A DNA stretch of 40,586 bases, from assembly GCA_944322025.1 (NCBI GenBank), contig CALUOH010000060.1, positions 1 through 40,586 of the forward strand, written 5' to 3'. Position 1 is the first letter of the stretch, and each line of letters opens with the position of its first letter. Shown here in pieces: positions 1 through 40,586 of this stretch. This DNA comes from an uncultured Bacteroidales bacterium (GTDB lineage: Bacteria > Bacteroidota > Bacteroidia > Bacteroidales > Paludibacteraceae). The position numbers and the translations under genes are program-made. The notes beneath the pieces are model-generated. The model was not told where the DNA came from. It worked only from the letters and a program-made list of their open reading frames with translations, and made no database searches.

Positions 1-84
1 GTACTCGCGCACTACCGCCAGTTTGAAGGAGATGCTGTAGTGTTTCTCTGCACGCTTAACGTACTTGTTCCCTGTATGTTCCAT
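1..84 (-). CDS. IS3-family transposase OrfA-like protein, N-terminus (cut by window edge)
   Basis: The minus strand from an ATG at 84 reads 28 codons to the window edge without a stop. The peptide has the short basic lead-in and the phrase HYSISFKLAVVREY, typical of the first helix of the IS3-type helix-turn-helix DNA-binding subunit, which binds the element's terminal inverted repeats. The start is supported by a TATCTTTG -7 motif on the same strand at 130-137. Only the N-terminus is visible, so the IS group and the intactness of the element cannot be judged. Other HTH transposase families share this opening, so IS3 is the most likely assignment rather than a certain one. Confidence 0.65.
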   Translation of the reverse strand, partial: MEHTGNKYVKRAEKHYSISFKLAVVREY

Positions 85-129
85 TGTCTTGCTTTTTTAG
101 TTGTAACGCTATTTTAGGACTAGACAGTG

Positions 130-137
130 CAAAGATA
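130..137 (-). promoter_or_regulatory. Bacteroidetes -7 motif (TATCTTTG) for the transposase gene
   Basis: CAAAGATA on the plus strand is TATCTTTG on the minus strand, matching the TAnnTTTG consensus. It lies 46 bases upstream of the ATG at 84. Confidence 0.45.
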
Positions 138-224
138 GAGAGGCAGAGCCAAAGCAGCCATACCCGAATTACTGCAAAATGTATATCATTTACGGGGCGG
201 GAGGAGGGGGAGGGGCTCAGGAGG

Positions 225-281
225 GTGTCTGTAGGGGCTTCGGAGCCGCTCCGTCGAGAGTACGTGTTTTTAACCACTTTT
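225..281 (-). repeat. Interspersed intergenic repeat, copy A
   Basis: The minus strand carries the core GTTAAAAACACGTACTCTCG preceded by AAAAGTG, then a GC-rich tail with a CGGAGC/GCTCCG palindrome and ACAGACACCCTCC. It is one of nine related copies in the window. It lies between the transposase edge and the permease promoter. The plus strand on its right side (282-450) is G-rich and nearly C-free: 31 G and 3 C in 301-360. No gene is seen between 85 and 501. Confidence 0.85.
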
Positions 282-449
282 CACACTAGGATATCGGGAG
301 GGGTGAGGAGAGAAAAGCGGGCAGGGAATGAGAGGGAGAGCATGGGGGAAAGAGGATTGTCAGGAGAGGACAGAGGAGGCCGCCGGGAGCAGCGGCAGGG
401 GGCTGCAACTGACGGGAGGAGGAGCATGGAACGCAATATCAGGCAGAGA

Positions 450-481
450 TTTGGCTTATGCGTCCATTTTTCGTACCTTTG
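450..481 (+). promoter_or_regulatory. Promoter of the LptF/LptG-type permease gene
   Basis: TTTG at 450-453, a 20-base spacer and TACCTTTG at 474-481 fit the Bacteroidetes -33/-7 arrangement. Transcription would begin near 488, just before the ATG at 502. This argues against longer versions of the downstream ORF that begin upstream of the promoter. Confidence 0.7.
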
Positions 482-501
482 CGCTGCAAACTATTCAACC
501 G

Positions 502-2064
502 ATGCTCAGACTAAAACGCATAGATGCCTATGTCATAAGGAACTTCATCACCCTGTTTCTTGCGACATTCTTCATCTGCTCGTTCATTGTCATCATGCAG
601 ACGCTGTGGATGCGCATAAATGACTTGGTGGGCAAGGGTCTACCTGCGAAAGTGCTGCTCGAATTCTTCTACTATACATGGCTGACCCTGATACCGCTGG
701 CACTGCCACTGGCCATACTGCTGGCCTCGCTCATGACTTTCGGCGACATGGGGGAGAAGCTCGAACTGCTGGCGATGAAGACGGCGGGGGTGTCACTGTT
801 CCGCATCATGCGGTCGCTCATAGTGTTCATCGCGCTTATCAGCATAGGGGCGTTTTTCTTCTCGAATGACGTTATCCCGATAGCGCAGAAGAAGATGTAC
901 ACGCTGATTTACAGCATAAAGCAGAAGTCGCCGGAGATGGATATCCCGGCGGGGGAATTCTATTCGGGGATACAGAACATGCGCATCTACGTCAGGGCGA
1001 AGAACCACGACACGGGTGCGATGAGCGACGTGATGCTCTATGACTTCTCGAAGGGGTTCAAAAACGCGTCGGTGACTACGGCGGACACGATGTACGTGCG
1101 CATGACTAAGGACAAGAAGAACCTGATACTCACGTTGATAAACGGGGAGTCGTTTGAGAACATGAGGGAGCAGAACGACAGGCGCAGGACAGGGGACAAT
1201 GTGCCATACCGCCGCGAGACGTTCAGGACAAAAGAGGTGCTTCTGGACTTTGACGGCGACTTCAACCAACTGGACGAGTCAATCATGGAGGACCAGCACG
1301 TGAGCAAGAACTTCGGCCGCCTGCTGCACGACGTGGACTCGGTCACAACGGTGCGCGACTCGCTGAGGACGAAGCTCGTCGGCGAGATGACGGCCAGCAC
1401 TTATTTCAAAGATAAAAACGCGGCAGCTACGGAGATGCAAAGCAAAGGCGACACAGCTGCCACTGTGAATGGCAACGAGGAGAGGGCAGAGGCGGAGATG
1501 CGGGCCGAGGCGGAGCAGGAGCTTGACGCGGACTCGCTGTTCCGCGGGATGACGCGGGTGAGGATGCTCTCGGTGGTGAGGTCAGCGAAGGCGAGAGCCG
1601 CATCGCTCAGGTCGGACATCAATTACAGCCGTGCCGTTGTCAACAACGCACAGGACTACTATGTGCGCCACGCGATAGAGCTTCACCGCAAGTTCACGCT
1701 CTCGTTCGCGTGCCTCATATTCTTCTTTATCGGCGCACCGCTCGGCGCGATAATAAGGAAAGGGGGACTGGGTATGCCCGTGGTGGCATCGGTCATAATG
1801 TTCATATTCTATTACATCATAGACACAACGGGGGTGAAGATGGCGAGGGAGAGCTTCTGGCCGGTGTGGCAAGGGATGTGGCTCAGTTCGGCAGTGCTGC
1901 TGCCGATAGGCATGTTCCTTACGTACAAGGCCGCGAACGACTCCGCGCTCTTCAACGCCGACGCCTACAAGCTCTTCTTCGCGAGGGTGAAGGAGAGGGC
2001 GCAGAAGATGTACAGGAGAATGGCGCAACGCAGGAAGAGAGGAGAGAGCAACAGACGCAAGTGA
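502..2064 (+). CDS. LptF/LptG (YjgP/YjgQ) family lipopolysaccharide export permease
   Basis: A 520-residue inner membrane protein. In the Lpt system, LptF and LptG with the ATPase LptB extract LPS from the inner membrane and pass it to the periplasmic bridge. The N-terminus (RIDAYVIRNF followed by a long hydrophobic stretch) and the segment with GEKLELLAMKTAGVS are family hallmarks. Membrane helices appear near residues 10-35, 55-85 and 100-125, then a long periplasmic middle, then about three helices after residue 395. An acidic, Ala/Glu-rich insert near residues 300-350 makes it longer than E. coli LptF/G. The start at 502 is chosen because the promoter at 450-481 excludes upstream starts. 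Codon use is unusually G-rich, with many AGG and NNG codons. LptF versus LptG cannot be decided here. Confidence 0.85.
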   Translation: MLRLKRIDAYVIRNFITLFLATFFICSFIVIMQTLWMRINDLVGKGLPAKVLLEFFYYTWLTLIPLALPLAILLASLMTFGDMGEKLELLAMKTAGVSLFRIMRSLIVFIALISIGAFFFSNDVIPIAQKKMYTLIYSIKQKSPEMDIPAGEFYSGIQNMRIYVRAKNHDTGAMSDVMLYDFSKGFKNASVTTADTMYVRMTKDKKNLILTLINGESFENMREQNDRRRTGDNVPYRRETFRTKEVLLDFDGDFNQLDESIMEDQHVSKNFGRLLHDVDSVTTVRDSLRTKLVGEMTASTYFKDKNAAATEMQSKGDTAATVNGNEERAEAEMRAEAEQELDADSLFRGMTRVRMLSVVRSAKARAASLRSDINYSRAVVNNAQDYYVRHAIELHRKFTLSFACLIFFFIGAPLGAIIRKGGLGMPVVASVIMFIFYYIIDTTGVKMARESFWPVWQGMWLSSAVLLPIGMFLTYKAANDSALFNADAYKLFFARVKERAQKMYRRMAQRRKRGESNRRK

Positions 2065-2114
2065 TGTACAATTAATCTTGAACAGCTACGTAAACAACAA
2101 TAACTTCTATAACT

Positions 2115-3323
2115 ATGGAATTCAAAATCAATACAATCGACGAAGCGATAGAGGATTTCCGCCAAGGGAAATTTGTCATCGTGGTAGACGATGAAGACCG
2201 GGAGAACGAAGGCGATTTCATTATTGCGGCAGAGAAAATCACTCCGGAGGCCGTCAACTTCATGCTCAAGAACGGACGTGGGGTGCTCTGTGCGCCGCTG
2301 CCCATATCGCGCTGCAAGGAGCTGGAGCTGGAGAGGCAGGTGGACAACAACACATCCGTGCTCGGCACGCCGTTCACTGTGACGGTAGACCTGTTGGAGG
2401 GGTGTACCACGGGCGTTTCCATCCATGACCGCGCAGCCACTATCCGCGCACTGGCCGACCCTAAAGCCAAGCCGTCGGACTTCGGCCGCCCGGGGCATAT
2501 CAACCCGCTCTACGCACAGGAGAAGGGCGTGTTGCGCCGCGCGGGACACACGGAGGCGTCGATTGACCTCGCCCGCCTTGCGGGCCTATACCCCGCCGCC
2601 GCTCTGATAGAGATAATGAACGAGGACGGCACGATGGCGCGTATGCCCGACTTGCAGGTGGTGGCCAAGAAGTTCGGCATCAAGATAATAACGATAAAAG
2701 ACCTGATAGCATACAGGCTGAAGGTGGAGTCGATAGTGGAGAAGGGTGTCGAGGCCCATCTGCCGACACAGTACGGCGACTTCCGCATCATACCGTTCCG
2801 CCAGAAGTCCAACGGCTATGAGCATGTGGCACTGGTGAAGGGCGAGTGGAGCGAGGACGAACCTATACTCGTGCGCGTGCACTCTTCATGCGCCACGGGC
2901 GACATCTTCGGCTCAATGCGCTGCGAGTGCGGCGAGCAGCTCCACAAGGCGATGGAGGCCATAGAGCGCGAGGGCAAGGGCGTGCTTGTCTACCTGAACC
3001 AAGAGGGGCGCGGCATAGGGCTCATGAACAAGATAAAGGCGTACAAGCTGCAAGAGGAGGGCCTCGACACGGTGGACGCCAACCTGCACCTCGGCTTCAA
3101 GGCCGACGAGCGCGACTACGGCGTTGGGGCAAGCATACTGCGAGACCTCGGAGTGAAGAAGATGCGCCTCATGACAAACAACCCCGTGAAGCGCGTGGGC
3201 CTCGAAGGCTACGGACTCGAGATAGTGGAGAACGTACCAATAGAGATAACGCCCAACCCCTATAACGAGTTCTATATGAAGACGAAAAAGGAGCGCATGG
3301 GGCATAACCTGCACAACATATAA
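2115..3323 (+). CDS. ribBA: Bifunctional 3,4-dihydroxy-2-butanone-4-phosphate synthase / GTP cyclohydrolase II
   Basis: A 402-residue cytoplasmic enzyme that starts both branches of riboflavin synthesis. Residues 1-200 are the RibB domain, turning ribulose 5-phosphate into the four-carbon unit; [10 protein letters not shown] near residue 25 and RPGHINPL near 124 are substrate and metal-binding motifs. Residues 205-402 are the RibA domain, opening GTP; the zinc-cysteine block [17 protein letters not shown] and the motif NQEGRGIGL are both present. Length is normal for fused RibBA. The gene follows the permease after 50 bases and no riboswitch is evident upstream. A strong hairpin follows at 3333-3391. 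Confidence 0.97.
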
Positions 3324-3332
3324 TCCCCCATT

Positions 3333-3391
3333 CCGGCACCCCCCGCCTCGCCTGCCCGATATGCCCGGACGGCAAGGCGGGGGTGCTCCGG
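3333..3391. terminator. GC-rich stem-loop after ribBA
   Basis: CCGGCACCCCCCGCC at the left pairs with GGCGGGGGTGCTCCGG at the right around a short centre. There is no clear U-run after it, so it is either a transcript-stabilising hairpin or a weak terminator. It also shows that an upstream in-frame start at 3361 for the next gene is unlikely. Confidence 0.6.
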
Positions 3392-3432
3392 ACAAAAGCC
3401 GCATGCCGACAAACTATTGTTCCTACACCGTT

Positions 3433-4110
3433 ATGAATGAACTGCAACCCGTCATAGAGTTCCTGCGAGAGCTCTCCGCACACAATGAAAAGCCGTGGTT
3501 CGACGCGCACAAGGAGACGTACCGCGAAGTGCAGGCCCTTTTCTTCTCATTCACCGAACGCTTCATCGCGGGAGTGGAAGAGTTCGACAAGTCCGTCAGC
3601 GGACTGACACCGAAAGATTGCACATGGCGCATCTACCGTGACATCCGCTTCTCGGCCGACAAGACACCATACAAGACGCACTTCGGCGCATGGGTAGCCC
3701 CGCAGGGCAAAAAGGCCGGCTATGCCGGATACTACATACACATACAGCCCGACGAGCAGTTCTACATGCTGTGCGCCGGACTTCACTGCCCCACGCCCGC
3801 CATGATACGCAGTGTGCGTGAGGAGATTATGACCGACGGCGACAGCTTCCATGCCGCCGTGCAGGAGACCGCAGGCTTCACCCTTGACCGCAGCGTGGCC
3901 ACCAAGCGCATCCCCGCCGGATACCCCGCCGACGACAGGTACGCCGAATACTACAAACTCAAAGAATACATCGTGGAACAGCGTCTGAGCGAGAGCGACA
4001 TCCTCTCGCCCTCATTCCTCGACAGCGCACTGGCACGCTTCCGCACGACAGCCCCGTTCGTGGCGATGCTCAACCGCTGCGTGGACTACGCCCGCGAGAT
4101 GGGATGGTGA
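3433..4110 (+). CDS. DUF2461 family protein
   Basis: A 225-residue soluble protein matching the DUF2461 (TIGR02453-type) family, whose molecular role is not established. Visible signatures are FLRELSAHNEKPWFDAHK at the N-terminus, the block WRIYRDIRFSADKTPYKTHFG near residues 65-90, then GYYIHIQPDEQF, and a C-terminal segment rich in aromatic and basic residues. The start at 3433 gives a normal family length; the longer reading from 3361 would run through the preceding hairpin. It has no signal peptide or membrane segment. It precedes the two-component genes by 46 bases and may share their transcript. Confidence 0.85.
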   Translation: MNELQPVIEFLRELSAHNEKPWFDAHKETYREVQALFFSFTERFIAGVEEFDKSVSGLTPKDCTWRIYRDIRFSADKTPYKTHFGAWVAPQGKKAGYAGYYIHIQPDEQFYMLCAGLHCPTPAMIRSVREEIMTDGDSFHAAVQETAGFTLDRSVATKRIPAGYPADDRYAEYYKLKEYIVEQRLSESDILSPSFLDSALARFRTTAPFVAMLNRCVDYAREMGW

Positions 4111-4156
4111 CACGCCCGCCCGCTTAAAAGACATACACCAAAACAACAACAGAAAT

Positions 4157-4846
4157 ATGGCTGAAAACAGAATTCTCATAGTAGACGACGAAGAAGACCT
4201 CTGCGAAATCTTACAGTTCAACCTCGAACTCGAAGGCTACACGGCCGACACCGCCAACTCGGCCGAAGAGGCACTCAAAAAAGACCTAACCTCCTACTCA
4301 CTCATCCTCCTCGACGTGATGATGGGCGAGATATCAGGCTTCCGCATGGCACGCATGCTGAAAGAGAAGCCGGAGACCGCCGCCATACCGGTCATATTCC
4401 TCACGGCACGCGACTCCGAAAACGACCTCATCACAGGCTTCAACCTCGGCGCGGACGACTACATCACAAAACCCTTCTCCATCAAGGAAGTGATGCTCCG
4501 CGTAAAAGCCGTCATGCGCCGCTTCTACGGCTCGGCGCGAGAGACAGCCGCCGAGACCCCCGTGAAATACGATACCCTCTGCCTCTACCCCGACAGTAAG
4601 AAAGTCACCGTCGACGGCAACGAAATATCGCTCACAAAAAAGGAATTTGAAATACTCCGCCTCCTGCTCGAAAACCGTAACCGCGTATTCTCACGCGACG
4701 AGATACTCTCGCAGGTCTGGACCGACGAAGTATGCGTGCTCGACCGCACAGTCGACGTCAACATCACACGCCTGCGCCGCAAAGCCGGACGCTACGGCAA
4801 AAACATCGTCACACGCCTCGGCTACGGATACACATTTGAAGAATAA
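4157..4846 (+). CDS. OmpR/PhoB-family response regulator
   Basis: A 229-residue DNA-binding regulator. The receiver domain (residues 5-120) has the acidic pair VDDEED near residues 9-14, phospho-acceptor Asp53 in LILLDVMMG, Thr83 and Lys105 in ITKPFS. The C-terminal winged helix (about 130-229) contains SLTKKEFEILRLLL and the recognition-helix region VDVNITRLRRKAG. The histidine kinase gene follows after only 6 bases, so the two form an operon and almost certainly a cognate pair. The pairing resembles PhoB/PhoR-like systems of Bacteroidales. The signal and target genes are not deducible. Codon use becomes C-rich along this gene. Confidence 0.95.
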   Translation: MAENRILIVDDEEDLCEILQFNLELEGYTADTANSAEEALKKDLTSYSLILLDVMMGEISGFRMARMLKEKPETAAIPVIFLTARDSENDLITGFNLGADDYITKPFSIKEVMLRVKAVMRRFYGSARETAAETPVKYDTLCLYPDSKKVTVDGNEISLTKKEFEILRLLLENRNRVFSRDEILSQVWTDEVCVLDRTVDVNITRLRRKAGRYGKNIVTRLGYGYTFEE

Positions 4847-4852
4847 AGAAAC

Positions 4853-6109
4853 ATGCGGATAAACAAACGCCTCTTCCTCGCCTTCTCCCTCGTCTTCGTA
4901 GTCGTCATGGGAGTCATACTCGTATTCCAGTACCACCGCGAAAAAGAGTACCTCACAGAACAGACCGACCGCCAGCTCTCCGTCTACAACGGGCTGATAT
5001 ACAACTACTACCACCGCCACTTGCAGCACGGCTTCGGCATAGCCGACCTCATGTCCCTACTGCCCGACACCACACTCCGCGTCACCGTCATGGACACCCT
5101 CGGCAACGTCCTCTACGACTCCTCCGTCGAAGAGAGCGAGACCATGGACAACCACCTCTCCCGCCCCGAAATATCCGAACTGCGCACCCGCCAGACCGGC
5201 AAGACCATCCGCCAGTCCGCATCACTCGGACAATACTATTACTACTACGCCGAACGCTTCCCCGACCTCTACGTCCGCACAGCCATGCCCTACGACCTCT
5301 CTTTCATCAGCTCACTCAAAGCCCACCACTACTTCCTCTACTTCATGGCACTCACCATCGTAGCCGCCATGGCAGTACTCTACATCATATCGCGCCGCTT
5401 CTCCAGCTCCGTACAGGAAAGCGAAAACAAAATGCGCCGACAGCTCACACAGAACATATCACACGAACTCAAGACACCCCTCACCGGCATACTCGGCTAC
5501 CTCGAAAGCATCATCGAAAACCCCGACATGCCCACCGACAAACATAACCTCTTCATCGCCCGCGCACACAGCCAGGCCAAACGCCTCAGCGAACTCCTCG
5601 GCGACATATCCACACTCAACAACATCGACGACAACCGCAAAATGTACACATTCGAGCAGTGCAACGTCGCCGACATCATAGCCGAAGTCGTCGGCGAACT
5701 CCGCCTGCAAATCGAACAGAAAGACTTCCGCATCATACAGGACTACCCCGCCGAAATACCCCTGCGCGGCAACCGCTCACTCCTCTACTCCATCTTCCGC
5801 AACATGCTCGACAACGCCCTCGCCTACGCCGGCGAACACATCACAGTCACCATACGCATGGAAGCCTCCGACCCCGTACACTACCGCTTCTCATTCACCG
5901 ACACCGGCAGCGGCATCCCCGAAGAACACCTCCCCCGCATCTTCGAACGCTTCTACCGCGTCGACAAAGGCCGCAGCCGCAAACTCGGCGGCACAGGCCT
6001 CGGCCTCGCCATAGTCAAAAATGCCGTCATACTCCACCACGGCACCATCTCAGCCCAGAACATCTCCCCCCACGGCCTGCGCTTCACCTTCTCCCTCCGC
6101 CGCTTCTGA
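4853..6109 (+). CDS. Sensor histidine kinase (PhoR-like, HisKA type)
   Basis: A 418-residue membrane kinase. Helix 1 is at about residues 7-26, a periplasmic sensor at 27-158, and helix 2 at 160-180. The HisKA domain has the phospho-accepting His204 in NISHELKTPLTGILGYLE. The HATPase domain shows the N box (FRNMLDNALAYA), the G1 box (DTGSGIPEEHLPRIFERF) and the G2 box (GGTGLGLAIVKN). There is no clear HAMP domain between helix 2 and HisKA, only a short linker. It is the partner of the response regulator just upstream. The coding strand is extremely C-rich toward the 3' end (6061-6120 has 33 C and 9 G), merging with the C-rich tract before repeat copy B. Confidence 0.95.
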   Translation: MRINKRLFLAFSLVFVVVMGVILVFQYHREKEYLTEQTDRQLSVYNGLIYNYYHRHLQHGFGIADLMSLLPDTTLRVTVMDTLGNVLYDSSVEESETMDNHLSRPEISELRTRQTGKTIRQSASLGQYYYYYAERFPDLYVRTAMPYDLSFISSLKAHHYFLYFMALTIVAAMAVLYIISRRFSSSVQESENKMRRQLTQNISHELKTPLTGILGYLESIIENPDMPTDKHNLFIARAHSQAKRLSELLGDISTLNNIDDNRKMYTFEQCNVADIIAEVVGELRLQIEQKDFRIIQDYPAEIPLRGNRSLLYSIFRNMLDNALAYAGEHITVTIRMEASDPVHYRFSFTDTGSGIPEEHLPRIFERFYRVDKGRSRKLGGTGLGLAIVKNAVILHHGTISAQNISPHGLRFTFSLRRF

Positions 6110-6320
6110 CCCCCGTACCGCGCAGCCTTACCCCTCCTGCTCCCTATACCCCTTTCACGGGATATAGGGACACCCTCTCCACATCCCCCGTCACAACATC
6201 ACCTACCCCACCTTCGTCACACTCCCTCACCCCGCAAACATAGCGCCCCCCACACAGTCCCCCACTTACCCGCATACGCCGCACCTCTCTCCACCTCCTT
6301 TCTCACCCTCCCTCTAAATG
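6110..6320 (+). other. C-rich, G-poor intergenic tract upstream of repeat copy B
   Basis: There is no convincing gene in this stretch. The plus strand is dominated by C with A and T, and G is rare. It lies between the end of the kinase gene and repeat copy B, in a convergent intergenic region. C-rich, G-poor RNA is the kind of sequence Rho factor loads on, so Rho-dependent termination of the kinase operon is possible; that is inference. An inverted repeat CCCTATACCCC/GGGATATAGGG lies around 6151-6173. Confidence 0.6.
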
Positions 6321-6389
6321 CAAAAAGTGGTTAAAAACACGTACTCTCGAGCCAGCGGCCAGCCAGCCCTAAGCCAGCCCCTACGGAGC
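6321..6389 (+). repeat. Interspersed intergenic repeat, copy B
   Basis: CAAAAAGTGG is followed by the core GTTAAAAACACGTACTCTCG, then AGCCAGCGGCCAGCCAGCCC, a spaced AGCCAGCCC and CTACGGAG. It is almost identical to copies C and D. It lies between convergent genes (kinase ending 6109, lipoprotein ending 6532). The short ORF running through it encodes the repeat itself and is not treated as a gene. Confidence 0.9.
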
Positions 6390-6531
6390 ATCTCCCCGTC
6401 CACACCCCGGCTCCAAGCCCCTCTCCGGCACACCTCGCCCGCAATGTCAGGCTTATCCGGACAGCCCCGCAGGCACAACAGCCAACACACCTGTTACCCC
6501 GTGCGAGGCCGTCCGGCTCACCTTGACCGCT

Positions 6532-7011
6532 CTACTCATTGTCCGCCACAGCCGAAAGCGTCACCGTCACGTCGCCACGCCCCAGTGCGGCAAGCAGCTC
6601 CTCGCCCGTCACGCCCTCTATCCTGCCCAGACGGGTGAAATTCCACGAATTGGTATCATAGTAGATTACCAGATTATGCCCCTGATACAGTATCAGGTCA
6701 CCCGCCGAAGTCATCGTGGGGCGGTCGTTGCGCGGAAGGCTTCTCCCCAACGAACCCACCTTCTCCATATTGGCATAGTCCTCCATATGGATAGTGATGT
6801 CGCCCTTGGCAAGAAGTTCTTTCAACGCTCTCGCGGACGAATTGTCCGCCAGTGTGGCAGTAAAGCTCCTGCCACCCTCAATACTCAGTCGAATCATGCT
6901 ATTCTCCATCTCCTTTTTGTCGTTTGTTCCATCCGATTGCCCGCAGGCCGACATCGCCATTGCCATAAAGGCGAACATCAGTGCCACGGGTCTGAATACT
7001 AACCTTTTCAT
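6532..7011 (-). CDS. Cyclophilin-like fold lipoprotein
   Basis: A 159-residue predicted lipoprotein. The signal peptide ends in the lipobox MSACG, so the mature protein should be anchored by Cys. The remaining domain has the cyclophilin-like (PF18050-type) pattern: TATLADNSSARALKELLAKG, a central DYANMEKVGSLG, then GDLILYQGHNLVIYYD and NFTRLGRI. The exact function of these small domains is not settled; they often occur beside flavodoxins and reductases. The start at 7011 fits the signal peptide and the purine-rich run AAGAAGAGATT before it; the longer reading from 7107 lacks a signal. Its domain closely resembles the C-terminal part of the next gene on this strand (7165-8214), implying duplication. 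Confidence 0.8.
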   Translation of the reverse strand: MKRLVFRPVALMFAFMAMAMSACGQSDGTNDKKEMENSMIRLSIEGGRSFTATLADNSSARALKELLAKGDITIHMEDYANMEKVGSLGRSLPRNDRPTMTSAGDLILYQGHNLVIYYDTNSWNFTRLGRIEGVTGEELLAALGRGDVTVTLSAVADNE

Positions 7012-7164
7012 AATCTCTTCTTCTTTCTTAATGAGACTTGCACATGCCGCCTCCGCCGTTGTGGCCTTGCCCGTCACGACACTCCTCCGCATTCTCCTCC
7101 CGGCCACAACACGGCGGCAGCCGCATCTCCATGTCTGCTCAACTGCTTCACTCTTCGTCTCGCG

Positions 7165-8214
7165 CTATTCGTTCAACGATAGGGTGACGGTCACATCCCC
7201 TTCGCCCAAAGCCGCTCTCAATTCATCCTCCGACACGTTGTCTATCCTCCCCAAGCGTGTGAAATTGTACGTGTTAGGGGCATAATAGATGACAAACGAG
7301 TTCCCTTGATACAGTATGAGGTCGCCCGCCGAGGTCGTGATGCGCTCATCGTTTCTGGGCAGGGTTGTGCCGATAGGCCCCACCTTCTCCATATTGGCAT
7401 AATCGCTCATCTCTATGGTGAGGTCGCCCGCCGCCAGAAGCTCTTTCAAAGCCTGTGTAGAGGAGTTCTCTACCAGTGTGGCTGTAAAGGCTGTGCCGTT
7501 GTCGAGTGTCAGCCGTATGGAGTTGCTGGTGATGTCGCTCTCCTCATTCCCCTCTCTGCCTGCCCCAAGCTCACTCAGCCATGCCGGGATACGGCTCTCC
7601 ATATCGCCCAAAGTACTCGATGTGAGAAGCAGGCTCTCCGTGAACACTGCATCGGGCAACAACGCGCGCGCTTCATTGACCGAAGTCGTGATGCCACTGC
7701 TGCCGCTGCTTGCGAAAAGGGCTATCTCTTTCCCCGACAACAGCTCCGCATGGCTGTGCAGGAACGACTGCATGGGCGTAGCCATGCTCCCGTACCAGAT
7801 TGGATAACCGACAAACACAATCTCATAATCCTCAAAACTCTCTACCGTCGTCGTGACGGACGGATATGTACCCTCTCTGATGGCTGCAAGCTCCGACTGC
7901 GCCCGTTCGAGCATCGAGTTGTAATCATCTTCGTAGGGCGTTTCGGGCACTACCTCTATCATGTCGCAGTCCAATGCCGACTGTATGGTCTGTGCCATAC
8001 GCTCCGTATTGCCGCTGCGTGAGCAGTAAAGCACCAGATAACGGCCGTTGCCGCCCTCCACATCGCCGGGCTCACCCTGATTGCCGCCATCCTCCCCGCC
8101 TCCGGGAGTGGTCTCTCCCGGAGGGTCATCCGATATGGGATTATTCTCGCTGCACGCTGTCGTCAGGGACATGAGTGCAAGAAGCATCAAAGGGATTAAT
8201 ACCAACCTTTTCAT
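7165..8214 (-). CDS. Lipoprotein with flavodoxin domain fused to cyclophilin-like domain
   Basis: A 349-residue lipoprotein. The signal peptide ends in LTTACS, followed by a flexible Gly/Pro/Glu linker (about residues 24-57). A flavodoxin_4-type domain spans about 58-215: it begins YLVLYCSRSGNTERMAQTI, the FMN phosphate loop, and contains FVGYPIWYGSMATPM. A cyclophilin-like domain spans about 230-349, paralogous to the downstream gene. The start at 8214 has a strong GGAGG six bases upstream. It probably carries electrons or FMN at a membrane surface. It lies in a leftward run behind the aldo/keto reductase and alcohol dehydrogenase, suggesting a shared redox or aldehyde-stress job. Fusion of the two domains on a lipid anchor is notable. 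Confidence 0.85.
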   Translation of the reverse strand: MKRLVLIPLMLLALMSLTTACSENNPISDDPPGETTPGGGEDGGNQGEPGDVEGGNGRYLVLYCSRSGNTERMAQTIQSALDCDMIEVVPETPYEDDYNSMLERAQSELAAIREGTYPSVTTTVESFEDYEIVFVGYPIWYGSMATPMQSFLHSHAELLSGKEIALFASSGSSGITTSVNEARALLPDAVFTESLLLTSSTLGDMESRIPAWLSELGAGREGNEESDITSNSIRLTLDNGTAFTATLVENSSTQALKELLAAGDLTIEMSDYANMEKVGPIGTTLPRNDERITTSAGDLILYQGNSFVIYYAPNTYNFTRLGRIDNVSEDELRAALGEGDVTVTLSLNE

Positions 8215-8235
8215 ACTCACCTCCTCACAGCTCTT

Positions 8236-9417
8236 TTACCTGTACGACTGCCTGTACACATCAACAATGTCCTCGTCCGTCATCTGCACACGGTCGCTCG
8301 TGAACATCACGCCCATCACCTCACGCGTGTTGCGCATCAGCGTCTCAAACTCGTCCGGTGTAATGCCGTAGTCGGACATCTTCAGCTCCGCGACACCGCA
8401 CGCCTCCTGCAAGCGCGTCAGCGCAGTGAGGAAATCCTCCGGCTTCGTGGCCTCCGGCATACCCATCGCCTGTGCCATGCGGACAAACCTCTCGTCGCAG
8501 GCATGGTGCTCGATGAAGTACTTGTAATATGCACGGCTAACCATTATCAGCCCCGCGCCGTGGGGCAGGTTCGGATGATAGGCCGAAAGGGCATGTTCCA
8601 GTGCATGCTCGCTGGTGATAAGCGTCAGGCACATCACCCCGCCCGACAGCGTATTGCCGAAAGCCACGCGCGTACGCGCCTCTATGTCACTCCCGTCCTT
8701 GACCGCGCGGGGCAGGTATTCCGCTATGTTGCGGATAGCTTCGAGGGCGTACATGTCGCTCATCAGGTTAGCCCCCTTGGCAATATACCCCTCCGTGCTG
8801 TGGAACAGCGCGTCGAAGCCCTGATATGCGGTGAACGAGGCAGGCACGCTCTTCATCAGCTCCGCGTCCACTATCGACAGCACGGGGAACAGCATCGCGT
8901 CGCCCACAAACGCCTTCTCGAACGTATCCTCCTTCGTGATGACCCCCGAGTTGTCCGTCTCCGAACCCGTACCCGCCGTGGTCGTAATGGCGATGATAGG
9001 CAGCGGCCTCACGGCAATAGGCATCCCTTTCCCCGAACCGACAGACACATAGTCCCACAGCTCACCCCCGTTCGTCGCCATAACCGCCACGGCCTTCGTA
9101 CAGTCCATCACGCTGCCGCCGCCGAGTGCCACGAGAAAGTCGCACCCGTTCTCGCGTGCCGCCTTCGCTCCGGCGTTCACATTCCCCACAGTTGGGTTTG
9201 GCGACACGCCGTCAAACACGCACGTCTCCACACCCGCCTTATGCAGCTGCTCCTCCGTACGTGCCAGATAGCCGTTCGCCCTTGTCGACTTCCCGTTAGA
9301 GATAACGATAAGGGCGCGCTTGCCCGGCATCGGTTGTTCACTCAGTCTCTCCAGCATCCCCGCGCCGAACATCACGCGCGTAGGGATGTACATCTCATAA
9401 TTCTCGTTCGTCTTCAT
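8236..9417 (-). CDS. Iron-containing alcohol dehydrogenase
   Basis: A 393-residue cytoplasmic NAD(P)-dependent dehydrogenase of the group III (Fe-ADH) family. Visible features are the N-terminal YIPTRVMFGAGMLERL, the nucleotide-binding GGGSVMDCTKAVAVMA, TTAGTGSETDNSGVI, and the metal-ligand histidine region HALEHALSAYHPNLPHGAGL. Length is typical. The likely reaction is interconversion of short aldehydes or ketones with alcohols; the substrate is not readable from sequence. It lies 118 bases after the aldo/keto reductase and 21 bases before the flavodoxin-like lipoprotein, all on the minus strand, consistent with one operon driven from the AraC-linked promoter. Confidence 0.93.
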   Translation of the reverse strand: MKTNENYEMYIPTRVMFGAGMLERLSEQPMPGKRALIVISNGKSTRANGYLARTEEQLHKAGVETCVFDGVSPNPTVGNVNAGAKAARENGCDFLVALGGGSVMDCTKAVAVMATNGGELWDYVSVGSGKGMPIAVRPLPIIAITTTAGTGSETDNSGVITKEDTFEKAFVGDAMLFPVLSIVDAELMKSVPASFTAYQGFDALFHSTEGYIAKGANLMSDMYALEAIRNIAEYLPRAVKDGSDIEARTRVAFGNTLSGGVMCLTLITSEHALEHALSAYHPNLPHGAGLIMVSRAYYKYFIEHHACDERFVRMAQAMGMPEATKPEDFLTALTRLQEACGVAELKMSDYGITPDEFETLMRNTREVMGVMFTSDRVQMTDEDIVDVYRQSYR

Positions 9418-9534
9418 ACTGTTGATGCTTTATTTTAATGGTGTTTCTCTTCTCTTGTACCGCCCGCGCAAAGTCTGGGCTGTCCGCTCCCCGCCTCGCC
9501 TATACCGATAGCGCGTATCCTTCCCGCAGGAGAA

Positions 9535-10701
<1,167 letters not shown>

Positions 10702-10719
10702 CTAACTTCCAAAGAGACT

Positions 10720-10756
10720 TAACTCATTTACTGATATTCGTAACTCATTTACTGAT
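10720..10756. promoter_or_regulatory. Direct repeats, likely AraC-type operator
   Basis: The 16-base sequence TAACTCATTTACTGAT occurs at 10720-10735 and again at 10741-10756. The repeats are identical, in the same orientation, and their starts are 21 bases apart, close to two helical turns. They sit between the divergent promoters of the aldo/keto reductase and the AraC regulator. AraC-family proteins bind tandem sites with this spacing, so these are the natural operator candidates. Binding is inferred, not shown. Confidence 0.75.
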
Positions 10757-10794
10757 TACACCGCCGCGCCGATACACCCTGCCGCATAAACCCC

Positions 10795-10802
10795 TACCTT
10801 TG
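10795..10802 (+). promoter_or_regulatory. -7 motif (TACCTTTG) of the AraC-family gene
   Basis: TACCTTTG lies 21 bases before the ATG at 10824. Because it overlaps the non-ATG in-frame start at 10800, the downstream ATG is preferred. Confidence 0.7.
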
Positions 10803-10823
10803 CCGCCAAAAACAGTACAGCTT

Positions 10824-11732
10824 ATGAATACAGAACTGATAAAACTCGACACAGTAGACGACTACAACCGTCTCTTCGGGCTTGAGACACTCCACCCCCT
10901 TGTCAACGTCATCGACCTCTCCGAGGCCACACGCTTCCCCTCCCGCTTCACCGTCAACTACGGCATCTACGCCCTCTTCCTCAAAGAGACCTGCTGCGGC
11001 GACATCCGCTACGGACGGCAGATTTACGACTACCGCGAAGGCACCATCGTCAGCTTCGCACCCGGACAAGTCGCCGAAACGGAAATGCTCGAAGGCACAA
11101 CACCCTCCGCCCGAGGCATCATATTCCACCCCGACCTCATCAAAGGCACATCCCTCGGGCAGGAAATCAAAACCTACTCATTCTTCTCCTACCGCTCCAC
11201 CGAAGCCCTCCACCTCTCCGACGAAGAAAAAACCATCATCCTCGACTGCCTCTCCAAAATCCGCATGGAGCTAACCCACCCCATAGACAAACTCAGCAAA
11301 CGACTCATCGCGCGGAACATACAGCTCCTCCTCGACTACTGCATGCGCTTCTACGACCGCCAGCTCACCACCCGCGAAAAGTCAAACAAAGACATACTCA
11401 CCCGCTTCGAAGCCCTGCTCGACGACTACTTCCAGAGCGGCAACGCCCGCACAAACGGACTCCCCACCGTACTCTACTTCGCCGACCGGGTATTCCTCTC
11501 CCCCAACTACTTCGGCGACCTCGTCAAAAAAGAGACAGGCAAAAACCCGCAGGAATACATACAGGGCAAAATCATCGACACAGCCAAAGACATGCTCGCC
11601 GACACCCGAATGTCCGTCAACCTCATAGCCGACGAACTCGGCTTCCAATACCCCCAGCACTTCAACCGCATCTTCAAGAAAGTCACCGGGCACACCCCCG
11701 GCGAATACCGCCGGCAGATCACTGCGGGCTGA
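10824..11732 (+). CDS. AraC-family transcriptional regulator
   Basis: A 302-residue regulator. The N-terminal half is a cupin-like sensor domain. The C-terminal AraC DNA-binding domain (about residues 200-298) has two helix-turn-helix units: ADRVFLSPNYFGDLVKKETG and LIADELGFQYPQHFNRIFKK followed by GHTPGEYRR. It is divergent from the aldo/keto reductase operon, with a tandem direct repeat between them. This suggests it activates that operon in response to a small molecule, perhaps an aldehyde or oxidant, and regulates itself. The coding strand is very C-rich and merges into the C-rich tract before repeat copy C. Confidence 0.92.
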   Translation: MNTELIKLDTVDDYNRLFGLETLHPLVNVIDLSEATRFPSRFTVNYGIYALFLKETCCGDIRYGRQIYDYREGTIVSFAPGQVAETEMLEGTTPSARGIIFHPDLIKGTSLGQEIKTYSFFSYRSTEALHLSDEEKTIILDCLSKIRMELTHPIDKLSKRLIARNIQLLLDYCMRFYDRQLTTREKSNKDILTRFEALLDDYFQSGNARTNGLPTVLYFADRVFLSPNYFGDLVKKETGKNPQEYIQGKIIDTAKDMLADTRMSVNLIADELGFQYPQHFNRIFKKVTGHTPGEYRRQITAG

Positions 11733-11962
11733 CCCCCAGCCCATCTCCCCACCCCTCCCCTCTCATTCCACAGTCATCACATCCCTCCACAGCCCGCTCC
11801 ACACCCTCACCCCGCACATCACTCTCCGCATACCCCCTCCCTCCCCACGTCCGGCCACCCTCTCACCAAACCATCCCCCTACCACATCCCGACTCTCGCC
11901 CCGCACACCGCCCATCCCTCCCCTCTCTCCCACACATCCTTTCACGCCCCTCCTCCAAACAT
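11733..11962 (+). other. C-rich, G-poor tract upstream of repeat copy C
   Basis: No gene is supported here. In 11761-11940 a manual count gives 104 C and 12 G on the plus strand. The tract begins at the AraC stop codon and runs to repeat copy C. It resembles the tract at 6110-6320 in composition and position but not in sequence. A role as a Rho loading region is possible. Confidence 0.65.
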
Positions 11963-12034
11963 AAAAAGTGGTTAAAAACACGTACTCTTGAGCCAGCAGC
12001 CAGCCAGCCCTAAGCCAGCCCCTCCGAAGCCACT
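11963..12034 (+). repeat. Interspersed intergenic repeat, copy C
   Basis: AAAAAGTG, the core GTTAAAAACACGTACTCT, then TGAGCCAGCAGCCAGCCAGC, AAGCCAGCCC and CTCCGAAGCCACTCCCC. It is nearly identical to copy B over about 60 bases, and lies in a convergent gap between the AraC gene and the S41 peptidase pseudogene. Confidence 0.9.
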
Positions 12035-12120
12035 CCCCATCCCTCCGCACCTCCTCAGCCATCTCCTCCCAGCCGTACACCTTCCATACGCCCCCATTCC
12101 CAGTAATCTCCTAAACAAAA

Positions 12121-12147
12121 AGCGCGGCACTATAAAGCACCGCGCTT
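12121..12147 (-). terminator. Intrinsic terminator of the S41 peptidase gene
   Basis: AGCGCGG and CCGCGCT pair around a short AT-rich loop. Read on the minus strand, the stem is followed by TTTTTGTTT, so it fits termination of leftward transcription about 75 bases after the reading frame ends. Confidence 0.7.
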
Positions 12148-12220
12148 CTCTCATATCCATTAGCAGAACAGTCAATAAGCCTAACCCGGCAATCCATCCA
12201 AGCCCCACTGCCTACATCTC

Positions 12221-14022
12221 TCACATCTCCCTCCTCGCCATCTCCACAGCCCTCTCCAGCACCTCATCACGTCCGCTCTTCACCCCCTCGAACGTCGGCC
12301 TCACCTCCACATCCGGCTTCACACCTATGCCGAAAAACTCCGACCCGTCCACATTGTACGCTCTTATCCCCGTCATAGTCAGCACATAAATCGGGTAATA
12401 GAACCGCGTCGCGTTCCCGTTCGTCCCCGCCGACGTCTCGCCCACTATCGTCCCGAGGCCGTTCCCCCGCACTATTTGCAGCACCGTCTCGCCCCAGCTC
12501 ATCAGCCTGTGGCCCGTCAGGAAATACGCCCGCGCCGTCAGCCTCGGCTCACGTGCCTCAATCCTCTCCGTCTGCGCCATCTCCACTGCCCCGATATTGA
12601 ACGGCCGCCGCGTCACCACCTTCGGGTAATGCGGCATCCGCAGCTCCCCGCCCATGTGCGCCAGCGTCTGCTCGAACCCGAAATCTATCCCGTGCCTCAG
12701 GTCATATATCACAGCCCGCGCCCCGTTCATCCGCTCCACCTCCTTCCTCGTAACCTTCCCCTTCACGCTCGCGTCATACAGCAGCACCCCGTCGCCCAGC
12801 TCCCTGAGCCTCACCGTGTTGCGCTCCCTCCTCACGCGCTGCGGCTGCCTCATGTCAGCCGTGAGCGTGTCCGTCACTATGCCCACGCCCTCGCGCTCCA
12901 CCTCGTACACGAACCTCCGCCCTCTTCCGCCAAAGCCGTCAGCCCCCGCGCCGCCTTGTAGTGCCGTGCCGCGTCAGTCGCCGCGCTCACATACGCCTCC
13001 CGCTCCCCTATCACCTCCTCAACAGCCCGGCCGTCGATACTTTTTACCACATCCCACGGCCTCAGCCTCACGCCGCACCCCTCGGCAACGCTCTTCACAT
13101 ACAGCCTCCCGTCCACATAATCCAGCTCCACCGGCACGTAATACTCCTGTCCCGACGATGTTGCGACCATCCTCCCCTTGCCCGCTGCAATAGTGTTCCA
13201 CAGCGCAATGTGCCCGTCGTCTATCGTCCCCAGCAACCTCTTCTGCCCATTGTAATACTCTATTCCGCTCACGGCCGTGTCCTCCGCGAGGGCAATGAAC
13301 TCCGCAAGCCGCGCATCCCACTCCGCCTCATGCTTCTCAATATGCGGGTAGAAATGCCTCACGTCGTTCCACATGCTCACCGCCGAACCCAGACGGGCAT
13401 ACGCGTTCCCCATCGGCTGCCTGTACCTCTCATAACCCTCTATCGGCTCGGTCAACTCCGTCCAGTACACCTCAGTGGCCTCCTCGAGCAGCGCCTCCGT
13501 CTCCCTCTCAGAGAAATTCCCCTTGGCCTGTGTGTGCACCACGTTGATATACCGCCCGCTCTCCGGCAGCCGGTAGCTGTAATACACGTCCGCCTCCAGG
13601 TAGCCCTCGCCCTCCGCGCGTTCCAGCCGTTTGTAATTCGACAGCAGCCTCTCCGCCTCCTTCGGCATCAGCACCCGCGCCACCCACGGCATCTTCATGC
13701 TCCCTCCGCCGTAGTTCGTCAGGCAGTACGCCTCGCCCTCCGCGCCGTCGGCTCTCTGCCCCTCCATCGGCTCATCAGTCACCCTCACCGACGGCGACAG
13801 CCGCGCCAGCACATCCCCCACATCCTTGCCCTCCCTGTCTGCCATGTACATCAAGTACGCTGCCACATACGCCCACTCCCTGTCGTCCCACTCCACAGTG
13901 TACGGGTTAGGTGTATAATTCTTCACTATACCGAACCCCACGGCAAAATCCCTGCGCGACATTCCCCACAGCCCCGCCGTGCAGACGCTCCACAGCGCGA
14001 CAGACAAAAACAAAACTCTCAT
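12221..14022 (-). pseudogene. S41-family (C-terminal processing type) peptidase, split by a frameshift
   Basis: Two minus-strand frames together form one secreted S41 peptidase of about 600 residues. The first part (14022 down to 12877) has a signal peptide, a helical domain and a PDZ-like region (ELDYVDGRLYVKSV, GVRLRPWDVVKSIDG). The second part (12910 down to 12221) holds the catalytic domain: LTGHRLMSWGE carries the likely nucleophile Ser, and TIVGETSAGTNGN is the family block. Continuity fails by one base within about 12911-12925 (GAAGAGGGCGGAGG), where inserting one G would restore the frame. The flanking protein remains well conserved, so this is a recent lesion, phase-type variation at a G-rich spot, or a sequencing error. 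The last possibility should be weighed. Confidence 0.75.
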
Positions 14023-14182
14023 AAGTATCAGATTTTAAGATTTACAATTCATCCTTACCTCACTCCGCTCCACGCTCCACCCACAAAAGCGGTGCAATTT
14101 ACATATTTATCTCCATACCGATACCATTCTACCCCCCCCCATTTATATTTATTTAATCTTTTATCTCCTTTTCTTCAACTGC

Positions 14183-14240
14183 GAAAAGTAGTTAAAAACA
14201 CATACTCTCGAGCCAGCAGCCAGCCAGCCCCTACGGAGCC
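14183..14240 (+). repeat. Interspersed intergenic repeat, copy D
   Basis: GAAAAGTA, then GTTAAAAACACATACTCTCG (one change from the core), AGCCAGCAGCCAGCCAGCCC and CTACGGAGCCTCTCCCC. It lies between the S41 gene start and the ruvB terminator. The gap 14023-14378 otherwise holds a run of nine C at about 14132-14140, an AT-rich stretch and the ruvB terminator. Confidence 0.88.
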
Positions 14241-14281
14241 TCTCCCCCCCAAGCCTCCTTCCTCCGGACTATGCAACAAAA

Positions 14282-14315
14282 ACAGGGCGGCATCGCAAAA
14301 GCGATGCCGCCCTGT
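14282..14315 (-). terminator. Intrinsic terminator of ruvB
   Basis: ACAGGGCGGCATCGC and GCGATGCCGCCCTGT form a perfect 15-base stem with an AAAA loop. On the minus strand it is followed by TTTTTGTTG, fitting termination about 65 bases after the ruvB stop. Confidence 0.85.
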
Positions 14316-14378
14316 CAAAACATCCGTCCGCCTCCATACCCTCACGAAACGGGGGAGGCAGCCGTAGCACTCAGCCGC

Positions 14379-15395
14379 TCAGAACAGGCTGCCCTGCTCC
14401 TCAATCCTCTTTCGCCCCAAGTGGCGGTAAGCCAAGTCGGTCACCTCGCGCCCGCGTGGCGTGCGTTTGAGGAAGCCCTCTTTGATGAGGAACGGCTCAT
14501 AGACCTCCTCTATCGTCCCCGCATCCTCGCTCATGGCCGTGGCAATGGTAGTCAGCCCCACAGGCCCGCCGTGGAACTTGTCTATCATCGTGAGCAGTAT
14601 CTTGTTGTCTATCTCGTCAAGGCCGTACTTGTCTATGTTCAGAGCCTCAAGCGCGTAGCAGGCAATCGGCTTGTCAATCGCCCCGTTGCCCTTCACCTGC
14701 GCGAAGTCCCTCACGCGGCGCAGCAGCGCGTTGGCTATGCGCGGCGTGCCTCGGCTGCGCAGGGCAATCTCCACCGCCGCGCTGTCGGCAATGGGCACGT
14801 CCATGATGGCCGCCGACCGCTTGATGATGCCCGTCAGTACCGTGTCGTCATAATACTCGAAGTGGCAGTTGATGCCGAACCGCGCCCTCAGGGGCGAGGT
14901 GAGCAGGCCGCTGCGCGTCGTCGCCCCTATCAGCGTGAAGGGTTCGAGGTCTATCTGTATAGACCTCGCGCTCGGTCCCTTGTCTATCATTATGTCGATA
15001 CGGAAGTCCTCCATAGCCGAGTAGAGGTACTCCTCCACTATCGGGCTGAGGCGGTGTATCTCGTCGATGAACAGCACGTCGTTCCGCTCCAGCGAGGTGA
15101 GCAGGCCGGCAAGGTCGCCCGGCTTGTCAAGCACAGGGCCGGAGGTCACCTTGAAGCCCACGCCCAGCTCATTGGCTATGATGTTCGAGAGGGTCGTCTT
15201 GCCCAGCCCCGGAGGCCCGTGCAGCAGCACATGGTCGAGGCTCTCGCCCCTCATCCGCGCCGCCTGAACGAATACCGAGAGATTCTCCACCGCCTTGTCC
15301 TGCCCCGCGAAGTCGCTGAACGACAGCGGGCGCAGGGCCTTGTCTATCTCGCTCTCCGTCTCCCGCTTGGGATTGTGTATGTCAAATGATTCCAC
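14379..15395 (-). CDS. ruvB: Holliday junction branch migration ATPase RuvB
   Basis: A 338-residue AAA+ motor that, with RuvA, drives branch migration of Holliday junctions in recombinational repair. Walker A is GPPGLGKTT, Walker [10 protein letters not shown], and the sensor motif [16 protein letters not shown] matches the arginine-finger region. The C-terminal winged helix has [21 protein letters not shown] start at 15395 ([12 protein letters not shown]) gives the usual family N-terminus; the ATG at 15464 would overlap the upstream ABC gene and add an unrelated 23-residue tail. The gene lies 31 bases after the ABC ATPase on the same strand. Confidence 0.96.
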
Positions 15396-15426
15396 TGTAA
15401 GAAATAAGTGATGTCCGTTGTAGTGT

Positions 15427-16134
15427 TCAACTTCTTGTAAGCGCGACAAACGCGCTCTCCACACTGCCGAACTCCGCCATCACGTCGGCCACGGCGGCAT
15501 CCTTTACGATATGGCCGTGGTTCAGCACTATTATCCTCTCGCACATGGCCTCCACCTCCTGCATGACGTGCGTTGAGAACAGCACAGTCTTCTCCCGTCC
15601 CAATTCCGCTATCAGCTGCCTTATCTCCATCAGCTGATTGGGGTCGAGACCCGTCATCGGCTCATCGAGTATCAGCACCTCCGGGCTGTGTACCAGCGCG
15701 GCGGCCAGCCCCACTCTCTGCCTGTAACCCTTCGATAGCTGACGCAGACGCTTGTTCGCCTCCGGCATAAGGCCGGTCCTCTCCACCACATCGTCCACCG
15801 CCTCACGCCGCGCCGCGCCTTCCACGCCATAGCAGCCCGCCACAAACGACAGGTATTCCCGCACGTACATGTCGGGATAGAGGGGGTTGAGTTCGGGCAG
15901 ATAGCCTATCTTGCCCTTCGTATAGTTGTTGTCCGTGGTCACCCTCTGCCCGCACACCTCGATGGTGCCGGAGCCGATGGGGAGCGAGCCCGTAATCATC
16001 TTCATGAGCGTGGACTTCCCCGCGCCGTTAGGGCCGAGAAAGCCCGCCACCTCTCCGCTCCTCAGCGAGAAGGTCACGTCGAAAAGCACCTGAGCCTTGC
16101 CGTAGCTCTTGTCTATATGTTCTACTTTCAGCAT
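15427..16134 (-). CDS. GldA-like ABC transporter ATP-binding protein
   Basis: A 235-residue cytoplasmic ATPase. Walker A is GPNGAGKST near residues 35-43, the Q-loop region [20 protein letters not shown] resembles GldA, the signature is [15 protein letters not shown], and Walker B is [13 protein letters not shown]. GldA-type ATPases work with membrane subunits tied to gliding or type IX functions in some Bacteroidetes; none is adjacent here, so the transported substrate is unknown. The start at 16134 ([13 protein letters not shown]) is chosen because the -7 motif at 16142-16149 lies inside the longer reading from 16194. The 5' leader is therefore only a few bases long. Confidence 0.88.
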
Positions 16135-16141
16135 ATCCGCA

Positions 16142-16149
16142 CAAAAGTA
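16142..16149 (-). promoter_or_regulatory. -7 motif (TACTTTTG) of the ABC ATPase/ruvB operon
   Basis: CAAAAGTA on the plus strand is TACTTTTG on the minus strand. It ends 8 bases before the ATG at 16134, so the transcript would be nearly leaderless. Confidence 0.6.
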
Positions 16150-16234
16150 CAAAAATAATCCGACATATAACCCACCTGTGATTTCACTGCACACGTCGCC
16201 ACGGTAAACACATTGCTTTTCGCCCGACTTTCAC

Positions 16235-16242
16235 TATCTTTG
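16235..16242 (+). promoter_or_regulatory. -7 motif (TATCTTTG) of ychF
   Basis: TATCTTTG precedes the ATG at 16303 by about 60 bases and matches the Bacteroidetes consensus. TTGC at 16213-16216 lies about where a -33 element would be. Confidence 0.65.
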
Positions 16243-16302
16243 CGCCGTGAAACTCCGCCCGGGCGGCGGGCTTCATTTTAATCACATAACAACCGTAACA
16301 TC

Positions 16303-17406
16303 ATGTCATTACAATGCGGCATAGTCGGACTACCGAATGTCGGTAAGTCGACCCTTTTCAACTGTCTTTCAAACGCCAAGGCGCAGTCGGCCAATTTCCC
16401 GTTCTGTACCATAGAGCCTAATGTGGGTGTAATCACGGTGCCGGACGAGCGGCTGAACCGTCTCGCCGAACTCGTTCACCCGCAGCGCATCGTGCCGACA
16501 ACGGTAGAGATTGTCGACATCGCCGGACTTGTCAAGGGCGCGTCGAAAGGAGAAGGCCTCGGCAACAAGTTCCTTGCCAACATACGCGAAACCGATGCGA
16601 TTATCCACGTATTACGCTGCTTCGATGACCCGAATGTGGTGCATGTGGACGGCTCGGTGGATCCGATACGCGACAAGGAGATTATAGACGCAGAGCTGCA
16701 GCTGAAAGACCTCGAGACCATTGAGAGCCGCATTCAGCGCGTGCAGAAGCAGGCGCAGACGGGGGGTGACAAGCAGGCGAAGCTGGCATACGAGGTTTTG
16801 CAGCGTTACCACGACGCGCTCTCTCAGGGAAAATCGGCACGTACCGTCTCGTTCGAGACCAAGGACGAGCAGAAGATAGCCCACGAGCTGTTCCTCCTGA
16901 CCGCCAAGCCCGTCATGTACGTCTGCAATGTCGATGAAGCCTCCGCCGTCACGGGCAATGCATACGTCGAGCGCGTGCGTGAGGCCGTAAAGGACGAGAA
17001 CGCCGAGGTGCTTGTCGTTGCCGCAAAGATAGAGTCGGAGATAGCCGAACTCGAGACCTACGAGGAGCGTCAGATGTTCCTCTCCGAGATAGGACTTGAG
17101 GAGTCTGGCGTGTCGCGCCTCATCAAGGCCGCCTACGCGCTCCTCCGCCTTAAGACATTCCTCACCGCCGGCCCGCAGGAAGTACGCGCATGGACATTCC
17201 GCGCCGGATGGAAAGCCCCGCAGTGCGCCGGTGTTATCCACACCGATTTCGAGAAAGGCTTCATCCGCGCCGAAGTGATAAAATATGACGACTACATTGC
17301 CCTCGGCTCCGAGGCCGCAGTAAAGGAGGCCGGCAAGATGAGCGTCGAAGGCAAGGAATATGAAGTGCAGGACGGCGACATTATGCACTTCCGCTTCAAC
17401 GTCTGA
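16303..17406 (+). CDS. ychF: Obg-family ribosome-binding ATPase YchF
   Basis: A 367-residue cytoplasmic P-loop protein that binds ATP and associates with ribosomes, linked to oxidative-stress responses in other bacteria. G1 is GLPNVGKSTLFNCLS, the G3-type motif VDIAGLVKGASKGEGLGNKF, and the YchF-type NVDE replaces the usual GTP-specific NKxD. A coiled-coil insert lies around residues 130-200. The C-terminal TGS domain ends in YEVQDGDIMHFRFNV. Length and termini are normal. Confidence 0.97.
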   Translation: MSLQCGIVGLPNVGKSTLFNCLSNAKAQSANFPFCTIEPNVGVITVPDERLNRLAELVHPQRIVPTTVEIVDIAGLVKGASKGEGLGNKFLANIRETDAIIHVLRCFDDPNVVHVDGSVDPIRDKEIIDAELQLKDLETIESRIQRVQKQAQTGGDKQAKLAYEVLQRYHDALSQGKSARTVSFETKDEQKIAHELFLLTAKPVMYVCNVDEASAVTGNAYVERVREAVKDENAEVLVVAAKIESEIAELETYEERQMFLSEIGLEESGVSRLIKAAYALLRLKTFLTAGPQEVRAWTFRAGWKAPQCAGVIHTDFEKGFIRAEVIKYDDYIALGSEAAVKEAGKMSVEGKEYEVQDGDIMHFRFNV

Positions 17407-17457
17407 ACACACAAAGGAAATCTCCACATAGCATTTGCGTTATAAACGAAAGTTTAT

Positions 17458-17465
17458 TACATTTG
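17458..17465 (+). promoter_or_regulatory. -7 motif (TACATTTG) of the small gene pair
   Basis: TACATTTG precedes the ATG at 17490 by 24 bases. It shows that the in-frame TTG at 17463 is unlikely to be the start. Confidence 0.55.
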
Positions 17466-17489
17466 CAGTGTCAACTAAAACGGACATGG

Positions 17490-17645
17490 ATGAGAGAATA
17501 TGTATCAAAGAAACGGCGTACAATCGAAAAAGAGCTCCTATTGTATCTTAGAAAATATCGCTTTTACGCCTCACGTTTCCACAACCGGGAAGTGCTTGAC
17601 AAGTTAATTGACGATATAGTCAATGAATTGAAAGGAGATTTTTAA
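17490..17645 (+). CDS. Small basic protein of unknown function
   Basis: A 51-residue protein, rich in Lys, Arg and Tyr in its first half (MREYVSKKRRTIEKELLLY) and acidic at the end (LIDDIVNELKGDF). It is probably a helical, soluble protein; I do not recognise a family. It has a promoter motif just upstream and precedes the DUF5053-like gene by 41 bases, so the two are likely co-transcribed. Base composition is clearly more AT-rich than neighbouring genes, which suggests acquired DNA. Confidence 0.5.
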   Translation: MREYVSKKRRTIEKELLLYLRKYRFYASRFHNREVLDKLIDDIVNELKGDF

Positions 17646-17686
17646 CTGATGCCCCCTATTGCGAGTGCATCGAAAAGGATAAGGCT

Positions 17687-18082
17687 ATGACCACATTAGA
17701 GAAATTCAATGAGTTGAAAGAGAAGGAACTTTCGGCAAGGAACACTAAGGAACAGAAGGCCGTAGATGCGGAGTTCGATACGTTGTTCAAGGAAGACCCT
17801 GAGGGCTTTGAAGCTGCTATGGTAGAGAACATGAAAGAAACGCTGGCCGAGGCAAAAAGGTTGAGGATGAAAGAACAGATGAAAACCGTATCCGAGATAG
17901 TTTCTCTTTCATATATTGCCAAGACATATTTCAACAAGACCAAAAGCTGGTTCAGTCAAAGGATTAATGGTCTGACAGTTAACGGTAAAAAAATGCGTTT
18001 TACTGACGAGGAACTGGAGACGTTGAACCGTGCATTCAAGGATATAGCAGACAAGATAGCCGCATTCCACGTTAGCTATTGA
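17687..18082 (+). CDS. DUF5053-like protein
   Basis: A 131-residue soluble protein. The N-terminal two thirds is charged and helical, likely coiled coil. The C-terminal third (VSLSYIAKTYFNKTKSWFSQ then RFTDEELETLNRAFKDIADKI) looks like a compact helix-turn-helix-type module and matches my memory of DUF5053, a family found in Bacteroidales genomes and mobile elements. The function is unknown; DNA binding is a guess from the last domain. It is AT-richer than its neighbours and ends at an intrinsic terminator. Confidence 0.7.
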   Translation: MTTLEKFNELKEKELSARNTKEQKAVDAEFDTLFKEDPEGFEAAMVENMKETLAEAKRLRMKEQMKTVSEIVSLSYIAKTYFNKTKSWFSQRINGLTVNGKKMRFTDEELETLNRAFKDIADKIAAFHVSY

Positions 18083-18092
18083 TACAACATAT

Positions 18093-18128
18093 GCAGCCGT
18101 ACCCATTTGATGAGTGCGGCTGTTTCTT
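18093..18128 (+). terminator. Intrinsic terminator after the DUF5053-like gene
   Basis: GCAGCCGTAC and GTGCGGCTG pair, with one G-U pair, around an 11-base loop, followed by TTTCTTTCC. Confidence 0.75.
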
Positions 18129-18232
18129 TCCCTGTACATCATCTTCCCCCGGGACAATCCCCCTTTTTGCCCATCCCGATTTTCTTTGCTATCTTTACCC
18201 CGTGAAGAATGTGCTAAGGCAGACTCCGGCAA

Positions 18233-18943
18233 ATGAGACAACTCACTCCACATATCGTCATCCTTCTTCTGCTGGCCTTCGTGGCCGGCACGCGATGCCG
18301 CGCCCAGACAGCCACCGAGCTGAAAGTCATGCCCCGTGCCGTTCCACGGCAGGAGACTACAACGCCGCGTATCAATAGCCCCACACGGCTGGCTGTCGAT
18401 ACCAAGGCACGCCCCGACGCTCCGCTCAAGATGCAGCGCGTACCCGCTATAGTAGAGAACGGCGACACATTCCCCCACTACCGGCTGCGGGACGTGTACC
18501 TCTTTCCCAAGATGAAGTTCAAGAACAAGCGCGAGGAGAAGTTCTACTGGCGGACGGTGCGGGACGTGAAGCGGGTGCTGCCGCTGGCGTATTACATAAG
18601 GGACGTTATCAAAGAGACGAACGACACGCTGATGCGCATGCCGACGAAGAAGGAGCGCGACGCCTATATGCGCCACTTCGAGCGCGACCTGTACAGGGGC
18701 AACGAGGCGCGGATGAAGAAGCTGACATACGCACAGGGGAAGCTGCTCATACGCCTTGTGGACCGCGAGTGCGAGGCCACGAGCTATGAGCTTATCAAGG
18801 CGTACCGGGGGGCATTCCGCGCGGGGTTCTACCAGATGTTCGCCAAGATATTCGGGGCAGACCTCAAATCGGAGTTCGGTTCGCGCAAGGAGGACGAGAT
18901 AATAGAGCGTATCATCATACAGGTGGAGTCGGGCCAACTGTGA
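18233..18943 (+). CDS. DUF4294 family secreted protein
   Basis: A 236-residue protein with a signal peptide (about residues 1-24, ending CRAQ). The DUF4294 core spans about 75-230, beginning VENGDTFPHYRLRDVYLFP, with FYWRTVRDVKRVLPLAYYIRD, the KLTYAQGKLLIRLVDREC stretch and GFYQMFAKIFGADLKSEFG. The family is widespread in Bacteroidetes and has no established function; the conserved charged helices suggest an envelope role. A TATCTTTA box near 18189 may be its promoter. Confidence 0.85.
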   Translation: MRQLTPHIVILLLLAFVAGTRCRAQTATELKVMPRAVPRQETTTPRINSPTRLAVDTKARPDAPLKMQRVPAIVENGDTFPHYRLRDVYLFPKMKFKNKREEKFYWRTVRDVKRVLPLAYYIRDVIKETNDTLMRMPTKKERDAYMRHFERDLYRGNEARMKKLTYAQGKLLIRLVDRECEATSYELIKAYRGAFRAGFYQMFAKIFGADLKSEFGSRKEDEIIERIIIQVESGQL

Positions 18944-19001
18944 GCCTCGGGCGGGAGCGCGTGCCAAAGGGCTGCGGGGGAAACGGCAGGAGAGGGGAAA
19001 C

Positions 19002-19042
19002 AAAAAAGTCCGCCCGCCATGAGAGGCAGACAGACTTTTTTA
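19002..19042. terminator. Bidirectional terminator between the DUF4294 gene and rplS
   Basis: AAAAAAGTCCGCC on the left and GGCAGACAGACTTTTTT on the right form an imperfect stem with A-run and T-run ends. The genes on both sides converge on it, so it can serve both directions. Confidence 0.7.
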
Positions 19043-19063
19043 TGGCTTTCCGAGAAACAGGCC

Positions 19064-19414
19064 TTACGACCTCTTCTCCTGAATGCGGGCTTTCTTGCCG
19101 GTAAGTTTGCGCAGATAATAGAGTTTCGCGCGGCGTACCTTGCCGACCTTGTTAAGCTCGATTTTGTCTATGAACGGGGAGTCCATAGGGAATATACGCT
19201 CAACGCCGATGTTGTCAGAAATCTTGCGGACGGTGAAACGCTTCTTGTCCCCGTGTCCGGCAATCTTGATGACTACACCGCGATACTTCTGTATACGCTC
19301 CTTGTTTCCCTCCTTGATGCGATAGTCGATAGTAATCGTATCGCCGCTTTTGAACGATGGGAACTCTTTCTTCTCACCTGCAAAAGCCTCCTCTGCAATT
19401 TTAATCAAGTCCAT
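19064..19414 (-). CDS. rplS: 50S ribosomal protein L19
   Basis: A 116-residue ribosomal protein that sits at the 30S-50S interface. The order of motifs is characteristic: FKSGDTITIDYRIKEGNKER, QKYRGVVIKIAG, FTVRKISDNIGVERIFP and KVGKVRRAKLYYLRKLTGKK. Here it stands alone rather than in the trmD-rimM operon seen in many bacteria. A -7 motif at 19498-19505 implies a leader of about 75 bases, which contains GCAGC/GCTGC arms that could fold; an autoregulatory leader is possible but unproven. Confidence 0.97.
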   Translation of the reverse strand: MDLIKIAEEAFAGEKKEFPSFKSGDTITIDYRIKEGNKERIQKYRGVVIKIAGHGDKKRFTVRKISDNIGVERIFPMDSPFIDKIELNKVGKVRRAKLYYLRKLTGKKARIQEKRS

Positions 19415-19497
19415 TGCTGATAACTATTTTAGAGTAAAATAATGGTGCAGCATTCACAGGCTTCACGTCCCTATCAGCGGCTGCACGAAAACAGCGG

Positions 19498-19505
19498 CAA
19501 AGGTA
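19498..19505 (-). promoter_or_regulatory. -7 motif (TACCTTTG) of rplS
   Basis: CAAAGGTA on the plus strand gives TACCTTTG on the minus strand, 84 bases before the rplS ATG. Confidence 0.65.
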
Positions 19506-19684
19506 CATCTTTTCCCGCATATATGCAACTGCCCCGCAGCATGGATGCCACGGAAACAACCACCACACTCACACTGCAAAAAAGACACCGCATCTTGTTT
19601 TACATAAAATAATTCATTACATTTACACTGCGGATGCCCCCTCCGGGCAGTACCGCGATAGTATAACCTCTAAAAATCAAAGCT

Positions 19685-20116
19685 ATGAAAAAAGTAATCT
19701 CAATGCTGACGGCTGTCGGGACGATGGCCGCAGTGACCGTATTCATGCTGTTAGCATCGTGCGGCAAAACCACGAATGAGAATGAGGCAAAAGGGCAGAA
19801 AGCCCCGCTTGAAATCGTGGAGCTACAGCCAGAGTTCCCCGGCGGGCCGGAGGCTTTGATGCAGTATTTCGCTGACAGCACCCGCTATCCTGAACAGGCC
19901 GTTGCCGACAGCATCGAAGGCCGCGTTGTATGCCGCATGGTGATACACAAGGACGGCAGTGTCTCCGACGTGGAAGTGCTGCGCGGCGTAGACCCGCTGC
20001 TGGACGCTGAAGCCATAAGGGTAATTGAGGCCAGGCCCAAATGGACACCGGGCAAGGTAAAAGGCGAGGCCGTGGATGCTTACTTCACCGTACCCGTAGT
20101 TTTCAGGCTGAAGTGA
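19685..20116 (+). CDS. Lipoprotein with TonB C-terminal domain
   Basis: A 143-residue protein with a lipoprotein signal ending LLASCGK and a TonB-like C-terminal domain (about residues 60-143). The domain shows YPEQAVADSIEGRVVCRMVI, GSVSDVEVLRGVDPLLDAEAI and PKWTPGKVKGEAV, the usual pattern for this fold. It lacks the N-terminal membrane helix and Pro-rich spacer of a true TonB, so it is probably not an ExbBD-driven transducer; many Bacteroidetes proteins carry this domain alone. A TACATTTA box near 19617 may be the promoter. Confidence 0.88.
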   Translation: MKKVISMLTAVGTMAAVTVFMLLASCGKTTNENEAKGQKAPLEIVELQPEFPGGPEALMQYFADSTRYPEQAVADSIEGRVVCRMVIHKDGSVSDVEVLRGVDPLLDAEAIRVIEARPKWTPGKVKGEAVDAYFTVPVVFRLK

Positions 20117-20170
20117 CCGTACGGCTCTGACTTTCCGCACCGTAGAAAGTCTGCACACAAACAAAACGAG

Positions 20171-20210
20171 AAAAGGGTCTGACGTTCAAACCTAAACGTC
20201 AGACCCTTTC
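20171..20210. terminator. Intrinsic terminator between the TonB-domain gene and the tRNA cluster
   Basis: AAAGGGTCTGACGTT and AACGTCAGACCCTTT form a perfect 15-base stem with a short loop. It lies between converging units and can serve both. Confidence 0.85.
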
Positions 20211-20214
20211 CCTG

Positions 20215-20298
20215 TGCGCAGAATGAGACTCGAACTCACACGGCCTTGCGGCCACTACCCCCTCAAAGTAGCGTGTATACCAATTTCACCACCTGCGC
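20215..20298 (-). tRNA. tRNA-Leu (anticodon GAG)
   Basis: An 84-base class II tRNA on the minus strand. The acceptor GCGCAGG pairs with TCTGCGC, the anticodon stem is CTACT/GGTAG around loop TTGAGGG, there is a long variable arm, and the T arm has GTTCGAGTC. The anticodon GAG reads CUC and CUU leucine codons. CCA is not encoded. It is the last tRNA of the leftward cluster. Confidence 0.93.
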
Positions 20299-20328
20299 AT
20301 ACAAAACTATCATGAACTTATGACCTTG

Positions 20329-20412
20329 TGCCCAAAACAGGACTCGAACCTGCACAACCTCGCAGTTACTAGTACCTGAAACTAGCGCGTCTACCAATTC
20401 CGCCATTTGGGC
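20329..20412 (-). tRNA. tRNA-Leu (anticodon CAG)
   Basis: An 84-base class II tRNA on the minus strand. The acceptor GCCCAAA pairs with TTTGGGC, the anticodon stem is CTAGT/ACTAG around loop TTCAGGT, and a long variable arm and GTTCGAGTCC T loop are present. Anticodon CAG reads CUG. It is 30 bases from the GAG leucine tRNA, likely on the same transcript. Confidence 0.93.
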
Positions 20413-20457
20413 AACTATCTTCTCACGCATCGAGCGGGACTCTTCCCACAACGTGTG

Positions 20458-20530
20458 AGCGGAAAACGGGACTCGAACCCGCGACCCCAACCTTGGCAAG
20501 GTTGTGCTCTACCAACTGAGCTATTTCCGC
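20458..20530 (-). tRNA. tRNA-Gly (anticodon GCC)
   Basis: A 73-base tRNA on the minus strand. The acceptor GCGGAAA pairs with TTTCCGC, the D arm has GCTCAGTTGGTAGAGC, the anticodon stem CAACC/GGTTG encloses TTGCCAA, and the T loop has GTTCGAGTCC. Anticodon GCC reads GGC and GGU. A damaged relative lies immediately upstream at 20566-20647. Confidence 0.95.
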
Positions 20531-20565
20531 ATTATGTCTGTCTGCTCTTCGTGTCGGCTTCCGTG

Positions 20566-20647
20566 AGTTTCTGCCTTGCCAAGGTTGCGACCCCGTGTCC
20601 ATTCTCTTTGGGGCAAGGTTGTACTCTACCGACTGAGCTGTTTCTGC
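20566..20647 (-). pseudogene. Scrambled tRNA-Gly remnant
   Basis: On the minus strand from 20647 the sequence starts like the neighbouring tRNA-Gly (GCAGAAACAGCTCAGTCGG, then TAGAGTACAACCTTGCC) through the anticodon. The rest is disrupted: unrelated bases follow, then GGGGTCGC, then AACCTTGGCAAGG, which is the anticodon arm in inverted orientation. No intact anticodon stem or T arm can form. It is the first element after the cluster promoter. Confidence 0.75.
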
Positions 20648-20697
20648 GTCCGCAACCAATACCGCTTTCGGAATTGCGTTGCTCTCATTTGCGGATG

Positions 20698-20705
20698 CAA
20701 AGGTA
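20698..20705 (-). promoter_or_regulatory. -7 motif (TACCTTTG) of the tRNA cluster
   Basis: CAAAGGTA on the plus strand gives TACCTTTG on the minus strand, about 50 bases before the tRNA-Gly remnant. All tRNAs downstream read leftward from it. The stretch 20706-20924 shows no gene. Confidence 0.65.
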
Positions 20706-20924
20706 CGACTTTTTGCTGACCTGCCAAACTTTTCGGAGGAAAATTTATCAGGAATTTTGCGCAGCACAGTGGCGGCTGTGCACAAAGGGCTGATTATACG
20801 GGCATTCCGCCACGCGGAGGGAGCGGTGGGAATGGCACAGGCACGGGCGAGGAGGCATGTGCAGCGGCCGACGGGGGCGCGGCGATGCGGATGACTCCGT
20901 GTGGACGGAGGGCGGAGGGGTGCG

Positions 20925-21551
20925 TCAGAGAGAGATAAACACGACTACGACACCTATGGCGAGTAGGAGCATGCCAAGCAGGATTATCATCCGTTCGGCA
21001 CGCACGTCGCTCAGGCAGCCGGTGTACTCCGCCGCGTCGTCGGCTGTGCCGTCCTGCGCGCTCTCGCGCTCACGGAGGCGCATCTCGCGCAGGCGGTCGC
21101 GCTCGTGCTGGTAGAGTATGAGTATCTCCTCGATTGCCGCCAAGTCGTCCTTGGAGCGTGTGAAGCCCGTGCAGAGGCGGTGCATGGCCTGAAACCGCTC
21201 TTTGTCATAGGGCTACATGTATTTGCGCGGGGAGAAGTGGCTCATGAGCTGGGCATAGAGCCGGTCGGGGGCGAAGGTGAGGCCGAGGAGCTGTTCGGCT
21301 TCGCGGCGTATGCCACCCAGTGTCTCGAAGTCGGAGGCGGGTGTGTCGAGGAGGGTCTGGTAGATGCGGTCGGCGGCCTCGACTTTCGGGGGGTCGTAGG
21401 GGACATGAAGTTGACGGGCGATATGGCCGGGGCGAGCATGGACTTCAGCCCGTAGGGGTCGTCGGGCAGCAGGTCAATACGTTTGGGCGGCACGGCCGGA
21501 GCGGCAGTCTCGGCCGCAAGCGCGGATGTCTCTTCTTTGAGATTGTTCATG
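20925..21551 (-). pseudogene. Decayed gene for a small protein with a C-terminal membrane anchor
   Basis: From ATG 21551 (MNNLKEETSALAAETAAP) the protein reads well to about 21410, where the frame is lost. In another frame it continues sensibly (VPYDPPKVEAADRIYQTLLD ... LLGLTFAPDRLYAQLMSHFS), meets an in-frame TAG at 21213-21215, and then continues (PYDKERFQAMHRLCTGFTRS) through a charged helical stretch to a C-terminal hydrophobic anchor (RMIILLGMLLLAIGVVVVFI). Together they describe a protein of about 205 residues with one frameshift and one nonsense change. I do not recognise the family. Two separate lesions make a sequencing error less likely than true decay. Confidence 0.6.
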
Positions 21552-21665
21552 GTATAACTCCTTAATCTTTTAATAATTACCGGGCACACGAGGTGCGGCA
21601 CAGGGCCACGCGCCAGAGCCCGGCAGCGGCAAGGAAGGCAGAGTGAGGAGGTACATATATGGATA

Positions 21666-21806
21666 CAGGTGTGGGTTTTTCCTGTCAACATTTGAGGTAT
21701 CGCCAAACACCCACAGCTACAACAAGGAAAAACCCACACCTGCGGCGTGAGCATCCACTTATTGCCTTGTAGCTGTCTTTGTAAAATTGGCGATTTTCAA
21801 ATGTTA
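21666..21806. repeat. Overlapping inverted repeats, possible mobile-element remnant
   Basis: CAGGTGTGGGTTTTTCCT at 21666-21683 is perfectly complementary to 21725-21742 (18 bases). The segment between them, 21689-21727 (ACATTTGA, ATCGCCAA, CAGCTACAA), is also an imperfect inverted copy of 21764-21804 (CCTTGTAGCTGTC, TTGGCGAT, TCAAATGT). Two alternative hairpins can therefore form. No transposase ORF is present. The stretch 21552-22385 holds this structure, repeats E and F and the glnS promoter, but no gene I can support. Confidence 0.6.
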
Positions 21807-22013
21807 CAAGCAAGAAGCAAACACTACTTCGTAATATATATATCCTGTCAATCTGTTATATTTCCATCGGCAATGCTGTTTTGTCCGGGGGCTATGCGCC
21901 CGGGGTTATGTTTATGTTTCTGCAAATATATCACTTTTCCGTAAACCGAGCAATGTGTGGGGCTATGTTTTTTTCATTGTGGGGTATTGAGGGGGCGCGG
22001 GAAGGTACGGAGG

Positions 22014-22073
22014 GTGTCCGTAGGGGCTTCGGAGCCGCTCCGGCGAGAGTACGTGTTTTTAACCACTTTTTGC
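22014..22073 (-). repeat. Interspersed intergenic repeat, copy E
   Basis: On the minus strand: CAAAAAGTG, core GTTAAAAACACGTACTCTCG, then CCGGAGCGGCTCCGAAGCCC and CTACGGACACCC. Its left flank (CCCCTCAAACGCAAAAAGTG on the minus strand) is almost the same as that of copy H, so the element extends at least 20 bases before the core. Confidence 0.88.
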
Positions 22074-22110
22074 GTTTGAGGGGCTGAGGAGTGGGCTGAG
22101 GATAGGGAGA

Positions 22111-22162
22111 GACTCCGTAGGAGCTGGCTAGCCGCTGGCTCGAGAGTACGTGTTTTTAACCT
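22111..22162 (-). repeat. Interspersed intergenic repeat, copy F
   Basis: On the minus strand: TTAAACGAG, core GTTAAAAACACGTACTCTCG, then AGCCAGCGGCTAGCCAGC and CTACGGAGTC. It is in the same orientation as copy E, about 90 bases away. Its pre-core sequence resembles copies G and I (TTAAT-type) rather than the AAAAAGTG type. Confidence 0.88.
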
Positions 22163-22220
22163 CGTTTAATAATTGCAGGGTGAGGGACGGAGGGGAGTTT
22201 GCCATGAGAGAAAATTTCAC

Positions 22221-22228
22221 TAACTTTG
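22221..22228 (+). promoter_or_regulatory. -7 motif (TAACTTTG) of glnS
   Basis: TAACTTTG lies 158 bases before the glnS ATG. The implied leader contains GCATCTCA (22251-22258) and its complement TGAGATGC (22326-22333), so it can fold around a G-rich middle. No known riboswitch class is recognised. Confidence 0.55.
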
Positions 22229-22385
22229 TGCTGTCGCACGAAGATAGGATGCATCTCAGAATGCTATAACCGCAGGGGCGGACTGGGCGGCGGAGGAATA
22301 CCTGATGGAGGGGAAACGGGCTGCATGAGATGCGGGGAGTGGGATGTTTTTACATGTATATTACGAAGAAACAATAGAGATATTT

Positions 22386-24071
22386 ATGGCAGTTACGGCA
22401 GAGGAGGCTCCGAAGAAGAGCCTGAATTTCATAGAGCAGATAGTGGAGAACGACATAAAGGAGGGGGTGAACGGGGGGAGGATACAGACGCGCTTCCCGC
22501 CCGAGCCGAACGGGTATCTGCATATAGGTCACGCGAAGGCGATTTGCCTGGATTTCGGCATCGCGGAGAGGTACGGGGGCGTGTGCAACCTGCGGTTTGA
22601 CGACACGAACCCGGCGAAGGAGGATGTGGAGTATGTGGACTCGATAATGGAGGACATTAAGTGGCTGGGCTTCCACTGGAACAATGTGTACTATGCGTCG
22701 GACTATTTCGGGAAGCTGTATGAGCTGGCGAAGCAGTTCATCAGGGAGGGGAAGGCGTATGTGGACGAGCAGTCGGCGGAGGAGATAGCGCGGCAGAAGG
22801 GTACGCCGACGGAGCCGGGGCAGAACAGCCCGTACCGCGACCGCCCGGCGGAGGAGAGCCTCGACCTGTTCGAGAGGATGAACAGGGGGGAGTTTGCGGA
22901 GGGGACGATGGTGCTGAGGGCGAAGATAGACATGGGGCACAGCAATATGCATTTCAGAGACCCTATCATGTACCGCATCATCACGTCGCACCCGCACCAC
23001 AGGACGGGGCGGGAGTGGAAGGTGTACCCGATGTATGACTTCGCCCACGGGCAGAGCGACTATTTCGAGGGGGTGACGCACTCGCTCTGCACGCTGGAGT
23101 TCGAGGTGCACCGCCCGCTGTATGACTATTATCTTGACCAGTTTGTGAAGGGGGATTACCGCCCGAAGCAGAGGGAGTTCAACCGGCTGAACATCACGTA
23201 CACAGTGATGAGCAAGAGGAAGATGCTGCAGCTGGTGCAGGAGGGCCTCGTGAGTGGATGGGACGACCCGAGGATGCCGACTATCTGCGGGATGAGGCGC
23301 AGGGGGTATACTCCGGAGTCGATAAGGGCGTTTATTGACAGGATAGGCTATACGAAGTATGAGGCTGTGAACGACGTGGCTCTGCTGGAGAGCGCGGTGA
23401 GGGACGACCTGAAGCCGAGAGTGCCGAGGGTGTGCGCCATACTTGACCCCGTGAGGCTCGTGATAACGAATTACCCGGAGGGGGTGAGGGAGAGCCTCGT
23501 GACGGAGAATAACCCCGACAACCCGGAGGGGGGTACGAGGGAGATGGCGTTCTCGCGGGAGCTGTACATAGAGCGCGGGGACTTCATGGAGCAGGCGGAC
23601 AAGGACTTCTACCGCCTCAGCCCGGGGGGGCGCGAGGTGAGGCTCAAGAGCGCGTATATCATCCGCGCGACGGGGTGCGAGAAGGACGCGGAGGGGAGAG
23701 TGACGACGGTGTACGCCGAGTATGACCCTGAGAGCAAGTCGGGGTCGGCAGGGGGCAACCGCAAAGTGAAGAGCACGATTAACTGGGTGGACGTGGAGAC
23801 GAGCGCGGAGGCGGAGGTGCGGCTGTATGACCTCCTGTTCCTGTGCGAGAACCCGTCGGCCGAGGGGGGCGACTTCCGCGAGCTGCTCAACCCGGAGTCG
23901 CTCACGGTGCTGAAAGGGTGCCGCGTGGAGGCGTTTCTCGGCGAGGCGAAGGCGGGGGACAAGTTCCAGTTCCTGAAGACGGGCTATTTCTGCGCCGACC
24001 CGGACAGCGAGGCGGGACGGCCGGTGTTCAACCGCACGGTGTCGCTGAAAGACTCGTGGGCGAAGAAATAA
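22386..24071 (+). CDS. glnS: Glutaminyl-tRNA synthetase
   Basis: A 561-residue class I aminoacyl-tRNA synthetase that charges tRNA-Gln with glutamine. The ATP-binding HIGH motif is in PPEPNGYLHIGHAKAI near residue 40, and the KMSKS motif appears as VMSKRKML. Features of GlnRS rather than GltX include LRFDDTNPAKEDVEYVDSI and DFAHGQSDYFEGVTHSLCTL. A C-terminal two-barrel anticodon-binding part is present. The start at 22386 gives MAVTAEEAPKKSLNFI; the upstream in-frame start adds a non-conserved tail. The coding strand is remarkably G-rich at the 5' end (22861-22920 has 29 G and 8 C). Confidence 0.96.
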   Translation: MAVTAEEAPKKSLNFIEQIVENDIKEGVNGGRIQTRFPPEPNGYLHIGHAKAICLDFGIAERYGGVCNLRFDDTNPAKEDVEYVDSIMEDIKWLGFHWNNVYYASDYFGKLYELAKQFIREGKAYVDEQSAEEIARQKGTPTEPGQNSPYRDRPAEESLDLFERMNRGEFAEGTMVLRAKIDMGHSNMHFRDPIMYRIITSHPHHRTGREWKVYPMYDFAHGQSDYFEGVTHSLCTLEFEVHRPLYDYYLDQFVKGDYRPKQREFNRLNITYTVMSKRKMLQLVQEGLVSGWDDPRMPTICGMRRRGYTPESIRAFIDRIGYTKYEAVNDVALLESAVRDDLKPRVPRVCAILDPVRLVITNYPEGVRESLVTENNPDNPEGGTREMAFSRELYIERGDFMEQADKDFYRLSPGGREVRLKSAYIIRATGCEKDAEGRVTTVYAEYDPESKSGSAGGNRKVKSTINWVDVETSAEAEVRLYDLLFLCENPSAEGGDFRELLNPESLTVLKGCRVEAFLGEAKAGDKFQFLKTGYFCADPDSEAGRPVFNRTVSLKDSWAKK

Positions 24072-24146
24072 GCCCCGCAGAAGAACGGCAAGACGATTGA
24101 TGAGTTTATCTTATATAATATATTAACCATTTAAAACACTAAAACT

Positions 24147-25331
24147 ATGCGTTATGCAAAATGTGTAGGGGAGTTCCGCCCGTCGCCGATACGCGGCATG
24201 ATGAAGGCGGTCATCAACCCCAATGTCATCTCATTCGCCGGCGGCATGCCGGGCAACGACCTGTTTCCGATACAGGACGTGCGCGAGATAGTGGCGACAC
24301 TGCCGGAAGGCGAGTTTGAGACGGCGATGCAGTACGGGCCGACGGACGGGCTGCCCGCGCTCATAGACCTGCTGACCAAAGAAATGGCCGCCAAAGGGTT
24401 CGACATGACGAAGAACCGCATCATCATCACCACTGGCTCGACCCAAGTGATGAACATCATCTCTAAGATACTGACCGACCCGGGCGATGTGGTACTCACG
24501 GAAGACCCGGTGTTCTGCGGCTCGGCGGGTGCGTTCTGCGCCGCTCAGGGCAAGATACACGGAGTGAAACTGGACGGCGAGGGCATCATCATATCCGAAC
24601 TGGAGAAGGCACTCGAACTGAACCCGAAGTTCATCTACATCACGCCGACATTCCACAACCCGGCGGGCCTGACATACTCGCGCAAACGCCGGGAGGAGTT
24701 CCTCGCCGTGATGGCCAAGCACCCGGAGACAATGATACTCGAGGACGACGCATACTGCCAGCTCTATTACGACGAGGAGGTCAAGGAGGAGATAGTGCCC
24801 ATGAAGACCTACGCCAAGAATGAGCAGCAGATGATATATTGCAGCTCGTTCTCGAAGATATTCGGGCCGGGGCTGCGCATCGGGTGGATGGTCATCCCTA
24901 ACGATATGTACGAGGCTGCGGAGATATGCAAGCAGTCCATCGATGCATGCACCCCGCAGCTGTCGCAGATGCTGGCATACGAGTTCATGCGCTCAGGCCG
25001 CATGACGCGCTATGTGGAGCGTCTCCGCAAGGTGTACAAGGAACGCCGTGACACGATGGTGCGCTGCATGAAGGAGTATTGCCCGGGTGTCACGTTCGTC
25101 ACGCCGAAAGGGGGCTTCTTCCTCTGGGCAAAGCTGCCCGACGGGCTGGACATTGACAAGTATTTCGATGCCTGCGCGGCGCGCGGCGTGGTGTTTGTCA
25201 AGGGACAGGCGTTCAGCGCGAACTATGAGAACAACGGCCACATCCGCGTGTCGTTCTCGAACATCCCGCCCGAAGTCATCGAGAAGGGCGTGAAGATGAT
25301 GGGCGAGGAGCTGGAGAAGATGATGAAGTGA
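24147..25331 (+). CDS. PLP-dependent aminotransferase, class I/II (2-aminoadipate-aminotransferase-like)
   Basis: A 394-residue cytoplasmic fold-type I aminotransferase of the MocR/LysN-like group. Visible landmarks are ISFAGGMPGNDLFPIQDV at the start, QYGPTDGLPALIDLLTKEMA, ITTGSTQVMNIISKIL, the cofactor-binding TPTFHNPAGLTYSRKRRE and EDDAYCQLYYDE, and the PLP lysine in CSSFSKIFGPGLRIGWM. No DNA-binding domain is fused. The amino donor cannot be read with certainty; aromatic or branched-chain amino acids or 2-aminoadipate are family possibilities. It ends at a strong bidirectional terminator. Confidence 0.93.
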   Translation: MRYAKCVGEFRPSPIRGMMKAVINPNVISFAGGMPGNDLFPIQDVREIVATLPEGEFETAMQYGPTDGLPALIDLLTKEMAAKGFDMTKNRIIITTGSTQVMNIISKILTDPGDVVLTEDPVFCGSAGAFCAAQGKIHGVKLDGEGIIISELEKALELNPKFIYITPTFHNPAGLTYSRKRREEFLAVMAKHPETMILEDDAYCQLYYDEEVKEEIVPMKTYAKNEQQMIYCSSFSKIFGPGLRIGWMVIPNDMYEAAEICKQSIDACTPQLSQMLAYEFMRSGRMTRYVERLRKVYKERRDTMVRCMKEYCPGVTFVTPKGGFFLWAKLPDGLDIDKYFDACAARGVVFVKGQAFSANYENNGHIRVSFSNIPPEVIEKGVKMMGEELEKMMK

Positions 25332-25347
25332 GAGGCGTAGCCCGATA

Positions 25348-25395
25348 AAAGACAAAACCGCCGGCAGGAAACTCTCCTGCCGGCGGTTTTGTCTT
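25348..25395. terminator. Strong bidirectional intrinsic terminator
   Basis: AAAGACAAAACCGCCGGCAGG at the left and the exact complement at the right form a 22-base perfect stem with a 4-base loop. The A-run and T-run ends serve both the aminotransferase gene and the leftward phosphopantetheinyl transferase operon. Confidence 0.92.
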
Positions 25396-25413
25396 TGCCT
25401 TGCTGTACGGCGG

Positions 25414-26043
25414 CTATTTCTTCACCCAGACAATGACGAACTCCGGATACACCCGATAGTCGAGAGTGTAGCGGGCGCGGGCCTCGGTGCAGTTCTCCTG
25501 CGCCGTCATTGTGCCTTCGAGGTACGGCTGGAAAGGATAGATGACGAGGTCATTGACGAAGTCGACGCTCTCCCGCCCCATCACCTTGTACAGTGCCTCC
25601 TTGGCTGACCATATGAGGGCGAGGTGCGTCTTCTCCGAACGGCTGTCCACAAACGACAGTTCACTCTCGCTCAGGAACTTGTGCCTCACGCGCACCACCT
25701 TGTCCGACACGCGTTCTATGTCTATGCCCACGGGATTGCACGGGTGAAGTATGACCGCCGCATACTCCCCGGTATGCGTGATGCTTATCTGCTGCGAATG
25801 GTCCGCGAGGTAGGGCATGCCGCTGGGCAGGTACTTGATGGTCTGCGGCGACCCGCATATCTCGTTGAGCATGACGCGCACGGCAAGAAACTCCCGCCGA
25901 CGCTTCCCGCTCCCGAACTGATACACCTGCTCCATCACAAAGGGGTCAAGGTCAAGGCGTTCCAACAGTTCGTCCGTGCTCTCCGTGATGTGCCAGAGGC
26001 CAATGGTCACTCCGTTCTCGTATGTTGTGTGTTCTATCAGCAT
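25414..26043 (-). CDS. 4'-phosphopantetheinyl transferase (Sfp type)
   Basis: A 209-residue enzyme that moves the phosphopantetheine arm from CoA onto a serine of carrier proteins. Magnesium and catalytic motifs of the Sfp superfamily are present: PVGIDIERVSDKV and WSAKEALYKVMG. SITHTGEYAAVILH matches the substrate-binding strand. Length is short of Sfp but normal for Bacteroidetes members. It is the last gene of the ssb-gldE-gldD run and could be the sole carrier-protein activator of the genome, but that cannot be told from one window. Confidence 0.9.
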   Translation of the reverse strand: MLIEHTTYENGVTIGLWHITESTDELLERLDLDPFVMEQVYQFGSGKRRREFLAVRVMLNEICGSPQTIKYLPSGMPYLADHSQQISITHTGEYAAVILHPCNPVGIDIERVSDKVVRVRHKFLSESELSFVDSRSEKTHLALIWSAKEALYKVMGRESVDFVNDLVIYPFQPYLEGTMTAQENCTEARARYTLDYRVYPEFVIVWVKK

Positions 26044-26088
26044 GATATTGGGTTTATTGGTTTGTCTCTTTCGTGCGGCTTGGCTCTC

Positions 26089-26670
26089 CTATTTCCATTT
26101 CAGCGACTCGATAAGCCGTATTATGTCCTGCTCCACATAGGCGCTGACGGGAGCTATCGAGTCGGGATTGGGCAACGAATTGAAATACAGCGAGCCGCGT
26201 ATGAAATGGCGTGCGCTGTCTGATATGAAGAACTGCACGGGCGACGCCGCGTTGCCGCTCATCTCGTACAGGATGCCGAACGCCCGCGCCGTATCGTTTG
26301 AATAAAGGCTCTCCTCTATCGCGTCCGCCCTTATCGTGTGCTTGTAGGCCAACGTGTACGACTCCTCGCTCACTGTCTGGAATGTCTCCGGAGTTATGCG
26401 CTTATAGCTCAGGTGTATCGTCCCGTTAAGCGACGGGTAGTCAAGGTTGTACCACTCGTCGAACTTCCCCGCCCACTGCTCCTCGCGCTTGTCCGCCACG
26501 GCGTAGGCCGACATGTCAAACTCGCAATGGCTGAACACTTTGCATCGCTTGTAGGCATGTTCGGGCAGGTCTATGCGGAAATAGCCGTACGGACGCGGCA
26601 CCGGAGGGCGCGAACACCCCGCCGCCACTGCCGCCATCATCACCACCGCCAACAGCTTAGTCATCTTCAT
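26089..26670 (-). CDS. gldD: GldD-like lipoprotein
   Basis: A 193-residue protein with a lipoprotein signal ending AVAAGCS. The mature part starts PRPYGYFRIDLPEHAYKR, characteristic of GldD, and continues with WYNLDYPSLNGTIHLSYK and a Tyr-rich middle. GldD is required for gliding in Flavobacterium and is often conserved in non-gliding Bacteroidetes, probably in envelope assembly linked to type IX secretion; its biochemical role is unknown. Its start overlaps the end of gldE by 14 bases, a translational-coupling arrangement that is conserved in the phylum. Confidence 0.92.
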   Translation of the reverse strand: MKMTKLLAVVMMAAVAAGCSRPPVPRPYGYFRIDLPEHAYKRCKVFSHCEFDMSAYAVADKREEQWAGKFDEWYNLDYPSLNGTIHLSYKRITPETFQTVSEESYTLAYKHTIRADAIEESLYSNDTARAFGILYEMSGNAASPVQFFISDSARHFIRGSLYFNSLPNPDSIAPVSAYVEQDIIRLIESLKWK

Positions 26671-27991
26671 CTTTCTCCCTCTCCTCTCTGTTTATTGTCA
26701 GTTTCACTTCCTTTATACGACGGTCGTCCACTGCCGTCACCTCAAACCTGCAGTTTGCGTAGGCCAGAACCTCATGCTCATCGGGCATCTCTCCCTTGAT
26801 TTCAAGTATAAGCCCGGCCAGCGTGTCCACATCGCCCGTCTTGTCGGCAAACAGCTCCGGGTCTATGCCCGTCACCTTGAAAAAGTCGGTCAGCAGTATC
26901 TTGGCCTCAAACACGTACGTATTCTCGTCCACCCTCCTGTACTGTATCTCCTCGTTGTCATACTCGTCGCTTATGTCACCCACCACCTCCTCAAGTATAT
27001 CCTCCATCGTCACTATCCCCGACGTCCCCCCGAACTCGTCCACTACCACCGCTATGTGTATCTTGTTCTTCTGGAACTCCTGCAAAAGGTCATCTATCTT
27101 CTTCGTCTCCGGCACAAAATACGCCGACCGTATGAGCGTCTGCCACTTGAAGTTATCCCCCTTCCCGAGGTGCGGTATCAGATCCTTCGCATAGAGCACG
27201 CCCCGTATGTCGTCATACGTGTTCGCCAGCACAGGCATACGCGAATACTCATGCTCCACTATGCAGGCCACCACCTTGTCGAACGAGTCCTTTATATCCA
27301 CCGTCACCATGTCCAGCCGCGAAGTCATCACCCCTGCGGCGGTAATGTTGCCGAACTTCACTATCCCCTTCAGCAGACCCGCCTCCTCCTCCATATTGTC
27401 CGACGTAAGCTCCAGAGCCTGCGACAGTTCGTCTATCGAAATATTATTGTTATGCTTATGCTTCGTCAGCTGCCTGTTCACTATGCTTGTCGACCCCACC
27501 AGCAGCTTCGTGAACGGCCGCAGCACCTTCCCCGCGCACCTCAGCAGCCCCGCACCCCTGCGGCACATCCGCAACGGGTTCTGCGATGCCGATATCTTCG
27601 GCATGATTTCCCCGAACAGCAGCAGCAGAAACGTGATGATGACCGTCTGGATAAGAAAACCCAGCCACGGCGCATTCGAAAAGTCAAACGTCAGATTGAT
27701 GCACAGCGTAGAGAGCATCACTATCGCCACATTCACGAAGTTATTCGTTATCAGGATAGTACCGAGCAGATGCTCCGGCTCCTTGAGCAACGCCCTGATT
27801 TTCTCCGCCGTCGCCGTCGTATCCCCCTCCAGCTCATTCTGGTCCTGAGGCGAGAGTGAAAAAAAAGCCACTTCTGAAGCCGACACAAACGCCGAGACAC
27901 AAAGCAGCAATATCACCAGCACGAGCGAAACGACAGCCTCCCACGTGAATGGCAGAACTATGACTAAATCAGATAAGGGGTTAGGGTCCAA
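26657..27991 (-). CDS. gldE: GldE-like CNNM/CorC-type membrane protein
   Basis: A 444-residue membrane protein. A DUF21 (CNNM) domain with about four helices spans residues 15-150 and includes SASEVAFFSLSPQDQNEL and LLLFGEIMPKISASQNP. Two CBS modules follow (about 205-330, containing VMTSRLDMVTVDI and VDEFGGTSGIVTMEDILEEV), then a CorC/HlyC-type C-terminal domain. Related proteins take part in divalent cation transport. GldE partners genetically with GldD in gliding bacteria. The ssb gene lies upstream, separated by a hairpin at 28015-28043. Confidence 0.93.
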   Translation of the reverse strand: MDPNPLSDLVIVLPFTWEAVVSLVLVILLLCVSAFVSASEVAFFSLSPQDQNELEGDTTATAEKIRALLKEPEHLLGTILITNNFVNVAIVMLSTLCINLTFDFSNAPWLGFLIQTVIITFLLLLFGEIMPKISASQNPLRMCRRGAGLLRCAGKVLRPFTKLLVGSTSIVNRQLTKHKHNNNISIDELSQALELTSDNMEEEAGLLKGIVKFGNITAAGVMTSRLDMVTVDIKDSFDKVVACIVEHEYSRMPVLANTYDDIRGVLYAKDLIPHLGKGDNFKWQTLIRSAYFVPETKKIDDLLQEFQKNKIHIAVVVDEFGGTSGIVTMEDILEEVVGDISDEYDNEEIQYRRVDENTYVFEAKILLTDFFKVTGIDPELFADKTGDVDTLAGLILEIKGEMPDEHEVLAYANCRFEVTAVDDRRIKEVKLTINREEREKDEDD

Positions 27992-28014
27992 ACTGTTGCG
28001 GTTTAGTTAAACAA

Positions 28015-28043
28015 TGCAGGGACAGAAGTTTTCCGTCCCTGCA
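28015..28043 (-). terminator. Hairpin between ssb and gldE
   Basis: TGCAGGGAC and GTCCCTGCA pair as a stem, with an interior that can pair further (AGAA/TTTC). On the minus strand it is followed by TTGTTTAAC. It may partly terminate or process transcripts after ssb, letting ssb be expressed more than the gld genes. Confidence 0.55.
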
Positions 28044-28105
28044 AATATACTCCATTTTTATATAAAAAAGAAATATGAGGCAAACATTTTGCGCCGCCCC
28101 GCGCC

Positions 28106-28639
28106 TCAGAACGGCAGGTCATCCCCTTGGTCCAGCGGCGCGCCGTCATACGGCTCCGCATTAATCACAGGCGACTGCGGCTGCCCGTACGCCCCTCCCG
28201 GCTGCGCCTGAGACCATCCGCCCTGCTGCGCCGGTGCTTGATACTGAGGCTGTTGCCATCCGCCCTGCTGCGCCTGCGGCGCGCCCGCCTGTTGCGGCTG
28301 CTGCTCCCTGCGGCCCAGCATCTGCATATCGTCCACATAAATCTCCGTCACATAACGCTTCACACCCGTCTTGTCATCATACGAGCGCGTCCTTATCTTA
28401 CCCTCCACATACAGCTGCGAACCCTTCCTCACATACTGCTCAACCACAGCCGCAAGTCCGCCACGGAACACAAGGTTGTGTCCCTCTGACCGCTCCGGCA
28501 CTTGAGTACCATTCGGAAGCGTATAGCCACGTTCATTAGTAATCAACCTGACATTGGCCACACGGTTGTTATTGTCAAAATAGCGCACAACAGGGTCTGC
28601 CCCCACATTGCCCACCAAAATCACTTTATTCACTGACAT
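28106..28639 (-). CDS. ssb: Single-stranded DNA-binding protein
   Basis: A 177-residue protein. The OB fold (about residues 1-110) starts MSVNKVILVGNVGADPVVRY and includes EGHNLVFRGGLAAVVEQYVRKG and LYVEGKIRTRSYDD. A Gln/Gly/Pro-rich linker follows, with repeats of the type QQGGW. The tip is DDLPF, the acidic tail that docks partner proteins in replication and repair. Placement upstream of gldE and gldD is a conserved Bacteroidetes arrangement. Confidence 0.96.
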   Translation of the reverse strand: MSVNKVILVGNVGADPVVRYFDNNNRVANVRLITNERGYTLPNGTQVPERSEGHNLVFRGGLAAVVEQYVRKGSQLYVEGKIRTRSYDDKTGVKRYVTEIYVDDMQMLGRREQQPQQAGAPQAQQGGWQQPQYQAPAQQGGWSQAQPGGAYGQPQSPVINAEPYDGAPLDQGDDLPF

Positions 28640-28764
28640 ATACTTATACTGTTTTTATCATTTACACCGGACACGCCCCGCAAAAAGGACACGCCCCGTG
28701 CACATTACTCCTTACGGACTCCAAAGTAAACTCTATTTTTTCAATTATGCAATAGGATACAAAG

Positions 28765-28808
28765 AAAAAACAGGGCTGTGTCAAATAAAAGTTTTTTTGA
28801 TACAACCC
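28765..28808 (-). terminator. Intrinsic terminator downstream of the 87-residue lipoprotein gene
   Basis: GGGCTGTGTCAAA at about 28773-28785 pairs with TTTGATACAACCC (one mismatch and a G-U pair) over an AT-rich loop. On the minus strand the stem is followed by TGTTTTTTCTTTG. The gap 28640-28960 otherwise has a direct repeat GGACACGCCCCG at 28669-28680 and 28687-28698 just upstream of ssb, and nothing else I can support. The stem sequence also resembles ends of some Bacteroides insertion sequences, so an IS scar is an alternative. Confidence 0.55.
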
Positions 28809-28960
28809 CATTAACTTAAGATGTGTAAGAACCCGCAAAACTAAAGCATTGAAGATGATGGCGACCGGAGTTCACTGAAGTAAACGACTTGACCAGGACA
28901 CCGAAAAGCAGCAGTTTGCGATTATGACACATCGCCCATAAACCTCACAGCCGCCACTCA

Positions 28961-29224
28961 TCAAATGACATCGAGATTCTTCCCAAGACAGTCGGTCTCG
29001 CTCAGATTGCCGGCACGCTTCGTAACCACATCGACACCGAGCTTCTCCTCGAGGTCATCCACATAGGTGTTGAGGTCATTCCTGCTGCAATACTGATAAA
29101 GCGTAATTTCTGCATTATTCAACGTGTAAGTAACCTCCCAGCAGCGCGGCTTGTCAGGGTCGCACGACGTAAACAGCACGGCAGTCATGCAGACAGCCGC
29201 CAATGATGCGATAATTTTCTTCAT
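28961..29224 (-). CDS. Small lipoprotein of unknown function
   Basis: An 87-residue protein with a clear lipoprotein signal ending VLFTSCDPD. The mature part (CWEVTYTLNNAEITLYQYCS and a charged helical end) contains three further cysteines (CW, YCS, DCLG). I do not recognise a named family. A -7 motif lies upstream at 29305-29312 and a terminator at 28765-28808, so it looks monocistronic. Confidence 0.7.
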   Translation of the reverse strand: MKKIIASLAAVCMTAVLFTSCDPDKPRCWEVTYTLNNAEITLYQYCSRNDLNTYVDDLEEKLGVDVVTKRAGNLSETDCLGKNLDVI

Positions 29225-29304
29225 GTCGATTATATTTAAAGTTAAACGTTTACTCTACATTCACCCTCTCCAATACTCTCCATTTGCCCCCACCAAAAGA
29301 CATG

Positions 29305-29312
29305 CAAAGGTA
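29305..29312 (-). promoter_or_regulatory. -7 motif (TACCTTTG) of the small lipoprotein gene
   Basis: CAAAGGTA on the plus strand is TACCTTTG on the minus strand, 81 bases before the ATG at 29224. Confidence 0.6.
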
Positions 29313-29433
29313 AATACAATTTTACATCGGGACAAACAAAAAGCCACAAATTATTCCGAAGCCCGGCCGAAACCCGGCAGCCAAACCTCCCGCCCCGCTC
29401 CCCCTTCCCCCCTCCCCGTCCTTCACTATTAAT

Positions 29434-29490
29434 TTGGGTTAAAAACACGTACTCTCGACGGAGCGGCCACGGACGCCCTACGGACACTCT
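29434..29490 (+). repeat. Interspersed intergenic repeat, copy G
   Basis: TAATTTGG, core GTTAAAAACACGTACTCTCG, then ACGGAGCGGCCACGGACGCC and CTACGGACACTCTCCCC. It is in tandem with copy H, about 93 bases apart and in the same orientation. A C-rich stretch precedes it (29390-29425). Confidence 0.88.
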
Positions 29491-29526
29491 CCCCACCCAC
29501 ACCCCGCCCCTCAGCCCCCTCAAACG

Positions 29527-29594
29527 CAAAAAGTGGTTAAAAAGTCGTACTCTCGAGCCAGCAGCAGGCCAGCCCCTCCGAAGCCACTACGGAC
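29527..29594 (+). repeat. Interspersed intergenic repeat, copy H
   Basis: CAAAAAGTG, then GTTAAAAAGTCGTACTCTCG (two changes from the core), AGCCAGCAGCAGGCCAGCCC and CTCCGAAGCCACTACGGAC. Its preceding CCCCTCAAACG matches copy E. Confidence 0.88.
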
Positions 29595-29652
29595 TCCCCC
29601 CCGGCCCCCACCGCACTCACAGAGTTAAAAACTGCATACAAAGGCCTTTTAT

Positions 29653-29683
29653 TTTGCAATATGAGCCTTATTAATTACTTTTG
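29653..29683 (+). promoter_or_regulatory. Promoter of the candidate RNA / long leader
   Basis: TTTG at 29653-29656, a 19-base spacer and TACTTTTG at 29676-29683 match the Bacteroidetes -33/-7 arrangement. Transcription would begin near 29690, about 500 bases before the next convincing coding start at 30194. Confidence 0.65.
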
Positions 29684-29689
29684 CACTGC

Positions 29690-30018
29690 GAATCCACGCC
29701 GATGTCCTTTGACGGACGGATGGGAGGGATTTGCAGAAACATATTGGAAAAGCGTTTACTCGACGCTTTGTTCTTTGCGGTTCGGAAACTTCGCAACTTT
29801 CTCGCAGTCAAAGAATAAGGCAACAGTAGATGCCTCGGGATGTGTCTATACACACGCCATGCCGGGCAGGGTCTCACCGTGAGAACCTTGCCCGGGGATG
29901 GCATATATACATATCGGCGTGGGCTTCTGCGTTGCTCGTTCTGACTGCTGGGCAATGCGAAGGCCTCGAACCGCGGGACGGGTAACAGGTACAGACTCCC
30001 GCGCTTTCCTATTTTTAC
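29690..30018 (+). ncRNA. Candidate structured RNA or long 5' leader
   Basis: After a good promoter there is no convincing gene for about 500 bases, but several structures. A long hairpin at about 29856-29904 pairs GCCATGCCGGGCA with TTGCCCGGGGATGGC and has a CTCAC/GTGAG inner stem. Another stem, CGCGGGA (29972-29978) with TCCCGCG (29997-30003), is followed by CTTTCCTATTTTTAC and looks like an intrinsic terminator. A further small hairpin GTCCGC/GCGGAC lies at 30043-30063. The region could be a free RNA of about 330 nt or a leader controlling 30194-30964. I have the impression of similar sequence in other Bacteroidales, but cannot verify it. A 73-residue ORF here is not a credible protein. Confidence 0.5.
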
Positions 30019-30193
30019 TAACCCAAATCTTTTTTGTCAACCGTCCGCAGGGGAATCGCGGACAGAACGGCAGGGCAATGCATGTGCCGCCTGTACAGTA
30101 CTCGCATCCGCGCGGACTTACTGCACCCCGCACAGACACAGCCGTCCATAGCCCGCCGGCACATGACTCTTATTCTTTAATCTCAATTCAAAA

Positions 30194-30964
30194 ATGAAAC
30201 CGACCAGACCAATCTCCATGGTTGCAGCCATCGCCGCAGCCATCTCATTAAACGCGCAAGAGCCGCCGGAAGCCATCAACATCCACCGCCGCGACGGCAC
30301 TGTCAAGTCCTTATCGTTCACCGGATTCTCCGGACTGGAGCTGAACGGGAACAGCATCACCGTCACAGGCCGGGACACACCGCTCTCACTCGCCCTCGGC
30401 GACATAAGCAAAATCACATTCGGCGACCGTATCACAACCGAATACCCGGTGACATTCGCCGTCGTCGGCAGCGGCAACGGCATCATTTCCGCAACCGCAT
30501 GGGACGGATTTATGCTGCGCGACATCTACTCCGGCGAGCTCCTCCCCGCTGGCAGCGAAATCACTCTCCTCGCCACACCGGGAGTGGGCAACACAGTGAA
30601 AGAGTGGCGCATAGACGGTTCTCCCTATGACGGCACGGAAAACGAACTGCACCTCACCGTTCAGGATGCTCCGCTTGACGTGACAGTAGAATTCGGTATC
30701 GGAAACGGCTCAGGCCACACTGCCGCCCCAGTAACCGACGACATAAACGTATACGTACATAGGCATGAAAGCATTGTGATAGAGAGCACCGGCGGCATAC
30801 TGCACTTCACACTCATGGATATGGGCGGCAGGATAGTGCGCGACGTACACACGCGCCATCTTCCCCGGCAGACCGTAATACCAGTAGCCGGCATGCCGCA
30901 AGGAACATACATACTCCGCATCCGCTCAGCGGAAAGTGTTAAAACAGAAAAAGTGATAATCTGA
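30194..30964 (+). CDS. Secreted protein with type IX sorting-like C-terminal domain
   Basis: A 256-residue protein with a signal peptide (about residues 1-21, ending LNA). The middle includes a strand-rich repeat-type segment (YPVTFAVVGSGNGIISATAW, VEFGIGNGSG). The last 75 residues fit a T9SS type A sorting domain: LHFTLMDMGGRIVRDVHTR, PVAGMPQGTYILRI and the terminal KTEKVII. Such domains route proteins through the type IX system to the cell surface. It has no recognisable enzyme domain. It lies 94 bases before the FGE/VWA protein and may share the promoter at 29653-29683. Confidence 0.8.
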   Translation: MKPTRPISMVAAIAAAISLNAQEPPEAINIHRRDGTVKSLSFTGFSGLELNGNSITVTGRDTPLSLALGDISKITFGDRITTEYPVTFAVVGSGNGIISATAWDGFMLRDIYSGELLPAGSEITLLATPGVGNTVKEWRIDGSPYDGTENELHLTVQDAPLDVTVEFGIGNGSGHTAAPVTDDINVYVHRHESIVIESTGGILHFTLMDMGGRIVRDVHTRHLPRQTVIPVAGMPQGTYILRIRSAESVKTEKVII

Positions 30965-31058
30965 TAAACTGCAAACCGAATGCCGCACCTTGACTTGCCA
31001 GGATTCTGACAGGGCGCGGACTTCACCCTATTGAATACAAAACAAACAGATGACTGCT

Positions 31059-33125
31059 ATGAAAAAAACTATCTTAACCCTGGCCGCCTTATTGGCCTTG
31101 ACCTCAGCGGCCGCTCAGGAAAAGTCCACACGGACCATGCGCATATTCCACGATGGAAACATAATCTACTCCCGCGATGTCGCTCTGGTAGACAGCATCA
31201 ACTTTCTCCTCGACAATGGCGGGGACAGCAATCCCGGCGGTGACGGAAACCCCGGCGACTCAAGCCAGATATACGCCGGCGTAATAGCCTTCAACTCCGA
31301 CGTGAACCAGCTGCCTATAACCGATGACCTCGACGCGGTGCGTATGTTCATAAACTCCCAGACAAACGACAAGGACTTCACTGCATTCGCCTACTCCGTA
31401 TCGCAGGGCAACAGGATGTTCGACGCCGAAGGCCTCCCGCAGTTCGACAAAATTTTCATGCTCAACTTCTCCGACGGCACTGACAACTACTCAAACCGCA
31501 AATGGGGCGACGAGGGACGCATGGTCAGCCCGGCCAACGTCTACGACACCGCACGCTTCGACCTGATGCAGAGAACGGGGCTCAACTCCTACGCCATCGG
31601 CTTCGGAGACGATGTCGGCTTCGGAGAGAAAATGCGCAAAGTCGTCACCGGCAACGGCAGTTACCGCAACGCCGCATCGTCCGCTCAATTACAGCCCACT
31701 TTCAACGAAATTGCGAACTCCATAATAGCATCATCCAAAAACGTAATGCTCAAAACAAACTCAGGCTACTTCTTCGAGGGCAGCCACAAATATTTCCGCT
31801 TCTCATTCGTAGCTGACGGCGGCCTGCGTGACACAATATTCGCACGGTTGGACGGAAACCCCGCCGACGGCTTCTCACTGAACGTCATAGACCCGGGCTC
31901 ATTCGCACAGTTCGACTCCCCTGCCCGAGGCACGGAAGATGCCGCCACAGGCAAAGTGCTAATCCCGCTCAACAACCTGAAATTCATCCACGGCGGCGAA
32001 GAGATACAGTTCGACTTCGAGGTTGAGGTCTCATTTGACGGCTCGATGTACTACACCGATGTGGAAGAGGCATCGACTGCCGAATCAATCAGCAAACGCA
32101 TTGCCGTAGTCCTTGTACTTGACTGTTCCTCATCGATGGGCGAATCATTCGCCCCCATGCAGGAAGCCGCCATAGACTTCATCGAAACTCTCGAAGAGGC
32201 TGACCCCTCGCAGGCAAACGGCAGGATGGTGCTTGCCGACTTCACCGAAAAACTCAACGGCATGCAGCTCAACATGGTAGCCGTAAAGGGCGGCAAATTC
32301 GTCATGGGGGCACAGAGTGCCGGCCCCGCTCTGCCAAACTACGACCCCGATGCCGATACCGACGAACAGCCTACCCACAACGTCACACTCTCCGACTTCT
32401 TCATCGGCGAGACCGAAGTGACGCAGGAACTCTGGGAATACGTAATGGGAGCGCACAACATCACACACTACCCCAAAGACGCTGAGACCGTCTACCTCTA
32501 CCCCGCATTCACCGCCGGAGGCTCACTCGTCGAGACAGGAGGCACCGACATGTACGGCGCCTCCGAACCATCCTCATCCTCCGGCGACGCCGACAGCATC
32601 CCGGTATTCTATGTCTCTTACAACGACATCACCGGCAAACACGGATTCCTCGACCGCCTCAATGCCCTGACCGGCAAAAAATACCGTCTTCCCTCCGAAG
32701 CCGAGTGGGAATACGCCGCCCGCGGTGGACAGAAGAACCGCTACACCCGCGAGACCACCGATGCCACAGGAGCTCCGTCCGACACCGCAATGTACATCTA
32801 CGCCGGAAGCAACGACGTGGAAACGGTAGCGCAGTTTCACGACAACGCATACCGGACACCCATGCAGGTCAAAAGCCTCTCTCCTAACGACCTCGGCCTC
32901 TACGACATGAGCGGCAACGTGGACGAGTGGTGCTGCGACCGCTACGGCAGATACACCGGCGAAACACAGACCGACCCCCAAGGCCCCGACACAGGCAACT
33001 ACCGCGTCATAAGGGGAGGATACTACAGTAGCGGCGAAGCCGATTGCCGTGTCTCAGCCCGTAGAGACATCAGCCCGTCAATCAGATATGAATATATCGG
33101 TTTCCGCCTTGCACTATCCCGGTAG
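31059..33125 (+). CDS. Secreted FGE/SUMF1-like protein with a permuted VWA domain
   Basis: A 688-residue protein with a signal peptide ending TSAAAQ. A short segment (MRIFHDGNIIYSRDVALVDS) comes first. Residues about 72-220 look like the second half of a von Willebrand A domain (IFMLNFSDGTDN, NSYAIGFGDD). A beta-rich part spans about 225-335. Only then, at about 347-400, come the first strand and metal-site motif VLVLDCSSSMGES and the second strand. From about residue 405 a formylglycine-generating-enzyme (FGE-sulfatase) domain runs to the end: VAVKGGKFVMG, FFIGETEVTQELWEYVMG, RLPSEAEWEYAARGG and LYDMSGNVDEW. The FGE catalytic cysteines are not obvious, so it is probably a structural or binding version. 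The VWA half order is unusual. Confidence 0.8.
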   Translation: MKKTILTLAALLALTSAAAQEKSTRTMRIFHDGNIIYSRDVALVDSINFLLDNGGDSNPGGDGNPGDSSQIYAGVIAFNSDVNQLPITDDLDAVRMFINSQTNDKDFTAFAYSVSQGNRMFDAEGLPQFDKIFMLNFSDGTDNYSNRKWGDEGRMVSPANVYDTARFDLMQRTGLNSYAIGFGDDVGFGEKMRKVVTGNGSYRNAASSAQLQPTFNEIANSIIASSKNVMLKTNSGYFFEGSHKYFRFSFVADGGLRDTIFARLDGNPADGFSLNVIDPGSFAQFDSPARGTEDAATGKVLIPLNNLKFIHGGEEIQFDFEVEVSFDGSMYYTDVEEASTAESISKRIAVVLVLDCSSSMGESFAPMQEAAIDFIETLEEADPSQANGRMVLADFTEKLNGMQLNMVAVKGGKFVMGAQSAGPALPNYDPDADTDEQPTHNVTLSDFFIGETEVTQELWEYVMGAHNITHYPKDAETVYLYPAFTAGGSLVETGGTDMYGASEPSSSSGDADSIPVFYVSYNDITGKHGFLDRLNALTGKKYRLPSEAEWEYAARGGQKNRYTRETTDATGAPSDTAMYIYAGSNDVETVAQFHDNAYRTPMQVKSLSPNDLGLYDMSGNVDEWCCDRYGRYTGETQTDPQGPDTGNYRVIRGGYYSSGEADCRVSARRDISPSIRYEYIGFRLALSR

Positions 33126-33149
33126 CGCGTGCCTCACCGTAGCGACATC

Positions 33150-33197
33150 GGGCGGGCGGCAATGAGATGTTTCTATCTCATTGCCGCCCGCCATTTT
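33150..33197 (+). terminator. Intrinsic terminator after the FGE/VWA gene
   Basis: GGCGGGCGGCAATGAGA and TCTCATTGCCGCCCGCC form a perfect 17-base stem around a short loop, followed by ATTTTCC. Confidence 0.88.
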
Positions 33198-33306
33198 CCT
33201 GCGCCCTCATACGCATCCGCCATCACCCTCATAACCTCCTCCCCATCACCCCACTCCCCCGCCCTCCGCCGCCTCTTTCTCTCCTCACCTCCCTCCTTGT
33301 TAATCA

Positions 33307-33361
33307 GAGTTAAAAACACCTACTCTCGCGCCAGCGCCCAGCCAGCCCCCACGGACACCCT
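33307..33361 (+). repeat. Interspersed intergenic repeat, copy I
   Basis: TTAATCAGA precedes GTTAAAAACACCTACTCTCG (one change from the core), then CGCCAGCGCCCAGCCAGCCC and CCACGGACACCC. A C-rich tract lies immediately upstream (33241-33300 has 37 C and 4 G). It is the last repeat before the AT-rich RiPP region. Confidence 0.88.
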
Positions 33362-33768
33362 CCGCACCCGACACCCTGTCTCATCACCCATTCCTGCCGC
33401 CTCTTCGCGTAGTTTACCCTGTTTCCTGACTGCACATAGTGTTATTAATAGCTAACATCCCGACTGTTTCGCGCATGAATCAGACATATATTCCCGATTA
33501 TCTGACGACTGTAAGAACTAATCCTATGTTATAAAACATAACATCCATACACCCATTCCCGTACTTGATTGCACAACTGACTGTTTTACAATTTCTTAAC
33601 TTCATAAATATCGATTTCAACTGCGGTCAAATTGCATATTAACTATTTTTGATATACACAACCATTGCTTCGTGTTATATATTTCACTATCTTGCATATG
33701 GATTTAGAGATAAGTGGTGTTTGCTTATCTAAAATCCCGATTTATTAACCATTTTAATCTCTGATATT
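33362..33768 (+). other. AT-rich intergenic region and leader upstream of the RiPP precursor
   Basis: No gene is seen. Base composition drops sharply to AT-rich from about 33430. A weak promoter candidate, TATCTTGC at 33688-33695, differs from the TAnnTTTG consensus at one base, and ATTGC lies roughly 25 bases before it. The precursor ATG is at 33769, giving a leader of about 65 bases that ends TTTTAATCTCTGATATT. Confidence 0.45.
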
Positions 33769-33930
33769 ATGAAAGATTCAGATTTGATTAAGAAAGATGA
33801 GGTCATCTTCACACCGGAAGAACTGACCCAGTTGGAAAACCTTGAAATCTTAGGTGGCAAACAAATCACCGAGGATACAAAGCCTATGTCAGACTTAATA
33901 GGTTGTTTCCACTACTACAATGTTTGTTAG
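33769..33930 (+). CDS. Double-glycine RiPP precursor peptide
   Basis: A 53-residue peptide too short for usual gene-length cutoffs. Residues 1-30 form an acidic leader (MKDSDLIKKDEVIFTPEELT, then QLENLEILGG), with a hydrophobic pattern before Gly-Gly as recognised by C39 peptidases. The 23-residue core starts KQITEDTKPMSDLI and ends GCFHYYNVC, with two cysteines seven positions apart and a Tyr pair. It lies 83 bases before a radical SAM/SPASM gene and upstream of a C39-ABC exporter, the expected partners. It resembles the GG-Bacteroidales natural product precursors (TIGR04149-type) in architecture, but I cannot assign it firmly. Predicted fate: modification by the radical SAM enzyme, cleavage after GG and export. 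Confidence 0.85.
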   Translation: MKDSDLIKKDEVIFTPEELTQLENLEILGGKQITEDTKPMSDLIGCFHYYNVC

Positions 33931-33971
33931 TGAAAGGTTTTCTCTAGCAAATAGTTAAATGTCTAACCAAT

Positions 33972-33996
33972 GTACAGCAACTAATAGTTGCTGCAC
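33972..33996 (+). promoter_or_regulatory. Hairpin between precursor and maturase genes
   Basis: CAGCAAC and GTTGCTG pair around TAATA, with flanking G-C and T-A pairs. There is no U-run, so it probably stabilises the precursor mRNA or partly attenuates, giving more precursor than enzyme. Confidence 0.5.
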
Positions 33997-34013
33997 ATAA
34001 AATTAAATGATGA

Positions 34014-35285
34014 ATGAAATCAAGTTACTATAACCATATTATATATGAAGCGAATACCGCATATTGGTTCAATGCATTAACTCTTTCTTGTTTTAAGACG
34101 ACTCGACACATTGGCTCGCTTTTAGAAAAAACAATAAGCAATAATCCTGATGTGTTGCAAAAAATCAATGTGGGATTATACGATAAATTACTCACTAAGG
34201 GTTTTATCGTCAATGATGATGTAAACGAAAGAGCCATCATTTTAGAAGCTAACGAAAGGAAGGTGCTGGATAAGAACTATTTACTTGTTATAATGCCAAC
34301 ATTGAATTGTAATTTTAGATGTTGGTATTGTATACAGAATCATATTGCCTCTAAAATGTCTGATGATATAATGCAGCGTCTGAAAAATCATATTGATTAT
34401 ATGATTGAAGTAGAGAAAATAACTTCACTCCATATTGAATGGTTCGGGGGTGAGCCGTTTATGTATTTGGATGAAGTTGTCAAACCTTTGTCTTTGTACG
34501 CCATATCAAAATGTAAAGATGCTAATATACCATTTGTTAATACTGCTACGACAAATGCCTATTATTTAACTCCGGATAGGGCAATGCTATTGGAACAACT
34601 AAAATTTTCATATTTCCAAATAACAATTGATGGGATAAAAGACAAGCATGATAAAGTAAAATTTCAGAAAGGATGTTCATCAGCATTTGATTTTGTGTTG
34701 AATAACATCAATGAAATGTTACTTAAAATAAGTTCCGTGTCTGTGATGCTGCGATTTAATTATATACACGACAATTTGGATCTGTCCATTATAAAGGAAC
34801 TTAATGACAGAATTAATGTTGAAAATAGAAAACGTGTATTGATTCATATACGAAAAGTTTGGCAGGAAAAAGTGGATAAAAGCCGAAATCCTTTTATACA
34901 ACAGTTATCATTAGCTTTTATAAAGGCGGGTTATATGGTAAACGATTTTGAGTTCGTGAAAGATTTTGTTCCATGTTATGTGTCTCGAAGATATTATAAT
35001 TCTATTTGTTACAATGGACAAGTATTTAAATGTTCCGTCAATACGGACATGAATGAAGGAAAATACCATGGGTTGCTGAATGAAGATGGCACAATAACTC
35101 TGAGAGAAGATATGGAAAATATCTGTTTCCGTAAGAATTATATGCTTGACATATGTATTGATTGTAAATTTCTTCCTATATGTATGGGACAATGTCCTAA
35201 ATTCAATTCTCTTCCTGATGCGAAATTTTTTTGTAAGATGCAGGCGGTGAATGATGGTGAACTTTCGGAATTGATAATAAAATAA
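34014..35285 (+). CDS. Radical SAM/SPASM peptide maturase
   Basis: A 423-residue cytoplasmic enzyme. The radical SAM cluster motif CNFRCWYC has Cys99, Cys103 and Cys106; the SAM-binding GGEP motif is at residues 145-148. The C-terminal SPASM region has cysteines in PCYVSRRYYNSICYNGQVFKCS and CIDCKFLPICMGQCP, and a last one in FFCKMQ, enough for auxiliary iron-sulfur clusters. The first about 85 residues may recognise the leader. Such enzymes make thioether, carbon-carbon or epimer changes on peptide cores; the actual change here is not predictable. It follows the precursor and precedes the barrel gene by 18 bases. It is strikingly AT-rich compared with downstream genes, indicating recent transfer. 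Confidence 0.93.
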   Translation: MKSSYYNHIIYEANTAYWFNALTLSCFKTTRHIGSLLEKTISNNPDVLQKINVGLYDKLLTKGFIVNDDVNERAIILEANERKVLDKNYLLVIMPTLNCNFRCWYCIQNHIASKMSDDIMQRLKNHIDYMIEVEKITSLHIEWFGGEPFMYLDEVVKPLSLYAISKCKDANIPFVNTATTNAYYLTPDRAMLLEQLKFSYFQITIDGIKDKHDKVKFQKGCSSAFDFVLNNINEMLLKISSVSVMLRFNYIHDNLDLSIIKELNDRINVENRKRVLIHIRKVWQEKVDKSRNPFIQQLSLAFIKAGYMVNDFEFVKDFVPCYVSRRYYNSICYNGQVFKCSVNTDMNEGKYHGLLNEDGTITLREDMENICFRKNYMLDICIDCKFLPICMGQCPKFNSLPDAKFFCKMQAVNDGELSELIIK

Positions 35286-35303
35286 ACTATATTGAGCGAG
35301 AAT

Positions 35304-37643
35304 ATGCAAAAAATAGTAACATATAGGTCTATATGTCTTGTTTGTACATTGCTGTTTTACAATGTTATAGTTGTTTCTCAGCACACCCTCCGTGGACGCT
35401 ATGTTGATGGCGACACCCTCGCCCTGCCAGGCGTGAATGTCGCCATCCTATCGCAGGACTCCGCCCTCGTCACCGGCACTACCACCGGCAACGATGGCCA
35501 CTTCACAATCAAAGGCATACCCTCCGGAGACTATATCCTCTCCGCCACAATGATAGGCTATGATGACAACGTGCGCCCACTCTCCCTCCGCTCCGACCTC
35601 GACCTCGGCACAATCTTCTTCTCCGAGTCGAAAAACCTCCTCGGCGAGGTAGTCGTCATGTCCGACATCCGCCGCACCTTCGCCAACCGCGACGAGCTGC
35701 TCCTCCCGCAGGAGGTGAAGCGCAACAGCCAGAACGCCGTCGACGCCATCGCGCTGATGCCCAAGTTCTCCAAAAGCCTCGACGGCAAACTCTCCACTAT
35801 CGACGGCGGCGGCCTGCTCATCGTGATTGACGGACGCAAGGCCACCGACGAAGACCTCGCGTCCATCCCGCCAGACAACATAAAGAAACTCATCCACTAC
35901 ACAACGCCCCCCGCACGTTACATGGAAGAGAATGTAAGTTCCGTACTTGAAGTAATTACAAAAAAGCGCACAGGCCGCACCTATGAACTTACGCTAAACA
36001 CTACCAACGGTCTCCTCTCCGCTAACGGACAGAACATCCTAACTGCCGTCTACGCCGACTCCGTCAACAGAATTTCCGCCTCCTACCGCATCGGTTATCA
36101 GGACTTCCGTCACGGCGAAACGGAGAACATATACCGCTATCTCGATGGCGGCTCTTGGAGCGAGAACCGCTATACCTCCTCCGCCTCGACAAGCCGCTAC
36201 ATAAGGCAGGATGCCGTACTGGACTACTCACTGACAAAGGAGCGTTATATGTTCGCCGCCGAGGCGTCATACAGCCGTTCGCCCCACGAGAACACCACTC
36301 CGCAGGATGTCCTTCTCTCCCTGCCCGGCGGCACTCTTCTCTCCGGCACTGGCAGCAGCCTCGTCCGCAACATGGAGCAGACCGCCGCCCTCGACCTCTA
36401 CCTCGCTCTCCGCCTGAAAAACAGTCAGGAGCTGCTCTTCAACGTCGTGAATACATACTCCATGTCCGAGGCCGACAACGCCCTCTCACGCACAATAGCG
36501 GATGACCCCTCGCGGGACTATTCGCTCCGTAACCTCTACGACAACAGCACCTACTCTCTCATAGCGCAGGTCACATACGCCACTCCCCTCTGGGGCGGCC
36601 AGTTCGAGGTCTCCGGCCGCTTTGAACACAAGCAGCTCAACCAGCTCTACAACTTATCCGTACGCACCCGCCTCAACTACCAGACCGAATACCTTACCCT
36701 CTCGTGGACAAAGCGTTGGAACCGTTGGAATCTCTACGCGTGGCTCAGTGCGCAGAACCTCACGTTCAACGGCCCGACACACTATAACTTCTTCAACCTG
36801 CTGCCCATTGCCATAGTCAGCTACAGCCCCACTGACCTCATCACACTTAAACTCCATGCAGGCGGCGCGACCAATATGCCTAAAGTCGGCGACCTCGCCG
36901 GCTCCGTAGTCAGCATCGACGACCGCTACACCTCTGTCGGAAATTCCACGCTCCGCCCCTTCTATGGCTATCAGGCAATGCTCTCGATGGACTTGAAGAA
37001 CAAGGCGAACACCCTCTTCTTCTCTCCTTTCATAAAATACTGGTACGCCAAGGACTACCACAGTTCCATGCTCTACCGTGGTGCGGACGGTCTCTTCTAC
37101 AAGCAGACCCGTCAGGCCGACAACCCCGTCTCCGTACAGATGTACGCTTCGCTCCAGTGGCGGCCTGTGAAATGGTTCACTCTCCTTGGCAGCGCGTTCG
37201 CCTGCTACAATGAGTACTACACCGTGAGCAATGGCCTCATGCGCCGTTGGTGGGGCAACCAGACCCTCGGCGCACGCTTCAACGTGTGGGAGCTTCAGGC
37301 CGAGTTCCTCTGCTTCAACCCCTTCGGCCAATATCTCGACAGATCCGACAATGGCGACTTTATCTCGCACACTGTTCCGTCATACCGCGCCACCATCACA
37401 TGGACGCACCGCGATCTCAAAGTCGGCCTCGGCTATCTCCACGACCCCGGCTCGTCCGTCACTGCCGCCATTCCTGACATGACCGTTGAGGAAAGCACCC
37501 GCTGGCGCGAGATGCGCCACTTCCTCTTCCTCGACTTCTCCTATCGTTTCCGCTATGGCGACGCTCACCGCCGCACCGTGCAGAAACGCCTCAACAACGA
37601 GGACACCGACACCGGCTTGACTGATGACATGAGAGCAAGATAA
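35304..37643 (+). CDS. TonB-receptor-like outer membrane barrel protein of the RiPP cluster
   Basis: A 779-residue outer membrane protein. A signal peptide (about residues 1-26, ending VVSQ) is followed by a carboxypeptidase-regulatory-like domain (LPGVNVAILSQDSALVTG, GHFTIKGIPSGDYILSATMI), a plug-like region (IDGRKATDEDLASIPPDNIK, VLEVITKKRTG) and a beta-barrel of the OMP_b-brl_3 type, with many alternating aromatic strands to residue 750. It may form the outer membrane port for the exported peptide, or take it up. The ATG at 35304 follows the maturase gene by 18 bases; a TTG at 35292 is an alternative. The first roughly 25 codons are AT-rich and the remainder GC-rich, a sharp chimeric junction near 35380. 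Confidence 0.88.
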   Translation: MQKIVTYRSICLVCTLLFYNVIVVSQHTLRGRYVDGDTLALPGVNVAILSQDSALVTGTTTGNDGHFTIKGIPSGDYILSATMIGYDDNVRPLSLRSDLDLGTIFFSESKNLLGEVVVMSDIRRTFANRDELLLPQEVKRNSQNAVDAIALMPKFSKSLDGKLSTIDGGGLLIVIDGRKATDEDLASIPPDNIKKLIHYTTPPARYMEENVSSVLEVITKKRTGRTYELTLNTTNGLLSANGQNILTAVYADSVNRISASYRIGYQDFRHGETENIYRYLDGGSWSENRYTSSASTSRYIRQDAVLDYSLTKERYMFAAEASYSRSPHENTTPQDVLLSLPGGTLLSGTGSSLVRNMEQTAALDLYLALRLKNSQELLFNVVNTYSMSEADNALSRTIADDPSRDYSLRNLYDNSTYSLIAQVTYATPLWGGQFEVSGRFEHKQLNQLYNLSVRTRLNYQTEYLTLSWTKRWNRWNLYAWLSAQNLTFNGPTHYNFFNLLPIAIVSYSPTDLITLKLHAGGATNMPKVGDLAGSVVSIDDRYTSVGNSTLRPFYGYQAMLSMDLKNKANTLFFSPFIKYWYAKDYHSSMLYRGADGLFYKQTRQADNPVSVQMYASLQWRPVKWFTLLGSAFACYNEYYTVSNGLMRRWWGNQTLGARFNVWELQAEFLCFNPFGQYLDRSDNGDFISHTVPSYRATITWTHRDLKVGLGYLHDPGSSVTAAIPDMTVEESTRWREMRHFLFLDFSYRFRYGDAHRRTVQKRLNNEDTDTGLTDDMRAR

Positions 37644-37655
37644 CAAAGCAAGAAA

Positions 37656-39854
37656 ATGTGGCAGCGCGGACATATACGGCTTATAAGGCAGCACGACGCT
37701 ATGGAGTGCGGCATCGCCTGCCTCCGCATGGTGTGCGGATATTTCGGGCGTGAATATTCGGCGGAGAGCCTTTCGCGCCTCTGCCCGCCCACGGTGCAGG
37801 GCGTGTCGCTCTACGCCCTGAGCGAGGCGGCGGGTGCCGTCGGGCTTCACTCCGTATGCGGACGCGCCTCCCTCGACATGCTCCGCCGCGCCCCGCTCCC
37901 CTGCATCCTCCACTGGGATCAGAACCACTTCGTGGTGCTATATCGCATCCGCCGTGGCCGTTTCCTCATAGCCGACCCCGGCAAGGGATTTGTCTCGTAC
38001 ACAGAAAACGAAATGTATGACCACTGGATTAGCACCTCTTCTGCCGGTGAGGAAAAGGGTGTCGGCATGTTCGTCCAGCCCACCCCGTCATTCTATGGGC
38101 AGAAGGGTGAGCGCGGCACGGAACGCCGCTCGTTCCGTTTCCTGATGGGCTATGTGCGCCAGTACCGCCGCTATTTCGGGCAGATTGCCGTAGGGCTTCT
38201 CGTGGCCAGCTTGCTGCAGCTGATATTCCCGTTCCTCACTCAGGCGATAGTCGATGTTGGCATTGCCCACCGCGACATAGGCTTCATCTACCTCATACTC
38301 CTTGCCCAGCTCATGCTCACCCTGAGCCGCACGGCTCTCGACTTCATCCGCCGCCAGCTGCTGCTCCATATCAGTATGCGCATCAACATATCGCTCGTCT
38401 CCGACTTCTTCATCAAGCTGCTCAGGCTCCCCATGTCGTTCTTCGACACAAAGCTGCTCGGCGACCTGCTCCAGCGCATGAACGACCATGCCCGCGTGGA
38501 AAAGTTCCTCACCACTCAGGCTCTCAACGTCATGTTCTCGCTCTTCGGCTTCATCGTCTTCGGCGCGGTGCTGTTCATTTACAGCCGCCTGATATTCGCC
38601 GTTTTCCTCGTCGGCAGCCTCCTCTACGGCCTCTGGATAACCCTCTTCATGCGCAGGCGCAAGGCTCTCGACTACCGCCTCTTTGAACAGCAGGCCATAA
38701 ACAGCAGCAAGACATACCAGTTCATCACCTCCATGCAGGAGATAAAGCTTCAGGACTGCGAACAGCGCCGCCGTTGGGAGTGGGAGGACGTGCAGGCCGA
38801 TATGTTCGATGTCAATATGCAGTCGCTGCGCCTCCAGCAGGCTCAGGAGGCCGGCAGCATATTCATCAACGAGATAAAGAACATCGTCATAACTGTCCTC
38901 GCCGCAACTGCCGTCATTGGAGGGCAGATGACCCTCGGAATGATGCTTGCCGTGCAGTACATCATCGGCCAGCTCAACGCCCCCGTGGAGCAGCTGATGG
39001 GTTTCATCTATTCGCTTCAGGACGTGCAGATAAGTCTCGAACGCATCAACGAGATACACGCCAAGGAAAATGAGGACGCCCTCTCCGGCACACTCCGCAC
39101 ACTCCCTGACCCGGCGGCCGGCATCGTCCTTTCCCGCGTGGACTTCAAGTATGACATAAACCGCCCTGACAAGACACTCGACTCCATCTCTCTCACCATC
39201 CCCGCTGGGAAAGTGACAGCCATCGTTGGCGCAAGCGGCAGTGGCAAGACCACGCTCGTAAAGCTCCTGCTCGGTTACTATCCTCCCATTGCCGGAAAAA
39301 TAACAGTAGGCGGTGAAGACATCCGCAAGTATGACATCATATGGTGGCGCAGGCAGTGCGGAGTGGTCATGCAGGACGGCGTGATATTCTCCGAAAGCAT
39401 AGCGCGCAACATTGCCGTGGACGACGGCGAGATTGACACCTCCCGCCTTGCCGCTGCTGCGCGTATCGCCTGCATCAGCTCATACATCAACTCCCTGCCC
39501 CTGAAGTACAACACTGTCATCGGTCAGGACGGCGTAGGCCTCAGCGCGGGGCAGCGGCAGCGCATTCTGATAGCCCGCGCCGTCTACAAGAACCCCGCCT
39601 TCATCCTCCTCGACGAGGCAACCAACTCTTTGGATGCCAACAACGAACGCGCCATTGTCGAGAACCTCGACAGTTTCTATCGTGGCCGTACCGTACTCGT
39701 GGTAGCCCACCGCCTCAGCACTGTGAGCCACGCTGACAATATCGTTGTACTCGACCACGGACGCATCGTCGAGCAGGGTTCGCACGAAGAACTCACAGCA
39801 CGGCGCGGAGCATACTACAACCTCGTTAAGAACCAGCTTGAACTCGGAAACTAA
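37656..39854 (+). CDS. C39-peptidase-containing ABC transporter
   Basis: A 732-residue inner membrane exporter that cleaves double-glycine leaders and moves the released peptide. The N-terminal C39 peptidase (residues 1-140) has the catalytic Cys18 in QHDAMECGIACLRMV, His91 in NHFVVLY and Asp107 in IADPGKG. The membrane domain has about six helices (residues 160-450). The nucleotide-binding domain shows Walker A GASGSGKTTLVK, signature LSAGQRQRI and Walker B FILLDEATNSLD. It starts 12 bases after the barrel gene. Its substrate should be the peptide at 33769-33930, given the GG motif. Confidence 0.96.
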   Translation: MWQRGHIRLIRQHDAMECGIACLRMVCGYFGREYSAESLSRLCPPTVQGVSLYALSEAAGAVGLHSVCGRASLDMLRRAPLPCILHWDQNHFVVLYRIRRGRFLIADPGKGFVSYTENEMYDHWISTSSAGEEKGVGMFVQPTPSFYGQKGERGTERRSFRFLMGYVRQYRRYFGQIAVGLLVASLLQLIFPFLTQAIVDVGIAHRDIGFIYLILLAQLMLTLSRTALDFIRRQLLLHISMRINISLVSDFFIKLLRLPMSFFDTKLLGDLLQRMNDHARVEKFLTTQALNVMFSLFGFIVFGAVLFIYSRLIFAVFLVGSLLYGLWITLFMRRRKALDYRLFEQQAINSSKTYQFITSMQEIKLQDCEQRRRWEWEDVQADMFDVNMQSLRLQQAQEAGSIFINEIKNIVITVLAATAVIGGQMTLGMMLAVQYIIGQLNAPVEQLMGFIYSLQDVQISLERINEIHAKENEDALSGTLRTLPDPAAGIVLSRVDFKYDINRPDKTLDSISLTIPAGKVTAIVGASGSGKTTLVKLLLGYYPPIAGKITVGGEDIRKYDIIWWRRQCGVVMQDGVIFSESIARNIAVDDGEIDTSRLAAAARIACISSYINSLPLKYNTVIGQDGVGLSAGQRQRILIARAVYKNPAFILLDEATNSLDANNERAIVENLDSFYRGRTVLVVAHRLSTVSHADNIVVLDHGRIVEQGSHEELTARRGAYYNLVKNQLELGN

Positions 39855-39860
39855 AACGCT

Positions 39861-40334
39861 ATGGCAACTGAAAATAACAACATAGAGCTGCGCAGCGAAA
39901 AGGCGCGACGCATCATCGGCGAAGTGCCTCCACTGCTCGTCCGCAGCGGAATTGGCATAATCACAGCCGTCGTGATTGCCCTCCTCGTCGCCGCCTCGAC
40001 AATCACCTGTCCGGAAAGCGTAACTGTCCATGCTGTATTGACTTCATACCATAACGGCAAAGCCTCACTCACACTCGCGGCGGACAGCCTCACCGCATCA
40101 CGCCTGTCCGGCAGCGTCAGGTTCTCTTTTGATGCCGACACTTGGCCCGACTCTCATGCCGCCGTCTGCGGCACTATAACTAAAATAGTATCATCGTCAC
40201 CCCTTACTGTTATTGCCTCAATTGACAGCTTGTCGCCCTGCCTGCTTCCTGTCGACAGTACACTTCATGGCCAGTGTCGTCTGCTACTTAATGACCGCAC
40301 GCTTATCTCTACTGTTTTTAATTCGGTCCGATAA
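39861..40334 (+). CDS. Short HlyD-like membrane adaptor
   Basis: A 157-residue protein starting 6 bases after the transporter gene. The N-terminus (NNIELRSEKARRIIGEVPPL, LVRSGIGIITAVV) and the membrane helix at about residues 28-50 match the opening of Bacteroidetes HlyD/membrane-fusion proteins. The rest (LTLAADSLTASRLSGSVRFS and then a strand-rich end, LLLNDRTLISTVF) resembles their C-terminal beta domain. The lipoyl and long coiled-coil sections found in usual adaptors of about 430 residues are absent. The frame ends in a normal stop with no sign of a lost remainder downstream, so it looks like a true short form. It probably assists the ABC transporter. Confidence 0.75.
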   Translation: MATENNNIELRSEKARRIIGEVPPLLVRSGIGIITAVVIALLVAASTITCPESVTVHAVLTSYHNGKASLTLAADSLTASRLSGSVRFSFDADTWPDSHAAVCGTITKIVSSSPLTVIASIDSLSPCLLPVDSTLHGQCRLLLNDRTLISTVFNSVR

Positions 40335-40474
40335 CTCTGTCACTTCTTACCGGATTCCCGGACTGACATAAAAAAATCATACCATTCAGAACATCCGGCC
40401 ACCACAGTCCTGTTATCATAAAAACATTTTCCCACCATCTGAAAAAGAACCACAGAATAAACCCAAATCGGTCA

Positions 40475-40585
40475 TTAGGATTTCTCGGTGTCGTACGGCA
40501 ACGAGAAATCCTTTATTTTCTCCCAAATAGCAAGGAAAGCTTTCCTTGTTTTCAAGGATCTTGCCAGATAAAGAATATGCTTGTC
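40475..40585 (-). CDS. C-terminal fragment of an unrecognised protein (cut by window edge)
   Basis: The minus strand from the right edge reads 36 residues to a TAA at 40475-40477: DKHILYLARSLKTRKAFLAI, then WEKIKDFSLPYDTEKS. The amino acid pattern looks protein-like (amphipathic helix, mixed charge), but the stretch is short and I recognise no family. It converges on the RiPP operon. Confidence 0.4.
   Translation of the reverse strand, partial: DKHILYLARSLKTRKAFLAIWEKIKDFSLPYDTEKS
40477..40520 (+). terminator. Intrinsic terminator at the end of the RiPP operon
   Basis: AGGATTTCTCG at 40477-40487 pairs with CGAGAAATCCT at 40502-40512, followed by TTATTTTCTCC. It lies about 140 bases after the short HlyD-like gene. 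A second palindrome, AAGGAAAGCTTTCCTT, follows near 40531. Confidence 0.7.
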
Positions 40586-40586
40586 T

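Follow-up and report, generated by a model that had tools for sequence, protein, structure and literature searches.

How a modified peptide could leave a Bacteroidales cell from a gene cluster in which no TolC gene was seen, and how the genes for such a peptide came to stand beside their exporter, are the questions raised by the last part of a 40,586-nucleotide contig of an uncultured Bacteroidales bacterium of the family Paludibacteraceae, the whole of which is referred to here as the window. The reading that we favor, with a probability of about one half, is that an AT-rich cassette has been joined at a predicted signal-peptide boundary to a GC-rich exporter, and that the product is a cross-linked peptide of about 23 residues, exported in two steps by a route lacking TolC.

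Gene content and layout of the cluster

Five genes follow one another closely on the forward strand, with gaps of 83, 18, 12, and 6 bases, and the tight order and spacings described in the initial annotation are all confirmed from the sequence. The first gene (33769-33930) encodes a double-glycine precursor of 53 aa, composed of a 30-residue leader ending in Gly-Gly (33769..33858) and a 23-residue remainder, or core, containing two Cys (33859..33930, including the stop codon). It is followed by a radical SAM/SPASM maturase of 423 aa (34014..35285), a barrel protein of 779 aa (35304-37643, with its start ATG at 35304), a C39 peptidase ABC transporter (PCAT) of 732 aa (37656..39854), and a mini-adaptor of 157 aa (39861..40334), downstream of which lies a terminator-like hairpin and then a T-rich stretch (40477..40512, forward strand; −20.8 kcal/mol, z −3.95). 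The barrel protein comprises a signal peptide assigned by eye (35304..35378) and a mature part (35379..37643) made up of a CarboxypepD_reg domain, a plug, and a barrel of about 22 strands with the fold of TonB-dependent receptors. In Pfam, CarbopepD_reg_2 scores 45.4 bits, and in the transporter an N-terminal Peptidase_C39 (102 bits) precedes ABC_membrane (98.7 bits) and ABC_tran (108.9 bits), all above the curated cut-offs; the protein thus carries the N-terminal C39, ABC membrane, and ATPase domains that define a PCAT.

A layout without parallel is ruled out, because it recurs within Bacteroidales, in records that bear the names Prevotella, Muribaculaceae, Bacteroides, and Parabacteroides. 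The barrel gene lies between the maturase and ABC genes in 20 of the 23 loci having an ABC match among the relatives L035-L070, near-copies included. It is not always linked to this type of maturase, the linkage about which the initial annotation had asked, as barrel relatives (29%) in the genomes G059 and G077 stand apart, with no maturase or ABC gene recognized by eye in stretches of 16 kb.

The precursor and its maturase

Searched against known proteins, the precursor gave two matches, namely itself, recorded on four contigs, and P0123, a protein of 52 residues that is 78% identical and keeps much of the Cys-containing end. Because the longest contig given for P0123 and that given for P0003, a 79% relative of the maturase, are both 3574 bases long, their genes probably adjoin each other. 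Relatives of the maturase were found in 209 stretches of named bacterial genomes, the best 80 of which were kept (L035-L114), with records from Prevotella, Muribaculaceae, Bacteroides, Parabacteroides, and others. A double-glycine ORF with the same kind of leader lies upstream of the maturase in 29 of the 36 loci L035-L070 (near-copies included), 18 of them recognized by a fixed pattern that gave no match in a 578-kb reverse-strand control and 11 by eye (L035, L044, L046, L050, L052, L054, L059, L060, L061, L067, and L070); none was found upstream in L049, which is at a contig edge, or in L055, L056, L058, L063, L065, and L069. C-x-N-x(3)-G-C motifs occur in the cores of many relatives and not in that of the window's precursor. 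Conservation of the precursor beside homologous maturases, the check proposed in the initial annotation and the hallmark sought for a RiPP, is thus borne out by P0123 with P0003 and by the 29 loci, which supports the set of precursor, maturase, and PCAT as a predicted RiPP cluster. The suggested kinship to the TIGR04148/04149/04150 type, models that we take to be contained in NCBIfam, is rejected, for at E 1 no NCBIfam model is matched by the precursor, while the maturase falls below each cut-off among the 25 of 43 models listed. Nor does the precursor reach any Pfam cut-off.

The maturase qualifies as a radical SAM/SPASM enzyme, with a Pfam Radical_SAM score of 45.6 bits (cut-off 29.5) and with CX3CX2C and SPASM cysteines that are present and are invariant or nearly so across 23 sequences. 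Among the 25 of 43 NCBIfam models seen, it reaches no cut-off, the best being TIGR04463 at 130 versus 525 bits. Its best solved relative by profile is 5wgg (E 3e-19), which is presumably the thioether maturase CteB; the relationship is distant and the chemistry of the present enzyme is a prediction, but thioether bonds are probably what it forms. The enzyme is found in one of the nine genomes of the genus at E 1e-40 and in six of the 358 genomes of the family at E 1e-50.

An AT-rich segment that ends at a predicted signal-peptide junction

A break in base composition and a junction at the signal peptide, both absent from the initial annotation, were seen within the cluster. The best three-segment fit of GC content over 33001-36000 delimits an AT-rich segment (33436..35380) with 32% GC, compared with 59% to its left and 58% to its right, and this segment holds the precursor, the maturase, and the signal peptide of the barrel protein. 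A little to its left lies a copy of a dispersed repeat with the core AAAAACACNTACTCTCGC (33312..33329, forward strand), of which the window contains eight copies at two mismatches or fewer, compared with none in shuffles.

The right-hand edge can be placed by comparison with G108, a genome of the same genus whose barrel, ABC, and adaptor genes share 90.9% DNA identity with those of the window. The match to G108 begins at base 35379, one base from the composition break at 35380, and identity is 53 of 60 bases after this junction and 20 of 60 before it. Base 35379 is the first codon base after the signal peptide, whose boundary was read by eye, so that the join is in frame at the predicted cleavage point. 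The signal-peptide sequence itself has 27% GC in the window versus 65% in G108. The signal peptide of the G108 type also occurs in P0122, a 95% identical barrel protein known from its protein sequence, and is therefore the type found in two of three barrels, with the DNA seen for G108 alone. P0122 was the only barrel returned from the protein database among 7998 scored candidates sharing most words; in a search of 393 genomes of the order, in which at most two candidates were scored per listed genome, G000 alone was returned at E 1e-60.

The comparison draws on a G108 assembly that is 84% complete, with 333 bases upstream of the barrel gene and a contig end near it, and in which the C39 domain contains a one-base frameshift. 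In G108, the exporter sits elsewhere, preceding a gene read by eye as glyceraldehyde-3-phosphate dehydrogenase, and at the counterpart of that gene in the window's genome no exporter is present in a 12-kb stretch. Values of dN/dS between the two genomes are 0.15 for the barrel, 0.065 for the ABC gene (658 codons, with the frameshifted start excluded), and 0.39 for the adaptor. Since the breaks in composition and in homology agree, the cassette looks as though it had been grafted onto an existing exporter, and the simplest reading of these sequences is a joint arrival of precursor, maturase, and signal peptide, with an in-frame fusion to the exporter that the genus already had.

A short adaptor accompanies an outer membrane barrel

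The mini-adaptor resembles membrane fusion proteins of the HlyD type in one part. It can be aligned to the segment that anchors full-length adaptors in the membrane, with an hhalign probability of 98.9% (E 3e-17, 62 columns), and its predicted structure shows a short helix and a membrane helix and, at the end, a small all-beta domain. The lipoyl domain and alpha-hairpin, through which such proteins ordinarily link the two membranes, are lacking, with about 240 alignment columns absent from the mini-adaptor. It belongs to no Pfam or NCBIfam family and carries no Pfam HlyD or lipoyl domain; Foldseek gave no match below E 0.001, and in a further search, in which the absence of a family carries no weight, the entries for HlyD, EmrA, and MacA were level with those for ATP-synthase and helicase. 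The short adaptors tried (11 in Pfam, 3 in NCBIfam) reach no curated cut-off. The full-length adaptors in L092 and L113 pass Pfam HlyD_3, and the full-length, 438-residue adaptor on contig C2 of the window's genome, which lies beside its own PCAT, is likewise below its NCBIfam cut-offs. The mini-adaptor had been described as truncated, which is correct as to its form but not as a local accident, given that a type of 157-164 residues recurs and that still shorter adaptors of 49-79 residues in related loci are anchor and helix alone. Truncation by the contig end, where the window stops as well, is ruled out by the gene's own stop codon, located 252 bases before that end, and by the same type elsewhere.

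The length of the adaptor varies with the presence of a barrel, counted when a barrel lies within 3 kb of the ABC gene. A first set of 83 sources (the window, G108, contig C2, and the 80 loci) yielded 38 adaptor matches, four of which were dropped, namely L045 and two in L075 with no ABC nearby, and L085, which the contig end interrupts, as it does one of those in L075; the 34 used were reduced to 30 by removal of near-copies, with the window and G108 both retained. With a barrel, 12 adaptors have fewer than 100 residues, 7 have 100-300, and none is longer, whereas without a barrel the corresponding numbers are 0, 2, and 9; in other words, the adaptor is short in all 19 non-redundant barrel loci having one and of full length in 9 of 11 loci without a barrel (Fisher p 3.8e-6). 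Of the two exceptions, L041 has an ABC gene interrupted by the contig end and a barrel further off, and L074 carries a near-copy, reduced in length, of a protein that has 432 residues in L113. No adaptor match was obtained in 10 loci with barrel and ABC, nor in 2 ABC loci without a barrel. In a second set, an anchor alignment was run against 295 genomes of the order, 102 of which gave a match; 60 chosen places provided 61 matches, and after 8 without ABC nearby and 1 interrupted by a contig end were dropped, 51 were non-redundant and usable. Agreement here is weaker, with short adaptors in 15 of 18 loci with a barrel versus 13 of 33 without (p 0.003), counts in which L196, probably one broken gene, enters as both short and full, and L162 enters as lacking a barrel, although a PF14905 barrel protein adjoins. 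Kinship among the loci makes both p-values too small, and the profile used for detection drew in part on first-set loci. A profile for TolC, derived from two loci, detected TolC in those two only, which renders TolC linkage unusable. The adaptor lengths favor the barrel as a replacement for TolC, which is what we infer.

In the structure predicted for the barrel protein (pLDDT 84, pTM 0.70), a beta-sandwich is accompanied by a plug and by about 22 strands, which together amount to an Oar-type architecture of CarboxypepD_reg domain, plug, and barrel. The matches listed by Foldseek are TonB-dependent transporters, with E 4e-20 to Cir. The N-terminal part of the mature protein contains LLGEVVV, which resembles what we take to be the TonB box of SusC-type proteins, and 13 of 21 barrels fit that presumed pattern.

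A model for assembly and export, and its alternatives

In the favored model, the maturase would bind the leader and tie the two cysteines to other core residues by thioether bonds. The C39 domain would then cut after Gly-Gly while the ABC transporter transfers the core to the periplasm, a step that the mini-adaptor may assist, and the plugged, TonB-receptor-like barrel would let the peptide out, comparable to Oar and PopC in Myxococcus. As the adaptor has no hairpin with which to reach TolC, the barrel is the likely exit, and we infer peptide export through it. It is likely that a single cassette holding precursor, maturase, and signal peptide was grafted onto the existing exporter of the genus. 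A broader form of the model, which we advance tentatively and at clearly less than even odds, is that Bacteroidales possess a TolC-free, two-step exporter with an Oar-like, TonB-driven exit and an anchor-only adaptor, and that payload cassettes of precursor, maturase, and the barrel's signal peptide are exchanged by recombination exactly where the signal peptide is cleaved.

The strongest alternative is that the barrel serves as a receptor, either taking the peptide up again as a metallophore-type or signal peptide or providing self-protection, with release through a TolC whose gene lies elsewhere. Proteins with the fold of TonB-dependent receptors, plug included, as a rule serve uptake, and the 50 matches listed by Foldseek are importers by title; we nevertheless regard this as unlikely, in that the adaptor lacks the parts that dock to TolC, its shortening accompanies the barrel, and the barrel lies between maturase and ABC in 20 of 23 loci. 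Ordinary type I export in trans, with the C2 adaptor bridging the PCAT to TolC and the short protein as a helper, would draw on a full-length adaptor present in the same genome, but that adaptor already has an adjoining transporter, and the fact that short adaptors immediately follow the ABC gene elsewhere too makes such an arrangement decidedly unlikely.

As to the origin of the cluster, the AT-rich segment might be an assembly chimera, or the cassette might have been lost from the sister lineage, where another signal peptide was acquired, in which case no graft took place in the window's genome. The draft nature of the assembly (73 contigs) and the nearby contig end in G108 leave some room for this, yet the in-frame join at the predicted cleavage point, the record of the precursor protein on four contigs (with the junction seen on one), and the other type of signal peptide in two of three barrels (with DNA for G108 alone) make it improbable. 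That the cluster is decaying and makes no product is very improbable: in the window the P0003 tail lies out of frame, as if lost from the maturase, and the sister exporter is frameshifted in its C39 domain, but the maturase retains its motif cysteines, dN/dS in the exporter is low, and the frameshift may be an assembly error.

Relation to known systems

The closest clusters are BGC6-9 of Bacteroidales, for which a survey describes genes for PCAT and outer membrane proteins and no identified membrane fusion protein (MFP), and asks whether a distinct mechanism operates or whether an MFP has been overlooked (Fernandez-Cantos et al. 2023, PMC10352776). As described there, they share with the present cluster a PCAT, an outer membrane protein, and, in most precursors, a GG motif, and BGC6-8 also share a radical SAM enzyme; they differ in that BGC6-8 additionally have YcaO and BGC9 has LanM (PMC10352776). 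Here, in contrast to the lack of an identified MFP in BGC6-9, a short adaptor is identified, and it is a direct candidate for the missing MFP of that account; adaptors may have been reported as missing because the short ones tried reach no Pfam or NCBIfam cut-off (PMC10352776). Adaptors of 49-79 or 157-164 residues offer a testable answer to the export question that this survey leaves open (PMC10352776). Among the matches listed in open-licence literature, by titles and the starts of abstracts, no description of adaptors that are short or consist of the anchor alone was recognized for peptide export in Bacteroidetes.

Oar is reported to be a TonB-dependent transporter required for secretion of the protease PopC in Myxococcus, and has in common with the barrel a CarboxypepD_reg extension, a plug, about 22 strands, and perhaps a TonB-box-like motif; Oar serves a protease, whereas the barrel, known from genes alone, shares an operon with a PCAT (PMC6434023). 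If the barrel is the exit, peptides would join the short list of TonB-dependent secretion. The PCAT is of the kind used for colicin V export, an ABC transporter with an N-terminal C39 domain (PMC10352776). With HlyB-HlyD-TolC type I secretion, the mini-adaptor has the HlyD-type anchor segment in common, but not the lipoyl domain or hairpin, nor was a TolC gene seen in the cluster. Bacteroidetocins are likewise from Bacteroidales and have a double-glycine leader and a PCAT, but their regions, in the main text of the report, contain a TM protein and, in most cases, a thiol oxidoreductase, and HlyD, TolC, and TonB occur zero times in that main text (PMC6671954).

Possible spread of the cluster

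A payload cassette with its end at the boundary of a signal peptide would reveal how an existing exporter is fitted with new peptides. GC3 is lower in the maturase than in the barrel gene in 24 of 25 loci (the window and 24 picked by hand) and lower than in the ABC gene in 15 of 15, which fits repeated arrival from AT-rich sources but may also be a standing property of the gene. Finally, unless some records are contaminated, recent spread of the cluster is suggested by cluster-bearing regions of 10.8-15.9 kb that are 99.7-99.98% identical in records of Prevotella jejuni, P. brunnea, P. amnii, and Segatella baroniae.

Dispersed repeats and the exporter locus

A dispersed repeat is present in eight copies within the 40 kb of the window, against an expectation of zero, and these lie at 254-271, 6333-6350, 11974-11991, 14194-14211, 22043-22060, 22140-22157, 29441-29458, and 33312-33329. 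In G108, a sister genome of the same genus, the exporter is flanked on either side by copies of this repeat, and the corresponding site in the window's own genome apparently carries one copy only. The ABC gene of G108 (stretch L008 of contig C111) contains a one-base frameshift within the C39 peptidase domain, with the rest of the gene well conserved; this frameshift may stem from an assembly error.

Genes bordering the maturase and the cluster

Directly past the stop codon of the window maturase, a tail resembling that of P0003, a database relative 79% identical to this enzyme, is legible in a different frame (35285-35326), and it overlaps the start of the barrel gene. Just 5' of the cluster, the gene at 31050-33125 encodes a secreted-looking protein with a sulfatase-modifying-factor-like domain, its von Willebrand A match falling below the cut-off. 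The gene that comes after its G108 relative reads, by eye, as leuS.

Peptide clusters elsewhere

A related cluster resides on regions of 10.8-15.9 kb that are 99.7-99.98% identical across records of differing Prevotella and Segatella species (loci L039, L040, L068, and L105). In Hallella multisaccharivorax, an apparent second precursor copy (L069:14513-14650) adjoins a disrupted ABC gene. The window's genome holds a further peptide cluster on the minus strand of another contig, C2 (L120:6597-13384), where a lantibiotic dehydratase in split form (PF04738 plus PF14028) is encoded together with a PCAT and an adaptor that is full length at 438 residues. LanB has been reported absent from 1,136 mined Bacteroidales genomes (PMC10352776).
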